Assembly: GCA_018969015.1 (NCBI GenBank)
Contig: JAGWZE010000011.1
Coordinates: 1 to 64,000 of the forward strand
DNA from: Alphaproteobacteria bacterium
GTDB taxonomy: Bacteria; Pseudomonadota; Alphaproteobacteria; Caulobacterales; Aquidulcibacteraceae
DNA length: 64,000 nt
Direction: 5' to 3'
Part shown: positions 1 through 64,000 of the stretch, piece by piece
Position numbering within the stretch: position 1 is the stretch's first letter
Layout: every line of letters begins with the position of its first letter
Notes under the pieces: model-generated
Seen by the model: only the letters and a program-made list of their open reading frames with translations
What the model was told of the DNA's origin: nothing
The model's database searches: none
Translations under genes and position numbers: made by a program

Positions 1-1110
1 GCGCTGCCGATCCGCTATCGCGCCATCGACGCCGGCGCGGACGGGCGAATCATCGCCGTCGGCCGCGATCTGCGCCCGACCGCGACACTCCAGCAGCGGC
101 TCCTGCAGGCGCAGCAGGCGATGGAGCGCGACTATCTGCGCCTGCGCCACGCCGAACTGCGCTACCGGCACCTGTTCCAGACCGCGACCGAAGGCGTGGT
201 GATCGTGGACGCCGGCTCCCGTCGCGTGCTCGATGTGAATCCCGCCGCCCTGCGCCTCATTGGCGACGACGGCGATGGGGTGGTGGGCCAGATCTTCACG
301 GGTCTGCTCGAGGCCCCGATCCGGGATGCGGTGACGAGCCTGCTCGCGAGCGTCCAGGCCGGCGGGCGCGGCGAGTCGATGCGGGTCCGGTTCCTGTCCT
401 CGCCCGGGCGGGACCTCACGCTCGGCGCGTCGCTCTTCCGCCAGGACCGCAACGCCCAGTTCCTCGTCCGTCTGACGAGCCAGGTGGCGCCGCCGCCGGT
501 GGCCGATCCGCGCCTGCGTTTGCTCGACGTGCTCGACCGCATGCCCGACGCGTTCGTCCTGACGACGGACGACCTCGTCGTGACGGCCTGCAATGCGGCC
601 TTCCTCGATCTCGTCCAACTCGGCGGCGCGGAGCAGGCCAATGGCCAGCCGCTGTCGCGTTTCCTGGGTCGGCCGGGCGTCGATTCCTCGCTGATGGCCG
701 CGCAGCTGCGCGAGCACGGCGTGATCCGCAATTTCTCGACGGTGCTGCGCACCTCTCTCGACACCGAAGAGGAGGCCGAAGTCTCGGCCGTCGCGGTGCT
801 CGACGGCGGCGCGCCCTGCATCGGCTTCAACATTCGTCCCATGGGGCGGCGCATGCGCGACCGCTCGGAGCTGGGCCGCAGCCTGCCGCGCTCGGTGGAG
901 CAGCTGACGGAGCTCGTCGGGCGGGTTTCCCTTAAGGAAATCGTCCGCGAAACAACGGATTTGATCGAGCGGCTCTGCATCGAGGCGGCGCTGAAAATCA
1001 CCTCGGACAACCGCGCTTCGGCCGCCGAAGTCCTGGGCTTGAGCCGGCAGTCGCTCTACTCGAAGTTGCACCGCTACGGGCTGGGAAACCTCGCCGTCGA
1101 TGGCGAATGA
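1..1110 (+). CDS. ppsR: Photosynthesis gene repressor PpsR/CrtJ, 5' end outside the window
   Basis: The reading frame is open from base 1, so the N-terminus is missing and 369 codons remain. PpsR (CrtJ) is the redox-responsive repressor of bacteriochlorophyll, carotenoid and light-harvesting genes. Visible parts are the 'GRDLRPTATLQQRLLQAQQAMERDY' linker typical of the family, then a PAS domain (ELRYRHLFQ onward), a second PAS domain (LDRMPDAFVLTTDD onward) and a C-terminal Fis-type helix-turn-helix (ASAAEVLGLSRQSLYSKLHR). A cysteine just before the recognition helices (RLCIEAAL, codon 976-978) sits where the redox-active HTH cysteine of PpsR/CrtJ lies. The gene precedes bchG by 80 bases, the usual order in photosynthesis clusters. 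It is expected to repress nearby bch genes, although I saw no good TGT-N12-ACA site in the bchG gap. Confidence 0.93.
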   Translation, partial: ALPIRYRAIDAGADGRIIAVGRDLRPTATLQQRLLQAQQAMERDYLRLRHAELRYRHLFQTATEGVVIVDAGSRRVLDVNPAALRLIGDDGDGVVGQIFTGLLEAPIRDAVTSLLASVQAGGRGESMRVRFLSSPGRDLTLGASLFRQDRNAQFLVRLTSQVAPPPVADPRLRLLDVLDRMPDAFVLTTDDLVVTACNAAFLDLVQLGGAEQANGQPLSRFLGRPGVDSSLMAAQLREHGVIRNFSTVLRTSLDTEEEAEVSAVAVLDGGAPCIGFNIRPMGRRMRDRSELGRSLPRSVEQLTELVGRVSLKEIVRETTDLIERLCIEAALKITSDNRASAAEVLGLSRQSLYSKLHRYGLGNLAVDGE

Positions 1111-1154
1111 TGCGGCTGGACGTCGCTAACGGACGGTAAAAGCGTCCAGATGAA

Positions 1155-1183
1155 TTGACGCTTCTTGGTGTCAAGTTTAGCGT
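1155..1183 (+). promoter_or_regulatory. Candidate sigma-70-type promoter of the bchG operon
   Basis: TTGACG at 1155-1160 is followed after 17 bases by TAGCGT at 1178-1183, which keeps the three most conserved -10 positions. The TTGAC half is also the left arm of an inverted repeat TTGAC-N10-GTCAA (1155-1174). A start seven bases after the -10 element would fall at about 1190, right beside the bchG ATG at 1191. This is a sequence match only. Confidence 0.35.
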
Positions 1184-1190
1184 CGACGGC

Positions 1191-2102
1191 ATGGCGCGAT
1201 CCACTCCTGCCGCGGTCCTTCCCCCGTTCCCGAGCCCGCGCGCGGTGCTGGAACTCTTCAAACCGATCACATGGTTTGCGCCTATGTGGGCGTTCATGTG
1301 CGGTGTCGTCTCTTCAGGGGCGTCGCTGACGGAGCGGTGGCCGATGCTGGTCGCCGGCATGATCCTGGCCGGTCCGCTGGTCTGCGCGACGAGCCAGGCC
1401 GTGAACGACTGGTTCGACCGGCATGTCGATGCGCTCAACGAACCCAACCGTCCGATCCCGTCGGGACGCATCCCCGGACAATGGGGACTCTATCTCGCGA
1501 TCGTCTGGACCGGGCTTTCGATGGCGCTCGCCGCCGCGCTCGGAACCTGGGTGTTCGTCGCGGCGTGCATCGGCCTCGCGCTCGCCTGGGCCTACAGCGC
1601 GCCTCCGCTCCGGCTCAAGATGAGCGGGTGGTGGGGACCGGGCGCGGTGGCGCTCTCCTATGAAGGCATCACGTGGTTCACCGGCGCGGCCGTGATGGCG
1701 GGCGGCCTGCCCAACGGCCACGTGCTCGCGCTCGCCGCGCTGTATGCGTTCGGCGCGCACGGCATCATGACGCTCAACGACTTCAAAGCGATCGAGGGCG
1801 ACGTCGCTATGGGCATCCGCTCGCTGCCGGTCACGCTGGGCGTGGATCGCGCGGCGCGGCTCGCCTGCGTCGTCATGGCGGTGCCGCAGGTCGTCGTTGC
1901 GGCGCTGTTGCTCGCCTGGGGCCATCCCTGGCGCGCGGCGGTGGTGGCCGCTCTGCTCGTCGGTCAATTCGTTCTGATGGCGCGGTTGCTCCGGGATCCG
2001 CGCAAATTCGCACCCTGGTACAACGCGACCGGCACCAGCCTCTACGTGCTCGGCATGCTCGCCGCCGCGTTCGCCGTCGGCTCGATGGGAGGCCCCGTAT
2101 GA
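1191..2102 (+). CDS. bchG: Bacteriochlorophyll synthase BchG
   Basis: A membrane prenyltransferase of the UbiA family (303 aa) that esterifies bacteriochlorophyllide a with geranylgeranyl or phytyl diphosphate, the tail-adding step. The polyprenyl-diphosphate binding motif NDWFDRHVDALNEPNRP is present near residue 75, and the second aspartate-rich motif NDFKAIEGD near residue 200. About eight hydrophobic segments are visible, as usual for the family. I chose ATG 1191 because 'PSPRAVLELFKPITWFAPMWAF' then follows a short N-terminal tail; the TTG at 1155 overlaps a promoter-like sequence. No Shine-Dalgarno sequence is evident before 1191. The stop overlaps the next ATG by four bases (ATGA), so bchG and bch2 are translationally coupled. 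Confidence 0.95.
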   Translation: MARSTPAAVLPPFPSPRAVLELFKPITWFAPMWAFMCGVVSSGASLTERWPMLVAGMILAGPLVCATSQAVNDWFDRHVDALNEPNRPIPSGRIPGQWGLYLAIVWTGLSMALAAALGTWVFVAACIGLALAWAYSAPPLRLKMSGWWGPGAVALSYEGITWFTGAAVMAGGLPNGHVLALAALYAFGAHGIMTLNDFKAIEGDVAMGIRSLPVTLGVDRAARLACVVMAVPQVVVAALLLAWGHPWRAAVVAALLVGQFVLMARLLRDPRKFAPWYNATGTSLYVLGMLAAAFAVGSMGGPV

Positions 2103-3487
2103 CGAAACCGCTTTCCTGGTTGGGGATCGCGCGACTGGGGCTCGTGCAGTGCGCGATCGGTTCGATCGTCGCTTTGTGCACGTCGACGTTCAATCGTGTG
2201 ATGGTGGTGGAGTTGTCGTTGGCGGCGTCCGTGCCGGCGGGCCTCGTCGCCTGGCACTATGCGATCCAGCTGTCGCGGCCGCGCTGGGGCTTCGGCTCCG
2301 ATCTCGGCGCGCGACGGACGCCCTGGATCATCGGCGGCGTCGGCATGCTTGCGCTCGGCGCTGTGCTTGCGTCGGCGGCGATCGCGGTGATGCGCGACGC
2401 GCCTGTCCCCGGAGCCGTACTGGCGATCGCCGCGTTCGCGATGATCGGCGTCGGCGTGGGGGCCGCGGGCACGTCGCTGCTCGCGCTGATGGCCGCGCGC
2501 ACGGCGCCGCAACGCAGACCGGCGGCGGCCGCCATCACCTGGATCCTGATGATCTTCGGAATCGTCGTCACCGCGATCGTCGCGGGCGGGCTGCTTGATC
2601 CGTTTTCGGAGCAACGGCTGGCGATGGTCACGGGCGGCGTCGCGGCGATGGCGTTCCTGGTGGCGCTGGTCGCGGTGGCCGGCGTCGAGGGCGCGCAGAC
2701 CGCGTCGGCGGCGCAGGCCGCCACCGCGCCGCGTCCCGATTTCCGCGCCGCCGTTGCGGAGATGTGGGCGGAGCAGACGGCGCGTCGGTTCACGCTGTTC
2801 GTGTTCGCCTCGATGCTCGCTTACAGCACGCAGGATCTCATCCTCGAGCCCTTCGCCGGTCTGGTGTTCAAGATGACCCCGGGCCAGTCGACGCAGATGT
2901 CCGGCGTGCAGCACATGGGCGTGCTCCTGGGCATGGTGCTCGTGGGCGCGTTCGGCGGCGCGCTCGGCAAGTACAAGGCGGGCGGCGGCGCTTCGGTCTG
3001 GCTGCGCGGCTGGACGATCGCCGGGTGCCTCGCCTCGGCCGTTGCGCTGGCCGGGTTGGCGTGCGCCGCGATCGTCGGGCCCGGCTGGCCGCTGCAGCCC
3101 ACGGTGTTCGCGCTCGGCTTCGCCAATGGCGTGTTCGCCGTCGCCGCGATCGGATCGATGATGGGCCTCGCGGGCGAGGGGCGCGGCGGGCGCGAAGGGC
3201 TGCGCATGGGCGTGTGGGGCGCGGCGCAGGCGATGGCGTTCGGCCTCGGCGGCTTCCTCGGCGCCGTGCTCGTCGATGGTCTGCGTGCGGCCTTCGGCGC
3301 CGATGCGCCGGCCTTCGTTGCAGTGTTCTCGCTGGAGGCGGCCTTGTTCGGGCTCGCCGCGTGGCTCGCGGTGCGCGTCGGCGCGGCCGATCCTGCAGCG
3401 CCGGCGTCGTCAACGGCGCGCGACGTCACGAGCTCGAGCGGCGCTGCCGCGCCCGCTTCGCTGTCCGGCCTCGAGGCGCGCGGGTGA
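2099..3487 (+). CDS. bch2: BCD-family MFS protein Bch2 (PucC/LhaA-like)
   Basis: A 462-aa polytopic membrane protein of the PucC/LhaA branch of the major facilitator superfamily. 'GIARLGLVQCAIGSIVALCTSTFNRVMVVEL' at the N-terminus and 'RPRWGFGSDLGARRTPWIIGG' in the first cytoplasmic loop are typical of the group. Its members assist assembly of light-harvesting complexes or handle bacteriochlorophyll; the one between bchG and bchP is called Bch2 or ORF427/428 in Rhodobacter. Twelve hydrophobic segments can be counted. The C-terminal 30 residues are a low-complexity Ala/Ser tail. The exact transport role is not established from sequence. It starts inside the bchG stop and ends 55 bases before bchP. 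Confidence 0.88.
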   Translation: MTKPLSWLGIARLGLVQCAIGSIVALCTSTFNRVMVVELSLAASVPAGLVAWHYAIQLSRPRWGFGSDLGARRTPWIIGGVGMLALGAVLASAAIAVMRDAPVPGAVLAIAAFAMIGVGVGAAGTSLLALMAARTAPQRRPAAAAITWILMIFGIVVTAIVAGGLLDPFSEQRLAMVTGGVAAMAFLVALVAVAGVEGAQTASAAQAATAPRPDFRAAVAEMWAEQTARRFTLFVFASMLAYSTQDLILEPFAGLVFKMTPGQSTQMSGVQHMGVLLGMVLVGAFGGALGKYKAGGGASVWLRGWTIAGCLASAVALAGLACAAIVGPGWPLQPTVFALGFANGVFAVAAIGSMMGLAGEGRGGREGLRMGVWGAAQAMAFGLGGFLGAVLVDGLRAAFGADAPAFVAVFSLEAALFGLAAWLAVRVGAADPAAPASSTARDVTSSSGAAAPASLSGLEARG

Positions 3488-3542
3488 GCGGCGCCGGTTT
3501 TCTTCCTCTCGACGCGCCGCTGGCGCGCATCCGGAGATGCGC

Positions 3543-4736
3543 ATGACGCAGATCTATGACGTCGCCGTCGTCGGCGGGGGGCCTTCGGGCGCCGCCGCCG
3601 CCACCGATCTCGCGCGGTCCGGCGCGCGGGTCGCGCTGATCGACAAGGCCGGCCGCATCAAGCCGTGCGGCGGCGCGATCCCGCCGCGCCTCATCCGCGA
3701 TTTCGACATTCCCGACGAGCTGCTCGTCGCGCGCGTGACGGCCGCCCGCATGGTCGCGCCGTCCTCGAAATCGGTCGACATGCCGATCGACGGCGGCTTC
3801 GTGGGCATGGTCGATCGCGACGTGTTCGACGAATGGCTGCGCCGCCGCGCGGCGCTCGCCGGGGCAGACCGCATCACCGGCGCCGTAAGCGGCCTCGAGC
3901 GCGACGGCGGCGAGGGCGTGATCGTCCGGTTCCGGCCGAAAGGCGCGCCGGACGACGCGCCGGACGGCTCCATCCGCGCGCGCTACGTCATCGCCGCCGA
4001 CGGCGCGCGCTCGCCGATCGCACGGCGCGAGGTGCCCGGCGCCGAAAAGAACCCGTGCGTCTTCGCCTACCACGAGATCGTGCGCTCGCCGGCCAAGGGC
4101 GTCGGCGGCTTCGATCCGGCGCGCTGCGACGTGTGGTACCAGGGCAAGCTGTCGCCGGATTTCTACGCCTGGGTGTTCCCCCACGGCGACCATACGAGCA
4201 TCGGCGTCGGCAGCGCGCAGAAGGGCTTCTCGCTGCGCGGCGCCGTATCGGCTCTGCGCAACGAGATCGGCATGGACAGCTGCGCGCTCGTGCGCGGCGA
4301 GGGCGCCCCGATCCCGCTCAAGCCGCTGCCGCGGTGGGACAATGGCCGCGACGTCGTGCTCGCTGGCGACGCCGCTGGCGTCGTCGCGCCGGCGTCGGGC
4401 GAGGGCATCTACTACGCGATGCTCGGCGGTCGCTTCGCCGCTGAAGCCTGCAAAGCCGCGCTCCAAACCGGGGACGCGCGCGCGCTGGCGCAGGCGCGCA
4501 AGCGCTTCCTGCGCGACCACGGCCGCGTGTTCTGGATCCTCGGCGTGATGCAGCACTTCTGGTACCGGAACGACAAGCGGCGCGAGCGCTTTGTCCGGAT
4601 ATGCGACGACGCCGACGTTCAGCGCCTCACCTGGCAGGCCTACATGAACAAGGAACTCGTGAAGGCCGATCCAGCCGCGCACATGCGGATTTTCATGAAG
4701 GACCTCAGCCATCTGTTCGGTCTCGCAGCGACGTGA
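3543..4736 (+). CDS. bchP: Geranylgeranyl reductase BchP
   Basis: A 397-aa FAD-dependent reductase that saturates the geranylgeranyl tail of bacteriochlorophyll to phytyl. The N-terminus has the dinucleotide-binding motif VVGGGPSGAAAATDLARSG, followed by the signature 'KPCGGAIPPRL' of geranylgeranyl reductases; the second FAD contact 'LAGDAAGVVAPASGEGIYYAM' lies near residue 275. Length matches the family (about 390 aa). ATG 3543 is preferred over ATG 3537 because GGAG at 3533-3536 is then six bases upstream. It is the last bacteriochlorophyll gene of the bchG-bch2-bchP run, and its TGA overlaps the GTG start of tspO. Confidence 0.95.
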   Translation: MTQIYDVAVVGGGPSGAAAATDLARSGARVALIDKAGRIKPCGGAIPPRLIRDFDIPDELLVARVTAARMVAPSSKSVDMPIDGGFVGMVDRDVFDEWLRRRAALAGADRITGAVSGLERDGGEGVIVRFRPKGAPDDAPDGSIRARYVIAADGARSPIARREVPGAEKNPCVFAYHEIVRSPAKGVGGFDPARCDVWYQGKLSPDFYAWVFPHGDHTSIGVGSAQKGFSLRGAVSALRNEIGMDSCALVRGEGAPIPLKPLPRWDNGRDVVLAGDAAGVVAPASGEGIYYAMLGGRFAAEACKAALQTGDARALAQARKRFLRDHGRVFWILGVMQHFWYRNDKRRERFVRICDDADVQRLTWQAYMNKELVKADPAAHMRIFMKDLSHLFGLAAT

Positions 4737-5224
4737 CCGGCTGGCCTGGGCCGCTTTGGCGTCCGGTCGCGGCGGCGGCCGGCGCGGCGACGGCCGTGGC
4801 GATCGTCGGCGCCACGCTGACCGATATCGGGCCGTGGTACCAGATGCTGCGCGTGCCGCCGTGGAAGCCGCCGGATTGGCTGTTCGGCCCCGCCTGGACG
4901 ACGATCTTCGCCTGCGCGACCGCGTCGGCCGTCCTCGCGTGGCGCACCACGCCCGAGCAGCGCGCCCGTCGCGGCCTGATCGGCCTCTACCTGACGAATG
5001 GCCTCCTCAACGTGGTGTGGAGCGCGCTGTTCTTCAATTTGAAGCGGCCCGACTGGGCCTTGATCGAGACGGCGCCGTTCATCGTCTCGATCGTGGCGAT
5101 CATGGTCGTCACGTGGCGGCGTTCGCGGGCGGCGAGCCTGTTGATGGCGCCGTACCTTGCGTGGGTCGCGTTCGCGACGGTGTTGAACTGGGAAATCGTG
5201 CGCCTCAACGCGCCCTTCTCATGA
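4733..5224 (+). CDS. tspO: TspO/MBR family tryptophan-rich sensory protein
   Basis: A 163-aa five-helix membrane protein of the TspO/translocator family. The diagnostic stretch WYQMLRVPPWKPPDWLFGPAWT is present, as are Trp-rich helix ends and 'NWEIVRLN' at the C-terminus. In Rhodobacter, TspO binds tetrapyrroles and affects porphyrin export and photosynthesis gene expression. The GTG start at 4733 shares bases with the bchP stop (GTGA), so it is co-translated with the bacteriochlorophyll genes, which supports a tetrapyrrole role. Without GTG 4733 the conserved N-terminal helix would be shortened. Confidence 0.92.
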   Translation: MTGWPGPLWRPVAAAAGAATAVAIVGATLTDIGPWYQMLRVPPWKPPDWLFGPAWTTIFACATASAVLAWRTTPEQRARRGLIGLYLTNGLLNVVWSALFFNLKRPDWALIETAPFIVSIVAIMVVTWRRSRAASLLMAPYLAWVAFATVLNWEIVRLNAPFS

Positions 5225-5231
5225 GGACGCG

Positions 5232-5552
5232 ATGGACATGATTTTGGCGCCGACGCTGCTGGCCGACGTGGTGCTCGTCGTCATGACGCTGCAGGGCGTA
5301 TGGCTCGTGCTGCGCCGGCGGGACAGGGCGATCGACGTCGTGGCCGCGCTGGCTCCGGGGTTCTTTCTCGCGCTCGCCGTGCGCAGCGCGCTCGCCGAGG
5401 CGCCCTGGACGCACGTGGCGCTCGCGCTTGCCCTCTCGGGGCCCGCGCACCTGTTCGACATGGGCCGGCGCGGTCTCTATGCGCGCGCCGGCGACGAGGC
5501 GCCTCAGACGACGCCGCGGGCGCGTAGACCGGAAATGTCGGCGTCGGAGTAA
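5232..5552 (+). CDS. Small membrane protein of unknown function
   Basis: A 106-aa product with three hydrophobic segments (about residues 4-25, 37-53 and 60-74) and a charged, proline-rich tail. I do not recognise the family. It begins seven bases after tspO and is preceded by GAGGACG, so it probably belongs to the same transcript. Its last 49 bases overlap the 3' end of the convergent CoA-transferase gene. It could assist TspO, but nothing in the sequence shows this. Confidence 0.6.
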   Translation: MDMILAPTLLADVVLVVMTLQGVWLVLRRRDRAIDVVAALAPGFFLALAVRSALAEAPWTHVALALALSGPAHLFDMGRRGLYARAGDEAPQTTPRARRPEMSASE

Positions 5553-6739
5553 CCAAGCTCGGCGAGCACCGCGGCCGTGGAGGCGCCGAGCGTCGGCGGG
5601 GCGATGTCGGTGCGCGGCGGCGTGGCCGAAAGGCGCAGCGGGCTCGCCACCACCGTCACGTCCTGGCCGTCGTCGCGCCGCATCGTCTGGGCGAGGCCGC
5701 GCGCCTGCACGTGCGGATCGGCGAACACGGCGTCGATCGTGTTGATGGGACCGCAGGGCACGCCGGCCTCTTCCAGCGTGGCGATCCAGGCAGCTGAGGT
5801 CCGCGTGCGCATCGCGGCGGCGACGTGCGCGACGAGTTCCCCGCGCGCCGCGACACGCGCGCCGCTGGTGGCGAAGCGGGGATCGGCGGCGAGGCTCTCG
5901 AGCCCCGCGACGCGGCAGAAGCTTGCGAACTGGCCGTCATTGCCGACCGCGAGCACGATGTGGCCGTCCGCGGTTTCGAACACCTGGTAGGGCGTGATGT
6001 TCGGATGCGCGTTGCCCATGCGCGTGGGCGCCACGCCGGTGGCGAAATAGTTCTGCGCCTGGTTCGCGAGCATCGCGACCTGCGCGTCGAGCAGCGCGAC
6101 GTCGATGTGCTGGCCCTGTCCGGTGCGTTCGGCGTGGCGCAGCGCGGCGAGCACGCCAGCGACGGCGTACATGCCGGTGAAGAGGTCCGCGACCGCCACG
6201 CCCACCTTCATCGGCTCGGCGCCGGGCGCGCCATCGGGCTGGCCGGTGACGCTCATCAACCCGCCCATCGCCTGAACGAGATAGTCGTAGCCGGCGCGCG
6301 GCGCGTAGGGGCCGGTCTGGCCGAATCCGGTCACGGAGCAGTAGACGAGCGCGGGATTGAGCGCGGCGAGGCTCGCGTAGTCGAGGCCGTAGCGCGCGAG
6401 CGCGCCGACCTTGAAATTCTCGACGACGATGTGCGCGCGCGCGGCGAGCCGGCGCACGATGTCGGCGCCTTCGGGCGTGGTGAAATCGATGGTGACGGAG
6501 CGCTTGTTGCGGTTCGCCACGAGATAATAGGCGGCGTCGCGGCGCGCATCGGGCGCGGCGGCGTCGCCCGCGGGCGTGAAGGGCGGGCCCCAGGCGCGGG
6601 TGTCGTCGCCCACGCCGGGCTTCTCGATCTTGACGACGTCGGCGCCGAGATCACCGAAAATCTGCGTCGCCCAGGGGCCCGCAAGCACGCGGGAAAGATC
6701 GAGGACGCGGACGCCGTCGAGGGCGGCGGGCATGGGCAT
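5504..6739 (-). CDS. CaiB/BaiF family (type III) CoA-transferase
   Basis: A 411-aa member of the family III CoA-transferases, which move CoA between carboxylic acids through an enzyme-bound anhydride. The fold-specific start 'ALDGVRVLDLSRVLAGPWATQ' and the 'ADVVKIEKPG.GDDTR' motif are clear. The catalytic aspartate is D185 in AVADLFTGMYA. The substrate cannot be read from sequence; close relatives handle succinyl-CoA, formyl-CoA, mesaconate or carnitine. I chose the start at 6739 (MPMPAALDG), since the longer N-terminus is low complexity and GGACGAG lies just upstream. It stands alone on the minus strand. Confidence 0.88.
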   Translation of the reverse strand: MPMPAALDGVRVLDLSRVLAGPWATQIFGDLGADVVKIEKPGVGDDTRAWGPPFTPAGDAAAPDARRDAAYYLVANRNKRSVTIDFTTPEGADIVRRLAARAHIVVENFKVGALARYGLDYASLAALNPALVYCSVTGFGQTGPYAPRAGYDYLVQAMGGLMSVTGQPDGAPGAEPMKVGVAVADLFTGMYAVAGVLAALRHAERTGQGQHIDVALLDAQVAMLANQAQNYFATGVAPTRMGNAHPNITPYQVFETADGHIVLAVGNDGQFASFCRVAGLESLAADPRFATSGARVAARGELVAHVAAAMRTRTSAAWIATLEEAGVPCGPINTIDAVFADPHVQARGLAQTMRRDDGQDVTVVASPLRLSATPPRTDIAPPTLGASTAAVLAELGYSDADISGLRARGVV

Positions 6740-6854
6740 GGGGCTCGTCCGGCTGCGGCCGAGCGCATCGGCCGGGGCTGGCTCTAGCAAGGCGCGGGGC
6801 CGGGGGGAACCTGAACCGGCGCCCTGACGGCGTGGCTCAGCGCGGCGGCGGCGC

Positions 6855-7286
6855 TCAGGGCACGCGCGTCCATTTCTGGGAGCGGCAGATGGGGCCCACG
6901 CAGCCGTCGACGATCAGCGTGCCGTCGCCCTGCGGCTTCAGCACGGAACGGTAGGTGGCGCCGTCCTCGGCGTTGTAGATGCGCCCGTTCGTCCAACCAT
7001 GGGCGGCGGGCTTGAAGTCCCACATCATGCGCGAGCCCAGCACGCGCGCGCCGCGCTTGGCCGGATCCTTGTTGTTGGCGTCCTTGAGGATGTGGCCGTC
7101 CTTTTCGTCGGCGAGCCACACGATCGTGCCGCACACGCTCGCGCCGCACGGCGCGATCTCGACATGCGCCTTGCGCGATTGCGTCAGCCAGCGGCCGAGG
7201 ACGGGATCGCCCGCGGACGGCGCGGCCGAAGCCGGGGCGATCAGAAGGACGGCGGCCGCAATCGCGGCCATCGTGGTACGCAGCAT
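6855..7286 (-). CDS. Secreted DUF2147 family protein
   Basis: A 143-aa exported protein: signal peptide MLRTTMAAIAAAVLLIAPASAAPSAGDP, likely cleaved after ASA, then a single DUF2147 domain (GRWLTQSRKAHVEIAPCG, then GTIVWL, then MWDFKP and CRSQKW). It has conserved cysteines in APCG.SVCG and DGCVGPICR that could form disulfides in the periplasm. Function of the domain is unknown, though it has a lipocalin-like look. Start 7286 has GGGAG nine bases upstream. It is divergent from dps, with 57 bases between them for both promoters. Confidence 0.82.
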   Translation of the reverse strand: MLRTTMAAIAAAVLLIAPASAAPSAGDPVLGRWLTQSRKAHVEIAPCGASVCGTIVWLADEKDGHILKDANNKDPAKRGARVLGSRMMWDFKPAAHGWTNGRIYNAEDGATYRSVLKPQGDGTLIVDGCVGPICRSQKWTRVP

Positions 7287-7343
7287 GGACAGCTCCCAAG
7301 GATGCTCCCATCTCATCGCCATCTGCGAGAAAAGAGGTCAAGC

Positions 7344-7814
7344 ATGAAGCCCGATATCGGCATCGACGACACAGCGCGCGCCGCCGTTGCGGACGCGCTC
7401 GCCCAGGTCCTGGCCGACACCTACGCCCTGTACCAGAAGACGCACCTGTACCATTGGAACGTGCAGGGGCCGCGCTTCATCGCGCTGCACGAGCTGTTCG
7501 GGAAACAGTACGAGGCGCTCTGGGCCTCGCTCGACGAGATCGCAGAACGGATCCGGGCGCTGGGCGCGCTGGCGCCGACGCACGCCGAGATCGCCAAGCG
7601 CACCACGCTCGCCGCCGACAATGATCCCGCCCCCAGCGAGGATGCGATGATCGCCGGCCTGCTCACCGGCAACGAGGCGCTGATCAAATCGGCCCGGAGC
7701 GCCCTGCGCGCCGCCGAGGACGCGGGCGACGACGCCACCGCGGACCTCATGACCACGCGCTGCGCCGATCTCGAAAAGACGGCCTGGATGCTGCGCGCGC
7801 ATTTGCCGGCCTGA
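7344..7814 (+). CDS. dps: Dps-type ferritin-like protein
   Basis: A 156-aa Dps/mini-ferritin, a dodecameric cage that oxidises and stores Fe(II) using peroxide and protects DNA. The ferroxidase residues align with E. coli Dps: H37 (THLYHWNVQGPRF), H49 (ALHELF), D64 and E68 (SLDEIAER). The E. coli Asp67 position is glycine here. Length is typical. AGAGG precedes the ATG. No basic N-terminal tail is seen, so DNA binding may be weak. The gene is divergent from the DUF2147 gene and monocistronic. Confidence 0.92.
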   Translation: MKPDIGIDDTARAAVADALAQVLADTYALYQKTHLYHWNVQGPRFIALHELFGKQYEALWASLDEIAERIRALGALAPTHAEIAKRTTLAADNDPAPSEDAMIAGLLTGNEALIKSARSALRAAEDAGDDATADLMTTRCADLEKTAWMLRAHLPA

Positions 7815-7851
7815 GGATCGAGCTTCGACAGCGCACGTCAGGCGTCCGGCG

Positions 7852-9042
7852 TCAGGCGGTTGCGGATTCGGTGTCCGGGCGCGTGGCCGCGACGGGCGGC
7901 GGCAGGTTGCGCGTGGCGATGACCATGAAGGTCACCGTCAGCACCGAGGCGGCGACGCACATCAGGCCCAGCGGCGCGAAGCCGCCCGCCTGGATCACCG
8001 CGCCGCCGACGGCGGGCGAGAGCGCATTGCCGAGCGCCGTCCAGCCGTTGCCGGCGGCGTTGAGCCCGCCGGTGCGGTCGAGCCGGGCCGAGATCGCGGG
8101 CGAAATGATCGACCAGGCGGCGAAGGACATCGACTGGATCAGGAACCCGGCGGCGAACGTGGTGGCGTCCGTCGATAGCGGGATGGTCGAGCTGCCGATG
8201 CCGAAGCCGACCAGCGCGGCGATCCCGGCCCAGCGCACGCCCTTGTCGCGGATCAGCGCAAGCAGGGGCGCGAGCAGCGCGCACCCGACACCCACCGCGG
8301 CGCTGAGGTCGCCGATCTGGCGCGGCTCGAGCCCGTGCGACACGCCGATCCGCTCGAAGAAGTGCCACACCGCCGTCGAGCCCATGAAGATCGTGAAGCA
8401 CGAGAGCACGAACGGCTTTCGGATCGCGCCGAACATGGAGGTGACCGTTGGCGTATGCGCCGCGTGCGGGCGTCCGCCGGGCGCGGCGAAGGTCAGGGCG
8501 AGGCCCACCGCGGCGCCCACGGCGACGACGCCGAAGGCGCCGATCTGGCCCATCGCGCCGGCCGTGCGGCCGACGATCAGCGCGGTGACGATCGCCACGA
8601 TGGTGACGGGGATCGCGACGCCAGCCGCGACACGGTGCGGGCTCGCGGTCTGGGCGATGAAAGCGCCCATCGCGGCCGCAGCGCAACCCGCGCCGAAGCC
8701 CGCAAGGATACGGCCGATCGCGAGGTCGACGACGCCCGTTCCAGGCACGCAGATGGCGTTGCCGATCCCGATCGCGGCGACGCCGACGATCGCCAGCCAG
8801 CGGGGCGAGAACCGGGTGATGCGGGCCGAGAGCCAGATCTGCAGCAGGGCGTTCGTGAGGATCTCGGCGGTGCGGATCGCGCCGATCTGCGCCGGATCGA
8901 GGTGGCGCGCGTCCATCGCGGCGCCGTTGAGGAACGGCGAGGCGGTGACCGTCATCTGCACCGGGATCGCGCACGCCAGGAGCACGACCCACAGCCGCCA
9001 TCCGCCGAGCGCGGAAACGCCCGCTGCGCCCGTCTGGGCCAT
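7852..9042 (-). CDS. MFS transporter
   Basis: A 396-aa major facilitator protein with 12 predicted helices beginning 'GWRLWVVLLACAIPVQMTVTASPFLNGAAM'. The substrate is not evident. Start 9042 was chosen because GGGAGGG lies just upstream, and the longer open frame to 9255 runs through a terminator and is rich in Arg/Pro. It lies downstream of the LysR gene on the same strand but is separated from it by a strong terminator, so it should have its own promoter in 9043-9145. LysR control is possible but unproven. Confidence 0.8.
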   Translation of the reverse strand: MAQTGAAGVSALGGWRLWVVLLACAIPVQMTVTASPFLNGAAMDARHLDPAQIGAIRTAEILTNALLQIWLSARITRFSPRWLAIVGVAAIGIGNAICVPGTGVVDLAIGRILAGFGAGCAAAAMGAFIAQTASPHRVAAGVAIPVTIVAIVTALIVGRTAGAMGQIGAFGVVAVGAAVGLALTFAAPGGRPHAAHTPTVTSMFGAIRKPFVLSCFTIFMGSTAVWHFFERIGVSHGLEPRQIGDLSAAVGVGCALLAPLLALIRDKGVRWAGIAALVGFGIGSSTIPLSTDATTFAAGFLIQSMSFAAWSIISPAISARLDRTGGLNAAGNGWTALGNALSPAVGGAVIQAGGFAPLGLMCVAASVLTVTFMVIATRNLPPPVAATRPDTESATA

Positions 9043-9145
9043 GCCGTCCCTCCCTGCCGCGGCCGTCGCTGCGGCCCGGTCGTTCTGGAAGCGAGACTGG
9101 GCGCAATCCGGAGCGGCGCCAAGCGGCTTGCGTATCGGAGGTCGC

Positions 9146-9181
9146 AAAAGAAAAACGCCGCGCCAAGGGCCGGCGCGGCGT
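9146..9181 (-). terminator. Rho-independent terminator, minus strand
   Basis: A perfect 10-bp stem, ACGCCGCGCC (9155-9164) with GGCGCGGCGT (9172-9181), and a 7-base loop. On the minus strand it is followed by a T-rich run, nine bases with one interruption (9146-9154). It ends transcripts arriving from the LysR side, 147 bases past that stop. Between it and the LysR stop lie a small inverted repeat AATTCG-GGTAA-CGAATT (9212-9228) and a 12-bp palindrome TGCAAATTTGCA (9312-9323). Confidence 0.85.
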
Positions 9182-9327
9182 CGAAGGTGTGCCTCGGGGG
9201 AGGAAACGCCCAATTCGGGTAACGAATTAGGTTCGCGCGGAGGCTTGCGCGACACCGTCTAGATGAGTTTGGCGCGGCCCTGGTTCAACCGGCCCAGGCT
9301 CAAAACTGCCATGCAAATTTGCAAAGC

Positions 9328-10224
9328 TCAGCCGATCCAGTTGGCGGCCTGCTGGAGCAAGAACTCGCGGAAGGCGGCGATCCGCTTCGATTTGCGCAAG
9401 TCGCTGGGGTAGATGAAAAAAACGTCGAAGTTTGGCCCCGGCAGATCGGGCAGGACCTTGTGGAGATGCGGGTTGGCCCGGGCGATGTAGTCCGGCAGGC
9501 TCGCGATCCCGAAACCGTGTTCGACGGCCTTGAGCATGCCGTAAACGTTGTTGATCTGCAGGGCCGGCGTGCGGGGCGCGCTGTCCTCGCGACCGACGCG
9601 CTGGGCCCAGTCGAGGTCGCGCATGGGCGTGTCCTGCAGCGGGGCCTCGTATGAGACGATCCGATGCCGATCGAGGTCGTCCACCGTTTCCGGCAGGCCA
9701 TGGCGCTCGAGATAGGACCGCGAGGCGTAGAGGCTGACGTGAACCTGAAAGATACGGCGCTGGATCAGGTCCGCGTGCGTCGCGGCCCACAGCCGGATGG
9801 CGCATTCGGCCTCGAGCTTCAGGAGGTCGTACTCGCGGTCGTCGAGCAGCAGCTTGAGCCGCACGTCGGGATAGCTGTCGGCAAAGGCCGGCAGACGCGG
9901 GGCGAGCCAGGTCGAGCCGAACGCGACGGGCGCGGTGACCACGAGGTCGCCCATGGTTTTCTCGCGCGCGTCCTTGAGGGTGGCCTCCGCCACTTTCGCC
10001 GCGGCCTGCATGTCGCGGGTGAGGTTGTGAAGGGTCATGCCAGGGCCGGTCAGCAGAAGGCCGCGGGCGTGGCGCTGGAACAGCGGGACGCCGATCGCCT
10101 CTTCCAGGGCCGCGATCTGCCGGCTGACTGCCGATTGGCTGACGCCGAGCTGCTCCGCCGCGGCGGTGATGCTGCCGGTCTCGGCCGCGTGATGGAACGT
10201 CTTGAGCTTGTCCCAGTCCAGCAT
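9328..10224 (-). CDS. LysR family transcriptional regulator
   Basis: A 298-aa LysR regulator. The winged HTH occupies residues 1-60 (DWDKLKTFHHAAETGSITAAAEQLGVSQSAVSRQIAALE), followed by a periplasmic-binding-like effector domain from about residue 88. Start 10224 (MLDWDKLK) is the usual LysR beginning; the longer frame adds an unrelated Ala/Arg leader. It follows trxB on the same strand after 116 bases, an arrangement that recurs in alphaproteobacteria, so it may share trxB regulation. The effector and targets are unknown. Confidence 0.9.
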   Translation of the reverse strand: MLDWDKLKTFHHAAETGSITAAAEQLGVSQSAVSRQIAALEEAIGVPLFQRHARGLLLTGPGMTLHNLTRDMQAAAKVAEATLKDAREKTMGDLVVTAPVAFGSTWLAPRLPAFADSYPDVRLKLLLDDREYDLLKLEAECAIRLWAATHADLIQRRIFQVHVSLYASRSYLERHGLPETVDDLDRHRIVSYEAPLQDTPMRDLDWAQRVGREDSAPRTPALQINNVYGMLKAVEHGFGIASLPDYIARANPHLHKVLPDLPGPNFDVFFIYPSDLRKSKRIAAFREFLLQQAANWIG

Positions 10225-10340
10225 GGCGATAGTCCGTCGCGGCGCCCGAGCAGCGGCCGCCACGACGACCGCGTTCGCCTCTTAGCGCAGCGCCACGCGC
10301 TTCACCACCTCCGCGCGTGCATCCGCCCGGGGACGCACCC

Positions 10341-11318
10341 TCAGGCGGCGGCCTCGCTCGGCGCGGCATGCTCGGCGGTCGACAGGAAACGCTCGGCTTC
10401 GAGCGCGGCCATGCAGCCGAGGCCGGCCGCGGTTACGGCCTGGCGGTAGGTCTCGTCGGCGACGTCGCCCGCCGCGAACACGCCCGGCACGTTCGTGCGG
10501 GTCGTGCCCGGTTCGACGATCACATAGCCGTTCGGGCGCATGGCGACCTTGCCGGCGAACATGCTCGTCGCCGGAGCATGGCCGATCGCGACGAACACGC
10601 CGTCGACGGCGAGATCGCGCGTCGCGCCAGTCTTGACGTGGCGCAGCCGCGCGCCGGTGACGCCGCGCACGGGCTCGGTCTGGCCGACAATCTCGTCGAC
10701 CTCGTGATCCCAGATCACGTCGATCTTCGGGTGATGCAGCAGGCGCTCCTGCAGCACGCGTTCGGCGCGCAGGGTGTCGCGGCGGTGCACCAGAGTCACT
10801 TTCGATGCAAAATTCGACAGATACAGCGCTTCCTCGACGGCGGTGTTGCCGCCGCCGATCACCGCCACCGGCTTGTTGCGGTAGAAGAACCCGTCGCACG
10901 TCGCGCAGGCCGAGACGCCGAAGCCCTGGAACGTCGTTTCGCTCGGCAGGCCGAGCCAGCGCGCCTGCGCGCCCGTCGCGATGATCACCGCGTCGGCGGT
11001 ATAGGTCCGGCCGCTGTCCCCCTTGAGCGTGAAGGGGCGGCGGCTGAAATCGACGTCGACGATCAGGTCCTCGACGAGCTCCGTGCCCACGTGCAGCGCC
11101 TGCGCGCGCATCTGCTCCATCAGCCAGGGGCCCTGGATGACGTCGGCGAAGCCCGGATAGTTCTCGACGTCGGTCGTGATCGTCAGCTGGCCGCCCGGTT
11201 GCAGGCCCGCGATCAGCATCGGCTTGCGCATGGCGCGCGCGGCATAGATCGCGGCGGTGTAGCCGGCCGGGCCGGAGCCGATGATGATGATGGGCGCGTG
11301 CGAGCGGGGGGCGGTCAT
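10341..11318 (-). CDS. trxB: Thioredoxin reductase TrxB
   Basis: A 325-aa low-molecular-weight thioredoxin-disulfide reductase that transfers electrons from NADPH via FAD to thioredoxin. It shows the FAD motif IIIGSGPAGYTAAIYAARA, the redox motif C138-A-T-C141 (SACATCDGFFY), the NADPH motif GGGNTAVEEALYL and the C-terminal FAD contact GVFAAGDVADETYRQAVTAAG. Length is standard. Start 11318 has AGGACG upstream. It may be co-transcribed with the LysR gene downstream. Confidence 0.95.
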   Translation of the reverse strand: MTAPRSHAPIIIIGSGPAGYTAAIYAARAMRKPMLIAGLQPGGQLTITTDVENYPGFADVIQGPWLMEQMRAQALHVGTELVEDLIVDVDFSRRPFTLKGDSGRTYTADAVIIATGAQARWLGLPSETTFQGFGVSACATCDGFFYRNKPVAVIGGGNTAVEEALYLSNFASKVTLVHRRDTLRAERVLQERLLHHPKIDVIWDHEVDEIVGQTEPVRGVTGARLRHVKTGATRDLAVDGVFVAIGHAPATSMFAGKVAMRPNGYVIVEPGTTRTNVPGVFAAGDVADETYRQAVTAAGLGCMAALEAERFLSTAEHAAPSEAAA

Positions 11319-11467
11319 GGAGCGTCCTGCGGTGGCGAAGCGATTCTCGCTGCGCCGAAGATAGGAGGTCGCGCGGCCGGGCGACAGGGCGCGCCGCGGC
11401 GGACGGCCGTCATCAGGCAACCGTCAGGTTCTGGAAATAGAGCCGTGGGGGTGGCGGGGCCGGCGGC

Positions 11468-12154
11468 TCAGCCGCCCGATCCGCGTCCCGATTGCCCGGC
11501 GGCGATCCGCGCCCGCATGGTCGCGGTCTGGCGCTTCACGTCGGCGAGCAAGGCGCGGACGTCGCCCTTGTTGCGGTCGAGGAAGGCGAGATTGTCCGCC
11601 TGCTGCTGGATCGCGAGCCAGACGATGTTCTCGTCGAACTGGACGGCCACGTCGACGACGCGGAATGCGCCGTCGGTCCCGCGCAGAAGGCGCCATTGCA
11701 CCTGTAGCGGCTTCTGTCCAGGACGCAGGATTTCGCTGCGCACCACCGAATAGAAGCGTCCGTTGATCGTGGCGTCCTTGCTGCCCGGCAGGATGCGGAT
11801 CGTGTTGCCGCGGTACTGGTCGAGCTGGTCCTGATAGACCGCGATCGAATAGTCGCGGTAGGCGGCGATCCATTCCGCGTACAGCGCCGGATCGGCGCGC
11901 GCGGTGCGCGCGTACCGGCCGAGAACGAAATCGGCGATGCGCGGCAGATCGGCGAATTGGTCGAACAGCTTGCCGAACGCGACCTGACGTTCCGTCGGCG
12001 ACTGGCCTTTGGCGTTCAGCGCGGCCAACGCCATGGGGGCGTTCTTGGCGACGTAATCTTCGGCGGCCTTGTCGGCGAAGGCGGGCGTCGCGGCCGCCAT
12101 CGTCACACCGAACATCAGCGCCGCGGCGATCCGGCGCGTCATCATGCTGGTCAT
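11468..12154 (-). CDS. mlaC: Phospholipid-binding protein MlaC (Ttg2D family)
   Basis: A 228-aa periplasmic lipid carrier of the MlaC/Ttg2D family, which shuttles phospholipids between the outer-membrane MlaA complex and the inner-membrane MlaFEDB transporter. The signal peptide (RRIAAALMFGVTMAAATPAFADK) is followed by the family core 'FGKLFDQFADLPRIADFVLGRYAR', 'YSIAVYQDQLDQY' and 'VQWRLLRGTDGAFRVVDV.FDENIVW'. Start 12154 has GGGAG eight bases upstream; the ATG at 12163 touches that sequence. It follows mlaA by 58 bases. The ABC transporter genes mlaFED are not in the window. Confidence 0.88.
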   Translation of the reverse strand: MTSMMTRRIAAALMFGVTMAAATPAFADKAAEDYVAKNAPMALAALNAKGQSPTERQVAFGKLFDQFADLPRIADFVLGRYARTARADPALYAEWIAAYRDYSIAVYQDQLDQYRGNTIRILPGSKDATINGRFYSVVRSEILRPGQKPLQVQWRLLRGTDGAFRVVDVAVQFDENIVWLAIQQQADNLAFLDRNKGDVRALLADVKRQTATMRARIAAGQSGRGSGG

Positions 12155-12212
12155 CGACCACATCTCCCGTCGTCCCCCGGACCGTCCCCCGATCCTTCGA
12201 GGGGCGCCCCGC

Positions 12213-13028
12213 TCACGGAGGGCCGCCGAAATCCGGCAGGTCCTCTACGTTCTGGCGCCCATTCCGGATCGCGCTCTCGCGCGACTGGCCATAGACCGAA
12301 CGGATCGTCACGTAGGGATCCGGGGAGTTGGCGCGCAAGTCGTCGATCGTTTCGATTGCAGATTCTCGCGCGGAAACGACGCTGAGTGCGGCCAATCCGC
12401 CACGCACGGCCGGCGCGTCTTCGCCGTTGGCGTAGGTCAACGGATGAAAGGCGTTGTCGACGACGTCGCCGACGAGGTCGCGCGCCGTGGACGGCCCGAG
12501 GAAGGGCAGCATGAGATAGATGCCGGGCTTCACGCCCCAGACGCCGAGCGTCTGGCCGAAGTCCTCCTGATGCTGGTCGAGGCCCATGGCGTCGGCGACG
12601 TCGAACAGGCCGACCACGCCAACCGTCGAGTTCACCCCGAACCGGGCCGCCGTCACCGAGGCGCGCTTGCCTTCGCCCTGGAGCAGCGCGTTGGCGACGG
12701 TCGCCGGCGCGCGCAGGTTGGAAAGGAGATTGGAGACGCCGGTGCGCGCGAACTTCGGGGTCACCGCGCGATAGCCTTTCGCGACCGGCTCCAGCACGGC
12801 GGAATCGACCGCGGTGTTGAACGCGAACACTTTCCGGTTCACCTTTTCCCACGGGTCGCGCAGCGCGCCGGGGTTGGCCTGCTCGGCGTCAGCGGGCGCG
12901 GCGGGCTCGGCCGGCGGCGCGGCGGCCACCGTCTGCGGTGCGGTCGCCGGATCGGCATGAGCGAGGGAAGGCCCGGCCATCGCCAGCACGGCGAGGGCGA
13001 ACAGGTGGCGGTGCATCGGTTGGTCCAT
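12213..13028 (-). CDS. mlaA: MlaA (VacJ) family protein without a lipobox
   Basis: A 271-aa VacJ/MlaA protein of the outer-membrane lipid asymmetry system. Core motifs: DPWEKVNRKVFAFN, 'LLSNLRAPATVANALLQGEGKRA', 'DFGQTLGVWGVKPGIYLMLPFLGPSTARD'. E. coli MlaA is a lipoprotein, but here the signal peptide (LFALAVLAMAGPSLAHADPAT) has no cysteine and looks like an ordinary signal peptidase I substrate. The start is probably 13028; ATG 13016 is an alternative. It heads an mlaA-mlaC operon and is divergent from the ArsR-methyltransferase gene. Confidence 0.88.
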   Translation of the reverse strand: MDQPMHRHLFALAVLAMAGPSLAHADPATAPQTVAAAPPAEPAAPADAEQANPGALRDPWEKVNRKVFAFNTAVDSAVLEPVAKGYRAVTPKFARTGVSNLLSNLRAPATVANALLQGEGKRASVTAARFGVNSTVGVVGLFDVADAMGLDQHQEDFGQTLGVWGVKPGIYLMLPFLGPSTARDLVGDVVDNAFHPLTYANGEDAPAVRGGLAALSVVSARESAIETIDDLRANSPDPYVTIRSVYGQSRESAIRNGRQNVEDLPDFGGPP

Positions 13029-13097
13029 GCGCCTGAGGTTGAAGCCCAATTTGGTTAACCGACGATTGGGACTTGGCGCAACGGGCGATTTCTGATC

Positions 13098-13117
13098 ATA
13101 TAAAGACATGTTTATAT
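13098..13117. promoter_or_regulatory. Palindromic operator overlapping the start of the ArsR-fusion gene
   Basis: ATATAAA (13098-13104), GACATG, TTTATAT (13111-13117): perfect 7-bp arms in an A/T-rich patch within GC-rich surroundings. ArsR-family operators are typically such AT-rich dyads near the start codon, and the annotated ATG (13108) lies inside it. Autoregulation by the downstream ArsR protein is the simplest reading. The 12-mer TCTAGAAACGAG that begins at 13117 recurs at 16101. Confidence 0.6.
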
Positions 13118-14106
13118 CTAGAAACGAGTTTGCCGGGCGGGTGTCGCTCGACGGGCTGGTCGGCGCCTTGCGTGCGGCGGGTGAGCCCTCGCGGCTGCGC
13201 GCGCTGGCGCTGCTCGTGCGCGGCGAGCTCGCCGTCGGTGAATTGGCCCAGGCGCTCGGCCAAAGCCAGCCGCGGATCAGCCGCCACCTGAAGCTTCTGA
13301 CGGAGAGCGGCCTGGCCGAGCGCGCGCCCGAGGGCGCGTGGGTGTTCTATCGCCTCGCGCCGGAAGGCTCGGCGGAGCGGGCCCTGGCGGAAGACCTCGT
13401 CGCGCGGCTCGATGCGGCCGATCCCGTGCTGGTGCGCGACCGCGAGCGTCTCGCCGAAATCCACGAAGCGCGCGCGATGGCCGCCGCCGCCTATTTCGAC
13501 GAGAACGCCGAGGACTGGAATCGCGTCCGTGCGCTGCATCTTCCGGACGTCGACATCGAAGCCGCCGTGCTCGAGGCCGCAGGGCCGGGGCCGTTCGATC
13601 TGATGATCGACGTTGGCGTCGGCATCGGCCGCATGCTCGAGATTTTCGCCGATCGCGCGGTGCGCGCCGAAGGGTTCGACACGTCGCGCCAGATGCTCGC
13701 CCTGGCGCGCGCCGCGCTCGCGGGGCGCGTGGATGCGAAGGCGTCGGTCCGGCTGGGCGACATCTATGATCCGCCCGTTCCACCTGGCCAGGCGGCGCTC
13801 GTCACCGTTCACCAGGTGCTGCACTTCCTTCCCGATCCGCGGCGCGCGGTGATCAACGCCGCGCGGCTGCTGCGGCCGGGCGGCCGCCTCGTGCTCGTCG
13901 ATTTCGCCCCGCATGGTCTCGAATTCCTGCGGGAGAGCCACGCGCATCGCCGCCTCGGCTTCGCCGACGACGAAATGCGCGCGTGGTGCGCGGCCGCCGG
14001 CGTGCCCGCGCTCGACATCCGCACGCTCGCGCCGCCGCCGGGCGCCGGGGACAAGCTCACCGTGAAGATCTGGGCAGGAGAAAAGGCCGAGGGAGCCGCC
14101 GCATGA
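13108..14106 (+). CDS. ArsR-type HTH regulator fused to a SAM-dependent methyltransferase
   Basis: A 332-aa fusion. Residues 12-95 form an ArsR winged helix (LVGALRAAGEPSRLRALALL, then QSQPRISRHLKLLTESGLAERAPEG). After a linker, residues 120-325 form a class I methyltransferase: 'MAAAAYFDENAEDWNRVRALHLPDVDIEAAVL', then the SAM motif LMIDVGVGIGRMLEIFA and 'ARLLRPGGRLVLVDFAPHG'. No metal-sensing cysteine cluster is seen in the HTH part. It overlaps metF by four bases (ATGA), so it likely controls methionine or SAM recycling and may sense SAM or SAH through the fused domain; that is inference. GTG 13141 is an alternative start that would leave the operator outside the gene. Confidence 0.85.
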   Translation: MFISRNEFAGRVSLDGLVGALRAAGEPSRLRALALLVRGELAVGELAQALGQSQPRISRHLKLLTESGLAERAPEGAWVFYRLAPEGSAERALAEDLVARLDAADPVLVRDRERLAEIHEARAMAAAAYFDENAEDWNRVRALHLPDVDIEAAVLEAAGPGPFDLMIDVGVGIGRMLEIFADRAVRAEGFDTSRQMLALARAALAGRVDAKASVRLGDIYDPPVPPGQAALVTVHQVLHFLPDPRRAVINAARLLRPGGRLVLVDFAPHGLEFLRESHAHRRLGFADDEMRAWCAAAGVPALDIRTLAPPPGAGDKLTVKIWAGEKAEGAAA

Positions 14107-15008
14107 CCAGCGCCGCCGTCATCTCGCGTCCCCCCGTCGCGCGCCGGCTGAACGTCAGCTTCGAGTTCTTCCCGCCGAAGTCCGAGAAGCTCGAAGAGCA
14201 GTTGTGGGCCGCGGTCGCCAAGCTCGAACCGCTCGATCCCACGTTCGTCTCCGTCACCTATGGGGCGGGCGGTTCGACGCGGGATCGCACGCACCGCACG
14301 GTGTCGCGTCTCATTGCGGAAACGCGGCTGAAGCCGGCGGCGCACCTCACCACCGTGGCGGCGGCGCGCGGCGAGGTGGACGACGTGCTGCGCACCTATT
14401 GGGAGGCGGGGGTCCGTCACATCGTCGCGCTGCGCGGCGATCCGCCCGGCGGCCTCGCCGAAACCTTCACGCCGCATCCGGACGGGTACCGCAACGCGAC
14501 CGAACTCGTCGCCGCAGCGCGCCGCGTCGCGCCGTTCGAGGTGTCCGTCGGAGTCTATCCGGAGAAGCATCCGGAAAGTCCGTCGCTCGCGCATGATCTC
14601 GACGTCCTCAAGGCCAAGATCGACGCCGGCGCCACACGCGGCATCAGTCAGTTCTTCTTCGAGGCCGAGACGTTCCTGCGGTTCCGCGACGCCGCCGCGG
14701 CCGCGGGCGTCGCGATCCCGATCTCGCCGGGCATCATGCCCGTGACGAACTTCAACGGCATCGTGAAGATGGCCTCGGCGTGCGGCGCGGCCGTGCCGGC
14801 CTGGCTCGCGCGCATGTTCGACGGGCTCGACGACGATCCCGAGACGCGCCGTCTCGTCGCCGCCGCCGTGACGGCCGAATTGTGCGCCCGTCTCGCCGCA
14901 GAAGGCGTCGAGGATTTCCATTTCTACACGCTGAACCGCGCCGACCTCACGCTCGCCATCTGCCGCATCCTCGGCGTCCGGCCGCGCCCGGCAGGAGAAA
15001 CCGCATGA
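14103..15008 (+). CDS. metF: 5,10-methylenetetrahydrofolate reductase MetF
   Basis: A 301-aa FAD-dependent TIM barrel that reduces methylene-THF to methyl-THF, the methyl donor for MetH downstream. The N-terminal [10 protein letters not shown] carries the conserved glutamate; '[16 protein letters not shown]' and '[14 protein letters not shown]' are family motifs; '[21 protein letters not shown]' and '[20 protein letters not shown]' complete the barrel. It overlaps the regulator upstream and metH downstream, each by ATGA, so all three are coupled. Confidence 0.95.
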
Positions 15009-16072
15009 CCACGACACGCCAACAGCGCCGCGCCGCCCTCGACGCGCTCGCCGCGCAGCGCATCCTGATCATCGACGGCGCGATGGGCTCGATGATCCAG
15101 ACCTATGGCCTGACCGAAGAGGACTTCCGCGGCGCCCGCTTCGCCGGGCACAACCGCCCGCTGAAGGGCGACAATGACCTGTTGTGCATCACGAAGCCGG
15201 ACGTGATCCGCGCCATCCACGGCCAGTATCTCGACGCCGGCGCCGATATCATCGAAACCAACACGTTCAACTCGACGCGCATCAGCCAGGCCGATTACGG
15301 CCTGGAATCGCTGGCGCGCGAGCTGAACGTCGCCGCCGCGCGCGTCGCCCGCGAAGCCTGCGCCATCGCCGAGGCCAAGGACGGTCAGCCGCGCTTCGTC
15401 GCCGGCGCCATCGGGCCTTTGAACAAGACGCTCTCGCTGTCGCCGGACGTGAACGATCCGGCGCGTCGCGACGTCACGTTCGAGGAGTGCGTGGCGGCCT
15501 ATGCCGAGCAGGCGGAAGGGCTCGTCGAGGGCGGCGCCGACATCATCCTGATCGAAACGATCTTCGACACGCTCAACGCCAAGGCCGCGATCTTCGCCGT
15601 CGAAGAGCTGTTCGACAAACTCGGCGAGACGCTGCCGGTGATGATCTCCGGCACCATCACCGATCTCTCCGGGCGCACGCTCTCGGGGCAGACGGTCGAG
15701 GCCTTCTGGCATTCGGTGCGCCACGTCCAGCCCTGGAGCGTGGGCCTCAACTGCGCGCTCGGTCCGAAGGACATGGACGCCCACATCCGCGCCCTCGCGC
15801 GGGCCGCGAACGTGCGGATCTCGGCCTATCCCAACGCCGGCCTGCCGAACGCCATGGGCGGCTACGACGAGACGCCGGAGGACATGCTGCGCGTGATGGA
15901 GCCGTGGGCGAAACAGGGCGTCGTGAGCGTCATGGGCGGGTGCTGCGGCACCACGCCGGACCACATCCGCGCCATCGCCGCCGCGGTCAAAGGCGTCACC
16001 CCGCGCAAGACCTGGACGTGCGAACCCGTCATGCGGCTATCGGGGCTCGAGCCCTTCACGGCGGCGGCGTGA
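15005..16072 (+). CDS. metH: Methionine synthase, homocysteine-binding half
   Basis: A 355-aa protein equal to the N-terminal module of cobalamin-dependent MetH. It binds and activates homocysteine through zinc held by C250 (VGLNCALG) and C313/C314 ([12 protein letters not shown]). The beginning '[25 protein letters not shown]' is classic MetH. The remaining modules are encoded separately at 16778. Such a split is known in other alphaproteobacteria (for example Caulobacter), so it is not a frameshift: this half ends with a natural tail and the other starts with its own ATG. Between them lie 705 bases carrying vapBC. Confidence 0.93.
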
Positions 16073-16079
16073 CAATGTA

Positions 16080-16107
16080 TTCTAGAATTAACATGTTCAT
16101 TCTAGAA
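16080..16107 (+). promoter_or_regulatory. Twin TTCTAGAA operator upstream of vapB
   Basis: Two copies of the perfect palindrome TTCTAGAA (16080-16087 and 16100-16107) are exactly 20 bases apart, about two helical turns, directly before vapB. Type II toxin-antitoxin operons are usually repressed by their own complex at such paired palindromes. The second copy continues into TCTAGAAACGAG (16101-16112), a 12-mer also present at 13117-13128 at the start of the operon's regulator. Confidence 0.65.
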
Positions 16108-16118
16108 ACGAGGCCGTT

Positions 16119-16376
16119 ATGGGTCTGAACATCAAAAACGAGGATGTCGAGGCGCGCGTGCGCCGGTTGGCTGCCGTGACCGGGCTCGGCGTGACCGAGG
16201 CGATTGATAGCGCGGTGCGCGAGAAGCTGGCGCGTCTCGACGCCGAGCGCGAGGCGCGGGCCGCGCAACGCAGCGCGGCTTTGGACGCGCTCCTGGACCA
16301 GTTCGGGCCGCTCGAGCCGCTGGATCTCAAGGCGATCGACGAGGAAATGTACGGGCCCGATGGAGTGCCGCGGTGA
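16119..16376 (+). CDS. vapB: VapB-type antitoxin
   Basis: An 85-aa antitoxin of the Rv0623/PSK transcription factor type. The N-terminal ribbon-helix-helix is 'MGLNIKNEDVEARVRRLAAVTGLGVTEAIDSAVREKL', and the C-terminal region (LDALLDQFGPLEPLDLKAIDEEMYG) is the toxin-neutralising arm. It binds and inhibits VapC and represses its own promoter, presumably at the twin TTCTAGAA sites. The stop overlaps the toxin's GTG (GTGA), giving tight coupling. Confidence 0.9.
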   Translation: MGLNIKNEDVEARVRRLAAVTGLGVTEAIDSAVREKLARLDAEREARAAQRSAALDALLDQFGPLEPLDLKAIDEEMYGPDGVPR

Positions 16377-16768
16377 TCGTCGTCGACACCTCTGCGCTCA
16401 TTGCGATTCTCGTGCGTGAGCCTGGGGCTGATCCGTTGCGTGCGGCCTTGGGACGGGCCGATGGGGTGCTCGTTGCGGCGCCGGTTGCGTTGGAGACCTC
16501 GATGGTCGCATCGCGTTGGGGCGACGCCTTCGCAGTTCAGGCGGTCGATGGTCTCTTTTCGCTCTACCGCGTCGAGATCGTCGCATTCGACCAAGCGCTT
16601 TTCGAGCGGGCCCGCGACGCCTTCCTTCGCTATGGCCGCGGCCGCGGTCATCCCGCTCGGCTGAACCTCTGCGATTGCATGTCGTACGCGCTCGCCGTCA
16701 CGCGCAATGCGCCGCTCTTGTTCAAGGGTGACGATTTCACCCACACCGACGTTCTCCGCGCCATTTGA
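16373..16768 (+). CDS. vapC: VapC-type PIN-domain ribonuclease toxin
   Basis: A 131-aa PIN-domain RNase. The acidic active site is intact: D5 (MIVVDTSALI), E41 (ALETSMV), D101 (NLCDCMSYALA) and D120/D121 (FKGDDFTHTD). Members cleave tRNA or rRNA when the antitoxin is lost. It starts on GTG 16373 within the vapB stop. The downstream metH half starts nine bases after the toxin stop, so vapBC transcripts very likely run into it. Confidence 0.92.
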   Translation: MIVVDTSALIAILVREPGADPLRAALGRADGVLVAAPVALETSMVASRWGDAFAVQAVDGLFSLYRVEIVAFDQALFERARDAFLRYGRGRGHPARLNLCDCMSYALAVTRNAPLLFKGDDFTHTDVLRAI

Positions 16769-16777
16769 AAGCAGACG

Positions 16778-19416
<2,639 letters not shown>

Positions 19417-19420
<4 letters not shown>

Positions 19421-19911
19421 GGCGCCGACTCACCGCGCTCGCCGTGCTGGCGTCGGTCGTTCTGGCCGCGTGCGGCGGCGTCGAACGGCCGCCGCCGTTC
19501 GTGGAGCGGCCGGAGCCGCCGTCCATTTTGCGGCCGCCGAAGCCGTTGCAGTGCGTCCCTTACGCGCGCGAGCGCTCCGGCATCGACATTTACGGCGACG
19601 CTGTGACCTGGTGGGCATAGGCGGAGGGGCGGTACTCGCGCGGCCAGCGGCCGGTCGCCGGCGGGGTGCTCGTGCTGCGCGGCTTCGCCGATTTGCGGCG
19701 CGGCCATTTGGCGGTCGTCCGGCGTGTGCTCGGTCCGCGCGACATTCTCGTGGACCACGCCAACTGGCTGAATTCAGGAGAGATTACGCTCAACGTGCCG
19801 GTGCGCGACGTGTCGCCGAACGGGGACTGGAGCGCCGTGCAGGTGTGGCACGTGCCCGGCGGGCACTGGGGCGGCCGGACCTATCAGGTGCAGGGCTTCA
19901 TCTGGCGTTGA
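19417..19911 (+). pseudogene. CHAP-domain lipoprotein interrupted by one in-frame TAG
   Basis: The ATG overlaps the metH stop (ATGA). The frame encodes a lipoprotein signal (LASVVLAAC), then the CHAP catalytic region (LQCVPYARERSGIDIYGDAVTWWA), then TAG at 19618-19620, and continues without further stops to 19911 (AEGRYSRG, RRGHLAVVRRVLGPRDILVDHANWLN, WHVPGGHWGG). The paralogue at 20172 has WWTLAAGKY where this has WWA-stop-AEGRY, so exactly one codon is lost. Cys, His and Asn of the cysteine peptidase are otherwise present. A CAG or TTG codon would restore it with one change. It is probably a recent nonsense mutation; a sequencing error is possible. Confidence 0.8.
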
Positions 19912-20171
19912 ACGCTGGTTGACCGCCAGATGAGACTCAATCGAACGCGGCCCTACTGCCCCGTCCGGGGGCAAGGTCTTGTGATTAAAGACTGTTAGCG
20001 TTAGCGCGATTAAGAGCTTGGAAACTTTATTGGCCCGTTTTGGGGCACAGAGTTTAGGCCCGACAGAACATAGGCCCGAAAGCAGAAGCGCGTGCGCAGT
20101 GACCCTGAGGGATCACACGGGCGCGCCAGACCGGCGGCAGAAGGCGAGCCGGCACGCTTGGAGGATGATGG

Positions 20172-20861
20172 TTGAAGTACGTGCAGTCTTCCGGGACCCG
20201 GCGCTCCATGCGGCTGACTCTCGTCGGCGCGGCTATGGGCGCGGGCTGGGTGATGAGCGGGGCCGCTGCGGCGGGTGAACTCACACCCCTGCCGGACACC
20301 GTCGAAATCCGCATGGAGCCCATCGCCGAGACGGCGGCGCTCGAACGTGCGGTGCCGACCCCGAAAATCGTCCGCAGCGGCGCGCGCATCCAGTGCGTGC
20401 CGTACGCGCGGGCCAATTCCGGCGTGGACATCAAGGGCGACGCGAAGTCCTGGTGGACGCTCGCGGCCGGCAAATATGATCGCGAAAAGACCCCGGCCGT
20501 CGGCTCGGTCATCGTGATGCGCGGCTATAACGGCGCGGATCGCGGGCATGTGGCCGTCGTGCGCGCCGTCCTTTCCGATCGCGCCATCGTGGTGGATCAC
20601 GCCAACTGGCTCAACGAAGGCGAAGTCACGCTCAACGTGCCGGTGAAGGACGTCTCCAAGAACGGCGATTGGAGCGAGGTTCGCGTGTGGCACATCCCGG
20701 GCGCGACGTGGGGCAAGCGCGTGTATGGCGCGCGCGGCTTCATCCGCCCGGAAAAAGTGGCCCTCACGGTTAACGCCTCGGTCTCGACGGTTTCGTCGGG
20801 CCTGCAGACGGTCGACGCGATCGGCGTCGGTTCGCTGGCGCTCGGCGGGCCGGCCTCCTAG
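20172..20861 (+). CDS. Secreted CHAP-domain cysteine amidohydrolase/peptidase
   Basis: A 229-aa exported protein. A signal peptide (LTLVGAAMGAGWVMSGAAAAGE) precedes a CHAP domain: catalytic Cys in RIQCVPYARANSGVDIKGDAKSWW, His in DRGHVAVVRAVL, Asn in VVDHANWLNEGEVTLNVPVKDVS. CHAP enzymes cut amide bonds in peptidoglycan or glutathionyl-spermidine; a cell-wall role is likely. The TTG start at 20172 is favoured by GGAGGA ending six bases upstream; GTG 20181 and ATG 20208 are alternatives. It is a paralogue of the interrupted gene just upstream. The 260 bases between them hold nothing I recognise. Confidence 0.82.
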   Translation: MKYVQSSGTRRSMRLTLVGAAMGAGWVMSGAAAAGELTPLPDTVEIRMEPIAETAALERAVPTPKIVRSGARIQCVPYARANSGVDIKGDAKSWWTLAAGKYDREKTPAVGSVIVMRGYNGADRGHVAVVRAVLSDRAIVVDHANWLNEGEVTLNVPVKDVSKNGDWSEVRVWHIPGATWGKRVYGARGFIRPEKVALTVNASVSTVSSGLQTVDAIGVGSLALGGPAS

Positions 20862-20950
20862 CGCGGACGCCTCCTCGAAAACCTGTTCGTGACGGCGCTC
20901 GCCGGGGCGCTTCGGCGATCTATTTCCGCCGAACGCGTCCGGCGAGGCGC

Positions 20951-20985
20951 TTGCAAAGCGCCCTGCGCCATGTTGCAACGCAACA
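20951..20985. promoter_or_regulatory. Two TTGCAA dyads upstream of mcd
   Basis: TTGCAA occurs at 20951-20956 inside the perfect dyad GCGCTT-GCA-AAGCGC and again at 20973-20978 inside TGTTGC-AAC-GCAACA (20971-20985). The cores are 22 bases apart. Regulators of the RamB/PccR (short-chain acyl-CoA sensing) family bind TTTGCAAA-like boxes before acyl-CoA genes, so control of mcd is plausible. Confidence 0.4.
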
Positions 20986-21009
20986 CGACAGGTGATGGAG
21001 GTCATACAT

Positions 21010-22653
21010 ATGCCGCTCGACGGATCCGCATTCGGTCTGGCCGACATCCATGCAGTCGCCGCCGCGGCTGACCGCTACGCCGCCGCCGTGAAGCAGGCGG
21101 TGCGCGCGCAGGTCGCGGTGGACGGCAAGTTCGACCGCAAGCGCCTGGACGCCGAACAGCACGTCGTGCACGGCCTCGCCTGGATCGCGACCTACGCCGA
21201 AACCCTGCGCCAGGTGGCCGACTGGGCCGAGCGCCTCTGCGCCGAGGGCAAGTTCGGCGAGGTCGAGCGCCTGTTGAGCGAAATTCTCGTTGGTGAGTAC
21301 GCCGCGCAGCTGATCGGCGGCGTGCCGATGACGCAGACCGAGATCATCCGTCCCGGAGATTTCGGCCTCGCGCCCGAAGCCGGCCTCGCGCCCTACGTGG
21401 CGTTCGGCGGGCAGGCCGCGCGCGCGCGCCTCGCCGTGCTCCTGCGCGCGGCGCAGGGAAAGGCCACGCTGGAAGAGACCGGCCTCGAGCACGAGTTCGA
21501 GCTGATCCGCGACCAGTTCCGCAAGTTCGCCGACGACAAGGTCGTTCCGTACGCGCACGAATGGCACCTGAAGGACGAGCTGATCCCGCTCTCGGTGCTC
21601 GAGGAGATGGGCGCGCTCGGCGTGTTCGGCCTCACGATCCCGGAAGAGTATGGCGGCTCCGGCCTCGGCAAGACGGCAATGTGCGTCGTCTCGGAAGAGC
21701 TGTCGCGCGGCTATATCGGCGTGGGCTCGCTCGGCACGCGGTCCGAGATCGCGGCGGAACTCATCCTGATCGGTGGCACCGCAGAGCAGAAGGCGCAGTG
21801 GCTGCCAGGCATCGCGGCGGCCGAAATCCTGCCGACGGCGGTTTTCACCGAGCCGAACACCGGCTCCGACCTCGGCTCCCTGCGCACGCGCGCGGTGAAG
21901 GAGGGCGACCACTACTTCGTCACCGGCAACAAGACCTGGATCACGCACGCCGCCCGCGCGGACGTGATGACGCTCCTGGTTCGGACGGACCCCGCGACCA
22001 CGGATTTCCGCGGCCTGTCGATGTTCCTTGCGCCGAAGCAGCGCGGCGACGACGCGACGCCGTTCCCGACGCCCGGCATGACCGGCGGCGAGATCGAAGT
22101 GCTCGGCTATCGCGGCATGAAGGAATACGAGATCGGCTTCGACGGCTTCCGCGTGCCGGCGGCCAATCTGCTCGGCGGCGTCGAGGGCCAGGGCTTCAAG
22201 CACCTGATGGCGACGTTCGAGAGCGCGCGCATCCAGACGGCCGCCCGCGCCGTCGGCGTGGCGCAATCGGCGCTCGAATACGGGCTGAAGTATGCGCTCG
22301 ACCGCAAGCAGTTCGGCGCGGAGATCTTCGCGTTCCCGCGTGTGTCGAACAAGCTCGTGATGATGGCCGTCGAGATCATGGCGGCGCGTCAGCTCACGTA
22401 TTTCTCCGCGCGCCAGAAAGACAGCGGCAAGCGCTGCGATCTCGAAGCCGGCATGGCCAAGCTGCTCGCCGCGCGGGTGGCGTGGTCGGCCGCGGACAAC
22501 GCGCTGCAGATCCACGGCGGCAACGGCTTCGCGCTCGAATACCCGATCTCCCGCGTGCTCTGCGACGCGCGCATCCTCAACATCTTCGAGGGCGCGGGCG
22601 AGATCCAGGCGCAGGTGATCGCGCGGCGGCTGTTGGAAGACGGCGCGAACTGA
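21010..22653 (+). CDS. mcd: (2S)-methylsuccinyl-CoA dehydrogenase
   Basis: A 547-aa flavoenzyme of the acyl-CoA dehydrogenase superfamily. It has an N-terminal helical extension of about 150 residues before the dehydrogenase core (EHEFELIRDQFRKFADDKVVPYAHEWH), the hallmark of Mcd in the ethylmalonyl-CoA pathway, where it oxidises methylsuccinyl-CoA to mesaconyl-CoA during acetyl-CoA assimilation. Motifs: 'AVFTEPNTGSDLGSLRTRA', 'LQIHGGNGFALEYPISR' and catalytic Glu527 in IFEGAGEIQAQ. ATG 21010 has GGAGG eight bases upstream. No other pathway gene (ccr, ecm, mch) lies in the window. A hairpin terminator follows. Confidence 0.93.
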   Translation: MPLDGSAFGLADIHAVAAAADRYAAAVKQAVRAQVAVDGKFDRKRLDAEQHVVHGLAWIATYAETLRQVADWAERLCAEGKFGEVERLLSEILVGEYAAQLIGGVPMTQTEIIRPGDFGLAPEAGLAPYVAFGGQAARARLAVLLRAAQGKATLEETGLEHEFELIRDQFRKFADDKVVPYAHEWHLKDELIPLSVLEEMGALGVFGLTIPEEYGGSGLGKTAMCVVSEELSRGYIGVGSLGTRSEIAAELILIGGTAEQKAQWLPGIAAAEILPTAVFTEPNTGSDLGSLRTRAVKEGDHYFVTGNKTWITHAARADVMTLLVRTDPATTDFRGLSMFLAPKQRGDDATPFPTPGMTGGEIEVLGYRGMKEYEIGFDGFRVPAANLLGGVEGQGFKHLMATFESARIQTAARAVGVAQSALEYGLKYALDRKQFGAEIFAFPRVSNKLVMMAVEIMAARQLTYFSARQKDSGKRCDLEAGMAKLLAARVAWSAADNALQIHGGNGFALEYPISRVLCDARILNIFEGAGEIQAQVIARRLLEDGAN

Positions 22654-22670
22654 GCGCCGCGTGACGGCTC

Positions 22671-22701
22671 ATCCCGGACGGCGCGGGGCGCCGTTCGGGA
22701 T
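22671..22701 (+). terminator. Hairpin after mcd
   Basis: ATCCCGGACGGCGC (22671-22684) pairs with GCGCCGTTCGGGAT (22688-22701) over 14 positions with one G-T wobble and a 3-base loop, 18 bases past the mcd stop. There is no long T run, so it may act as a transcript-end stabiliser rather than a strict intrinsic terminator. Confidence 0.55.
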
Positions 22702-22769
22702 CGTCTTCGATACGTGATCGAGCGATGGTCCAGCGTCCGCTCCGCGCGGCCGGATCGCGTCGGCGGACG

Positions 22770-22973
22770 TCAGTGTCCGTCGAGCTTGCGTTGAATCCGC
22801 GCGGCGAGCTCGTCGAATTCGCGCAGGTGCGTATCGTTCACGCTGCGGATGGACTCGATGATCTGATCGAGCAGCAAGCGCGTCGACTCGTTGGCCTCCC
22901 TCAAATGCGCAAGCATGTCGCGCAACTCTTCGGGGGAGACATAGTCGTTCGCGGGTTTAGCGCCGTCCGGCAT
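22770..22973 (-). CDS. Small helical protein of unknown function
   Basis: A 67-aa product (MPDGAKPANDYVSPEELRDM onward) predicted almost wholly helical and amphipathic, with heptad-like leucines (LAHLREANESTRLLLDQIIESIRSV) suggesting a coiled coil. I do not recognise a family. Start 22973 has GAGG about ten bases upstream; a longer frame to 23096 crosses lower-GC, probably promoter DNA. The plus-strand frame in the same place is Arg-rich and unconvincing. Confidence 0.5.
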   Translation of the reverse strand: MPDGAKPANDYVSPEELRDMLAHLREANESTRLLLDQIIESIRSVNDTHLREFDELAARIQRKLDGH

Positions 22974-23345
22974 AGTCGCGAGGTCCTCTAGACGGAAGTG
23001 AACACTATCACTTTCAGCGTTACGAAATGACCAACCCGGGTTATCCGTCTCGAAAGAAATAATGCAGAGCGTCCGGCCTGTCATCGTACAGTTCACCTGT
23101 TCACCGCGTCCCGGCGCGCGGAATCGCGGTGACGCCCCGCTAGGGTGTCCCGGCGCGCCTTAGGGCAACAGCCGTCCTATCGCTCAAATTGTGTAAACCG
23201 AAAGTTCGCGTTCGAGTTGTATTTTCGGCGGCCACGAGGCGGGTGCGCGCGACGCGTGCGCCTCTTCCGCCTCACTCTACCTGGACGAGCGGCGTTCACA
23301 GCCTATTTCACCCGTGGGCGATGGCGCCCTTGCGAAAGCGGTTCG
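22974..23345. other. Intergenic region of lower GC between divergent genes
   Basis: These 372 bases separate the small helical protein gene from the methyltransferase gene. Patches at 22990-23070 and 23165-23225 are visibly richer in A/T than the surroundings and probably hold both promoters. A short direct repeat, GTCCCGGCGCGC, occurs at about 23107 and 23146. I see no RNA gene or convincing ORF. Confidence 0.4.
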
Positions 23346-24131
23346 ATGTCCGGGGCTGAGAGCTCTGCGCCCGCATTCGGTGCGTGGGCGACCCTGTACC
23401 GGCGATTCCGGCCCGCGTATCCCGCGGCGGTGTTCGATCGGCTTGCCGCGGTCACCGGCGGGGCTTCGGGGCTCTGCGTCGAGCTCGGCGCCGGCGCCGG
23501 GCAGGCGACGTCGGACCTCGTCCAGCGCTATGCGCGCGTCATCGCGGTCGAGCCTGACGCCGCCATGGCGCGGCTTATTTCCCCCGAGCCGCGGCTCGAC
23601 ATCCGCATCGCGCGCGCCGAGGACGTCGAGCTTCCCGCCGGCGAAGCCGAGGCGGTGGTCGCGGCGGCGTCGTTCCATTGGATGGACCAGGGCGTGGTGG
23701 CGCGGCGCGCGGCCCGCTGGATCGCGCCGGGCGGAGTGTTCTTCGCGTTCGTCATGGGGCGTGTGCAGTTCCCCGATGCGCCGCGCGGCGTGCAGGAGCG
23801 CGTCAATCTCGAGATGATCCGCGCCCGGACATATGTGGACGAGCGGCTGTGGTCGTGGCTGCCTTATGCCGAAGCGCTGCGCCAGTCCGGCGCCTTCGCC
23901 GCCACGAGCGGCTTCGAGATCTATGCGGACTATGTCTGGTCGCCGGCCGAACTGGCGGGGTTCTTGACGACGATGTCGTTCGCCCAGCCGCTTGCCCAGG
24001 CCAGCGGTGACCGCGAGGCCTATCTGCACGCGCTGACGCTCGATCTGGCGGCGGCCGCGCGCGATCGGCCCATCCCGGCGCGGATCCCGATCGAGGGCGC
24101 CTATGGGCGCGTCGGTGCGAGCACTTCGTAA
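23346..24131 (+). CDS. Class I SAM-dependent methyltransferase
   Basis: A 261-aa small-molecule methyltransferase. Motif I is CVELGAGAGQATSDL, the acidic strand-2 end is VIAVEPDAAMARL, and 'AAASFHWMDQGVVARRAARWIAPGG' is the post-motif region of the trans-aconitate/UbiE-like group. The C-terminal 'YVWSPAELAGFLTTMSFAQPL' matches the same broad family. The substrate is unknown. ATG 23346 begins just before the conserved domain. It overlaps the convergent lipoprotein gene by 31 bases. Confidence 0.82.
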   Translation: MSGAESSAPAFGAWATLYRRFRPAYPAAVFDRLAAVTGGASGLCVELGAGAGQATSDLVQRYARVIAVEPDAAMARLISPEPRLDIRIARAEDVELPAGEAEAVVAAASFHWMDQGVVARRAARWIAPGGVFFAFVMGRVQFPDAPRGVQERVNLEMIRARTYVDERLWSWLPYAEALRQSGAFAATSGFEIYADYVWSPAELAGFLTTMSFAQPLAQASGDREAYLHALTLDLAAAARDRPIPARIPIEGAYGRVGASTS

Positions 24132-24688
24132 TAGCCGTCCGGCTGGGGCCCGCGTGACGCCACGAGCGTCATCGTCGCGCGCAACTGCGCCATCGAGCCG
24201 ACGAGGCACGCCCCGTTCTCGGTGAGCCGCAGGTTCAGCACGGCGCGGTCGGCGTCGGTCAGATCCGAACACTGCGCCGAGTAGACGTAGAGCTGTGCGC
24301 CGATGCGCCGGGCGAGGCCGTAGTCCACGCCGCCGGGTTCTGCGCGCTGGCTGATGAACCAGTCGCCCTTGAGGTGGGCGAGGCGATAGTGCAGCGGCTC
24401 GCGTCGGCCGCGCCCGTCGGCGATCACGTAACCGTCCTGCACCCACGCGAACGTGACGGCCTCGGCAAGCGGACCGCCGCCCATCGCCGGATACGAGACG
24501 CGCTTGGCGATCCCGCCCTCGCCCAGGGCCTTCACGCTGTCGGCGGGGCCGATCAAGGGCGCGCGCGATGAGAAGCAGCCGCTGAGCGCCAGCGTTGCGG
24601 CGAGCGCGCCGAGCGCCACACCCCAGCCGCGACCGTCCACGCCCTTGGGGCGCGGCGAGCGGTCATCGGCGTGCGCGGTTTCGTCCAT
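24101..24688 (-). CDS. Putative lipoprotein of unknown function
   Basis: A 195-aa protein with a charged N-terminal tail, a hydrophobic segment (WGVALGALAATLALSGC) and a lipobox LSGC, so a predicted lipoprotein. The rest (about 145 aa) has two further cysteines (YSAQCSD, NGACLVG) but no domain I recognise. The start at 24688 has GGGGCAGAG upstream. It lies after aminopeptidase P (24763) on the same strand, with a 74-base gap. Confidence 0.65.
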   Translation of the reverse strand: MDETAHADDRSPRPKGVDGRGWGVALGALAATLALSGCFSSRAPLIGPADSVKALGEGGIAKRVSYPAMGGGPLAEAVTFAWVQDGYVIADGRGRREPLHYRLAHLKGDWFISQRAEPGGVDYGLARRIGAQLYVYSAQCSDLTDADRAVLNLRLTENGACLVGSMAQLRATMTLVASRGPQPDGYYEVLAPTRP

Positions 24689-24762
24689 CTCTGCCCCTGT
24701 GCGCGAAGAGGCTGACCATGGATTCGGGCGCAAAGGGGGCGCCCGGCCGGTCGCGCCGCGCG

Positions 24763-26577
24763 TCAGATCGGCGCGGTCACCTCGTCGAGCCAGGCTTTCG
24801 CGGCGCCGTCGAGCTGCGGCCCGATCACGTCACGCACCCGCGCGTGGTAGGCGTCGAGCCAGGCGCGCTCCTCTTTCGTGAGCAGCTTCTTCTCGATCAC
24901 GGTGCGATCGATCGGCGCGAGCGTCAGCGTCTCGAAGCCCAGCATCGGGCGATCGCCGCCCTCGATGGGCGTGGCTTCGGTGACGACCTGCAGGTTCTCG
25001 GTGCGGATCCCGTAGGCGCCCGTCTTGTAGTAGCCCGGCTCGTTCGAAACGATCATGCCCGGTTCGAGCGCAACGCTGTTCGGCATCTTGGAGATGCGGT
25101 GCGGGCCTTCGTGCACGCCCAGATACGAACCGACGCCGTGGCCCGTGCCGTGATCGTAATCGAGACCCGCCTCCCAGAGGGCGAGACGCGCCAGCGCGTC
25201 GAGCGCGGAGCCCGTGGTGCCTTTCGGGAAGCGCACGCGCGAGAGCGCGATGTGGCCCTTGAGCACGCGGGTGAAGCGATCGCGCATCTCTTTCGTCGGG
25301 CGGCCGATGGCGACGGTGCGGGTGACGTCCGTGGTGCCGTCGTCGTACTGGCCGCCGCTGTCGATCAGGAACAGCGAGCCGCGCTTCAGCTTGCGGTTCG
25401 TTTTCGTCGAGACGCGGTAGTGCGGCAAGGCCGCGTTCGGGCCGGCGCCGGAGATGGAGTCGAAGGAGAGGTCGCGCAGAGTGCCTTGCGCCGTCCGGAA
25501 GGACTCGAGCTTGCGGCAGGCCTCGATCTCGTCGACGTCGCCGCTTTGCGCTTCGGTCGCGAGCCAGTGCAGGAAGCGCGTGAGCGCCGCGCCGTCGCGC
25601 GCGTGGGCCTTGCGCGATCCCTCGATCTCGACGGCGTTCTTGCAGGCGCGCGGCAGCGCCGTGGGATCGGCGCCGCGCACCACCGTGGCGCCGGCGGTCT
25701 TGAGCGTCTCGAAGTACCAGGCCGAGGCCGTCGCCGGATCGAGCCGCACCTTGCGGCCCGCGAGCGCCGTCAGCCCCGCTTCGAGCGCCTCGTCCGGCTG
25801 CAGCGCCACCTCGTTGCCGAGCCACGCGCTCAGCTCCGCCGAGGTCTTGGCCGGCGCGAGGAACAGTTCGGCGCGACCGTCCGCATGCAGAATGGCGGCG
25901 CCGAGCGGGAGCGGCGTGTAGGCGACGTCGCCGCCGCGGATGTTGAACAGCCACGCGAGCGAGGCCGGGCTCGTGAGCACGGTCGCGTCGGCGCCGTCGG
26001 CGGCGACGGTCGCGCCGATGCGCTTGCGCTTGGCTGCGGCGGTCTCGCCGGAGAAGGCGTCGGCGTGCGGCTTCACCGGGGCCATCGGGATCGGCGGGCG
26101 CTTGCCGCCCCAGGCCGCATCGATCGGGTTGGCGCCGACGGCGACGAGCGTGGCCTTGGCGTCCTCGATCGCCGCGCGCCAGCGCTCCAGCGTGTCGGGG
26201 CTGACGAGTTTCGGGTCGTAGCCGATCTTCTGGCCGGGCTTCACCCGCTCGCGCAGGTAGGCCGGCACGCCGCCCTCGACGAGATCGCGATAGGCGAACA
26301 GCTTGCCGTCCACCTGGGCGCGCACCTGCAGCGTGTAGCGGCCGTCGACGAACACGGCGGCTTCGTCGGTCATCGCGACGGCCGCGCCGGCCGAACCGGT
26401 GAAGCCGGTCAGCCAGGCGAGGCGGTCATAGGCCTCCGGCACGTATTCGTTTTGGTACTCGTCCTCGTGGGGGACGACGAACCCGTCCAGGCCGAGCCGT
26501 TTCAGCTCTTTGCGCAGGAGGGGCAGGTGGGCGCGGCCAACATGGGGGCCGCCGGGGACGTCGAAAGTCTGCAGCAT
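24763..26577 (-). CDS. Xaa-Pro aminopeptidase (M24B)
   Basis: A 604-aa creatinase-fold aminopeptidase P, the long three-domain form. It removes N-terminal residues preceding proline using two Mn ions. Metal ligands are visible in order: two Asp in FLIDSGGQYDDGTTDVTRT, His in GTGHGVGSYLGVHEGPH, Glu in SNEPGYYKTGAYGIR and Glu in TENLQVV. Two N-terminal creatinase-like domains (residues 15-300) precede the catalytic domain. It follows prmA by 33 bases and probably shares its transcript. Confidence 0.92.
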   Translation of the reverse strand: MLQTFDVPGGPHVGRAHLPLLRKELKRLGLDGFVVPHEDEYQNEYVPEAYDRLAWLTGFTGSAGAAVAMTDEAAVFVDGRYTLQVRAQVDGKLFAYRDLVEGGVPAYLRERVKPGQKIGYDPKLVSPDTLERWRAAIEDAKATLVAVGANPIDAAWGGKRPPIPMAPVKPHADAFSGETAAAKRKRIGATVAADGADATVLTSPASLAWLFNIRGGDVAYTPLPLGAAILHADGRAELFLAPAKTSAELSAWLGNEVALQPDEALEAGLTALAGRKVRLDPATASAWYFETLKTAGATVVRGADPTALPRACKNAVEIEGSRKAHARDGAALTRFLHWLATEAQSGDVDEIEACRKLESFRTAQGTLRDLSFDSISGAGPNAALPHYRVSTKTNRKLKRGSLFLIDSGGQYDDGTTDVTRTVAIGRPTKEMRDRFTRVLKGHIALSRVRFPKGTTGSALDALARLALWEAGLDYDHGTGHGVGSYLGVHEGPHRISKMPNSVALEPGMIVSNEPGYYKTGAYGIRTENLQVVTEATPIEGGDRPMLGFETLTLAPIDRTVIEKKLLTKEERAWLDAYHARVRDVIGPQLDGAAKAWLDEVTAPI

Positions 26578-26610
26578 GAGGCGAGACTTGGGGGGCGCCG
26601 GGGGCGTCGG

Positions 26611-27498
26611 TCAAGCCCCGGCCGAACTTGTCCTCGCTGGTCGGCGGGGGCGCGTCAGCACAAGGGTCGCCCAGCCGTGGCGGCGGCGGCGGGACGTCAT
26701 CACGAGGCCGCGGTTTTCGTAGGCCTGCCGCACCAGCGGCACCTGGCCGACCAGCAGGCCGGAGAGCACGATCCGGCCGCCGGGCGCGAGCGCCGCGGTC
26801 AAGGCCGGCGCCATATGGATCAGCGGGCGCATCAGGATGTTGGCGAAGATCAGGTCGTAGCCGGCCGGCGCGGCGCGAGCCACGCGCGCGCCATCGGCCG
26901 TCAGCATGCGGACCGAACGGCTCACGCGGTTGTTCTTGATGTTCTCCCGCCCGATCTCGGCGGCGCGCGCGTCGATCTCGACGCCGAGCGCGACGGCGCC
27001 GAGCTTGGCGGCGGCGATCGCCAGCACGCCGGAGCCGGCGCCGACGTCCAGCACGCGCCGCGGGCGGCGGCCGCGTTTGGCCAGCGCGTCGAGCGCAAGC
27101 AGGCAGCCCATGGTGGTGCCGTGATGGCCGGTGCCGAACGCCTCGGAGGCCTCGATCCAGATCCGCGTCGCGCCGCGCGGCGCCCGCGCGAGCGCATGTG
27201 CGCCCGCCACCACGAAACGCCCCGCCTGCACGGGCGGCAGGCCGTCGAGCGCCATCGCCACCCAGTTGGCGTCCTCCACGGGGGCGACGTTCAAATGCAG
27301 ATCCGGAGCCTCTGCGCCAAGCAGCGCGAGGCAGGCGTCCACGTGCTCCTCGGTGGCGGCGTACACTTCGAGCCGGAAGCGCCCGACATCCTCCTCGAAC
27401 CACGAGACCGCCTCGGCGGGGGACGGATCGAGGCGGTCGAAGGCATCGGCGCAGGCGCGGATGACGGCCAGGGGGCCAAGCGCGGTGAGGATCAGCAT
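26611..27498 (-). CDS. prmA: Ribosomal protein L11 methyltransferase PrmA
   Basis: A 295-aa PrmA. The N-terminal substrate-recognition domain (about 1-100) is followed by 'WIEASEAFGTGHHGTTMGCLLALD' and the SAM motif RRVLDVGAGSGVLAIAAAKLG; 'DLIFANILMRPLIHMAPAL' has the NIL motif equivalent to NPPY. It trimethylates several amines of ribosomal protein L11. It heads the prmA-aminopeptidase P pair and is divergent from the microprotein gene at 27637. Confidence 0.93.
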   Translation of the reverse strand: MLILTALGPLAVIRACADAFDRLDPSPAEAVSWFEEDVGRFRLEVYAATEEHVDACLALLGAEAPDLHLNVAPVEDANWVAMALDGLPPVQAGRFVVAGAHALARAPRGATRIWIEASEAFGTGHHGTTMGCLLALDALAKRGRRPRRVLDVGAGSGVLAIAAAKLGAVALGVEIDARAAEIGRENIKNNRVSRSVRMLTADGARVARAAPAGYDLIFANILMRPLIHMAPALTAALAPGGRIVLSGLLVGQVPLVRQAYENRGLVMTSRRRRHGWATLVLTRPRRPARTSSAGA

Positions 27499-27544
27499 CA
27501 GCGGGGTTTAGGCGGTCGCCTTCGCCGTGTCGACGGCGCGCACG

Positions 27545-27588
27545 GTGTGACCCGCGTCACGCCGGCCGGCGCGGCGGGTCGGTAGGGT
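27545..27588 (+). promoter_or_regulatory. Crp-type class II promoter of microprotein gene A
   Basis: GTGTGAC-CCGC-GTCACGC (27545-27562) fits the Crp consensus TGTGA-N6-TCACA with one mismatch. Exactly 20 bases later lies TAGGGT (27583-27588), a plausible -10 element. Counting its last base as -7 puts the palindrome centre at -41.5, the standard position of an activator at a class II promoter. The same arrangement recurs at 30006-30049. Confidence 0.6.
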
Positions 27589-27636
27589 CACCTCATCGAA
27601 CACGGGGGACGCGCCCCCGAACCACGGAGAGCCCCG

Positions 27637-27729
27637 ATGACCCGCTTCGTTTGCCTCGCGATCGCCACCGTCCTCGTCGCCGCCGGCGCGCTGCCGCTGC
27701 TCTCGAAAGCCGCGCTGCTGGTGGCGTGA
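27637..27729 (+). CDS. 30-residue membrane microprotein A
   Basis: MTRFVCLAIATVLVAAGALP followed by LLSKAALLVA: an N-terminal Arg, one hydrophobic helix and a Lys near the C-terminus, consistent with a single-pass or signal-like membrane peptide. GGAGAG lies six bases before the ATG, preceded by a small GGGGG-ACGCG-CCCCC hairpin. A paralogue at 30099 shares the pattern M-x-R-F-x-x-L ... A-x-x-x-P-x-L-x-K-A-A, the same length, Shine-Dalgarno sequence, 5' hairpin and promoter, which argues strongly that it is real. I know of no described function. Confidence 0.72.
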   Translation: MTRFVCLAIATVLVAAGALPLLSKAALLVA

Positions 27730-27806
27730 CACGCAATGACCCACCGCCGGCGGGAGCCGACGGTGGGCGCCAAAAGCGGCAAGTGGGGCGGAGAGTTCAG
27801 ATCGTC

Positions 27807-28256
27807 TCAGGCCATCGCCGTGCGCGGCGCGTCCGCTGCGGTCGCACGCAGCCCGCCGCCCGCGAGGATCGGCGCCAGGAACAGGCCGTAGAACACGAGA
27901 TTGCTGACCGCGTTGCCGGGGACGCCGCACGCCACCGAGATCGCGCTGTCGATCACCAGCCAGACCGTCGTCGCCATGACGAGACCGCGCCAAACGGGCG
28001 CCCCGTAGCGGGCCGCGATGTCGACGGCGGACAGCATCGTCAGCCCCCAGCCGATCGTCACCGCGCCGAGAATGCCGACGGTGAACCGCGCGCCGTCATC
28101 GAACCCGCCGGCACCGTCGAGCGGCCAGGCGACGAGGTCGTAGAAGAATTGCGCGAAGCCGTCCGTGGGCGCGAAGGCGCCGAGCGCCAAACCGCCGCCG
28201 AACGCGATCACGCCCAGGCACCACGCCTTCACCATGTTCGTCCATGTCCGTGTCAT
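27807..28256 (-). CDS. Integral membrane protein of unknown function
   Basis: A 149-aa protein with four hydrophobic segments (residues about 10-28, 50-67, 82-103 and 116-135). The family is not recognised. Start 28256 has AGGAGG five bases upstream (AGGAGGATGACATG). It lies between the two microprotein cassettes and is convergent with the first, with 77 bases between the stops. Confidence 0.7.
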   Translation of the reverse strand: MTRTWTNMVKAWCLGVIAFGGGLALGAFAPTDGFAQFFYDLVAWPLDGAGGFDDGARFTVGILGAVTIGWGLTMLSAVDIAARYGAPVWRGLVMATTVWLVIDSAISVACGVPGNAVSNLVFYGLFLAPILAGGGLRATAADAPRTAMA

Positions 28257-28303
28257 GTCATCCTCCTGTTGGGCCAAGGCGAAACGGCTTCGCCCGTCCG
28301 ACC

Positions 28304-28396
28304 ATCATCCTCGACCGCGCGGCGCGTGGTCGGGATCCAGGTGTGATGCTGCGGCCGCTGGATCCCCGGCACGCCTGCGGCGCGCCGAGGATGAGG
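28304..28396. repeat. Palindromic extragenic repeat (family A)
   Basis: Degenerate dyads bearing the words ATCCTCG, GGGATCCAGG and GGCGCGCCGAGGAT, the same words found at 49804-49993. The sequence CCCCGGCACGCCTGCGGCGCG folds into a GC-rich hairpin. It is typical of dispersed REP-like elements of alphaproteobacteria. It occupies the 265-base gap between the membrane protein gene and the XRE gene. Confidence 0.6.
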
Positions 28397-28521
28397 GAAG
28401 CGGGGGCTTTCAGCGTCCGCGGTCATCCTCCTGTGATGGGGCGAGGCTGGCGCGGGGAGGGAACGGTCTCAATTCCCTCCGACGTCATGGACAGGCGCGC
28501 GCGGCCGCGCACAATGCGGCC

Positions 28522-29310
28522 ATGTCGATCGATCTCCATCCCGCCTCGACCGCCGATTTCGGGGCCGCTTTGCGTGCGTGGCGCCATGCGCGCGGCCTGA
28601 GCCAGCTGGATCTCGCGCTCGCCTCGGAAACGTCGCCGCGCCACGTCTCGTTCCTGGAAACCAACCGCTCGCGCCCCAGCCGGGACATGGTCGAGACGCT
28701 CGCCGACGCGCTGGTGCTTCCGCGCGCCGCGCGTAACGGCCTGCTGCTCGCGGCCGGCTATGCGCCACTCTATCCGGCGACGCCGCTCGACGCCGCCGCG
28801 CTCGCGCCGTTCCGCGCGATGCTGGCCGATCTCATGGCCCGCCATGCGCCCTATCCCGCGCTCGTCGTCGACCGCTGGTGGACGATCCTCGACGCCAACG
28901 ACGCCGCCCGCGCGCTGCTTGGCGCCCTGCACGAGGGCGACGGGCCGATGAACGTCGTCCGTATGCTGACGGAAAGCCCGCTTGCCGCGCAGGCGATCGT
29001 CAATCTCGGCGAGGTGCTGCACGAGATGCTCGGCCGCATCCGGATCGAGGCGCTCGAGGCGGCTGCGGACCCGCGCTGCGCCGCCCAGATCCGCGCGCTC
29101 GAAGAGGCGCTCGCGCGCACGCCCGCGCCGCGCAGCTCGACGCCGCGCAGCCCGCTGGTGCCGCTCGTGCTGCGCACGCCCACCGGCGAGATGCGCTTCT
29201 TCTCGGCGGTCGCGCATTTCGGCACCAGCGAGGACGTCACGGTGCGTGATCTGCGTCTCGAGCTGCTCGTGCCGGCGGACGACGCCACGCGCGCCGCGTT
29301 CGGGGCCTAG
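28522..29310 (+). CDS. XRE regulator with MmyB-like ligand domain
   Basis: A 262-aa regulator. Residues 10-65 form a Cro/C1-type HTH (ALRAWRHARGLSQLDLALASETSPRHVSFLETNRSRPSRDMVETL), and the rest is the PAS-like MmyB ligand-binding domain (YPALVVDRWWTILDANDAARALLG; EDVTVRDLRLELLVPADDAT). Members control nearby redox or lipid genes by binding small ligands. Its target here is unclear. Its stop is shared, through the palindrome CTAG, with the convergent VOC gene. Confidence 0.88.
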   Translation: MSIDLHPASTADFGAALRAWRHARGLSQLDLALASETSPRHVSFLETNRSRPSRDMVETLADALVLPRAARNGLLLAAGYAPLYPATPLDAAALAPFRAMLADLMARHAPYPALVVDRWWTILDANDAARALLGALHEGDGPMNVVRMLTESPLAAQAIVNLGEVLHEMLGRIRIEALEAAADPRCAAQIRALEEALARTPAPRSSTPRSPLVPLVLRTPTGEMRFFSAVAHFGTSEDVTVRDLRLELLVPADDATRAAFGA

Positions 29311-29687
29311 GCGGGCGCCCGCGCCTGCCCGAACGCGATCAGGTTGCCGTCAGGGGCCAGCACCAGCAATTCGCGCTGGCCATAGGGCTTGTCCGCCGGC
29401 CCATGCACGTCCCCCGCGGGCAATGCGTCGAGCCTCGGCTTCAGCTCGGCGTAGAGGGCGTCCACGTCCCGGCAATCGAAATAATAGGCGAACCGCCGCG
29501 TGCCCGGCTGGAACGGATTGCCTGGCCCTGCCTCCATCATCCGCAGGCCCGCGCCTTCGCGACTGACATAGGCGTAGTCGCCCATCCGAACCTCCACGCG
29601 GAAGCCGAGACTCCCGACCATGAACGTGAGCGCCGCTTCGAGATCGGGCACGAGCATGAACGGCGTGACCTGGATGATGTTGGGCAT
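29307..29687 (-). CDS. VOC (glyoxalase/bleomycin resistance) family protein
   Basis: A 126-aa single VOC module pair: 'VTPFMLVPDLEAALTFMVGSLGFRVEVRMGDYAYVSREGAGLRM' and 'FDCRDVDALYAELKPRLD'; 'KPYGQRELLVLAPDGNLIAFGQA' closes the fold. Such small proteins bind bleomycin-like drugs or act as metalloenzymes; the substrate is unknown. The stop overlaps that of the XRE gene at CTAG. The 411 bases upstream hold a repeat and the second microprotein promoter. Confidence 0.85.
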   Translation of the reverse strand: MPNIIQVTPFMLVPDLEAALTFMVGSLGFRVEVRMGDYAYVSREGAGLRMMEAGPGNPFQPGTRRFAYYFDCRDVDALYAELKPRLDALPAGDVHGPADKPYGQRELLVLAPDGNLIAFGQARAPA

Positions 29688-29794
29688 CTTTCATCCTCGC
29701 GGCGGCGCGCGCCGCACGATCGCCCGGCGCCGGGCGAGGCGCAATGTGGGCGTGAGGGCGCGCGTTGGCTGGCCGCCGAGCGTCGACGTCACAA

Positions 29795-29963
29795 CGTCAT
29801 TCCGGGGCGCGCGGCACGCGCGAACCCGGAACCCAGCGGAATGCCGTCGCGTGCTGGCATCGTTTCGCATCAGGCCACGGGATGGTCCGGCGTCAACCAG
29901 GCCGATCCGGGGCGCCCGGTCGCCTGGGTTCCGGGTTCGGCCTTCGGCCGCCCCGGAATGACG
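29795..29963. repeat. REPIN-like paired inverted repeat (family B), copy 1
   Basis: The left end CGTCATTCCGGGGCGCGCGG and the reverse complement of the right end (CGTCATTCCGGGGCGGCCG) match, and both run on to CGAACCCGGAACCCAG. They flank about 80 variable bases. A second copy with the same ends lies at 55381-55542. No coding capacity. This is the structure of a REP doublet or a short non-autonomous element. Confidence 0.75.
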
Positions 29964-30005
29964 CCAACAGGGGGCGACGACCACTCCCGCGCCGCCGCGC
30001 CATGC

Positions 30006-30049
30006 GTGTGACCCGTGTCACACCATGCCGGGCGGGCGCCGGGTAGGGT
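30006..30049 (+). promoter_or_regulatory. Crp-type class II promoter of microprotein gene B
   Basis: GTGTGAC-CCGT-GTCACAC (30006-30023) is a perfect dyad and a perfect match to TGTGA-N6-TCACA. TAGGGT follows at 30044-30049, again exactly 20 bases on, placing the palindrome at -41.5. The spacing is identical to that at 27545 although the 20 bases between differ, so the geometry is conserved. Confidence 0.65.
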
Positions 30050-30098
30050 CTGTTCATCGGCCGCGGGGTTGACGCCCCGGGCCGCAGGAGAGACCGCC

Positions 30099-30191
30099 AT
30101 GATCCGCTTCGCTTCGCTCGTTGTCGCCGTCGTCGTGTTCACCGCGGTCGCCACGCCGGTGCTCGCCAAGGCGGCGATGATCGTTGGCTAA
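30099..30191 (+). CDS. 30-residue membrane microprotein B
   Basis: MIRFASLVVAVVVFTAVATP followed by VLAKAAMIVG, paralogous to the product of 27637. AGGAGAG lies six bases upstream, preceded by a CGGGG-TTGACG-CCCCG hairpin. The leader is 49 bases from the -10 element to the ATG, against 48 in copy A. It begins about 400 bases after the VOC gene and is followed by the M20 peptidase gene after 105 bases. The function is unknown; one transmembrane helix is predicted. Confidence 0.75.
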   Translation: MIRFASLVVAVVVFTAVATPVLAKAAMIVG

Positions 30192-30296
30192 GGCCCGTCC
30201 GGGAAAAGGCACGTCGTCCGAAGGCCATTGCCCGGCCGCCCCCCATCGCCCAAACTCGTGCGCCGGCGCCGCAGAGCGCCCCGGGGGAGAGGTCGG

Positions 30297-31769
30297 ATGC
30301 GGATTTTCGGACGGGCGCTTCTGGCGCTTCTCGCCCTGGTGGCGGTGGTGGGCGGGGTGCTCGTCGTCCGCACCCTGACGGTGAAGCCGATCGGCGCGGA
30401 AGGCGCGCCCAAGATCGCCGCCGCGCCCCCGATCGACGTCGACCGCGCCGCCCAGCGCCTCGCGATGGCGATCCGCTTCCAGACCATCTCCCGCCAGGAC
30501 CAGGCCTTCGATCCCGCGCCATTCGACGGGCTGCACGCCTTCCTGCGCGAGACCTATCCGCTCACCTTTTCCAAGTTCACCGTGGAGACGCCGGTCGGGC
30601 GCTCGCTTCTGATGACGTTGCCGGGCTCCGATCCGTCCCTGAAGCCGATGCTGCTGATGGCGCATCAGGACGTCGTGCCCGTCGATACCGGTTCGGAAGA
30701 CAAATGGCGCGCGCCGCCCTTCGCCGGCGCGATCGCGGACGGCTACGTCCTCGGTCGCGGCGCCACCGACGACAAGGGCACGCTCATCGCGATCCTCGAG
30801 GCCACCGAAGCGCTGCTTGCGCAGGGGTTCACGCCGAAGCGCACGATCATCCTCGCCTTCGGCCACGACGAGGAGGTCAGCGGCTCGGGCGCGAAAGCGA
30901 TGGCCGAGCTGTTGAAGTCCCGCGGCGTCACGCCCTGGTTCGCGCTCGATGAGGGCCTCGCGATCGTCGACCGCTTCCCGCTCACCGGCAAAACGACAGC
31001 GCTGATCGGCATCGCGGAGAAGGGCTATCTCACGGTGAAGGTCACCGGCGTCGATGTCGGCGGCCACTCCTCGATGCCGCCGCGCCTGACGGCGGCGGAG
31101 AAGGTCGCCAAGGCGCTGGTCGCGATCGACGACAAGGGCTTTCCCGGCGGCCTCGAAAGCGGCCCCGCGCGCCTGATGCTCGAGGCGCTGACGCCCGATC
31201 TGCCCTTCGCGCAACGTCTCGTGATGGCCAATCTCTGGCTGTTCCGCCCGGTCGTGGAGGGGGAAGTCGGCAAGTCGCGCGCCGGGGAGGCGCTGATGCG
31301 CACCACCGTCGCGCCGACGATCCTCGCGGGTGGCACCAAGGAGAACGTGCTGCCACAGGAGGCGAGCGCGATCGTCAATCTGCGTCTGCATCCGCGCGAC
31401 ACGATGGAGAGCGCGCTGGCGCGGCTGCGTGCGGCGGTGGCCGGGATCGAGGGCGTCACGATCGAGCCCTTGCCGCGCGGGCAGAACGCCTCGCCGGTGT
31501 CGACGACGACCGGCGACGCCTACGCGCTGATCGCGGCGACGGCGCAGGCCGTGGCGCCGGGCGTGCCCGTCGCGCCCGGTCTCGTGCTCGGCGCAACCGA
31601 CTCGCGCCATTTCGCGGGCGTGGCGGAGAACGTCTATCGCTTCGCGCCGGCCGTGTTCACCGACGCCGACCTCGCCGGCATCCACGGCACCGACGAGCGC
31701 CTTTCGATCGCCAACATCAAGCGCATGACTACGTTCTATGCGCAGCTGGTCGCAACCGGCGCCTCGTGA
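30297..31769 (+). CDS. M20 family metallopeptidase, membrane-anchored
   Basis: A 490-aa M20/M25/M40 di-zinc hydrolase with an N-terminal anchor (ALLALLALVAVVGGVLVV). Zinc-site motifs: MLLMAHQDVVPVD, GRGATDDKGTLIAIL and AFGHDEEVSGSGA; the lid domain starts at 'IGIAEKGYLTVKVTGVDVGGHSSMPP'. It resembles carboxypeptidase S/PM20D1-type enzymes that cut or form N-acyl amino acids. The start at 30297 is preceded by GGGGGAGAGG. It is followed by the chagasin-like gene in the same direction after 28 bases. Confidence 0.9.
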   Translation: MRIFGRALLALLALVAVVGGVLVVRTLTVKPIGAEGAPKIAAAPPIDVDRAAQRLAMAIRFQTISRQDQAFDPAPFDGLHAFLRETYPLTFSKFTVETPVGRSLLMTLPGSDPSLKPMLLMAHQDVVPVDTGSEDKWRAPPFAGAIADGYVLGRGATDDKGTLIAILEATEALLAQGFTPKRTIILAFGHDEEVSGSGAKAMAELLKSRGVTPWFALDEGLAIVDRFPLTGKTTALIGIAEKGYLTVKVTGVDVGGHSSMPPRLTAAEKVAKALVAIDDKGFPGGLESGPARLMLEALTPDLPFAQRLVMANLWLFRPVVEGEVGKSRAGEALMRTTVAPTILAGGTKENVLPQEASAIVNLRLHPRDTMESALARLRAAVAGIEGVTIEPLPRGQNASPVSTTTGDAYALIAATAQAVAPGVPVAPGLVLGATDSRHFAGVAENVYRFAPAVFTDADLAGIHGTDERLSIANIKRMTTFYAQLVATGAS

Positions 31770-31797
31770 GGCGCCGCGTACGGAAGAAGGGACACTG

Positions 31798-32271
31798 ATG
31801 ATCCGCACGATGCTTCTCGCGCTCGCCGTCGCCGCCGCGGCGACAGCCTGCGCCCCCAAGGGCGCGACGCCCGCGCCCGTTCCGCCCGACCGCCAGGGAA
31901 CCCAGCCCGGAGCACTGCCCGCCCCCATGCCCTACGAAGCCTCCCGCGCGATCGACCAGGCCGACGCCGGAAAGACCATCGAGCTCTCGCTCGGCGCGAC
32001 CTTCGTGGTTCAGCTCGTCGGCGTGCCCACCGCCGGCTATCTGTGGAAGCCGGTCGATCCGCCCGCGTTCCTTAAGGTTGGGCCCGTGACGGGCGGGCCG
32101 ACGAGCGCGGCCCAGAAGCAGCCGGGCTTCACCGGCGGCAACCACTGGGAAGTGTTCCAGTTCACGGCCGACAAGCCCGGCAAGGCCAAGCTGCGCTTCG
32201 AGCAGCGCCGCCCCTGGGAGAGCTCGGAGCCGCCGGCGGACACGTTCGAAGTCACGATCGTCGTGAAATAG
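31798..32271 (+). CDS. Chagasin-like (I42) protease-inhibitor lipoprotein
   Basis: A 157-aa predicted lipoprotein (VAAAATACAPKG, Cys18) with a chagasin/inhibitor I42 domain. The inhibitory loops are recognisable: VPTAGYLW (for NPTTGY), the middle GG-rich loop 'TGGPTSAAQKQPG' and RRPWE. This domain blocks papain-like cysteine proteases. The window itself encodes secreted papain-fold CHAP proteins, but a link is only speculation. It lies 28 bases after the M20 peptidase gene. Confidence 0.83.
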   Translation: MIRTMLLALAVAAAATACAPKGATPAPVPPDRQGTQPGALPAPMPYEASRAIDQADAGKTIELSLGATFVVQLVGVPTAGYLWKPVDPPAFLKVGPVTGGPTSAAQKQPGFTGGNHWEVFQFTADKPGKAKLRFEQRRPWESSEPPADTFEVTIVVK

Positions 32272-32335
32272 ACTTTGGAGGCAGGACGGGCGCGGCGCGC
32301 TTGTGTCGCCGCGCCGGGCGGGCTTTAAGCCCCCC

Positions 32336-32587
32336 ATGCTCGTGCTCGGCTCGCTCGGTGTGTTTCTGCTCGCGACGGCGGGGATCGTGTTCTTTTCGGT
32401 CCAGTCGATCGGCTGGCTCGGGAAGGCGATGAACCCGCGCCGCCCGCGCGACTTGCGCCTGCGGGCGGGGGCCGTCGCGGCCGCCTCGGCGCTCGCCCTC
32501 GTCGCGTCCGGCGCCGGCGGGTTCCTCGGCATCACCTCGCTCTGGTACGTCGCGCAGACCAAGGCCCAGGCGGAGGCGCCGCGATGA
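32336..32587 (+). CDS. Small two-helix membrane protein
   Basis: An 83-aa protein with two hydrophobic segments (residues 2-24 and 42-66) separated by an Arg-rich loop (NPRRPRDLRLRAG). Not recognised. Its stop overlaps the ATG of the Rieske oxygenase (ATGA), so the two are translated together, suggesting a linked role, perhaps as membrane partner. ATG 32336 was taken; a GTG at 32303 is possible. Confidence 0.62.
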   Translation: MLVLGSLGVFLLATAGIVFFSVQSIGWLGKAMNPRRPRDLRLRAGAVAAASALALVASGAGGFLGITSLWYVAQTKAQAEAPR

Positions 32588-33645
32588 CGAGCGCACTGTT
32601 GAAAGACCTCTGGTACTTCGCCGCGACCAGCGCCGAACTGAAGCCGGGAACGCAGTTCCGCCGCGAGATCCTGGGCGAACCCGTGATGCTCGGCCGCGCG
32701 CAGGACGGCACGGTGTTCGCGCTGCGCGACGTCTGCCCGCACCGCGCGGTGCCGCTCTCCGCCGGGCGCCAGGTGGTGCAGGACGGCGCGCCGACGATCG
32801 AGTGCCCGTATCATGGCTGGCGCTTCGGCGCGGACGGGGTGTGCAAGCACATGCCCTCGCTCGTGGAGGGCCAGCCCTACGAGGTCGAGCGCATCCGCGT
32901 TCGCCGCTATCCCGTGCACGAGGCCTATGGCGCGGTGTTCGTGTACGTCGCCTCCGATCCGCGCAGCGCCGCGCCGCCCGCCGTGCCGCCGCCCGCCTTC
33001 GACGCCGGCGATGACGCGCCGAAATTCGTCGTCACGCGCACCTTCGCCGCGCACATGGACAACGCCGTCGTCGGCCTTATGGACCCGGCGCACGTGCCGT
33101 TCGTGCATAACCAGTGGTGGTGGCGCCCGCCGAGCGTGGGCCTGCGCCAGAAGGAGAAGCGCTTCGAGCCGCGCGAGATGGGCTGGGCGATCGCCCGCCA
33201 CGCGCCGTCGGGCAATTCGCTGCTCTACCGCGCCGTGTTCGGCGGCGAGGTAACGACCGAGATCATGTTCCGTCTGCCGGGCTATCGCTGGGAGATCGTG
33301 GAGAACCCCAAGGGCGCGCGCTTCTTCACGCTCACGTGCCTCACGCCCGAGAACGAGCGCTCCACGCGCATCACCCAGCTGACCTACTGGCGCGGGGCGC
33401 CGCTGCTCACGCTCGCGCTGCCCTTCGCGATCCCGATGGCGAAGGAGTTCCTCGATCAGGACGGGCGCATGGTCGACCTCCAGAACGAGGGCCTGCGCTA
33501 CGGCCAGACGATGCTCTGGATCGACGACATCGACGTCCAGGCCAAATGGTACATGAAGCTCAAGCGCGAGTGGGAGGCGAGCCGCGCCGAGGGGCGTCCG
33601 TTCGCCAACCCGATCGAGCCGACCGTCCTGCGCTGGCGGAGCTAG
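32584..33645 (+). CDS. Rieske non-heme iron oxygenase
   Basis: A 353-aa ring-hydroxylating or O-demethylase-type oxygenase subunit. The Rieske [2Fe-2S] ligands are C51-x-H53 (CPHRAVPLSAG) and C74-x2-H77 (CPYHGWRFG). The mononuclear iron triad fits D167-x2-H170-x4-H175 (LMDPAHVPFVH). It resembles vanillate demethylase and PaO-like oxygenases more than two-component dioxygenases; no beta subunit or reductase is nearby. The substrate is unknown. The stop shares CTAG with the convergent hydrolase. Confidence 0.88.
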   Translation: MTSALLKDLWYFAATSAELKPGTQFRREILGEPVMLGRAQDGTVFALRDVCPHRAVPLSAGRQVVQDGAPTIECPYHGWRFGADGVCKHMPSLVEGQPYEVERIRVRRYPVHEAYGAVFVYVASDPRSAAPPAVPPPAFDAGDDAPKFVVTRTFAAHMDNAVVGLMDPAHVPFVHNQWWWRPPSVGLRQKEKRFEPREMGWAIARHAPSGNSLLYRAVFGGEVTTEIMFRLPGYRWEIVENPKGARFFTLTCLTPENERSTRITQLTYWRGAPLLTLALPFAIPMAKEFLDQDGRMVDLQNEGLRYGQTMLWIDDIDVQAKWYMKLKREWEASRAEGRPFANPIEPTVLRWRS

Positions 33646-35060
33646 GCGGCGCGCTCGGGCGACGCGGGCGCGCCCGCTTTGGATTCGGCCGCATCCGGAT
33701 CAACGGCCGCGGCGATGTACGCGACGATCAAGTCGACGATTTCCGGGTGATCGAAATAGGTCGTGTGGATGAGGCTGTCCCACGTCATCGCGTCCGTCGC
33801 GAGGCGGGAGAGCGCATCGGTCGCGTCCTCGCCGACCGAGAACAGCGACCATCGGTGCTTTTCGATCAACTGCGTGGCGGCGCCGGCGGCGTTGGCCTGG
33901 AGACGATCCGCGAGGGGGCCGTCCAGGCGCACGCTGTCGGTCTGATGCGTGTGCGAGACGGTCGAGACGGCGTCGAGGCGCTCGTCGCCGTCGCGCCCGA
34001 AGGCCATGCCCTTGATGATCTCGCCGACGAGGCGGTTGGCCGGCTCGCGAAAGGCGATCTCGGGAATGAGCCCGAACAGCAGGCGCACCACCACGTACAT
34101 GACGGCGAAAACGCCGGGCAGCAGCACGAACGTGAACAGCAGCGCGAACAGGTTCGCCTCGCCGGCGGGGTCCGTTTCGCCGATGAGCTTGCCGAGAATC
34201 GAATGACCCCCGTTCTGCGGGAGAAGAAGCCAGATCGAGATCAGCGACGCGAGCGTGACGAAGCGGGCGCCCCACGTGATACCAGCGACGCGCGAATTGC
34301 GCAGCACCGACCAGCGGGGAAACGGCTCGATCGGCGCGCCCTCGACTTTCTGGAGGAAGGCGATCGCCTCGTCGTTCGGGTGCCAGATGGCGTGGATGGA
34401 GCGCTTCGACGTTTCGATCGCCCGCGGGCGGAGGATCCGCCGCGCGCCCTGGATCGCCAGCCGCGCCATGACGATCAGCGAAGTCAGACCGACGCCGAGG
34501 ATGGTCCACACGAGCCAGGCGTCCGAGCCGAGATCGGCGCGGACGTTTGGCTCGGTCACGTACACATAGAGCAGGACGATGAGCGCAATGGCGAACGGGA
34601 TCCCAATCAGCGCGGTGAGCGCGAGAAAGGCGAAGCCGCTCGCGGAGCTCAAGGCGCCCATGCTGGAACGGAAGAACGGCGTGCCGACCGTGGTCATGCT
34701 GGTGATCCGGTCGCCCTTCTTGCGGCGCCCCCAGCGCAGAAGGTCCGCGGCCTCGTTGGCGACGTTGCCGCCATGCGAATGCCCGATGACGTGGACCTGC
34801 CCGCCATAGGTGCGCGTCAGGCGCTTGATGGCGTCGGCGAGTTTGTCGGCGCCTTCCTCGCGGGCGCGGGCGCTGTTCGCGCCGGACCAGAGATGGGGAT
34901 GGATGTCGGCCTCGATCCCCTTGGCGGCGAGGCCGGCCTTCAGCTGCTCGGTGAACGCGGCCCCGCGCTGAAACCATTTCTGGCCGTCCGGCGTGGGGGC
35001 GGTGTCGCCGGTGCCGTGCACGGTGACGACCGCGATCCGGCCCCTGTTTTCGACCGACAT
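33642..35060 (-). CDS. Membrane-embedded alpha/beta hydrolase
   Basis: A 472-aa protein. Residues 8-130 form an alpha/beta-hydrolase (IAVVTVHGTGD; nucleophile S95 in VIGHSHGGNV). Four hydrophobic segments follow (about 140-170, 180-205, 265-285 and 302-335), then a soluble C-terminal part with 'HTTYFDHPEIVDLIVAYIA', where an Asp/His pair could complete the triad. A membrane-bound lipase or esterase is likely; the exact family is not recognised. It shares CTAG stops with the Rieske gene. The 210 bases upstream contain short GC hairpins only. Confidence 0.75.
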   Translation of the reverse strand: MSVENRGRIAVVTVHGTGDTAPTPDGQKWFQRGAAFTEQLKAGLAAKGIEADIHPHLWSGANSARAREEGADKLADAIKRLTRTYGGQVHVIGHSHGGNVANEAADLLRWGRRKKGDRITSMTTVGTPFFRSSMGALSSASGFAFLALTALIGIPFAIALIVLLYVYVTEPNVRADLGSDAWLVWTILGVGLTSLIVMARLAIQGARRILRPRAIETSKRSIHAIWHPNDEAIAFLQKVEGAPIEPFPRWSVLRNSRVAGITWGARFVTLASLISIWLLLPQNGGHSILGKLIGETDPAGEANLFALLFTFVLLPGVFAVMYVVVRLLFGLIPEIAFREPANRLVGEIIKGMAFGRDGDERLDAVSTVSHTHQTDSVRLDGPLADRLQANAAGAATQLIEKHRWSLFSVGEDATDALSRLATDAMTWDSLIHTTYFDHPEIVDLIVAYIAAAVDPDAAESKAGAPASPERAA

Positions 35061-35270
35061 GCTTGCCTCCCCGCTGTGACTTCAAAGTCTTAACGGGGCG
35101 GATCGGGGCGGACAATCGCGGCGGAGGGCGCCGTAGGGGCGCCCTGGACCGTTTGGCGGCGTCTTGAGGGGGCGGCGAATGCGCATCGCGCGCATCCGGT
35201 CCGGCCCGCGGCTGCATCTAGGAAGGCGGAGCCGCCTTCGGTAAGGTCTCCGGCAAGAGGGAGTTTTTCC

Positions 35271-35828
35271 ATGCGCATCTGGACGATGGCGGCCTTGGCT
35301 GTGGCTGGTCTGGCGCTCGCCGCCTGCGGCGAAGGGTCGGTGCAGGTCAAGACCGATGGCGGGGCGTCCGTTTCGACGACGCTCGGCGGCAAGGAAGGCG
35401 GCTATTCGGTCAACGTCTCCGAAAAGGACGGCGCCAAGACCTTCCTGGTCGTCCGCCCGGATGGCCTGCAGGTCGCGGCGGTGGTCGACGCCCAGGGCTC
35501 GCGCCTCGTCGAGGCCGGGGACGCCCACGCCGCCATGTCCGACACGCTCTCCGCCATGGGCCCGCCGCCGGACGAGAAGGTGGCCATCAAGGTCCCGGGC
35601 ATGAGCCTCAACGTGAAGGGCGAGGACGGCACGGATGAGCGCGCCAAGGTGGAGCTCAAGGTCGGCGGCCAGACGATCCAGGTCGACGCGGCCGGGCCCG
35701 ACGGCGGCGAGAACGCCGTGGTGAAGATCGTCGGCGTCGACGCCGACGCCGCGCGCAAGTTCATCGACGAGGCCGAGGGCCTCTCGGCGGACGTGAAAAC
35801 GCAGATGAAGGCGAAGCTCGGCCTGTGA
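35271..35828 (+). CDS. Putative lipoprotein of unknown function
   Basis: A 185-aa protein with lipobox LALAAC (Cys20), then a beta-rich region of alternating polar residues (GSVQVKTDGGASVSTTLGG) and repeated amphipathic strands 'VAIKVPGMSLNVKGED' and 'VELKVGGQTIQVDAAG'. It ends in a helix (AARKFIDEAEGL). No known domain recognised. AGAGGGAG precedes the ATG. The next gene starts within or soon after its stop. Confidence 0.75.
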   Translation: MRIWTMAALAVAGLALAACGEGSVQVKTDGGASVSTTLGGKEGGYSVNVSEKDGAKTFLVVRPDGLQVAAVVDAQGSRLVEAGDAHAAMSDTLSAMGPPPDEKVAIKVPGMSLNVKGEDGTDERAKVELKVGGQTIQVDAAGPDGGENAVVKIVGVDADAARKFIDEAEGLSADVKTQMKAKLGL

Positions 35829-35860
35829 GCCTCGCCCCCGGCCCCTCCGAGGCGTCCGCC

Positions 35861-36844
35861 ATGAGCCTGCGCATCGTCGACGCCGATCTGCAGCTCAATC
35901 AGGCGTTCGACCTGTTCGAGCGGACGCTGAAGGCCTGGGCCGGCGGGCGCACGGACGAGTGGCGCACGGACGGCCCGGCCGGCATCGTCGAAGAGGGCGC
36001 GACCTACGCCCGCCGCGACGACGTCTATGTCAGCGTCGCCATGACGGACGCGGCGGCGTCGATCGCGGTGGCGCTCGTGCCGGGCGACGTCGTGGTTTTG
36101 GAGATCGCGCTGCCGCGCCGCGGTCCGGCGCGCGATCGCCGCCGCGCCGCGCTGGCCGTGGACGACAACGGCGAGACGTTCCTTCTCGCCGCCGAGGAGG
36201 CGTTGCGCGCGCAGGGCGTGCGGGACGCGTTCCGCCGCATGGCGGGCCACGCCGCTGCGAAACGCGCACGCGTGGGCGGCCGCGACTATCTGATGCTCGG
36301 CCCGCTTGGCGATCCCGCCGCGGTGGACGCGCTGCTCGCGCTCGCGGCGTTGCATCCCACCTTCGAGGCGCATCTTGATCGCCTCGCGCGGCTCGATGCG
36401 CCCACGCCCGCGACGCTCTACCGCCCGGTCGAGACGCTCGCCCACGCGCATCGTTTCGCCCAGAAGGCGGCGTTTGCGCTCGCCGCGCGCCTGCGCGCCG
36501 CGGACTACGAGATCGTCACCGCCGCCACGGGCCCGTTCGTTGCTGACGTCGCGGGCCGGCGCGAGGACGGCGCCATCGCCGCGCACGTCACGCGCGCCGT
36601 GACGCCGGCCGCCATCGCCGAGGCGCTGGGGGTGCTGGGGCTCGCCGCGCCCGCGCAGCAGGGCTTCTTCCGTCTCCTCATCGCGCCCGCTCCGCGCGAC
36701 GCGACGGACGCAAACTTCGCCGCGTTCGCGGACGCCGCCGCCGATCTCGACATCGCGCTCGTCTGCGCCGACATTCGCGACGACGAGGTGCAGTTCCAGG
36801 CGATCGCCGCCGTGCCGAGCGGCGTGGCGCGTCTCCTGGCCTGA
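35861..36844 (+). CDS. Hypothetical protein of unknown function
   Basis: A 327-aa soluble protein, Ala/Arg-rich, with 'LNQAFDLFERTLKAWAGGRTDEW' at the N-terminus and no recognised motif. No signal peptide or membrane segment. ATG 35861 has GAGG nine bases upstream; GTG 35825, overlapping the previous stop as GTGA, is equally possible and would add 12 residues. Co-orientation and near overlap place it in an operon with the lipoprotein gene. Confidence 0.65.
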   Translation: MSLRIVDADLQLNQAFDLFERTLKAWAGGRTDEWRTDGPAGIVEEGATYARRDDVYVSVAMTDAAASIAVALVPGDVVVLEIALPRRGPARDRRRAALAVDDNGETFLLAAEEALRAQGVRDAFRRMAGHAAAKRARVGGRDYLMLGPLGDPAAVDALLALAALHPTFEAHLDRLARLDAPTPATLYRPVETLAHAHRFAQKAAFALAARLRAADYEIVTAATGPFVADVAGRREDGAIAAHVTRAVTPAAIAEALGVLGLAAPAQQGFFRLLIAPAPRDATDANFAAFADAAADLDIALVCADIRDDEVQFQAIAAVPSGVARLLA

Positions 36845-36894
36845 GACCGCGCGCGGCCGAACGGCGCGAAACCAGGGACCCGGGGGATCACATC

Positions 36895-37923
36895 ATGACG
36901 TCATCGCTTTCTCCCCGTGTGGCCGGCGCCGGCGTCGTCGCCGTTCTCGCGTGTGCGCTCGCTCTTGCGCCTGCGGCGCGCGCGAACGACTCCAGCGCGG
37001 AGCTGAAAGCCGGCGGTCTCGTCCTCGCCAAGACGGACGCGATCGTCATGGCCTCCGAGGATCTGTTCGTCTCCAAGGACAAGATCCGCGTCGTCTACGA
37101 GTTCGAGAACGTTTCCGGCGCGGACGTGACGACGACGGTCGCGTTCCCGCTGCCGGACCTGCCCGCCGGCGAAGAGCCGATCGACATCCCGAACGTCGCC
37201 AGCGACAACTTCGTCAACTTCGCCACCACGGTCGATGGCGCGCCGGTCGCGCTGAGCGTGGAGCAGCGGGCCTTCATCGGCGATCGCGAGATCACCGATC
37301 TCTTGAAGGCGAACAAGATCCCGCTGTCGCCGCGCCATCCCGACGTCAACGCCGCGGTGCTCTCGCTGCCGGAGGCCACGCGCGCCGCGCTCGCCAAGGA
37401 CGGCGTCGTCGAGCGCCAGGACTACGACGCCGGCCGCGGCTGGGAAGTGGGCTACACGGCGACCTGGACGCTGAAGACAAAGTTCTTCCGGACACAGACG
37501 TTCCCGGCCGGGCGCCGCGTGCGCGTCGAGCACAGCTACCAGCCCGTCGCGGGCTATTCCGTCGGCGCGCTCCTGGCGCTGCCGAAATCCGCCGAGTGGG
37601 CGAAGGAGCGCGCGGAGATGGTGCGCGCCTATTGCGTCGACGCGACGTTCGAGCGGGCGATCACGCGCAAGCTGCGCGGCCGCAAGGACGTGCTGATGCC
37701 GGAGGTCACCGTCGGCTACGTCCTGAAGACGGGCGCCAACTGGGCCGGCCCGATCCGCCAGTTCCGCCTGGTCGTCGATAAGGGCGCGCCGGAAAACCTC
37801 GTCAGCTTCTGCGCCACGGGCGTCACGAAGATCGGGCCCACGCGCTACGAAGTTCGGAAGACGAACTTCACCCCGACGGAGGATCTCAACGTGCTGATCC
37901 TCCAGGCGCCGACGCCCAACTGA
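36895..37923 (+). CDS. Secreted DUF4424 family protein
   Basis: A 342-aa exported protein: signal peptide (VAGAGVVAVLACALALAPAARAND), then a DUF4424-like domain beginning 'SSAELKAGGLVLAKTDAIVMASEDLFVSKDKIRVVYEFEN', with 'TTTVAFPLPDLP' and 'WTLKTKFFRTQTFPAGRRVRVEHSYQPVAG'. Function of the family is unknown. Two cysteines near the C-terminus (RAYCVD, SFCATG) may pair in the periplasm. GGGGGATCACATC precedes the ATG. Confidence 0.82.
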   Translation: MTSSLSPRVAGAGVVAVLACALALAPAARANDSSAELKAGGLVLAKTDAIVMASEDLFVSKDKIRVVYEFENVSGADVTTTVAFPLPDLPAGEEPIDIPNVASDNFVNFATTVDGAPVALSVEQRAFIGDREITDLLKANKIPLSPRHPDVNAAVLSLPEATRAALAKDGVVERQDYDAGRGWEVGYTATWTLKTKFFRTQTFPAGRRVRVEHSYQPVAGYSVGALLALPKSAEWAKERAEMVRAYCVDATFERAITRKLRGRKDVLMPEVTVGYVLKTGANWAGPIRQFRLVVDKGAPENLVSFCATGVTKIGPTRYEVRKTNFTPTEDLNVLILQAPTPN

Positions 37924-37936
37924 AATCCACCTGCGG

Positions 37937-38401
37937 TCACGCGGCCGGCGCGTCGTCGTCATCGTCCGCGGCGGCGACGAGGAAATGCCCGTGCAGCGTG
38001 GCGATCGGGTCGTTGCGTTCGTACTGCCACGCTTCGACGCGCACGTTGGCGATCCGCCGCCCGAGCTTCGTCACGCGCGCCCGCGCGTAAGTCGCGGTCG
38101 GACGGCCCGAGCGCAGGTAATCGATGCCGATGTCGATCGTCTTCGGCAGGCGCACCGCGCGCTGCGCGACCGCGATCTGCGCCACCGCCGCGAACTCCAT
38201 GAAGGCGCCGACGACGCCGCCATGCAACGCTGGCAGCATGGGATTGCCGATCAGCGTGTCCTTGTAAGGCAGCGCGAGCGTGAGCTCGTCGCCGCGCAGT
38301 TCGGCCTCCACGCCGAGATAGCGCGCATAGGGGATCGAGGCGATCAGCCCGCGCACTTGCTCGGACGTCAGCGGCGGCGGCGGTTTGACGATCTCGCTCA
38401 T
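37937..38401 (-). CDS. PaaI-type hotdog thioesterase, second of a pair
   Basis: A 154-aa hotdog-fold thioesterase: 'NPMLPALHGGVVGAFMEFAAVAQIA' is the catalytic loop and helix, followed by 'TIDIGIDYLRSGRPTATYARARVTKLGRRIANVRVEAW'. It ends in an acidic DDDDD tail. It hydrolyses acyl- or aryl-CoA esters. The ATG overlaps the stop of the upstream paralogue by four bases. The two may form a heteromeric enzyme, since each hotdog unit can supply part of the active site. Confidence 0.85.
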   Translation of the reverse strand: MSEIVKPPPPLTSEQVRGLIASIPYARYLGVEAELRGDELTLALPYKDTLIGNPMLPALHGGVVGAFMEFAAVAQIAVAQRAVRLPKTIDIGIDYLRSGRPTATYARARVTKLGRRIANVRVEAWQYERNDPIATLHGHFLVAAADDDDDAPAA

Positions 38402-38907
38402 TTCGGCTTCCGCGGCGGGCGGGCGTTCGAGCCCGGTTTGCGTCCCACGTTGGCGGCGATCATGAACGCCGCCGTGGCGTTGGCGATCGGGTCTTCCGGA
38501 TCGGCGTCGTAGGCGACGGCGCGCACGAACGCGACGGAGCGGGTGAGCTTGTAGCAGTGCGCCTGGGCCAGGACCGAGCGCCCCGGCGCGGCGGCGCGCA
38601 TGTAGTCGATCCGCAGGTCGATGGTGGCGGTGGAGCTGGGCTCGGACTGCGCCGACATCGCCGCGACGCCGCAGACCTGATCGAGCAGGGCCGTCACGAC
38701 ACCGCCGGCGATCACGCCCGTGGTCGCGTCGCCGACGAGGTCGTCCCGGAACGGTGCGCGCGCCCAGGCGCGTCCGCGCTGCACGTCCATGAGCTGGAAC
38801 CCGAGCGCGCGGGCGTGCGGTGTGCCCTGCATCATCATCTCGACGACCGGGCGCATGCCGTCGGGCAAGGCGCCCCCCGCGGGCGGCGGGGCGGTGGGAT
38901 CGGTCAT
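38398..38907 (-). CDS. PaaI-type hotdog thioesterase, first of a pair
   Basis: A 169-aa hotdog protein: 'GDATTGVIAGGVVTALLDQVCGVAAM' and 'TIDLRIDYMRAAAPGRSVLAQAHCYKLTRSVAFVRAVAYD'. It is related to the following gene in fold and motif order but clearly diverged. It lies divergent from the M20 amidohydrolase gene with 65 bases between. The substrate is unknown. Confidence 0.85.
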   Translation of the reverse strand: MTDPTAPPPAGGALPDGMRPVVEMMMQGTPHARALGFQLMDVQRGRAWARAPFRDDLVGDATTGVIAGGVVTALLDQVCGVAAMSAQSEPSSTATIDLRIDYMRAAAPGRSVLAQAHCYKLTRSVAFVRAVAYDADPEDPIANATAAFMIAANVGRKPGSNARPPRKPK

Positions 38908-38972
38908 GCGCGCTGCCTCCGCGTCTGGTAACGTCGCCTTCCGCTATCCCGCGCTCCCGCTGGAGGATCAAG

Positions 38973-40190
38973 ATGAATGCGCCCATGAAATCCGCCGGTG
39001 GCGATTGGCTGCGCATCGCGACCGAGCTTCAGCCCGAAACGGTGGCGCTGCGGCGGGCGATCCATCGCGAACCGGAAATCGGCCTCTCGAACCCGCTCAC
39101 GACGGCGAAGGTCAAGGCCGCCTTGGCGGGGCTGCCGCTGGAGCTGCGTGAAGGGTCCTCGACGACGGGGCTCGTCGCCGTCCTGCGCGGCGCCAAGCCC
39201 GGACGCACGGTGCTGCTGCGCGGCGACATGGACGCCCTGCCGATGCCGGAAGACGTCGACGTGCCGTTCCGCTCGACCATCCCCGGCGTCATGCACGCCT
39301 GCGGACATGACAGCCACACCGCGATGCTCTCCAGCGCCGCCAAGGCGCTCTGCGCCCGCCGCGACCTGCTCGCCGGCACGGTGCTCTTCATGTTCCAGCC
39401 CGGCGAGGAGGGCTGGCACGGCGCGCGCTACATGATGGAGGACGGGCTGCTCGATCCGACGCCCGACGCCGCCTTCGCGCTCCACATCATGCCGAACGGC
39501 CCTGCCGGCGTGTTCGCCAGCCGCCCCGGCACGCTGATGGCATCCTCGGACACCGTGCGCATCACCGTCGTCGGCCGCGGCGGCCACGCGTCCATGCCGC
39601 ACGACGCGGTCGATCCCGTGCCGATCGCCTGCGAGATCGTGATGGCGCTGCAGGCGCTGGTGACGCGCCGCATCAACGCGCACGATCCGGCCGTGCTCAC
39701 CTTCGGCAAGATCGAGGCCGGCTCGACCTCCAACGTCATTCCCGAGACCGCGCATCTCCTGGGCACCGTTCGCGCGGTCTCGGAGACGACCCGCAGCGAC
39801 ATGCACGCCGGCATCCAGCGCGTGGCGGCCCACATCGCGCTCGCCCATGGCGCCCACGCCGAGATCGAGATCGAAAAGGGGTTTCCCGTCACCGTCTGCG
39901 ACGGCGCGGCGGTCCGGCACGCGCACACCGTCCTGCAGGACACGTTCGGCTTCGACGCCTGGCGCACGATGCCCAGCCCCGTCATGGGCGCGGAGGATTT
40001 CTCCTACGTCCTGCAGAAGGTCAAAGGCGCGATGATTTTCCTTGGCGTCTGCCCGGACGGCCAGGATTGGCGCACGGCGTGCCCCTGCCACTCCAACCGT
40101 ATGGAGCTGAACGAGGACGTGATGGCGCGCGGCGTCGCGGCGCACTGCGCGATCGCCGAGCGGTTCTTGGCGGAGGGCTTCGTCTCCTGA
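38973..40190 (+). CDS. M20D amidohydrolase (hippurate hydrolase type)
   Basis: A 405-aa M20D hydrolase of the HipO/IAA-amino acid hydrolase group. Metal-site motifs: LLRGDMDALPMPED, MHACGHDSHTAML (Cys and His ligands), FQPGEEGWHGARYMMEDGLL, and the lid 'VVGRGGHASMPHDAVDP'; 'GAEDFSYVLQKVKGAMIFLG' supplies the last His-region contacts. It removes acyl groups from amino acids. GGAGG lies eight bases before ATG 38973; the longer upstream frame is promoter sequence. Confidence 0.9.
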   Translation: MNAPMKSAGGDWLRIATELQPETVALRRAIHREPEIGLSNPLTTAKVKAALAGLPLELREGSSTTGLVAVLRGAKPGRTVLLRGDMDALPMPEDVDVPFRSTIPGVMHACGHDSHTAMLSSAAKALCARRDLLAGTVLFMFQPGEEGWHGARYMMEDGLLDPTPDAAFALHIMPNGPAGVFASRPGTLMASSDTVRITVVGRGGHASMPHDAVDPVPIACEIVMALQALVTRRINAHDPAVLTFGKIEAGSTSNVIPETAHLLGTVRAVSETTRSDMHAGIQRVAAHIALAHGAHAEIEIEKGFPVTVCDGAAVRHAHTVLQDTFGFDAWRTMPSPVMGAEDFSYVLQKVKGAMIFLGVCPDGQDWRTACPCHSNRMELNEDVMARGVAAHCAIAERFLAEGFVS

Positions 40191-40388
40191 TCCGCAGCCG
40201 GCGTCACCCGTCCGACCGCACGGTCGCGTGACCGAAGGTTGGCCAGTGAGGGCGTCGTGGCGGGCGGGCACGCTCTGAGCAGTGGTCGATGTTTGCCGCC
40301 ACGATGCGGCGCGCTAGCATTGGCGCCTGCGGTCGGACGTGATCCAGAAAAGGCCGCGACGGGTTAGAAGAATCGGTAGGGGACCACG

Positions 40389-42686
40389 ATGCGTTTGCAG
40401 GCGATCCGGCTGAGCGCGGCCATTCTGGCCGCCGCAGCGCTCGCCGCGTGCGGTGGAGGCGGCGGCGGCGGCGGTGGCCCGGCGCCCATCCTCACCGTGC
40501 CGCCCGGACCGCCTCCGCCGCCGCCCCCGCCGCCACCCCCGCCCACGCGGCCGCCGCCGGTGTCGTTCCCCGCCGGCGCCTCGCCCGACACCAGCTCCGC
40601 GGAGTACGCGCGCAACTGGGGCGTCGGCGGCGTGAAGGCGGAAGCGGCGTGGACGCGCGGCTTCACCGGCAAGAACGTCGTGATCGGCGTCGTGGACGAC
40701 GGGCTGATCCCCTCCGAGCCGGAGATCGCCGGCCGCGTCCACCCGGCGTCGAAAGACATCGTCGACTCCCGCGGCCAGTTGACGGGGCCTGGCACGCACG
40801 GCACCGAACTCGCCGTCTTCATGGCCGGTGCGTTCAACGGCGTGGCCACGGTCGGCGTCGCCTATGACGCCACGATCCTCGCCGTTCGCGCCGACAATCC
40901 CGCATGCACCGGAACCAGCTGCGGGTTCCAGAACGCCGATCTCGCGCGCGCCATCGACTATGCGACGGCGCAGGGGGCGCAGATCATCAATCTCTCGCTC
41001 GGCTCCTCGAGCCCGAGCTCCACCGCGTTCCGAGACGCCATCGCCCGCGCAACCGCGGCCGGCGTGATCATCGTCAATTCCGCGGGCAATGACGGTCCAC
41101 TGGCGCCGGATGTGAATTTCCCTGGCCGCTATGCCAGCGACCTCACGGTTTCCAACGGGCTCATTCTCACGGTCGGCGCGATCGGGCCGTCCGGCGCGCT
41201 GGCGAGCTTCTCCAACATCGCCGGCCCGTCGCAGAACTGGTTCGTCGTCGCGCCGGGCGATCAGGTTTTCACGGTCGACTCGGGCGACGTCGGCGCGACC
41301 GATCCGGCCTTCCAGACGTGCTTCCCGGATTTCACCTGCCGCATGCAGGGCACGTCCTATTCGGCGCCGCACGTCGCGGCCGTGCTGGCGTTGCTGCGCC
41401 AGGCGTTTCCGGGCCTCACGCCGCAGCAGCTGGTGCAGCTCGTCCTGAAGTCGTCGGACGATGTCGGCACGCCGGGCGTGGATTCCACCTTCGGCTGGGG
41501 CCGCGTGAACGTCGCGACGGCCTTCACCCCGATCGGTCCGCTGTCGACGCCCTTGTCCGGGGCGGCGGGCGCGGTGCCCGTGGGCGCGGGCCTCGGCACC
41601 GTCGGCGCCGCGTTTGGCGACGCGTTCTCCGCGCCCGGCGCGTGGTCCACCGTCGCGTTCGACGAGTTCGGCCGCACCTTCACCGTCGATCTGGCGCCGG
41701 CCTGGCGGCGCATCCCGCGCGACGACGTCGCCGAGGACGCCGCCCCGACGCTTTGGGCAGTGTCGCGCGATGCGCGCGGAATCACGGCTTCCGCCGCGCT
41801 CGTCGATCCCGCGCCTGTGCTCGACCGGCGCGCACCCGATCTGCAGCGCGCGTTCCGCCTGGATGCGCCGCTGGCGCCGGGCTGGTCCCTTACCGTCGCG
41901 GCCCAGACGCCCGCGCTCGTCGGAACCGGCGCGCCGCAATCCACCGGCGCATTCGGGTTGGCCGGCCGCGACGCCTCGATGGCGCTGACGCGGCGGCTGG
42001 GCGCGCACGGCGCGATCTCGTTCTTCTCGCAGTCCGGCCTGCGCCGCGACGCCGTCGCCGCCGTGCCCGGCAGGGCCAGCGCCACCGGCCTGCGCGTGAC
42101 GCACGCGCTCGGCGGCGTCGATCTCGCCGCTTCGCTCGGCGACGTGCGCGAGAGCGGCCGCGCGCTCGGGGCCGCGATCGATATGCGCGCGGGCGCCGCG
42201 CCGGACGCGCGAACGACGGTCGGCGCGCTGGCGCTCACCGCGCCGCTCACGCCGCGCCTGCGGCTGGACCTCTCCGGCGAAACCGGGCGCACGCGCGTCA
42301 GCGGCGGCCCGGCGTGGCTGCAGTCCTATGGCGCCATGACCACGACGGCCGGGCGCGTGGCGCTCACCTACGCGCTCGCGCCGCGCCACGGCGTCGCTCA
42401 CGCGCTCACGCTCAGCCTTGAGCAGCCGCTGCGTGTCGAGCAGGGCGCCTTCCAGGTGCTGCTGCCGGAGGCCGACGCCTGGGGCCGCGCCCGCATGCGC
42501 TATGTCGGTCGCCGTCTCGATGCGGCGCCGACCGGCCGCGAGCACGAACTACGCCTCGGCTACAGCGCCTGGTCGGGCGATCGGGTCGCTGCGCAGGGTT
42601 CGATCGGGGTGCGGCGCGAGCCCGGCCATGACCGTGATGCGCCGGCGGAAGCGACGGCGCGCATCGGCCTGCGCGTCGCCTACTGA
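40389..42686 (+). CDS. Subtilisin-like (S8) autotransporter lipoprotein
   Basis: A 765-aa protein. The lipobox is LAAC (Cys21), followed by nine glycines, then a proline run (12 Pro). The S8 protease triad is D103 (IGVVDDG), H137 (GTHGTEL) and S323 (MQGTSYSAPH), with an Asn in 'VNSAGNDGP'. From about residue 400 the sequence becomes a strand-rich region ending in 'ATARIGLRVAY' with a terminal aromatic, as in outer-membrane barrels. This layout matches SphB1-type autotransporters, which stay lipid-anchored at the surface and process other proteins. The next gene overlaps its stop by one base (TGATG). Confidence 0.85.
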   Translation: MRLQAIRLSAAILAAAALAACGGGGGGGGGPAPILTVPPGPPPPPPPPPPPPTRPPPVSFPAGASPDTSSAEYARNWGVGGVKAEAAWTRGFTGKNVVIGVVDDGLIPSEPEIAGRVHPASKDIVDSRGQLTGPGTHGTELAVFMAGAFNGVATVGVAYDATILAVRADNPACTGTSCGFQNADLARAIDYATAQGAQIINLSLGSSSPSSTAFRDAIARATAAGVIIVNSAGNDGPLAPDVNFPGRYASDLTVSNGLILTVGAIGPSGALASFSNIAGPSQNWFVVAPGDQVFTVDSGDVGATDPAFQTCFPDFTCRMQGTSYSAPHVAAVLALLRQAFPGLTPQQLVQLVLKSSDDVGTPGVDSTFGWGRVNVATAFTPIGPLSTPLSGAAGAVPVGAGLGTVGAAFGDAFSAPGAWSTVAFDEFGRTFTVDLAPAWRRIPRDDVAEDAAPTLWAVSRDARGITASAALVDPAPVLDRRAPDLQRAFRLDAPLAPGWSLTVAAQTPALVGTGAPQSTGAFGLAGRDASMALTRRLGAHGAISFFSQSGLRRDAVAAVPGRASATGLRVTHALGGVDLAASLGDVRESGRALGAAIDMRAGAAPDARTTVGALALTAPLTPRLRLDLSGETGRTRVSGGPAWLQSYGAMTTTAGRVALTYALAPRHGVAHALTLSLEQPLRVEQGAFQVLLPEADAWGRARMRYVGRRLDAAPTGREHELRLGYSAWSGDRVAAQGSIGVRREPGHDRDAPAEATARIGLRVAY

Positions 42687-43252
42687 TGCGGCGGGCGGGG
42701 ACGACACGCGCGCCCGTGGCGCGCGCCGCGGCGGCCTGCGCGGCGCTGGCGGCGCTGGCTGCGCTCACCGCGTGCGGCCCGGGCAAGGCGCCCGAACCCG
42801 GCGCGCCCGGCGGCTACGACGTCGCCGCCGCGGACGCGCGTTCGCCGTGTTCGCTCCTCACCGCCGCGGAAGCCGCCGAGATTTCCGGCGGCGCCTTCCG
42901 CGGCGCGACGGCGCAGGATCGCATCCTCGGCCCGCAGACGACGTGCGGCTGGAGCGTGGGCGACGCGAGCCGCCCGGGCCTGGTTCAGATCACCGTGGCG
43001 CATGGCGACGCCGGCGTGACGGCGGCCGAGCTCTTCACGCTCCGCTGCGGCGCGACCGCCGGCGACGCCTGCACGCTGCCGAGCGGGCTCGTCGTGCGCC
43101 GCGCCGGCGACTGGATGATCGAGGCGAGCGTTCAGGACGGCGAAGGCCGCGTCGACACCGCGCGCAGCAACCGCCTCGCACGGCTCGTGGCGCCGCGCCT
43201 CGCCCAGCTGCGGGCGCCCAAGCCGCCATCCGCGCCCGAAGCCGCCCGCTGA
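42686..43252 (+). CDS. Putative lipoprotein of unknown function
   Basis: A 188-aa protein with a long signal (RAAAACAALAALAALTACGPG) and lipobox LTAC. Mature part: cysteine pairs at SPCSLLTAAEAAEISGG, TTCGWSV, LRCGATAGDAC, reminiscent of DUF3558-like lipoproteins (PCSLLT...CGW). Its ATG shares the last base of the protease stop, so it is co-expressed with the autotransporter and may be a partner at the cell surface; that is inference. Confidence 0.72.
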   Translation: MRRAGTTRAPVARAAAACAALAALAALTACGPGKAPEPGAPGGYDVAAADARSPCSLLTAAEAAEISGGAFRGATAQDRILGPQTTCGWSVGDASRPGLVQITVAHGDAGVTAAELFTLRCGATAGDACTLPSGLVVRRAGDWMIEASVQDGEGRVDTARSNRLARLVAPRLAQLRAPKPPSAPEAAR

Positions 43253-43360
43253 GGCCGCGCGCCAGCGCGGACGCAGCGCCCGTCGTGGGGGCCGTGACGT
43301 GGCGTCTGCGTTGACGCGCCCCCGCGCACGGCTACCCTTGCGGAAAAGGAACGGAAATCC

Positions 43361-44749
43361 ATGGTCACGACCGCTCAGGCCGGCGCCCCACACGCGCCCA
43401 GAACCTGCATCATCGGCGCCGGCGCGGCGGGCTTCTCCACCGCCAAGCGCCTGAGGGACTTCGGCATCCCGTTCGACTGTTTCGAGATGTCCGACGATGT
43501 CGGCGGGTTGTGGTACGCGGGCAATCCCAACGGCCGCTCGGGCGCCTATGAGAGCCTGCACATCGACACCTCGAAATGGCGCCTTGCCTTCGAGGATTTC
43601 CCGATCCCGCCCGAGTTCCCGGATTTCCCGCACCACCGCCAGCTGCACCAGTATTTCCGCGATTACGTCGACCATTTCGGCCTGCGCCCGCTGATCACCT
43701 TCAATACGGAAGTGAAACGCGCCGAGCGCCGCGCCGATGGGCTGTGGGCGGTGACGCTGTCGACGGGCGAGACCCGTCTCTACGACGCGCTGATCGTCGC
43801 CAACGGCCATCACTGGGATCCGCGCTGGCCGGAGCCGGCGTATCCCGGCGCCTTCGATGGTGTACAGATCCACAGCAACGACTATCGCACGCCGTTCGCG
43901 CCCGTGGACATGCGCGGCAAGAACGTGCTCGTCGTCGGCGCCGGCAACTCGGCGATGGATATCGCCTCCGAGCTTGGCCAGAAGCCGATCGCGGCGAAGC
44001 TGATGATCTCGATGCGCCGCGGCGTGTGGGTGCTGCCGAAATATCTGAACGGCCAACCCGCCGACAAGAACCCCGCGCCGGCCTGGATGCCGCTGAAATT
44101 GCAGAAGGCGCTCGGCCGCTCGATGATCAAGAAGACGATCGGTCGTATGGAGGACTACGGTCTCCCCAAGCCCGACCACGAGCCGCTGCAGGCGCATGCG
44201 TCCGTGTCCGGAGAATTCCTCACGCGCGTCGGCTGCGGCGACGTGATCCCCAAGCCCGGCATGGAGCGTCTCGAAGGCGACAGCGTACGCTTCACCGACG
44301 GTACGGTGGAGAAGGTCGACGTCATCATCTACGCGACCGGCTACAAGGTGAGCTTCCCGTTCTTCACCGATCCCGCGCTGCAGCCGAAGGACAACGTCTT
44401 CCCGCTGTGGAAGCGCATGATGAAGCCGGACGTTCCGAATCTCTTCTTCATGGGGCTCGCCCAGCCGCTGCCGACGCTGGTGAACTTCCCCGAGCAGCAG
44501 TCGAAGCTGGTCGCGCGCTATCTCACGGGCGCCTATCATGCGCCGTCGCCCGCGGAGATGGCGGCGCAGATCGAGTCCGACGACAAGATGTACCTGAGCG
44601 ACTACTACGCCTCGCCCCGCCACACGATGCAGCTCGATTTCAGCACCTATGTCCGCGATCTGATGAAGGAGATCGCGCGCGGCGAGGCGCGGGCGCAGCG
44701 GGCGGGGAAGGCGCTGCCGGTGGCCCCGCGCGCCGCGGCGGCGGCGTAA
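43361..44749 (+). CDS. Flavin-containing monooxygenase
   Basis: A 462-aa class B flavoprotein monooxygenase. The FAD motif is IIGAGAAGFSTAKRL, the NADPH motif VVGAGNSAMDIASEL, and the fingerprint F165-x-G-x3-H-x3-Y-R (FDGVQIHSNDYR) is the FMO form rather than the Baeyer-Villiger form, which has W-P/D. 'DVIIYATGYKVSFPFF' is the usual late motif. It oxygenates N, S or carbonyl compounds. It lies upstream of a TetR-esterase-quinone reductase run in the same direction, suggesting a catabolic or detoxifying cluster. Confidence 0.9.
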   Translation: MVTTAQAGAPHAPRTCIIGAGAAGFSTAKRLRDFGIPFDCFEMSDDVGGLWYAGNPNGRSGAYESLHIDTSKWRLAFEDFPIPPEFPDFPHHRQLHQYFRDYVDHFGLRPLITFNTEVKRAERRADGLWAVTLSTGETRLYDALIVANGHHWDPRWPEPAYPGAFDGVQIHSNDYRTPFAPVDMRGKNVLVVGAGNSAMDIASELGQKPIAAKLMISMRRGVWVLPKYLNGQPADKNPAPAWMPLKLQKALGRSMIKKTIGRMEDYGLPKPDHEPLQAHASVSGEFLTRVGCGDVIPKPGMERLEGDSVRFTDGTVEKVDVIIYATGYKVSFPFFTDPALQPKDNVFPLWKRMMKPDVPNLFFMGLAQPLPTLVNFPEQQSKLVARYLTGAYHAPSPAEMAAQIESDDKMYLSDYYASPRHTMQLDFSTYVRDLMKEIARGEARAQRAGKALPVAPRAAAAA

Positions 44750-44866
44750 TCGGCTCCGCCCGGGGCGTTAACCCTGCGGTCGAGTTGACCTTGCCCCGCA
44801 GGCCGGCATCATGCGCCCGGCGCGTCGACGCGCGTTCGCGGGAGGCCGGTGCGCCGGAACGACTGA

Positions 44867-45544
44867 ATGGCTGACGAGGCCCTCATACTGGCGGACGCCC
44901 CCGAGCCGGATCCGGCCGGCGCGGACGCTGCGCCCGGCGACGCCGCCGCCGGCAAGCGCGAGCGCTCCAAGGCCGCCAACCGGCAGGCGATTCTCGACGC
45001 CGCCCGTCGCGTATTCAGCCAGCTGGGCTATGAGGCCGCCAGCGTTCGCGACGTGATCCGCGGCACCGATCTCGCGTCGGGCACGTTCTACAACTACTTC
45101 AAGTCCAAGGAGGAGCTGCTCGAAGCCCTCCAGGATGACGGCGCCCGCCGCTTCCGTCCGATTCTCCGCGCCGAAATGGCGCGCGCCACCACCTTCGAAG
45201 ACTTCGTCACCGGCGCGCTCTCGGCCTATTTCCGATTCGTGGTCGCCGAGCAGAACGACGCCGGCGTCGTCGCCGCGCATCAGGCGCCGTGGCACGCCGA
45301 CACGCCGGAGATGCGGGCCGTGTTTCAGGAAGTGCGGGGCGCCATCGCGCACACGCTGGGGGACGCCCGCGCCCGCTCGATCGACGCGGACTATTTCGCG
45401 GCCGCCTGCATCGGCATCGCCCGCGAAGTCGGCGCGCGGATGCTCGCGCGCCCGAACCCCGACATCGACGGCGCCACGAAGTTCTGCGTCGCCATGATCC
45501 TTTCGGGCATGGACGGTCTTTCGAAAGCGCCGTCGACCCCGTGA
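44867..45544 (+). CDS. TetR family regulator
   Basis: A 225-aa TetR regulator with a 30-residue acidic N-terminal extension before the HTH (ANRQAILDAARRVFSQLGYEAASVRDVIRGTDLASGTFYNYFKSKEELL). The C-terminal ligand domain has no recognisable ligand motif. It overlaps the esterase GTG by GTGA, so it is translated with the two enzymes it probably represses. The 117-base gap after the FMO gene contains a TTGACC hexamer at about 44786. Confidence 0.88.
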   Translation: MADEALILADAPEPDPAGADAAPGDAAAGKRERSKAANRQAILDAARRVFSQLGYEAASVRDVIRGTDLASGTFYNYFKSKEELLEALQDDGARRFRPILRAEMARATTFEDFVTGALSAYFRFVVAEQNDAGVVAAHQAPWHADTPEMRAVFQEVRGAIAHTLGDARARSIDADYFAAACIGIAREVGARMLARPNPDIDGATKFCVAMILSGMDGLSKAPSTP

Positions 45545-46578
45545 AAAGCCTGTTCCGTTTTCTCGCCCGTCGCGCGCTCGCGCGCTCCGATGCGGCGCTG
45601 GTGAAGGCTTCGGGCGGCGTAGCGCGCACGGTTGCGGGCCGCACGCTCGACGCCCGCTTCCAGTTCATCGAGGCCCAGGCCCGCAAGCGCCCCGAGCCGG
45701 CGCAGATGACGCCCGCCATCGGTCGGCAGGGCACGGACGATCTCGTTTTCATGTTCGGCGGCAAGCCCGAGCCCGGCGTCACCTGGTCTGCGGTGACGAT
45801 CCCCGCGCCGGGGCGTGCGATCCCCGCGCGCGTCTATCTGCCCGCGGCCCGCGATCCCGCACAGCCGGCGCTGACCTACTTCCACTTCGGCGGCGGCGTC
45901 GTCGGCTCGATCGAGACCTGTCACGCCTTCTGCACGATGCTCGCCGTGGCGATGAAGGCGCCGGTGGTTTCGGTGGAGTATCGCCTCGCGCCCGAGCACC
46001 GCTGGCCCGCAGGCCTCGACGACGCGCTCGAGGCGTATCTGTGGACCTGCGCGAACGCCGCCGCGTATGGCGCGCCCGCCGGACGCGCGGCGGTGGGCGG
46101 CGATTCCATGGGCGGCAATTTCAGCGCGATCATCTGCCAGGACGCGATCCGCCGCGGAGCGCCGCAGCCCGTCGCGCAGCTGCTGGTCTATCCGGCCACG
46201 ATGCTGGCGGACGATCAGCCCTCCATGACCTTGTTCGCCGATGCGTTCCCGCTGACGCGCGCGACGATGGACTGGTTCATGAGCCAGTATCTGCCGCCGG
46301 GCGTCGACGTACGGGATCCGCGCCTGTCGCCGGCTTGCGCGCCTGATCTTTCCGGACTGGCCCCGGCGCTGGTCGTCACCGCCGGCTTCGATCCGCTGAA
46401 CGACCAGGGCCGCGCCTACGCCGAGGCGCTCCGCGCGGCCGGCGCCACGGTCAAGTTTCGCTGCGAAGACAGCCTCGCGCACGGGTTCACGGCGTTCACC
46501 GGAGCCATTCCCGCCGCCGACGCCGCCTGTCGCGCCATAGCCGCGGACTTCGCGGCGCTCGTGAAGGACCATCGCTGA
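45541..46578 (+). CDS. HSL-family alpha/beta hydrolase with altered oxyanion motif
   Basis: A 345-aa esterase of the hormone-sensitive-lipase family. The nucleophile is in GGDSMGGNFSA, the acid in TAGFDPLNDQG and the histidine in AHGFTAFTG. The oxyanion motif normally HGGGF reads HFGGG here (TYFHFGGGVVGS), an unusual exchange of Gly and Phe. It begins on GTG 45541 inside the tetR stop and its own stop overlaps the next ATG by one base. The N-terminal 40 residues are Arg-rich and helical. Confidence 0.87.
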   Translation: MKSLFRFLARRALARSDAALVKASGGVARTVAGRTLDARFQFIEAQARKRPEPAQMTPAIGRQGTDDLVFMFGGKPEPGVTWSAVTIPAPGRAIPARVYLPAARDPAQPALTYFHFGGGVVGSIETCHAFCTMLAVAMKAPVVSVEYRLAPEHRWPAGLDDALEAYLWTCANAAAYGAPAGRAAVGGDSMGGNFSAIICQDAIRRGAPQPVAQLLVYPATMLADDQPSMTLFADAFPLTRATMDWFMSQYLPPGVDVRDPRLSPACAPDLSGLAPALVVTAGFDPLNDQGRAYAEALRAAGATVKFRCEDSLAHGFTAFTGAIPAADAACRAIAADFAALVKDHR

Positions 46579-47549
46579 TGCGCGCGTTCGTCTGTTCCAG
46601 GATCACGGACGATCTGTCCGGAACCGGCATTCTCGACATCGCCACGCCCGCGCCAGGGCCGGGGCAGGCGCTCGTGCGCGTCGCAGCGGCGGGCGTCAAT
46701 TTTCCCGACGTGCTGATGTGCCAGGGCAAGTACCAGTTCAAGCCGGAGCCGCCGTTCACGCCGGGCATGGAGATGGCGGGCGAGGTGGTCGCGCTTGGCG
46801 AAGGCGTCTCGGGAATCGCCGTCGGCGACGCCGTCGTCGGCGGGGCCGGGCTCGGCGGCTTCGCGGAGCTCTGCGTTGCGCCGGCTGCGGCGTTGCGGAA
46901 GGTCCCCAAGGGTGTCGATCTGCAGGTCGCGGCCTCGTTCCAGGCCGCCTATCTCACGGCTTATGTCGCGCTCGTGCGCCGGGGGCGCATCGAGCCGGGC
47001 GAAGCGCTGCTCGTGCACGGCGCCGCGGGCGGCGTGGGGCTGGCCTGCGTGGATCTCGGTCTCGCGCTGGGCGCGCGGGTGATCGCCACGGCCTCGACGC
47101 CGGAGAAGCGCGCCGTGCTCGAAGCGCGCGGCGTCGTCGCGGCGCTGGCGCCAGCCGGCTTCCGCGACGCCGTGAAGGACCTCACCGGCGGTCGCGGCGC
47201 CGACGTTGTCTATGATCCCGTCGGCGGCGACGTGTTCGATGAAAGCGTGCGCTGCATCGCGTTCGACGGCCGCCTGCTCGTGATCGGCTTCACCAGCGGC
47301 CGCATCCCGACGGTGTCGGTCAACATGCCGCTGATCAAGGGCTTTTCCGTCGTCGGCGTGCGCGCCGGGGAGTATGGCCGCCAGTTCCCGCAGCGGGGGC
47401 GCGAAAATCTCGATGCGGTCTGGACGATGCTCGCCGAAGGCCGCCTCAAGCCGCACGTCCACGCCGCCGTGCCGCTTGCGGACACGCGCGCGGCGCTCGA
47501 CATGCTGCAGACGCGAGCCGTAATCGGAAAGGTCGTGGTGACGCCCTAG
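46578..47549 (+). CDS. Zinc-independent quinone oxidoreductase (MDR family)
   Basis: A 323-aa medium-chain reductase of the quinone oxidoreductase/zeta-crystallin type. It has the GroES-like N-terminal domain (GVNFPDVLMCQGKYQFKPEPPFTPGMEMAGEV) and the NADPH motif HGAAGGVGLACVDLGLALGARVIATAS; the zinc-binding cysteines of alcohol dehydrogenases are absent. It likely reduces quinones or enoyl compounds. It is translationally coupled to the esterase and shares CTAG stops with the convergent response-regulator gene. Confidence 0.9.
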   Translation: MRAFVCSRITDDLSGTGILDIATPAPGPGQALVRVAAAGVNFPDVLMCQGKYQFKPEPPFTPGMEMAGEVVALGEGVSGIAVGDAVVGGAGLGGFAELCVAPAAALRKVPKGVDLQVAASFQAAYLTAYVALVRRGRIEPGEALLVHGAAGGVGLACVDLGLALGARVIATASTPEKRAVLEARGVVAALAPAGFRDAVKDLTGGRGADVVYDPVGGDVFDESVRCIAFDGRLLVIGFTSGRIPTVSVNMPLIKGFSVVGVRAGEYGRQFPQRGRENLDAVWTMLAEGRLKPHVHAAVPLADTRAALDMLQTRAVIGKVVVTP

Positions 47550-48445
47550 CGAGCCATCGCGCGCGTGCGCTGTGCCGGCGAGAGCCGCTTGGCGACCACC
47601 TTCTGCAGACCCGTCGCCACCTGATCGCGCAGCGCCGTCTCGGCGTTGGGCAGGCCCACGAGCTGGCCGAGCGCGGCGATGTGCATCTCCACGACGGTGG
47701 GGTCGACCCGTGAATCCGATCCGAGCACGGACAAATAATGATGCAGCGACTCAGCCGCGACGCCCGCCGGCTCGTCGCCGATCTCGAGCGCCACGTCGCG
47801 CAGCGCCGTGCAGGCGCTCAGGACGAAGCGCACCCGCCAGCGTTCGCCGGCCATGTAGGTCTTGGCTTCGAAGGCGAGGCGCGAGACATGCGAACTCAAC
47901 CGCACCTTCATCATCTGTTCGATGGGATCGGCGTTCGGATCCAGTTTCGGATCGGCGGCGCGCCGGAATGGGCCCATGAAGTAGGGATCGATCGACCGGC
48001 GGCGACACGGGCCCACATAACTGTCGGTGACGATGAAGGGCCGGGGCCGATAGAGCACCTGCTCGATCCGCGACACGATCGCCCGCGCCGACATCGGCTT
48101 GACGGCGTACTCGGTCACGCCGATGCGGCGTGCGGCTTCGACGTCGGAAATCGAGGCGCGGCTGGTGGTCACCACGATCGGGATGGCGCGGTCGAACGGG
48201 GTGGCGCCGCCGCGGATGGAGCGGGTGATTTCGAGCCCGTCCAGCCCCTTGTCTTCCCATTCCACGAGGAGCGCGTGCGGGTCGATCTCGCGGTAGCGGC
48301 CGACCGCATCTTCCAGGTTCGACGCGTCGGCAAGGCGGCCGACTCCGGCCGCGCGCAGGAAGCCGAGCGTGATCCCCCGCGTGAAAGCGTTGGAATCCAG
48401 CACAAGCACCGAGGCTTGCGAGACATCCATCGCGTCCGATCCCAT
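47546..48445 (-). CDS. Receiver-domain protein with Glu at the phosphoacceptor site
   Basis: A 299-aa protein. Residues 12-130 are a CheY-like receiver: 'VLVLDSNAFTRGITLGFLRAAG', 'ALLVEWEDKGLDGLEITRSIR', 'IVVTTSRAS', 'EYAVKPMSARAIVSRIEQVLYR'. The phosphoacceptor aspartate is replaced by E62, and one residue of the acidic pair is Ser (D17-S18); the conserved Thr and Lys remain. The C-terminal 165 residues are helical and unrecognised. Glu may mimic the phosphorylated state. Start 48445 has AAGGCGG upstream; ATG 48430 is an alternative. Not paired with a kinase. Confidence 0.8.
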   Translation of the reverse strand: MGSDAMDVSQASVLVLDSNAFTRGITLGFLRAAGVGRLADASNLEDAVGRYREIDPHALLVEWEDKGLDGLEITRSIRGGATPFDRAIPIVVTTSRASISDVEAARRIGVTEYAVKPMSARAIVSRIEQVLYRPRPFIVTDSYVGPCRRRSIDPYFMGPFRRAADPKLDPNADPIEQMMKVRLSSHVSRLAFEAKTYMAGERWRVRFVLSACTALRDVALEIGDEPAGVAAESLHHYLSVLGSDSRVDPTVVEMHIAALGQLVGLPNAETALRDQVATGLQKVVAKRLSPAQRTRAMAR

Positions 48446-48589
48446 CCCATCCGCCTTCTGGCTGGTTGTATCGGATGACCCTGGCTGAAAAGGTTTAGAA
48501 AACCATGAAGCTGCCGTTGGGGCTGCCTTGACCGGGCCGGGAGGCGGCCGCAGAGTGGGGAAAAACCACACAACCTTTGGGAGGATTAC

Positions 48590-49804
48590 ATGAGCCGGAG
48601 CAAGCTGCGCTTCGGCGCGTTCATCGCGCCGTTCCATCCGCTGGACGAGAACCCCACGCTCGCGCTCGAACGCGACCTCGACCTCGTCGTCCACATGGAC
48701 AAGCTCGGCTACGACGAGGCCTGGATCGGCGAGCACCACTCCGCCGGCTACGAACTGATCGCAAGCCCCGAGCTCTTCATCGCCACCGTCGCGGAGCGCA
48801 CGCGCTCCATCCGCCTCGGCACCGGCGTCTCCTCGCTGCCCTATCACCATCCGCTGATGCTGGCCGATCGCATCAACCAGCTCGACCACATCACCCGCGG
48901 CCGTGTGATGTTCGGCGTCGGCCCCGGCGCGCTGCCGAGCGATGCGTTCATGATGGGCATCGAGGTCGCCAAGCAGCGCGACATGATGGACGAGGCGCTG
49001 GACGTGCTCGTGCGCCTGCTGCGCGGCGAGACGGTGTCCCACAAGGCCGACTGGTTCACGCTGGACAACGCGCGCCTGCAGCTCACGCCGTACACGCGTC
49101 CGCACGTCGAGATCGCGGTGGCGAGCCAGGTGTCGCCCACGGGCGCGCGCGCCGCCGGCAAGCACGGGCTCGGTCTGCTCTCCATCGGCGCCACGAGCGC
49201 CGGCGGCTTCAACGCGCTCGCGTCCAACTGGGCGATCGCGGAGGAGATGGCCAAGTCGAACGGCGCGAGCGTCGACCGCAGCGCGTGGCGTCTCGTCGGG
49301 CCGGTGCACATCGCCGAAACGCGCGAGAAGGCGCGCGAGAACGTGCGCTTCGGGCTCGAGAAGTGGCTCTTCTACTTCCGCGAAGTCGCCGCGCTGCCGC
49401 TCGCCACGGAAGAGGGCGGCGATCCCGTCGATCGCCTGATCGAAAGCGGCATGGCCGTGATCGGCACGCCGGACGACGCCATCGCCCAGATCGAACGGCT
49501 GGAGAAGCAATCGGGCGGCTTCGGCGCGTTCCTACAGCTCGCGCACAACTGGGCCGATTGGCAGGCCACGCAGCGCTCCTACGAACTGATGGCGCGCTAC
49601 GTGTTCCCGAAGTTCCAGGGCTCGAACGACAACCGCGTCGCCTCGCTCGACTGGGCGCGGACGAACCGCGAGACGTTCATCGGTCAGGCGATGGTGGCGG
49701 TGGGCACGCGCGTCGCCCAGCACATCCAGGAAAAGGGCGCCGACAAGATCGCGCCGGAAATCCTCGCCGCGATGGGCATGGCCCCGAAAAGCGCCGCGGA
49801 GTGA
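48590..49804 (+). CDS. LLM class flavin-dependent monooxygenase
   Basis: A 404-aa bacterial luciferase-like monooxygenase: 'LRFGAFIAPFHPLDENPTLALERDLDLVVHMDKLGYDEAWIGEHHSAGYE', 'TRSIRLGTGVSSLPYHHPLMLADRINQLDHITRGRVMFGVGPGALPSDAFMMG'. The TIM barrel uses reduced FMN to oxidise an unknown substrate. GGGAGG lies six bases before the ATG. Divergent from the receiver protein. A palindromic repeat begins at its very stop codon. Confidence 0.9.
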   Translation: MSRSKLRFGAFIAPFHPLDENPTLALERDLDLVVHMDKLGYDEAWIGEHHSAGYELIASPELFIATVAERTRSIRLGTGVSSLPYHHPLMLADRINQLDHITRGRVMFGVGPGALPSDAFMMGIEVAKQRDMMDEALDVLVRLLRGETVSHKADWFTLDNARLQLTPYTRPHVEIAVASQVSPTGARAAGKHGLGLLSIGATSAGGFNALASNWAIAEEMAKSNGASVDRSAWRLVGPVHIAETREKARENVRFGLEKWLFYFREVAALPLATEEGGDPVDRLIESGMAVIGTPDDAIAQIERLEKQSGGFGAFLQLAHNWADWQATQRSYELMARYVFPKFQGSNDNRVASLDWARTNRETFIGQAMVAVGTRVAQHIQEKGADKIAPEILAAMGMAPKSAAE

Positions 49805-49993
49805 CGGCGCCGCAGGCGCCGTCATCCTGGCCGGCGCCAGCCGGCCGGGATCCAGGGCCGAAATCCAGTCCCGCTGGAGTAGGTCGTTGCCATCGCAGTC
49901 ATCCCCGACCGCGCACAGCGCGGTCGGGGATCCAGGATCGACGCGGCTAATGCCGGATCCTCGGCGCGCCTGCAGCGCGCCGAGGATGACGGA
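49804..49993. repeat. Cluster of palindromic extragenic repeats (family A)
   Basis: Several consecutive dyads: GACGGCGCC-GCA-GGCGCCGTC from the LLM stop onward; CTGGCCGGC..GCCGGCCGG; CCCCGACCGCGC-ACA-GCGCGGTCGGGG (49903-49929); ATCCTCGGCGCGC-CTGCA-GCGCGCCGAGGAT (49957-49987). GGGATCCAGG follows some of them. The same GACGGCGCC dyad begins right at the gcvPB stop (60428). No coding capacity in this 242-base gap. Confidence 0.75.
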
Positions 49994-50046
49994 GGCGTTG
50001 GTGGGCGCCTCGCGTCGTCAGCGCGGGCGCGCGCGCCGTTGCGACC

Positions 50047-51126
50047 TCACCGCCAAGGCTCCACGACGATCTTCACGTCGGCGTCCGGCCGCGCGAGGCG
50101 GGCGAACGCGGCGGGCGTTTCGGCCAACCCCACGCGGGAGGTGACGATCGCCATCGCATCGATGCGGCCTTCGGCGATGTCGTGCAGGGTGCGCGCGAAC
50201 TCCTCGGGCGAGTAGCCGAACACGAAGGTGAGCTCGAGCTCCTTGTTGATGGCGAGGGAGGGCTCGATGCGGTCGGCCTCCATGCAGACGCCCGCGACCA
50301 CGATCTGCGCGCCGGGCGGGGCGCCTTCGATCAGGCTCTGCAGCACGTTGGGCGCGCCCACGCACTCGAACACGATCGGACGGGCTACCGCGCGGCCCAT
50401 CATGCGCGCAAGCTGCGCCTCCATGAGAGTCGCCGGCACGCCATAGGCGCCCCAATGCGTATGCGGACTTTCCGTGGCCGGATCGACGATCACGTCGGCG
50501 CCGAGCACCTCCGCCGCGCGCCGCCGCGTGGGCGAGAAATCCGCCGCGATGACGGGGCCATGCCCGCGGGCCTTGAGCGCGGCGATCACCGCGAGCCCCA
50601 CGGGACCGCAACCCACGACGAGGCACGCCGAGCCGGGCTCCAGATGCGCTTTCGCCACCGCATGCGCGCCGACCGCGAAGGGTTCGGTCATCGCCGCCGC
50701 CTCGCTCGAGAGGCCGTTCGGCACCTCGAGCAGCATCGCCTCGGTGAGGATCATCCGCTCCGAATAGCCGCCGGGATAAAGGTTCGAGTAGCCGATCAGC
50801 TCCATGCCGCCGGCCGGATTGATCGCCGCCGGCACGGTGACCACGCGCGTCCCCGCCTTCAGCGTCTTTTGCGTGCCAGGCCCGTGCTCGAGAATCTCGG
50901 CGCTGAACTCGTGGCCGAACACCACGTCCTTGGCGGGATCGAGCCCCATGCCGCCGCCGGCGCGCTTGCCGAGCTCGACCATGCGATCCAGATGGTGCAC
51001 GGCGTGCAGGTCCGAGCCGCAGATGCCGCAGGCGAGCGTCTTCACCCGCACCTGGCCCGTCGAAAGCGGCTGTTCCTCGATCTCCTCGCACACGATCGTC
51101 GGTCCGCGGCGGATGGCGGCGCGCAT
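50047..51126 (-). CDS. Zinc-type medium-chain alcohol dehydrogenase lacking the structural zinc site
   Basis: A 359-aa MDR enzyme. The catalytic zinc ligands are present (Cys in LACGICGSDLH; GHEFSAE), and the NAD(P) motif is VVGCGPVGLAVIAALKARG. The four-cysteine structural zinc loop of classical alcohol dehydrogenases is missing. It resembles threonine or polyol dehydrogenase relatives; the substrate is not evident. Start 51126 has GGGAGGAC eight bases upstream. Divergent from the response regulator gene. Confidence 0.88.
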   Translation of the reverse strand: MRAAIRRGPTIVCEEIEEQPLSTGQVRVKTLACGICGSDLHAVHHLDRMVELGKRAGGGMGLDPAKDVVFGHEFSAEILEHGPGTQKTLKAGTRVVTVPAAINPAGGMELIGYSNLYPGGYSERMILTEAMLLEVPNGLSSEAAAMTEPFAVGAHAVAKAHLEPGSACLVVGCGPVGLAVIAALKARGHGPVIAADFSPTRRRAAEVLGADVIVDPATESPHTHWGAYGVPATLMEAQLARMMGRAVARPIVFECVGAPNVLQSLIEGAPPGAQIVVAGVCMEADRIEPSLAINKELELTFVFGYSPEEFARTLHDIAEGRIDAMAIVTSRVGLAETPAAFARLARPDADVKIVVEPWR

Positions 51127-51288
51127 GGTGTCCTCCCGGTGTTCGCCGGGCTCTGGCGGCCCGTGACGGGAGCGTATCCCCCGTGCGCCGGATCGTCGAG
51201 GCGGCCGCCACGGCAGGGCGGGCCGCACCTGTCAAATTGTTGAGGCGGCGGACTGGCCGGCGTCAGGGGCGCATGGCACATCTTGGCC

Positions 51289-51972
51289 ATGTCACGGCGT
51301 ATTCTCATCATCGAGGACGACCCGGCGACGCTCGAGTACGTCGCCAAAGGGTTCGAGCAGGAAGGCTGGACCGCCGAACGCGCCGCGGATGGGCGCGACG
51401 GCCTGTTCCTGGCGACGTCCGGCGCCTTCGATCTCGTCATCCTCGATCGGAACCTGCCCGGCATGGACGGTCTGTCCGTGCTCAAGGCGTTGCGCGCGGC
51501 TGGAGGCGAGCAGCCCGTGATCATCCTGTCGGCCGTCGCCCACGTGGACGAGCGCGTGCGCGGCCTGCGCGCGGGCGGCGACGACTACATCGTCAAGCCG
51601 TTCGCCTTTTCCGAGCTTTCGGCCCGCGCCGACGCGCTCCTGCGTCGCAAAAGTCCCGCCGCCGCGCAGACGACGCTGTCCTGCGGCGCGCTCTCGATGG
51701 ACCTCGTCACCCGTCGCGTCACGCGCGCGGGCCGTGCGCTGGATCTGCTCCCGCGCGAATTCAAGCTTCTGGAGTATCTGCTCCGCCACAAGGACCAGAT
51801 CGTCACCCGCACGATGCTCCTCGAAGGGGTGTGGGACTACCGGTTCGATCCGCACACGAACATCATCGACACCCATGTCAGCCGTCTGCGCAAGAAGCTC
51901 GAAGAGGGCTTCGACCAGCCCTTGCTGCACACGGTCCGCGGCGTCGGCTATCGCCTCTCGGAGACGCCCTGA
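51289..51972 (+). CDS. OmpR-family response regulator
   Basis: A 227-aa two-domain regulator. Receiver: acidic pair in RILIIEDDPAT, phosphoacceptor D53 (LVILDRNLPGMDG), Thr/Ser in IILSAV and Lys in DDYIVKPF. Winged helix: 'LDLLPREFKLLEYLLRHKDQIVTRTMLLEGVWDYRFDPHTNIIDTHVSRLRKKLEEGFD'. The start is probably ATG 51289; TTG 51283 is in frame. The kinase gene follows after 39 bases, so they form a two-component pair. The QseB/IrlR-type layout does not reveal the signal. Confidence 0.93.
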   Translation: MSRRILIIEDDPATLEYVAKGFEQEGWTAERAADGRDGLFLATSGAFDLVILDRNLPGMDGLSVLKALRAAGGEQPVIILSAVAHVDERVRGLRAGGDDYIVKPFAFSELSARADALLRRKSPAAAQTTLSCGALSMDLVTRRVTRAGRALDLLPREFKLLEYLLRHKDQIVTRTMLLEGVWDYRFDPHTNIIDTHVSRLRKKLEEGFDQPLLHTVRGVGYRLSETP

Positions 51973-52011
51973 GGTGCGCCGCCGTAAGCCGCGCTGCGCG
52001 AGGCGCTCGCC

Positions 52012-53388
52012 ATGATCGCGACGCTGGCGGCGCGCGTGCGCGCCAATCCCGTGGCGCCGTTCGCGATCGTCGCCGTGATGGTCATCGCGCTCGTGTGCGC
52101 CGCCGCGTTCACGCTCGTCGATCGCCGGTTCGAGCGCATCCTTGACGCCCGCGACGCGCGCGCGGCCGAGCTGGAGCTGCGCGTCCTGCGCGACATCGAC
52201 CGCGCCGAGGGGCGCGCCGGGCTCGAACGTGCGCTCGCTCGCCGCGTCGACGCCTTCGGCTCCGACGTGGAGGTCTATGCGCTCGCCGATCCGCAGGGGC
52301 AGGTGCTTGCCGGCTCCATCGATTATCCGATCGGCTTCGTGCCCGACGGCGCGTGGCGCCCGTACTACGACGTCGACGATCCGGACGAGCCCGTCGGCTA
52401 CGCCCGCGCCACCCGCCTGCGGGATGGCGCGCTGCTTCTCGCCGGCGTCGATTTCAGCGATCGTGCGAGCGCCCGCGCCGCGCTCACGCAGGCGTTCATG
52501 CTGGCGCTCGCCGCGGTGCTCGCGGCCGCCTTCGCCGTCGGCGCCCTCCTCAATCGCCTGATCCTCGCGCGCATCGATCAGGTGGTGGCGACGACGCAGC
52601 GCATCATGAAGGGCGACCTCGACGAGCGCGTGCCGACGACCGCCTCCGGCGGGGCGTTCGATCATCTCGCCGGCGCGCTGAACGCCATGCTCGATCGCAT
52701 CGCCGCGCTCATCACCCAAATGCGCGCCGTCACCGACGCCATCGCGCACGATCTGCGCCTGCCGCTTCAGCGCGTGCGCAGCGGATTGGAGCGCGCCGCG
52801 ACGCAGGACGACGCCGAAACCATGCGCACCGCGATCGGCGCGGCGATGGGCGAGGCCGACGAGGCGCTGGCGACGTTCGATCTGCTTCTGGGAATCGCTC
52901 GCGCGCAATCGGGCGTGGGGCGCGACAGTTTCGCGCCGGTCGCGCTGGCGACGCTGATCGAGGACGTCGCCGAGGTGTTCGGTCCGTATGCGGAGGAGGC
53001 CGGCGTCACGCTTGTCGCGCAGCCGGTGGACATCACGGCGGAGGGCAACTCGGTCCTCCTGCGCCAGGCGCTCGGCAATCTCGTGCACAACGCCGTCAAA
53101 TATGTCGGGGCGGGCGGCCACGTCACGCTGTCGGCGCGCGCGGGCGAAGACGGCATCGACCTCGTCGTCCAGGATGACGGCCCGGGCATTCCGGCGGAGT
53201 TCCGCGACGCCGTCGTGCAACCGTTTGGGCGTTTGGAGCGCGACGCCAAGGCGGACGGGAAGGGGCTGGGCCTCGCCTTCGTGCAGGCCTGCGCCAAGCT
53301 GCATGGCGGCGCCCTGATCCTCGCGCCCGCCGAGCCGGGCCTGCGCGCGATCCTGCGGCTGCCACGAAGAGCGCGCCCGCCGGAGTGA
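52012..53388 (+). CDS. Membrane sensor histidine kinase
   Basis: A 458-aa kinase. Two membrane helices (about 17-36 and 162-184) flank a periplasmic sensor of 125 residues; then a HAMP domain (NRLILARIDQVVATTQRIMKGDLDERVP), the phosphoacceptor H246 (AIAHDLRLPLQRVRSGLE), N-box (LGNLVHNAVKY), G1 (VQDDGPGIP) and G2 (DGKGLGLAFVQACAKLHGG). It phosphorylates the adjacent OmpR-type regulator. A strong terminator overlaps its 3' end. Confidence 0.93.
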   Translation: MIATLAARVRANPVAPFAIVAVMVIALVCAAAFTLVDRRFERILDARDARAAELELRVLRDIDRAEGRAGLERALARRVDAFGSDVEVYALADPQGQVLAGSIDYPIGFVPDGAWRPYYDVDDPDEPVGYARATRLRDGALLLAGVDFSDRASARAALTQAFMLALAAVLAAAFAVGALLNRLILARIDQVVATTQRIMKGDLDERVPTTASGGAFDHLAGALNAMLDRIAALITQMRAVTDAIAHDLRLPLQRVRSGLERAATQDDAETMRTAIGAAMGEADEALATFDLLLGIARAQSGVGRDSFAPVALATLIEDVAEVFGPYAEEAGVTLVAQPVDITAEGNSVLLRQALGNLVHNAVKYVGAGGHVTLSARAGEDGIDLVVQDDGPGIPAEFRDAVVQPFGRLERDAKADGKGLGLAFVQACAKLHGGALILAPAEPGLRAILRLPRRARPPE

Positions 53389-53406
53389 ACCGACGGGCGC
53401 TTTTTT
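53373..53406 (+). terminator. Rho-independent terminator after the histidine kinase
   Basis: GCGCCCG (53373-53379) pairs with CGGGCGC (53394-53400), extended by inner pairs, followed by six T (53401-53406). The left arm lies inside the last codons of the kinase gene. Confidence 0.85.
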
Positions 53407-53475
53407 ACTCGGGGGGTGGGGCTGTGGCTGGAGCGGAGCGGGGCCCGTCAGGCGTCGCCGACGGGCCCTGACCGG

Positions 53476-53715
53476 TCAGGACTTCTTGGGTTCCGGCGCC
53501 TTGGTCCCTTCGGTCTTCGCCGGGGCGGCCTTGGCGTGCTTTTCGCCCGTGTGGCGCTTCTTCGACTTCATCACGTGGGTCTTGCCCGCGTCGGCCGGCT
53601 TGGCCTGCTCGGTCGCGGCCGGGGTGGAGGGCGCGGCGGCCGGCGGCGCAGCGAAGGCGGCCGGGGCGGCGGCGAGCGTCACGGCGGCGAGGACGGCGGC
53701 GAGAGTGCGGCTCAT
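53476..53715 (-). CDS. Small secreted Ala/Lys/Pro-rich protein
   Basis: A 79-aa protein: signal peptide (TLAAVLAAVTLAAAPAAFAAP) and a 55-residue low-complexity mature part rich in Lys, Ala and Pro with 'KKRHTGEKHAKAAP'. Similar small periplasmic proteins are common in alphaproteobacteria and have no known role. GGAGATC precedes the ATG. A hairpin GGGCCCGTC / GACGGGCCC (53441-53468) just after its stop lacks a T run but may end the transcript. Confidence 0.7.
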   Translation of the reverse strand: MSRTLAAVLAAVTLAAAPAAFAAPPAAAPSTPAATEQAKPADAGKTHVMKSKKRHTGEKHAKAAPAKTEGTKAPEPKKS

Positions 53716-53855
53716 GGATGGATCTCCTTTGGCTGTCGGCGTCCCGCGCCGACCCCTGCACCATGCCCCCGGCGCCTGGACCCTTCGTGGCCCGATCCTT
53801 ACACCTGTGTGAGCCTCGGCGAGGCCGAGGGGGAGGCCAAAGGGGGAGGCTTGTC

Positions 53856-54395
53856 ATGACCGCAGCTCCGCATCCCGCGCTGCGCATGTGGCGCGAGACC
53901 GATCTGCCCCACTTCCAGGCGCTGCACGCCGATCCCGACGTCGCGCGCTGGCTCGGTGGGCCGCTCGACGCCGCCGTCGCCGAAGGGCTGTTCCGCTTCT
54001 ATGTCGAGACGATCGAGCGCCAGGGCTGGGGCATGTGGGCCGTGCAGGACGAGGCGGGCGCGCTCGTCGGCGCGGCGGGCCTGCAGCCGGTGCGCGCGGG
54101 GCTCCCGTCGGCGCCCGGCCTCGAAGCGTCGTGGCGCCTGCTGCCCCGGGCGCGCGGGCGCGGGCTCGTCACGCAGAGCATGCGCGCGGTGCTGAAGGAT
54201 GCGTTCGCGCGGCTCGACGCGGAGGAGATCGTCACGTTCACGGCCGCAGTGAACCTGCGTTCGCAGGCCGTGATGCAGCGGCTCGGCTTCGTGCGGGACG
54301 CCGCGCGCGATTTCGATCATCCCGCGCTGCCGCAAGGCCACGAGCTGCGGCGCCACGTGTTCTTCTTCACGCAGCGCCGCGACTGGGTGGATTAG
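53856..54395 (+). CDS. GNAT acetyltransferase (RimJ/RimL type)
   Basis: A 179-aa N-acetyltransferase: 'LRMWRETDLPHFQALHADPDVARWLGG', then the acetyl-CoA region 'SWRLLPRARGRGLVTQSMRAVLKDAF' and 'VNLRSQAVMQRLGFVRDAARDFDHPALPQGHELRRHVFF', typical of the RimJ/RimL group. Substrate unknown. GGGGGAGG lies seven bases before ATG 53856. Convergent with the SDR gene with three bases between the stops. Confidence 0.88.
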   Translation: MTAAPHPALRMWRETDLPHFQALHADPDVARWLGGPLDAAVAEGLFRFYVETIERQGWGMWAVQDEAGALVGAAGLQPVRAGLPSAPGLEASWRLLPRARGRGLVTQSMRAVLKDAFARLDAEEIVTFTAAVNLRSQAVMQRLGFVRDAARDFDHPALPQGHELRRHVFFFTQRRDWVD

Positions 54396-54398
54396 CCC

Positions 54399-55295
54399 TC
54401 AAACCGTGCGCTTCGCCCGGTCCTTGGCGTTCTGCGCCTGGATCGCGTCGCGCGCGGCCTTCCAGGCATCGTCCGTCCACGAGCGCAGCCCGGAGAAGTT
54501 GCCGCCGCTCGACTGATACTCCGCGCCGTCGATCGCGATCGTCTGGCCGTTCACGTACTCCGCGCCCGGGCCCATCAGGAACACCGCAAGATTGCAGAGC
54601 TCGTGCATGTGACCGACGCGGCCCATCGGGTTGCGCGACATGTCCGAATAGGCGTCGCCGCCCGAGGTTGGGTTCAGGCGCTTGGACATGCCTTCGGTCG
54701 GGAATGGGCCCGGCGCGATCGCGTTGAAGCGGATGCCATAGCGCGACCACTCCACCGCCAGCGATTGCGTCATCGCGTTGACGCCGGCCTTCGACATCGC
54801 CGAGGGCACCACGAACGGCGAACCGTTCCATACCCACGTCGTCAGGATCGAGATCACGTTGCCCTTGATCCCCTGGTCGATCCAGCGCTTGCCGACATCG
54901 AGCGTGGTGTAGAACGTGCCGTGGAAGACGATGTTGGCGATGGCGTCGAAGCCGCGCGTGGACAGGTCTTCCGTGCGGCTGATGAAGTTGCCCGCCGCGT
55001 TGTTGACGAGCCCCGTCACCGCCCCGCCGGCCCAGGACTGGTCCACCGCATCCTTGATCGCGTCGGGCACGCGGATGTCGCACGCCACGGGCGTCACCGT
55101 GCCGCCATGCTTGCCCATCAGCTCGTCGGCGGTCTCCTTCAGCACGTCGCCGCGCCGGCCCCAGATCACTACATCGGCGCCCAGATGCAGGAACGCTTCC
55201 GCCATCTCCTTGCCGAGCCCGGTGCCGCCCCCGGTGACGAGGATCTTCTGGCCCTTCATCAGGCCCGGTTTGAACATCAGCTGCGACGCGTCCAT
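54399..55295 (-). CDS. SDR oxidoreductase, 2,4-dienoyl-CoA reductase-like
   Basis: A 298-aa short-chain dehydrogenase. Cofactor motif: ILVTGGGTGLGKEMAEAFLHLGADVVIWGRR; 'VNNAAGNFISRTEDLSTRGFDAI' matches the NAAGNF signature of 2,4-dienoyl-CoA reductases. As in that group, the usual YxxxK is replaced (SAMSKAGVNAMTQSLAVEW), keeping only the lysine. 'NAIAPGPFPTEGMSKRL' follows. It likely helps degrade unsaturated fatty acids. Start 55295 has AGGAGG seven bases upstream. Confidence 0.88.
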   Translation of the reverse strand: MDASQLMFKPGLMKGQKILVTGGGTGLGKEMAEAFLHLGADVVIWGRRGDVLKETADELMGKHGGTVTPVACDIRVPDAIKDAVDQSWAGGAVTGLVNNAAGNFISRTEDLSTRGFDAIANIVFHGTFYTTLDVGKRWIDQGIKGNVISILTTWVWNGSPFVVPSAMSKAGVNAMTQSLAVEWSRYGIRFNAIAPGPFPTEGMSKRLNPTSGGDAYSDMSRNPMGRVGHMHELCNLAVFLMGPGAEYVNGQTIAIDGAEYQSSGGNFSGLRSWTDDAWKAARDAIQAQNAKDRAKRTV

Positions 55296-55380
55296 GGCGC
55301 TCCTCCTGTTTGGTCCGCACCATACCGCCGCCGGGGCCAAAGCAAATCCCGACGCGGGGTGAGGCGGCGCCATCCTCTCC

Positions 55381-55542
55381 GTCAGTCCGGGGCGCGCGGA
55401 ACGCGCGAACCCGGAACCCGGGGGACTGGGGGACTGGGGACTAGGCCCGCCTGCGGTGGCGCTGCGCGTCACGATCTGCGGTGTCGCCGGCTCAGGTGGC
55501 CCCTGGGTTCCGGGTTCGGCCTACGGCCGCCCCGGAATGACG
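55381..55542. repeat. REPIN-like paired inverted repeat (family B), copy 2
   Basis: Left end GTCAGTCCGGGGCGCGCGGA and the reverse complement of the right end (CGTCATTCCGGGGCGGCCG) match those at 29795-29963, both running into CGAACCCGGAACCC. The centre differs and carries a short run of GGGGGACT units (about 55429-55441). It lies in the 704-base gap before gcvT; the rest up to about 55730 shows nothing I recognise. Confidence 0.75.
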
Positions 55543-55730
55543 GCGCGCTTTGATCCTCGTAGGCGCTGACCTTGGAGGGAGAGCAGGCCGGCGCCTCATC
55601 CACAGGCGCCGCGCCCGCAGCCCCGCGTGCGCTGTGCGGCGGGCGTTGACTTCGCCCCCCTCGCACAGCACTTCTCGCCTTAACGTTTGGAGCCGACGCG
55701 AGTCGCCCCCAAAGCGGTCAGACAGACGAA

Positions 55731-55950
55731 CCCCGCGGGAGAGCGCGTCGGCCGGCCGGTCAATGGTCAGGCTTTGGACGCCCCCGAAGGAGCAACCGCC
55801 CCGGAAACTCTCAGGGAGCCGGACCGCGGGGGGATGAACACGCTGGAGAGCGTCGCCGCGTTCGCGTGGCGGCCGCCGAAGGAGCAGCCGGAGCGGGTCG
55901 TTTCCGAAGGGAACGGGCGCCGGCCAATCTCTCAGGCCCATGGACAGCGG
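55731..55950 (+). promoter_or_regulatory. Tandem glycine riboswitch
   Basis: Two consecutive glycine aptamers. The first has P1 CCCCGCGG (55731-55738) with CCGCGGGG (55824-55831), the motif GGGAGAGCG, 'CCGAAGGAGCAA' and 'GGAAACTCTCAGG'. The second has CTGGAGAGCG (from about 55843), 'CCGAAGGAGCAGCC', 'CCGAAGGGAACGGGCGC' and 'AATCTCTCAGGCCCATGGACAGC'. The tandem arrangement before gcvT is the classic context: glycine turns on its own cleavage system. The riboswitch ends about 50 bases before the gcvT ATG. Confidence 0.93.
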
Positions 55951-55999
55951 GGGCGTGCGGCGCGTTCAGGCGCCGTGACGCGTCGAATCCGGGGTCCTG

Positions 56000-57160
56000 A
56001 TGTTGAACGACGAACTCAAGAAGCTGCCACTGGACGCCGTGCATCGCGCGTCGGGGGCGAAGTTCGGCGCGTTCGCCGGCTACGACATGCCGATCCTCTA
56101 TCCCGAAGGCCTGATGGCCGAGCATGGCTGGACGCGGTCCCAGGCGGGGCTGTTCGACGTCTCGCACATGGGGCCGTGCTTCCTGACGCTGAAGGACGCC
56201 GCGCTCACGGGCGACGCCGCGCACGCCGCGATCGCCGCCGCGATGGAGCGTCTCGTGCCGTCCGACATCGCGGGCCTGAAGCCCGGCCAGATGCGCTACA
56301 GCGTGCTGCTCAACGCCGAGGGCGGCGCGCTCGATGACCTGATGATCGCGCGGCCTGCTGCGCCCGAGCGTCAGGGCATGCTCTATCTGGTCGTCAACGC
56401 CGGTTGCAAAGACCAGGACTGGGCGCTGATCGAGGCTGCGCTGGGCGATGTCGCCACGCTCACGCGAGCCGATGACCGCGCGCTCCTCGCGCTGCAGGGG
56501 CCGGCGGCGGAAGCCGCGCTGGAGCCCCTGCTGCCGGGCGTCGCCGCGATGGCGTTCATGGAGCTCAAGCTGATCGAGACGGCGCGCTTCGGCCGCACGC
56601 TCGTCACCCGCTCCGGCTATACCGGCGAGGACGGCTACGAGATCCTCGTGCATCCCGAGCACGCGGGCGCCTTCGCCGCGGCGCTCACCGCCGATGCGCG
56701 CGTGAAATGGATCGGCCTCGGCGCACGCGACTCTCTGCGCCTGGAAGCTGGGCTTTGCCTCTACGGCCACGATCTCGATCCGACGATCTCGCCGATCGAA
56801 GCGGATCTTTCCTGGATCATCCAGAAGCGGCGCCGCACCGCCGCGGACTTCCCCGGCGCGTCGCGCATTCTCGAAGAGCTGAAAGCCGGACCGAAGCGCA
56901 AGCGCGTCGGCATCCGCCCGAAAGACCGCGCGCCCGCGCGCGAGGGCGTCGAGATTCACGCCGGCGGCCGACGCATCGGCGTCGTCACCAGCGGCGGCTT
57001 CGGCCCCAGCGTCGGCGCCCCCATCTCCATGGGCTATGTCGAGCCCGCGTTCGCAACACCCGGAACCACAATCGAACTCCTCGTGCGCGGCCAGCCGCGC
57101 GCCGCCGAGATCGTCTCTTTGCCCTTCGCACCGCATCGCTACAAAAGGAGCGCATCGTGA
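56000..57160 (+). CDS. gcvT: Glycine cleavage T protein (aminomethyltransferase)
   Basis: A 386-aa T protein that releases ammonia from aminomethyl-lipoyl H protein and passes the methylene group to THF. Motifs: '[50 protein letters not shown]', '[19 protein letters not shown]', '[14 protein letters not shown]', '[21 protein letters not shown]' (folate site). Start ATG 56000 gives the expected N-terminus. It is first in the gcv operon, under the glycine riboswitch, and its stop overlaps the gcvH GTG. Confidence 0.95.
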
Positions 57161-57531
57161 TCACGAAATTCACGTCAGACCACGAATGGGTGCGCCTTGA
57201 AGGCGATGTCGCAATCGTCGGCATCACGTCCTACGCGGCCGAGCAGTTGGGCGACGTCGTCTATGTCGAGCTGCCGGCGATCGGCAAAGCGGTGACGCAG
57301 GGCGGCGACATGGCCGTCGTCGAGAGCGCGAAGGCCGCGTCCGACGTCTACGCCCCGATCTCGGGCGAGATCGTCGCCGTGAACGATGACCTCACCGGCA
57401 ATCCGCAGCTCGTCAATGACGGCGCGGAGGCGCAGGGCTGGTTCTGCAAGATCAAGCCGTCCAACCCCGCCGATCTCGACGCGCTGATGAGCGCGCAGGA
57501 ATACCAGGCGTTCCTCGAAGGGAAATCGTGA
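57157..57531 (+). CDS. gcvH: Glycine cleavage H protein
   Basis: A 124-aa lipoyl carrier protein. The lipoylated lysine is K59 in [23 protein letters not shown]; the start '[39 protein letters not shown]' is typical. It shuttles the aminomethyl group among P, T and L proteins. GTG 57157 overlaps the gcvT stop (GTGA), and its own TGA shares its last base with the gcvPA ATG. Confidence 0.96.
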
Positions 57532-58874
57532 TGCGCTATCTGCCTCTCACGCAACAGGACCGCGCCGAGATGCTGGCGCGCATCGGTGCGGCGTCCGTCG
57601 ATGATCTGTACACGGACGTGCCCGCCGTGGCGCGCCGCACGGGCCTCGTCGATTTGCCGCTGCACCAGGGCGAACTGCAGGTGGAGCGCGCGCTGAAGGC
57701 GATGGCCGCGAAGAACACGCCGGCGGGATCGACGGCGTTCTTCGTCGGCGCCGGCGCGTACCGCCACCACGTCCCGGCGAGCGTCGATCACCTGATCCAG
57801 CGTAGCGAGTTTCTCACCACGTACACGCCGTACCAGCCGGAAATCGCGCAGGGCACGCTGCAGATGCTCTACGAGTTCCAGACGCAGGTGGCGCTGCTCA
57901 CCGGCATGGAAGTCGCCAACGCGTCGATGTGGGACGGCTCCACCGCCACGGCCGAAGCCGCGATGATGGCCACGCGCGTGACCAAGCGCGGCAAGGTCGT
58001 GCTCTCGGGCGGCCTGCATCCCCATTATGCCGACGTCACGAAGCTGATTTGCGACGCCAACAAGATCGCGGTCGCGGCCTGCCCGGCGGCGATCGACGGC
58101 GAGGCGAAGGTCGTCGACCTGATCGATTCCGACACCGCCTGCGTGATCGTCCAGACGCCCAACGTGTTCGGCACGATTACCGATCTCGCGGCGATCGCCG
58201 AAGCCGCGCACGCCAAGGGCGCGCTGCTCGTGGCGGTGTTCACCGAGTGCGTGTCGCTCGGCGCGGTGAAATCGCCCGGCGAGATGGGCGCCGACATCGT
58301 GGTGGGCGAGGGCCAATCGATCGGCAACGCGCTGAACTTCGGCGGGCCCTATGTGGGCCTCTTCGCCACGCGCGAAAAGTTCGTACGCCAGATGCCGGGC
58401 CGCCTCGCCGGCGAGACGGTGGATGCCGATGGCAAGCGCGGCTACGTGCTCACGCTCTCCACGCGCGAACAGCACATCCGCCGCGAGAAGGCCACGTCCA
58501 ACATCTGCACCAACTCGGGCCTGTGCGCGCTCGCGTGGTCGATCCACATGACGCTGCTGGGCGAAGCCGGCCTGCGGCGTCTCGCGGTGCTCAACCACGA
58601 GCGCGCCTGTGATCTTGCCGACGCGCTGGGCGGCGTGAAGGGCGTGGAGGTGCTCACCCCGCGCTTCTTCAACGAGTTCGCGATCCGCCTGCCGAAGCGC
58701 GCCGATGCGGTCGTGGAGACGCTCGCCGCCAAGGGCGTGCTCGCGGGCGTGCCGTTCTCGCGCCTCGCGCCCGGGACCGGGTTGGACGACGTGCTGCTCG
58801 TCGCCGCCACCGAAACGAACACGGACGATGACGTCGCGCTCTATGCGCGCGAACTGAAAAAGGCGCTGGCATGA
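57531..58874 (+). CDS. gcvPA: Glycine dehydrogenase (decarboxylating) subunit 1
   Basis: A 447-aa N-terminal half of the P protein: '[31 protein letters not shown]', '[78 protein letters not shown]'. It lacks the PLP lysine and forms the catalytic dimer with the next gene. The two-subunit P protein is also found in Caulobacter relatives. ATG 57531 follows AAGGGAAA; the stop overlaps gcvPB by ATGA. Confidence 0.95.
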
Positions 58875-60430
58875 CCCAACTTCGCTCCACCCGCGGCGTC
58901 TCCGGCGGCGCGGCCGATTTCGAGACCGTGTCCGGCTCGCGCGGCGGTCTGCAGGCCACGTGGCTGCTGTTCGAGTACGGCGCCGTCGATCGCTCGGGCG
59001 TGGATCTTCCCGCGCCGAAGGGCCGTCCTGATCGCCTCGGCGGTCTCGCGCGCACCGCGCCGATCGGCGTGCCCGGCCTCTCCGAGCCTGAAGCCGTGCG
59101 CCATTATGTGCGCCTCTCCCAGCGCAACACGGCGATCGATCTCGGCGTGTTTCCGCTCGGCTCGTGCACGATGAAGCACAACCCGCGCCTCAACGAGCGC
59201 ATGGCCCGCCTGGACGGCTTCGCCGACATCCACCCGCTGCAGCCCGTCTCGACGGTGCAGGGCGCGCTCGCCTTGATGCAGGAGCTGTCGCGCTGGCTCA
59301 CCTCGCTCACCGGCATGCCGGCGGTGGCGCTGTCGCCCAAGGCCGGCGCCCACGGCGAGTTGTGCGGCATGCTCGCCATCCGCCAGGCGTTGATCGCGCG
59401 CGGTGAGGGCGAAACGCGCCGGCGCGTGCTCGTGCCCTCCGCCGCGCATGGCACCAACCCGGCCACGGCCGCGGCCTGCGGCTTCATCGTCGATGAAGTT
59501 CCGGGCACGGAGGATGGCCGCGTCGATGTCGAAGCGTTCAAGGCCAAGCTCGGCCCGGACGTCGCGGCGGTGATGCTCACCAACCCCAACACCTGCGGCC
59601 TGTTCGAGCGCGACGTGAAGGCGATCGCCGATCTCATCCACGAGGCGGGCGGCTACTTCTACTGCGACGGCGCGAACTACAACGCCATCGTCGGCCGCGT
59701 GCGGCCGGGCGATCTCGGCGTCGACGCCATGCACATCAACCTGCACAAGACGTTCTCGACGCCGCACGGCGGCGGCGGGCCGGGCGCGGGGCCGACGGTG
59801 CTTTCCGAGCGCCTCGCGCCGTTCGCGCCGGTGCCTTACGTCGTCGCCGACGGCGAGGGCTTCAAACTGGTGGAGCACGTCGAAGGCCAGGAGTTCGGCC
59901 GCATGGTCGCGTTCCACGGCCAGATGGGCATGTTCGTGCGCGCGCTCGCCTACATGATGAGCCACGGCGCCGACGGCCTGCGCCAGGTCGCGGAAGACGC
60001 CGTGCTGAACGCCAACTACGTGCTGGCGCGCCTCAAGGACGCGTTCGACGCGCCGTTCGCGAAGTACGGCCCGTGCATGCACGAAGCGCTGCTCTCGGAC
60101 AAAGAGCTGCGCGCCCACGGCCTCGAAACCGTCGATCTTGCCAAGGCGCTGATCGACGAGGGCTTCCATCCGATGACGGTCTATTTCCCGCTCGTCGTGC
60201 ATGGCGCCATGCTGATCGAGCCCACCGAAACGGAGAGCAAGACCGAGCTCGACCGCTTCTGCGACGTAATGCTCGCGCTCGAGGCCCGCGCGGAAGCCGG
60301 CGAGGTCGAGTTCTTCAAGACGAGCCCGCGCCTCGCGCCGGTGCGCCGCCTCGACGAGACCCGCGCCGCGCGTCAGCCGAAGCTGCGCTGGAAGGCGGAA
60401 GAGGCCGCAATGAAACAGGCGGCGGAGTGA
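58871..60430 (+). CDS. gcvPB: Glycine dehydrogenase (decarboxylating) subunit 2
   Basis: A 519-aa PLP-binding half of the P protein. The Schiff-base lysine is K293 in [21 protein letters not shown]; '[29 protein letters not shown]' and '[19 protein letters not shown]' are conserved. It decarboxylates glycine and loads the aminomethyl group onto GcvH. Last gene of the operon; the lipoamide dehydrogenase (L protein) is elsewhere. A palindromic repeat starts at its stop. Confidence 0.95.
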
Positions 60431-60630
60431 CGGCGCCCTAGGCGCCGTCATCCTGGGCTCGCGCCCCGCGCGAGACCGGGATCCAGACGTCTCAGGTCGA
60501 GACCCGATTCCCCTCCCCAGCGGGGAGGAACCAGGGATGGGGAGATCAGGCGCTGCGCGTCACGTCGGAGCACGTGCCGCAGCTCCCATCTCTCCCTCCC
60601 AACCCTCCCCCGCTGGGGGAGGGCTTCGGA
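60429..60630. repeat. Extragenic palindromes downstream of gcvPB
   Basis: GACGGCGCC-CTA-GGCGCCGTC directly after the stop is the same as the element after the LLM gene; GGGATCCAG follows. Further dyads CCTCCCC-AGC-GGGGAGG (60512-60528) and CCCTCCCCC-GCT-GGGGGAGGG (60603-60623) belong to a second dispersed family of the CCTCCCC type. Confidence 0.7.
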
Positions 60631-60649
60631 AGCCGCAACACCAAAAACA

Positions 60650-60681
60650 AAAACCCCGGCCGCATCCGCGTCCGGGGTTTT
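60650..60681. terminator. Bidirectional terminator between gcvPB and atpF
   Basis: AAAACCCCGG (60650-60659) pairs perfectly with CCGGGGTTTT (60672-60681) around a 12-base loop. T runs occur on both strands, so it can stop both the gcv operon and the convergent F0 operon. Confidence 0.88.
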
Positions 60682-60704
60682 GCATTTCTACGTTGCTTAG
60701 CGCC

Positions 60705-61277
60705 TCACGCGATCTTGCGCGACAGCTCCTGAACGCCGCGCTGGATCAGCGCGCCTTGCTTGCCGGCGTCGCCAAGATCCGCTTTCAGGAGGCGCTCGGC
60801 GGCGATGATCGCCGCGTCCGCGGCTGCGGCTTTCACGTCCGCCTGGGCCTGCGCTTCGGCGCGCGCGATGCGCTCCTCCGCCTGCTTCTCGCGGCGCGCC
60901 AGATCGGCGGCGAGCGCCTTCTCGGCGTCGGCCCGCAGCGCGGCCGCATCCGCTTTCGCCTGCGCGACGATGTCGGCGGCTTCCTTCTCGGCGGCGGCGT
61001 GCTTGGCCTTGTAGCTCTCGAGCAGGGCCAGCGCGTCCTTGCGCAGGGCCTCCGCGTCGTCGAGCTCCTTCTTGATCGACGCCGCGCGGTCGTCGAGCCC
61101 CTTCAGGATCGCGACGTGCGCCTTGGACGCATAGACGATCGCGAAGAACAGCAGCAGGCCATAGAGCACGAAGTACTTGGGATCCGTCAGGAACGGATTG
61201 CCGGCTGCGTGCTTGCCCGCTTCGCCGGCCGCGGGCGCGGCGGCGGAGATGGCGGCAAGGAGGAGGGCGTCGATCAT
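60705..61277 (-). CDS. atpF: ATP synthase F0 subunit b
   Basis: A 190-aa b subunit, the peripheral stalk: one membrane helix (YFVLYGLLLFFAIVYASK, about 35-52) and a long charged, Ala-rich helix (AEKEAADIVAQAKADAAALRADAEKALAADLARREKQ). It pairs with b' and connects F1 to subunit a. The ATG overlaps the atpF' stop (ATGA). Last gene of the F0 operon. Confidence 0.93.
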   Translation of the reverse strand: MIDALLLAAISAAAPAAGEAGKHAAGNPFLTDPKYFVLYGLLLFFAIVYASKAHVAILKGLDDRAASIKKELDDAEALRKDALALLESYKAKHAAAEKEAADIVAQAKADAAALRADAEKALAADLARREKQAEERIARAEAQAQADVKAAAADAAIIAAERLLKADLGDAGKQGALIQRGVQELSRKIA

Positions 61278-61759
61278 GCGGCCCTCCCGGCAAGCTTGGC
61301 GGCGATCGCGGCGCCGACGTCCTCGGCCGCTTCTTTCGCGGCCTTGAGACCTTCGGCGCGTTGCGCGGCCAGACGTTGTTCGGCGGCGTCGAGACGCTGC
61401 GCGAGCTTGGCGTCGGCTTCGGCCGTCGCTTTCGCGCGCTCGGCGGCGGCTTCCGCGCGGACCTGATCCGCAAGCTTGCGGGCTTCGGCCTTCGCGGTGG
61501 CGAGCGCCTTTTCGTACGCGGCGATCGCAGCCTGCGCGTCCGCGTTCGCGGCCGCCGCGGCGTCGACATCCGACTTGATCTTGTTCGCGCGCGTCTCGAT
61601 CACGCCCGAGAGCTTCGGCAGCAGCGCCTGGCTCAGGAGGAAATAGAGCAGCGTGAAGAACACCGCGAGCCAGAAGATCTGGCTCGGGAAGTAGGACGCG
61701 TCGAGCTGCGGCAGCCCTGGGGCCGCCGCCGCTTCCGCCGCATAGAATACAGCCGCCAC
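61274..61759 (-). CDS. atpF': ATP synthase F0 subunit b'
   Basis: A 161-aa b' subunit, found in alphaproteobacteria, cyanobacteria and plastids: 'GLPQLDASYFPSQIFWLAVFFTLLYFLLSQALLPKLSGVIETRANKIKSDVDAA' includes the membrane helix, followed by a long Ala/Lys/Glu coiled coil. Forms a heterodimer with b. Starts 21 bases after atpE. Confidence 0.94.
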   Translation of the reverse strand: MAAVFYAAEAAAAPGLPQLDASYFPSQIFWLAVFFTLLYFLLSQALLPKLSGVIETRANKIKSDVDAAAAANADAQAAIAAYEKALATAKAEARKLADQVRAEAAAERAKATAEADAKLAQRLDAAEQRLAAQRAEGLKAAKEAAEDVGAAIAAKLAGRAA

Positions 61760-61780
61760 GGTCAGGCGCCTTTCAGTTGA

Positions 61781-62032
61781 TTACTGAGCGCCGATGCCGA
61801 GCAGCAGCATGATCGCGATGACGAAGCCGAACAGGCCCGCCGCTTCGGCGAGACCGGCGCCGACGAACAGGTTGCCGGTTTGGCTCGGGGCCGCGGACGG
61901 GTTGCGCATCGCGCCTTCGAGGTACGAGGCGAAGATGTTGCCCACGCCGATGGCCGCGCCCAGGAGGGCGAAGCAGGCGAGGCCGGCGCCGATGAAACGG
62001 CCCATGAGGGCGAGGTCGTTGGAAGCTTCCAT
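61781..62032 (-). CDS. atpE: ATP synthase F0 subunit c
   Basis: An 83-aa hairpin of two membrane helices with the polar loop RNPSA (43-47) and the proton-carrying E63 in GLAEAAGLFGF. It forms the rotor ring. It is slightly longer at the N-terminus than the usual 74-79 aa. GAGCACGACGACC precedes the ATG, with no strong Shine-Dalgarno visible. A 69-base gap separates it from atpB. Confidence 0.95.
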   Translation of the reverse strand: MEASNDLALMGRFIGAGLACFALLGAAIGVGNIFASYLEGAMRNPSAAPSQTGNLFVGAGLAEAAGLFGFVIAIMLLLGIGAQ

Positions 62033-62101
62033 GGTCGTCGTGCTCCTATGCGGGATGTTTCGCCGCCCCCCATTCCCCGGTAGGGCGCGCGATCTGGGGC
62101 C

Positions 62102-62860
62102 TCAGTGGTGCGGGTCGTGCACCACTTCGGAGAGGTAGATGCAGGTGAGGATGGTGAAGACGTAGGCTTGCAGGCCCGCGACGAGGAACTCGAGCGCGGT
62201 GACGCCGACGACACCCACCGTCGAGCCGATCGCGGCCAGGAGGCCCGCGCCGCCGGCGGCGAGGCCGAGCGGGATGAAGCTCGCAAGGACCTTCAGCATC
62301 GTGTGGCCGGCCAGCATGTTGGCGAACAGACGGATCGCCAGCGTGAACGGACGGATGAGGAAGGAAATGAATTCGATCAGCGCGATCAGCCAGGCGATCC
62401 ACCAGGGCGCGCCGGACGGCCAGAACCGCGAGAAGAAGCCGATGCCGTTCTTCGAAAAGCCCACGAGCAGCACGATGCCGAACACCAGGATCGCCAGCGC
62501 GCCGGTGATCGAAAGGTGGCTCGTCACCGTGAAGGCGAGCGGGCTCATGCCGATCAGGTTGAGCGTCAGGATGAAGGAGAACAGCGTAAAGATCAGCGGG
62601 AAGAACTTCATCCCGTCATGGCCGATCGTGCTTTCGACCGTGTTGCGGACGAAGCCGTAGAACAGCTCAACGACCGACTGCGACCGCGTCGGGACGAGCT
62701 TGGCGTCGCGCGTGGCGAACCAGATCAGCCCGACGATGATCGCCACCGCCACCGCCATCCACATCGCGGCGTTGGTGAAGGAAATGTCGTGGCCCGCCAG
62801 CTCGAGCGGCAACATCCGCTTGAGCTGGAACTGGTGCATCGGGTCCGCTTCGATCCGCAC
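62102..62860 (-). CDS. atpB: ATP synthase F0 subunit a
   Basis: A 252-aa membrane subunit forming the proton half-channels. The essential arginine is R177 in PFTLAIRLFANMLAGH; 'DPMHQFQLKRMLPLELAG' at the N-terminus and 'ALEFLVAGLQAYVFTILTCIYLSEVVH' at the C-terminus are typical. Start GTG 62860 has GGAG nine bases upstream; ATG 62839 is an alternative. It follows atpI by 18 bases. Confidence 0.95.
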   Translation of the reverse strand: MRIEADPMHQFQLKRMLPLELAGHDISFTNAAMWMAVAVAIIVGLIWFATRDAKLVPTRSQSVVELFYGFVRNTVESTIGHDGMKFFPLIFTLFSFILTLNLIGMSPLAFTVTSHLSITGALAILVFGIVLLVGFSKNGIGFFSRFWPSGAPWWIAWLIALIEFISFLIRPFTLAIRLFANMLAGHTMLKVLASFIPLGLAAGGAGLLAAIGSTVGVVGVTALEFLVAGLQAYVFTILTCIYLSEVVHDPHH

Positions 62861-62878
62861 GCCGTTCCGCTCCGATCC

Positions 62879-63253
62879 TCATGTCCCGTCCGGCTTGTCT
62901 GGGCCGGCCGCGGGTGGCGCGCTTTGCGCCGAAAGTCGAGTGGCGGCCGTCCCGGCGCGCCACATTCCGATGGCGAACCCGAGAAAGAGCCCCGCCAGAA
63001 GGCCGAGCGGCAGCGTTCCGAACAGACGGTCCGCGCCGTAGCCGATGACCCCGACGACCGCGACGGCCGCCACAAGGTCGATCATGATGCGCCACGCCGC
63101 GCCAGCCGTGCGAGCGGCCGCGGCCTTTTCGGCCCGGTCCGCGCGGTTTTTGGCTTCGGCTTCGCGCTTGGCCAAAGCGGTCTTAACGCCTTGATCGAGC
63201 GCCACGAGGCGATCAGTCTCGCTTGTCGTTTGGGGATCTTCCGAATCCGGCAT
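62879..63253 (-). CDS. atpI: AtpI/AtpZ-type F0 accessory protein
   Basis: A 124-aa protein with a charged N-terminal coiled-coil (LAKREAEAKNRADRAEKAAAAR) and two membrane helices (AWRIMIDLVAAVAVVGVIGYGADRLFG; LPLGLLAGLFLGFAIGMWRAG). AtpI helps assemble the c-ring or import magnesium. It is first in the minus-strand F0 operon, as usual in alphaproteobacteria. The upstream 175 bases should hold the operon promoter. Confidence 0.9.
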   Translation of the reverse strand: MPDSEDPQTTSETDRLVALDQGVKTALAKREAEAKNRADRAEKAAAARTAGAAWRIMIDLVAAVAVVGVIGYGADRLFGTLPLGLLAGLFLGFAIGMWRAGTAATRLSAQSAPPAAGPDKPDGT

Positions 63254-63428
63254 GACCCTGCCCCCGCAAGCGCGGCGGACCATACAAACCGCGCCCCTTC
63301 TGTCAAGCAAAGGGCGCGTGTTCCGCCATATACGCCGCAGGGCGGCCAAGCCATGCCCTGCGGGGTAAAGGACGCGCCCACGATTGGGCCCTTGACATGG
63401 GGCGGCGGCGCGGGGCGGAGAAGGCGCC

Positions 63429-64000
63429 ATGGCCGAACTGCTGCTCGAATTCTTCTCCGAGGAAATCCCCGCCCGCATGCAGGCGCGCGCCGAGGCCGAT
63501 CTCGAGCGCCTGCTGATGGACAAGCTTACCGGCGCCGGCCTGCTGCCGGAGGCGGTGAAGGCGTTCGCCGGTCCCCGCCGCCTCGCGGCCGTGGTCGACG
63601 GGCTGCCGGCCCGCTCGCCCGACATCGCCGAGGAGCGCAAGGGCCCGCGCGTCGGCGCGCCGGAGGCCGCGATCCAGGGATTCTTGAAGAGCGCCGGCCT
63701 CGCCTCGATCGATGAGGCCGAGATCGTCGAGGACAAGAAAGGCGCGAGCTACGTCGCCAAGATCCGAAAGCCCGGCCGGCCCACGCCCGAGATCGTCGCC
63801 CAGATCGTGCCGGAGATCGTGCGCGCGTTCCCGTGGCCGAAATCGATGCGCAGCGCCGATCAGGACCTTTACTGGGTGCGGCCGCTGCAGCGCATCGTCT
63901 GTGCGTTCGATGGCGAGGCCGTGCCCGTCGAGCTGCCCGGCGTCGCGAGCGGGCGCACCACCAGCGGCCATCGTTTCCACGCGCCGGCGCCGTTCGAGGT
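63429..64000 (+). CDS. glyS: Glycyl-tRNA synthetase beta subunit, 3' end outside the window
   Basis: The first 190 residues of GlyS: '[33 protein letters not shown]' is the family start, and '[46 protein letters not shown]' and '[25 protein letters not shown]' follow. The beta subunit binds tRNA-Gly in the alpha2-beta2 synthetase; the alpha gene (glyQ) is not in the window upstream. The frame is open to the last base. Divergent from the F0 operon. Confidence 0.94.

Follow-up and report, generated by a model that had tools for sequence, protein, structure and literature searches.

Dispersed copies of a predicted single-span membrane microprotein gene behind CRP-type promoters in a Caulobacterales bacterium

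Relation to described systems

In Sinorhizobium meliloti, Clr is a receptor for cAMP and cGMP that recognises the motif GTNNCNNNNGNNAC (PMC10127613). The loci described here resemble the Clr regulon in that their palindromes stand in the same frame, with 18 sites in this genome fitting the Clr motif, and in that the candidate regulator is a Crp-Fnr protein with a cyclic-nucleotide pocket. Unlike in the Clr regulon, the box is stricter (GTGAC-N4-GTCAC), the ligand is putative, and perfect boxes serve almost only one family of 30-aa ORFs. Short hydrophobic peptides, multicopy in several cases, are also found among the type I toxins Ldr, Ibs, TisB and DinQ, and the peptides studied here share both traits. 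However, our searches found no antisense partner for them, and their promoter is predicted to be of the class II CRP type. DinQ has been described in PMC3567139.

The named small membrane proteins of Escherichia coli include YohP, MgtS, AcrZ and MgrB (PMC12719787). Like the peptides studied here, as far as these can be predicted, they are mostly shorter than 50 aa, consist of a single helix without catalytic parts and are conditionally expressed. They showed no sequence kinship to our peptides in the searches made, and differ from them in that the latter occur as 19 paralogues with one promoter architecture. A further relative in kind is VcdRP of Vibrio cholerae, whose 29-aa product is also tied to CRP: CRP represses VcdRP, the peptide of which binds citrate synthase while the RNA base-pairs (PMC8672173). 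In contrast, the promoters here have an activation-type geometry and their product is predicted to be a hydrophobic helix.

Copy number, coding status and distribution of the microprotein genes

The window (the whole stretch of 64,000 nucleotides that was analysed) contains two ORFs of 30 codons plus a stop on the forward strand, at positions 27637–27729 (copy 1, peptide MTRFVCLAIATVLVAAGALPLLSKAALLVA) and 30099–30191 (copy 2, peptide MIRFASLVVAVVVFTAVATPVLAKAAMIVG). An initial annotation had described these as two paralogues, duplicated about 2.5 kb apart. Both ORFs are present and real, but the genome contains 19 dispersed copies rather than two, and the window pair are not sister copies. 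Between the two window copies identity is 47%, whereas it reaches 80% and 77% to copies elsewhere in the genome. As each is closer to a distant copy than to its neighbour, the pair cannot be explained by a simple local duplication. The 19 copies, an upstream CRP-type palindrome with fixed spacing, and the closer kinship of each window copy to copies elsewhere had not featured in the initial annotation.

Eighteen copies were matched by a protein search of this genome with one copy as the query, and the 19th (MFRFAAFAAAALVYASVMTPLWSVAAHVMA) was found via its promoter. The upstream-sequence pattern TGTGACCCGNGTCAC had 22 forward matches in the genome, compared with 4 for the reversed control, and the best of these were mostly upstream of the same kind of 30-aa ORF. 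Every copy is exactly 30 aa long and free of internal stops, so that length and frame are retained throughout. A Ka/Ks-type test, which the initial annotation had proposed, gave a pN/pS of 0.35 (95% CI 0.28–0.45) across 31 disjoint pairs, compared with 0.96 and 2.23 in the remaining two sense frames; pooled within 18 copies of this genome, pN/pS was 0.61. This is good evidence that the peptide is under selection, and the ORFs are putatively translated. In this genome, 17 of the 19 copies are nearest to other copies of the same genome, which would suit expansion within lineages.

Many sister genomes contain between 10 and 24 copies. Among 387 genomes drawn from the class, the only matches were this genome and one weak match, and among 298 genomes of the order the gene was present in 4 of 48 genera, all within this family. 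Contigs with names belong mainly to Hyphomonadaceae or Terricaulis MAGs. Terricaulis and Vitreimonas together make up a clade adjacent to the Hyphomonadaceae (PMC12700997), and on this sampling the microproteins appear confined to the Terricaulis-type clade of Caulobacterales. Conservation in other genera, anticipated by the initial annotation, was thus found, but it is limited to this one clade. The genes also occur as tandem pairs. In 37 such pairs, including that of this genome, the box is located 5′ of the first gene in 33 and never 5′ of the second. Among the 36 pairs of other genomes, the AAC[AF] type occupies the second position in 27 cases and the first position in 8 (p = 1e-5).

Profile searches of Pfam, NCBIfam and PADLOC returned only sub-threshold matches for the microproteins, in agreement with the earlier statement that no named family matches, and Rfam had no match at the two window loci. 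A tblastn search of plasmid and phage collections yielded no microprotein match at E 1; within what is a weak search with 30 aa, there is no sign of carriage by plasmids or phages. We also considered a mobile cassette and rejected it, as identity drops to background beyond the unit that extends from the box to the stop codon. The genes flanking the 19 loci are diverse and indicated no partner, and we found no description of small proteins in this bacterial group in the open-access literature.

Promoter cassette, CRP-type box and candidate regulator

Each cassette consists, in order, of GTGAC-N4-GTCAC, a 21-bp spacer, TAnnnT, a CATCG start, a leader with a hairpin, a purine-rich ribosome site and the ATG. 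In copy 1 (forward strand), the CRP-type palindrome TGTGACCCGCGTCACG at 27546–27561 (centre 27553.5) precedes the −10-like element TAGGGT at 27583–27588. The predicted 5′ leader (27595–27636) starts at the A of CATCG, position 27595, a start assigned from conservation, and contains a hairpin with a 6 bp stem (27603–27619) and the ribosome-binding site GGAGAG (27626–27631). Copy 2, on the same strand, contains the palindrome TGTGACCCGTGTCACA at 30007–30022 (centre 30014.5), TAGGGT at 30044–30049, a predicted leader from 30056 to 30098, a hairpin with a 10 bp stem (30059–30083) and GGAGAG at 30087–30092. The ribosome-binding motif ahead of the ATG and the small G+C hairpin that had been reported for both leaders are therefore present. 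TA...T occurs in 18 of the 18 promoters of this genome, always at the same position, and these promoters have no conserved −35 element. In 17 of 17 copies with a site, exactly 41.5 bp separate the palindrome centre from the downstream A of CATCG, and the offset is unchanged in an 18th. One of these 18 sites (L035) has GTGCC in place of GTGAC. Relative to the predicted start, this −41.5 spacing is that of a class II CRP promoter, with the palindrome overlapping the −35 position. L048, the one copy that lacks a site, stands second in a tandem pair.

Mean pairwise identity was 0.82 for the box, 0.45 for the spacer, 0.76 from the −10 element to the start and 0.73 for the ORF. As the flanks reached only 0.29, the conserved unit extends from the box to the stop codon. 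Leaders are 36–45 nt long, and in most copies a short stem folds in them, the sequence of which varies between copies. Taken singly the hairpins are weak and barely exceed shuffled sequences, whereas mean folding z was −1.11 over 95 promoter-peptide loci versus −0.03 in control windows 3′ of the stop. Regulation by the leader hairpin alone is not supported, as the dominant conserved signal is the promoter, which has class II CRP-type geometry.

By pattern search, perfect GTGACN4GTCAC boxes occur exactly 20 times in the 3.4 Mb genome, and the reversed control occurs 0 times. Seventeen of them are upstream of a 30-aa copy. One more (C63:58097) is found upstream of a 53-aa single-helix ORF, MTTLNSPLSTYLAATCLYAAFGLPYLMGVARVRARPAATPAPAPAPVPVPSRR, which shares the promoter spacing and has a hairpin-like leader. 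The remaining two (on C48 and C50) are without this layout and are regarded as chance occurrences. This count of perfect boxes leads us to hypothesise a dedicated regulon; other genes may be served by weaker CRP sites. Of the 19 site loci read in a closed relative (G062), 5 had the complete promoter, which is followed by a family member in four of them and by a 25-aa hydrophobic ORF in the fifth. With the looser pattern used there the control gave 6–7 matches, so that many of the other sites may be due to chance. A promoter-first scan of 85,000 species placed an ORF of 26–40 aa behind 61 of 109 matches. In a sister genus some copies lie behind a different promoter-like element, which means that CRP is not the sole regulator of the family.

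Two full Crp-family proteins above the Pfam cut-off are encoded in this genome, one of which looks FNR-like. The other contains cNMP-binding and Crp HTH domains, with the recognition helix SREKVNRKL and the cNMP pocket GEMAVLDGGGRSAD, which we take to match the residues with which E. coli CRP reads GTGA and holds cAMP. The genome that carries these promoters thus encodes a CRP orthologue with a cAMP-type pocket and a GTGA-type reading helix. The closest solved sequences to this protein are the CRP of Mycobacterium tuberculosis and related regulators, and both motifs were invariant or nearly so in the 30 CRP orthologues read. On one strand of this genome, a microprotein copy (L047) is followed by crp and then by an ORF with a guanylate/adenylate (class III) cyclase domain. 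A conserved crp-cyclase module was considered and rejected, as by a motif test the cyclase neighbour occurs in this genome only and not in 29 relatives. A microprotein copy was found within about 1.5 kb of crp at 6 of 30 crp loci. Presence was scored at E < 1e-3 for the peptide and E < 1e-50 for CRP. Among 60 genomes of the family, 33 contain both and 22 neither; CRP alone occurs in 2 and the peptide alone in 3 (Fisher p = 4e-11, not corrected for phylogeny). The peptide-only genomes are 83%, 79% and 91% complete (G025, G072 and G074, respectively), and both CRP-only genomes contain a divergent peptide-like ORF.

The predicted helix and its possible roles

Every copy in this genome has one positive residue near the N-terminus and no acidic residues, with a hydropathy peak of 1.6–2.6 over 19 residues. 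AF2 predicts a single helix from residue 2 to 29 (pLDDT 88). One hydrophobic helix with a positive flank, as in small single-span membrane proteins, is thus predicted, and the positive-inside rule suggests an N-in/C-out topology. Together with the coding selection, this supports the earlier proposal of a single-helix microprotein family. Across 49 distinct 30-mers, A25 never varies, and A10, A18, A26, V29 and A30 hardly do. All 49 contain exactly one Pro, at position 16 or 20, one helical turn apart, and the choice follows lineage. Conservation follows a helical period only marginally (p = 0.04 for the whole peptide and 0.25 for the middle). In about half of the 49 peptides, small residues are spaced in a way that would allow cleavage by signal peptidase, so that the mature product may have fewer than 30 residues.

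We consider it probable that the 19 copies form a single-span inner-membrane microprotein family, that this family is the core of a CRP-type (Clr-like) regulon, and that its members pack on membrane partners. The CRP-type promoter is very likely and the membrane helix likely. Packing on a protein partner is the role we prefer to a bulk change of the membrane, at roughly even chances. Bulk action would mean that the helices collectively alter membrane potential or fluidity during starvation, without a dedicated partner and with many copies for dose. An Ala-rich, neutral helix in many copies behind one switch would fit this, and the nearest working model is YohP, a starvation-linked protein of 27 aa that lowers membrane potential (PMC12719787). 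However, the conservation of A10, A18, A25, A26, V29 and A30 exceeds what hydrophobicity needs, and the tandem pairs of sister genera consist of two differentiated members. Both observations suit specific packing, and we consider bulk action unlikely. Export of the peptides is, in our estimate, quite unlikely. Here, the N-terminal part would be a Sec signal peptide from which signal peptidase frees a C-terminal extracellular or periplasmic signal of 5–12 residues. The layout is like that of a signal peptide, small residues occupy positions 18 and 20 in 28 of 49 peptides with Pro at −5 (other small-residue pairs lie elsewhere), and in other alphaproteobacteria the same promoter is found upstream of small secreted proteins. 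Yet no cleavage register is common to all peptides: Pro20 rules out the 18–20 register in 21 of 49, several sequences have N, M or F at position 23, and the conserved A25–A30 stretch would straddle the cut in some members. A weak match to PhrC_PhrF (E 0.1) also speaks for export but, at 12.6 bits against a cut-off of 25 and with no common cleavage register, does not place the peptides among the Phr type.

Size, hydrophobicity and multicopy habit would also suit type I toxins of the Ldr, Ibs, TisB and DinQ kind, each of about 30 aa and restrained by an antisense RNA. This is very improbable, as the region past the stop, the expected place of an antisense promoter, is not conserved (identity 0.29), the leader is short with its ribosome site exposed, and there is no PADLOC match. 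Moreover, a scan of the opposite strand of both window copies, blind to other promoter types, revealed no sigma-70-like promoter. Least probable of the readings weighed is a dual-function or non-coding RNA, in which the transcript would act by base-pairing and the ORF would be secondary. The predicted transcripts are short with a structured 5′ end, and VcdRP, a CRP-linked RNA that contains a 29-aa ORF, sets a precedent (PMC8672173), but the reading frame is under selection, the leader sequence is free to vary with only the hairpin persisting, and conservation does not continue in the flanks past the stop.

Proposed mechanism and implications

Our preferred reading, a family of membrane helices that pack on partners under CRP control, builds on features that the sequences display directly: the anatomy and fixed geometry of the cassette, the coding selection, the breadth of the family, and its co-occurrence and linkage with crp. 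We propose that a shortage of carbon or energy, or redox limitation, would raise the level of a cyclic nucleotide, presumably cAMP; a carbon or energy shortage as the signal is suggested by likeness to other CRPs. The CRP orthologue would then bind GTGAC-N4-GTCAC at −41.5 and act as a class II activator of the housekeeping polymerase at promoters that have no conserved −35. The products would be short mRNAs with a 5′ hairpin, translated from the purine-rich site into 30-aa helices that would insert N-in/C-out, each with one Pro kink. These helices could pack on one or more membrane protein partners or on each other by way of conserved small residues and of the AA-x-[IL]-V-A segment at their C-terminus, and many copies under one switch would give a high, graded dose. 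More tentatively, the CRP of this clade may be a nearly dedicated switch for the dispersed 30-aa helices, with the A-B tandem pairs of sister genera forming hetero-assemblies and the cAMP response running mostly via microproteins rather than catabolic genes.

Small membrane proteins are mostly known singly. In this genome, one receptor apparently drives at least 18 paralogous microprotein genes of a family for which the curated profile libraries searched contain no match. Loss of this one regulator should silence the whole microprotein family together, and cAMP signalling in this clade is predicted to have a role beyond what classical catabolite control explains.

Other elements of the window and the cyclase gene next to crp

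The window contains tandem glycine riboswitch aptamers at 55726-55957 (Rfam RF00504, 61.6 and 42.2 bits). By eye, intergenic repeats of palindromic appearance (CGTCATTCCGGGGCGC... and ATCCTCGGCGCGCC...) were seen at 28300-28400 and 29780-29965, and text similar to them was found again near another microprotein copy in the same genome (locus L001). On contig C63 of this genome, the class III cyclase ORF that follows crp (locus L247) runs on via a likely membrane span into a further region, which, on inspection by eye, reads like a formylglycine-generating-enzyme/sulfatase-modifying domain.

A longer ORF and copies without the CRP box

The same contig carries an ORF of 53 aa (L245:2381-2542) that encodes a single helix followed by a tail rich in Pro and Ala. 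This ORF is preceded by a perfect GTGACN4GTCAC box and the same promoter layout, and is possibly an extended relative of the 30-aa family. The CRP box is missing from some of the family copies in the sister genus g12 (L067, L097, L149, L187, L190 and L257). These have a GCATCC(A/G)AA-N~15-GCATCT element upstream of the leader, which looks like an ECF-sigma-type promoter.

The promoter before other small proteins

In other alphaproteobacteria, small secreted or membrane proteins outside the 30-aa family are also found behind the box-spacer-TAnnnT-CATCG promoter. Such loci occur in Fulvimarina and relatives (L103, L125, L119 and L183), Roseibium (L107) and rhizobial MAGs (L120, L122, L189 and L203), and the proteins include MIRKTVLALAAA... 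proteins of 95-113 aa and MRKTIILAIFTLLLAVATLVTNVIS... proteins of about 72 aa. All six searched genomes that have such loci encode a CRP ~35% identical to that of the genome from which the window comes. This promoter may have a long history in alphaproteobacteria as a means of expressing small proteins of the envelope.
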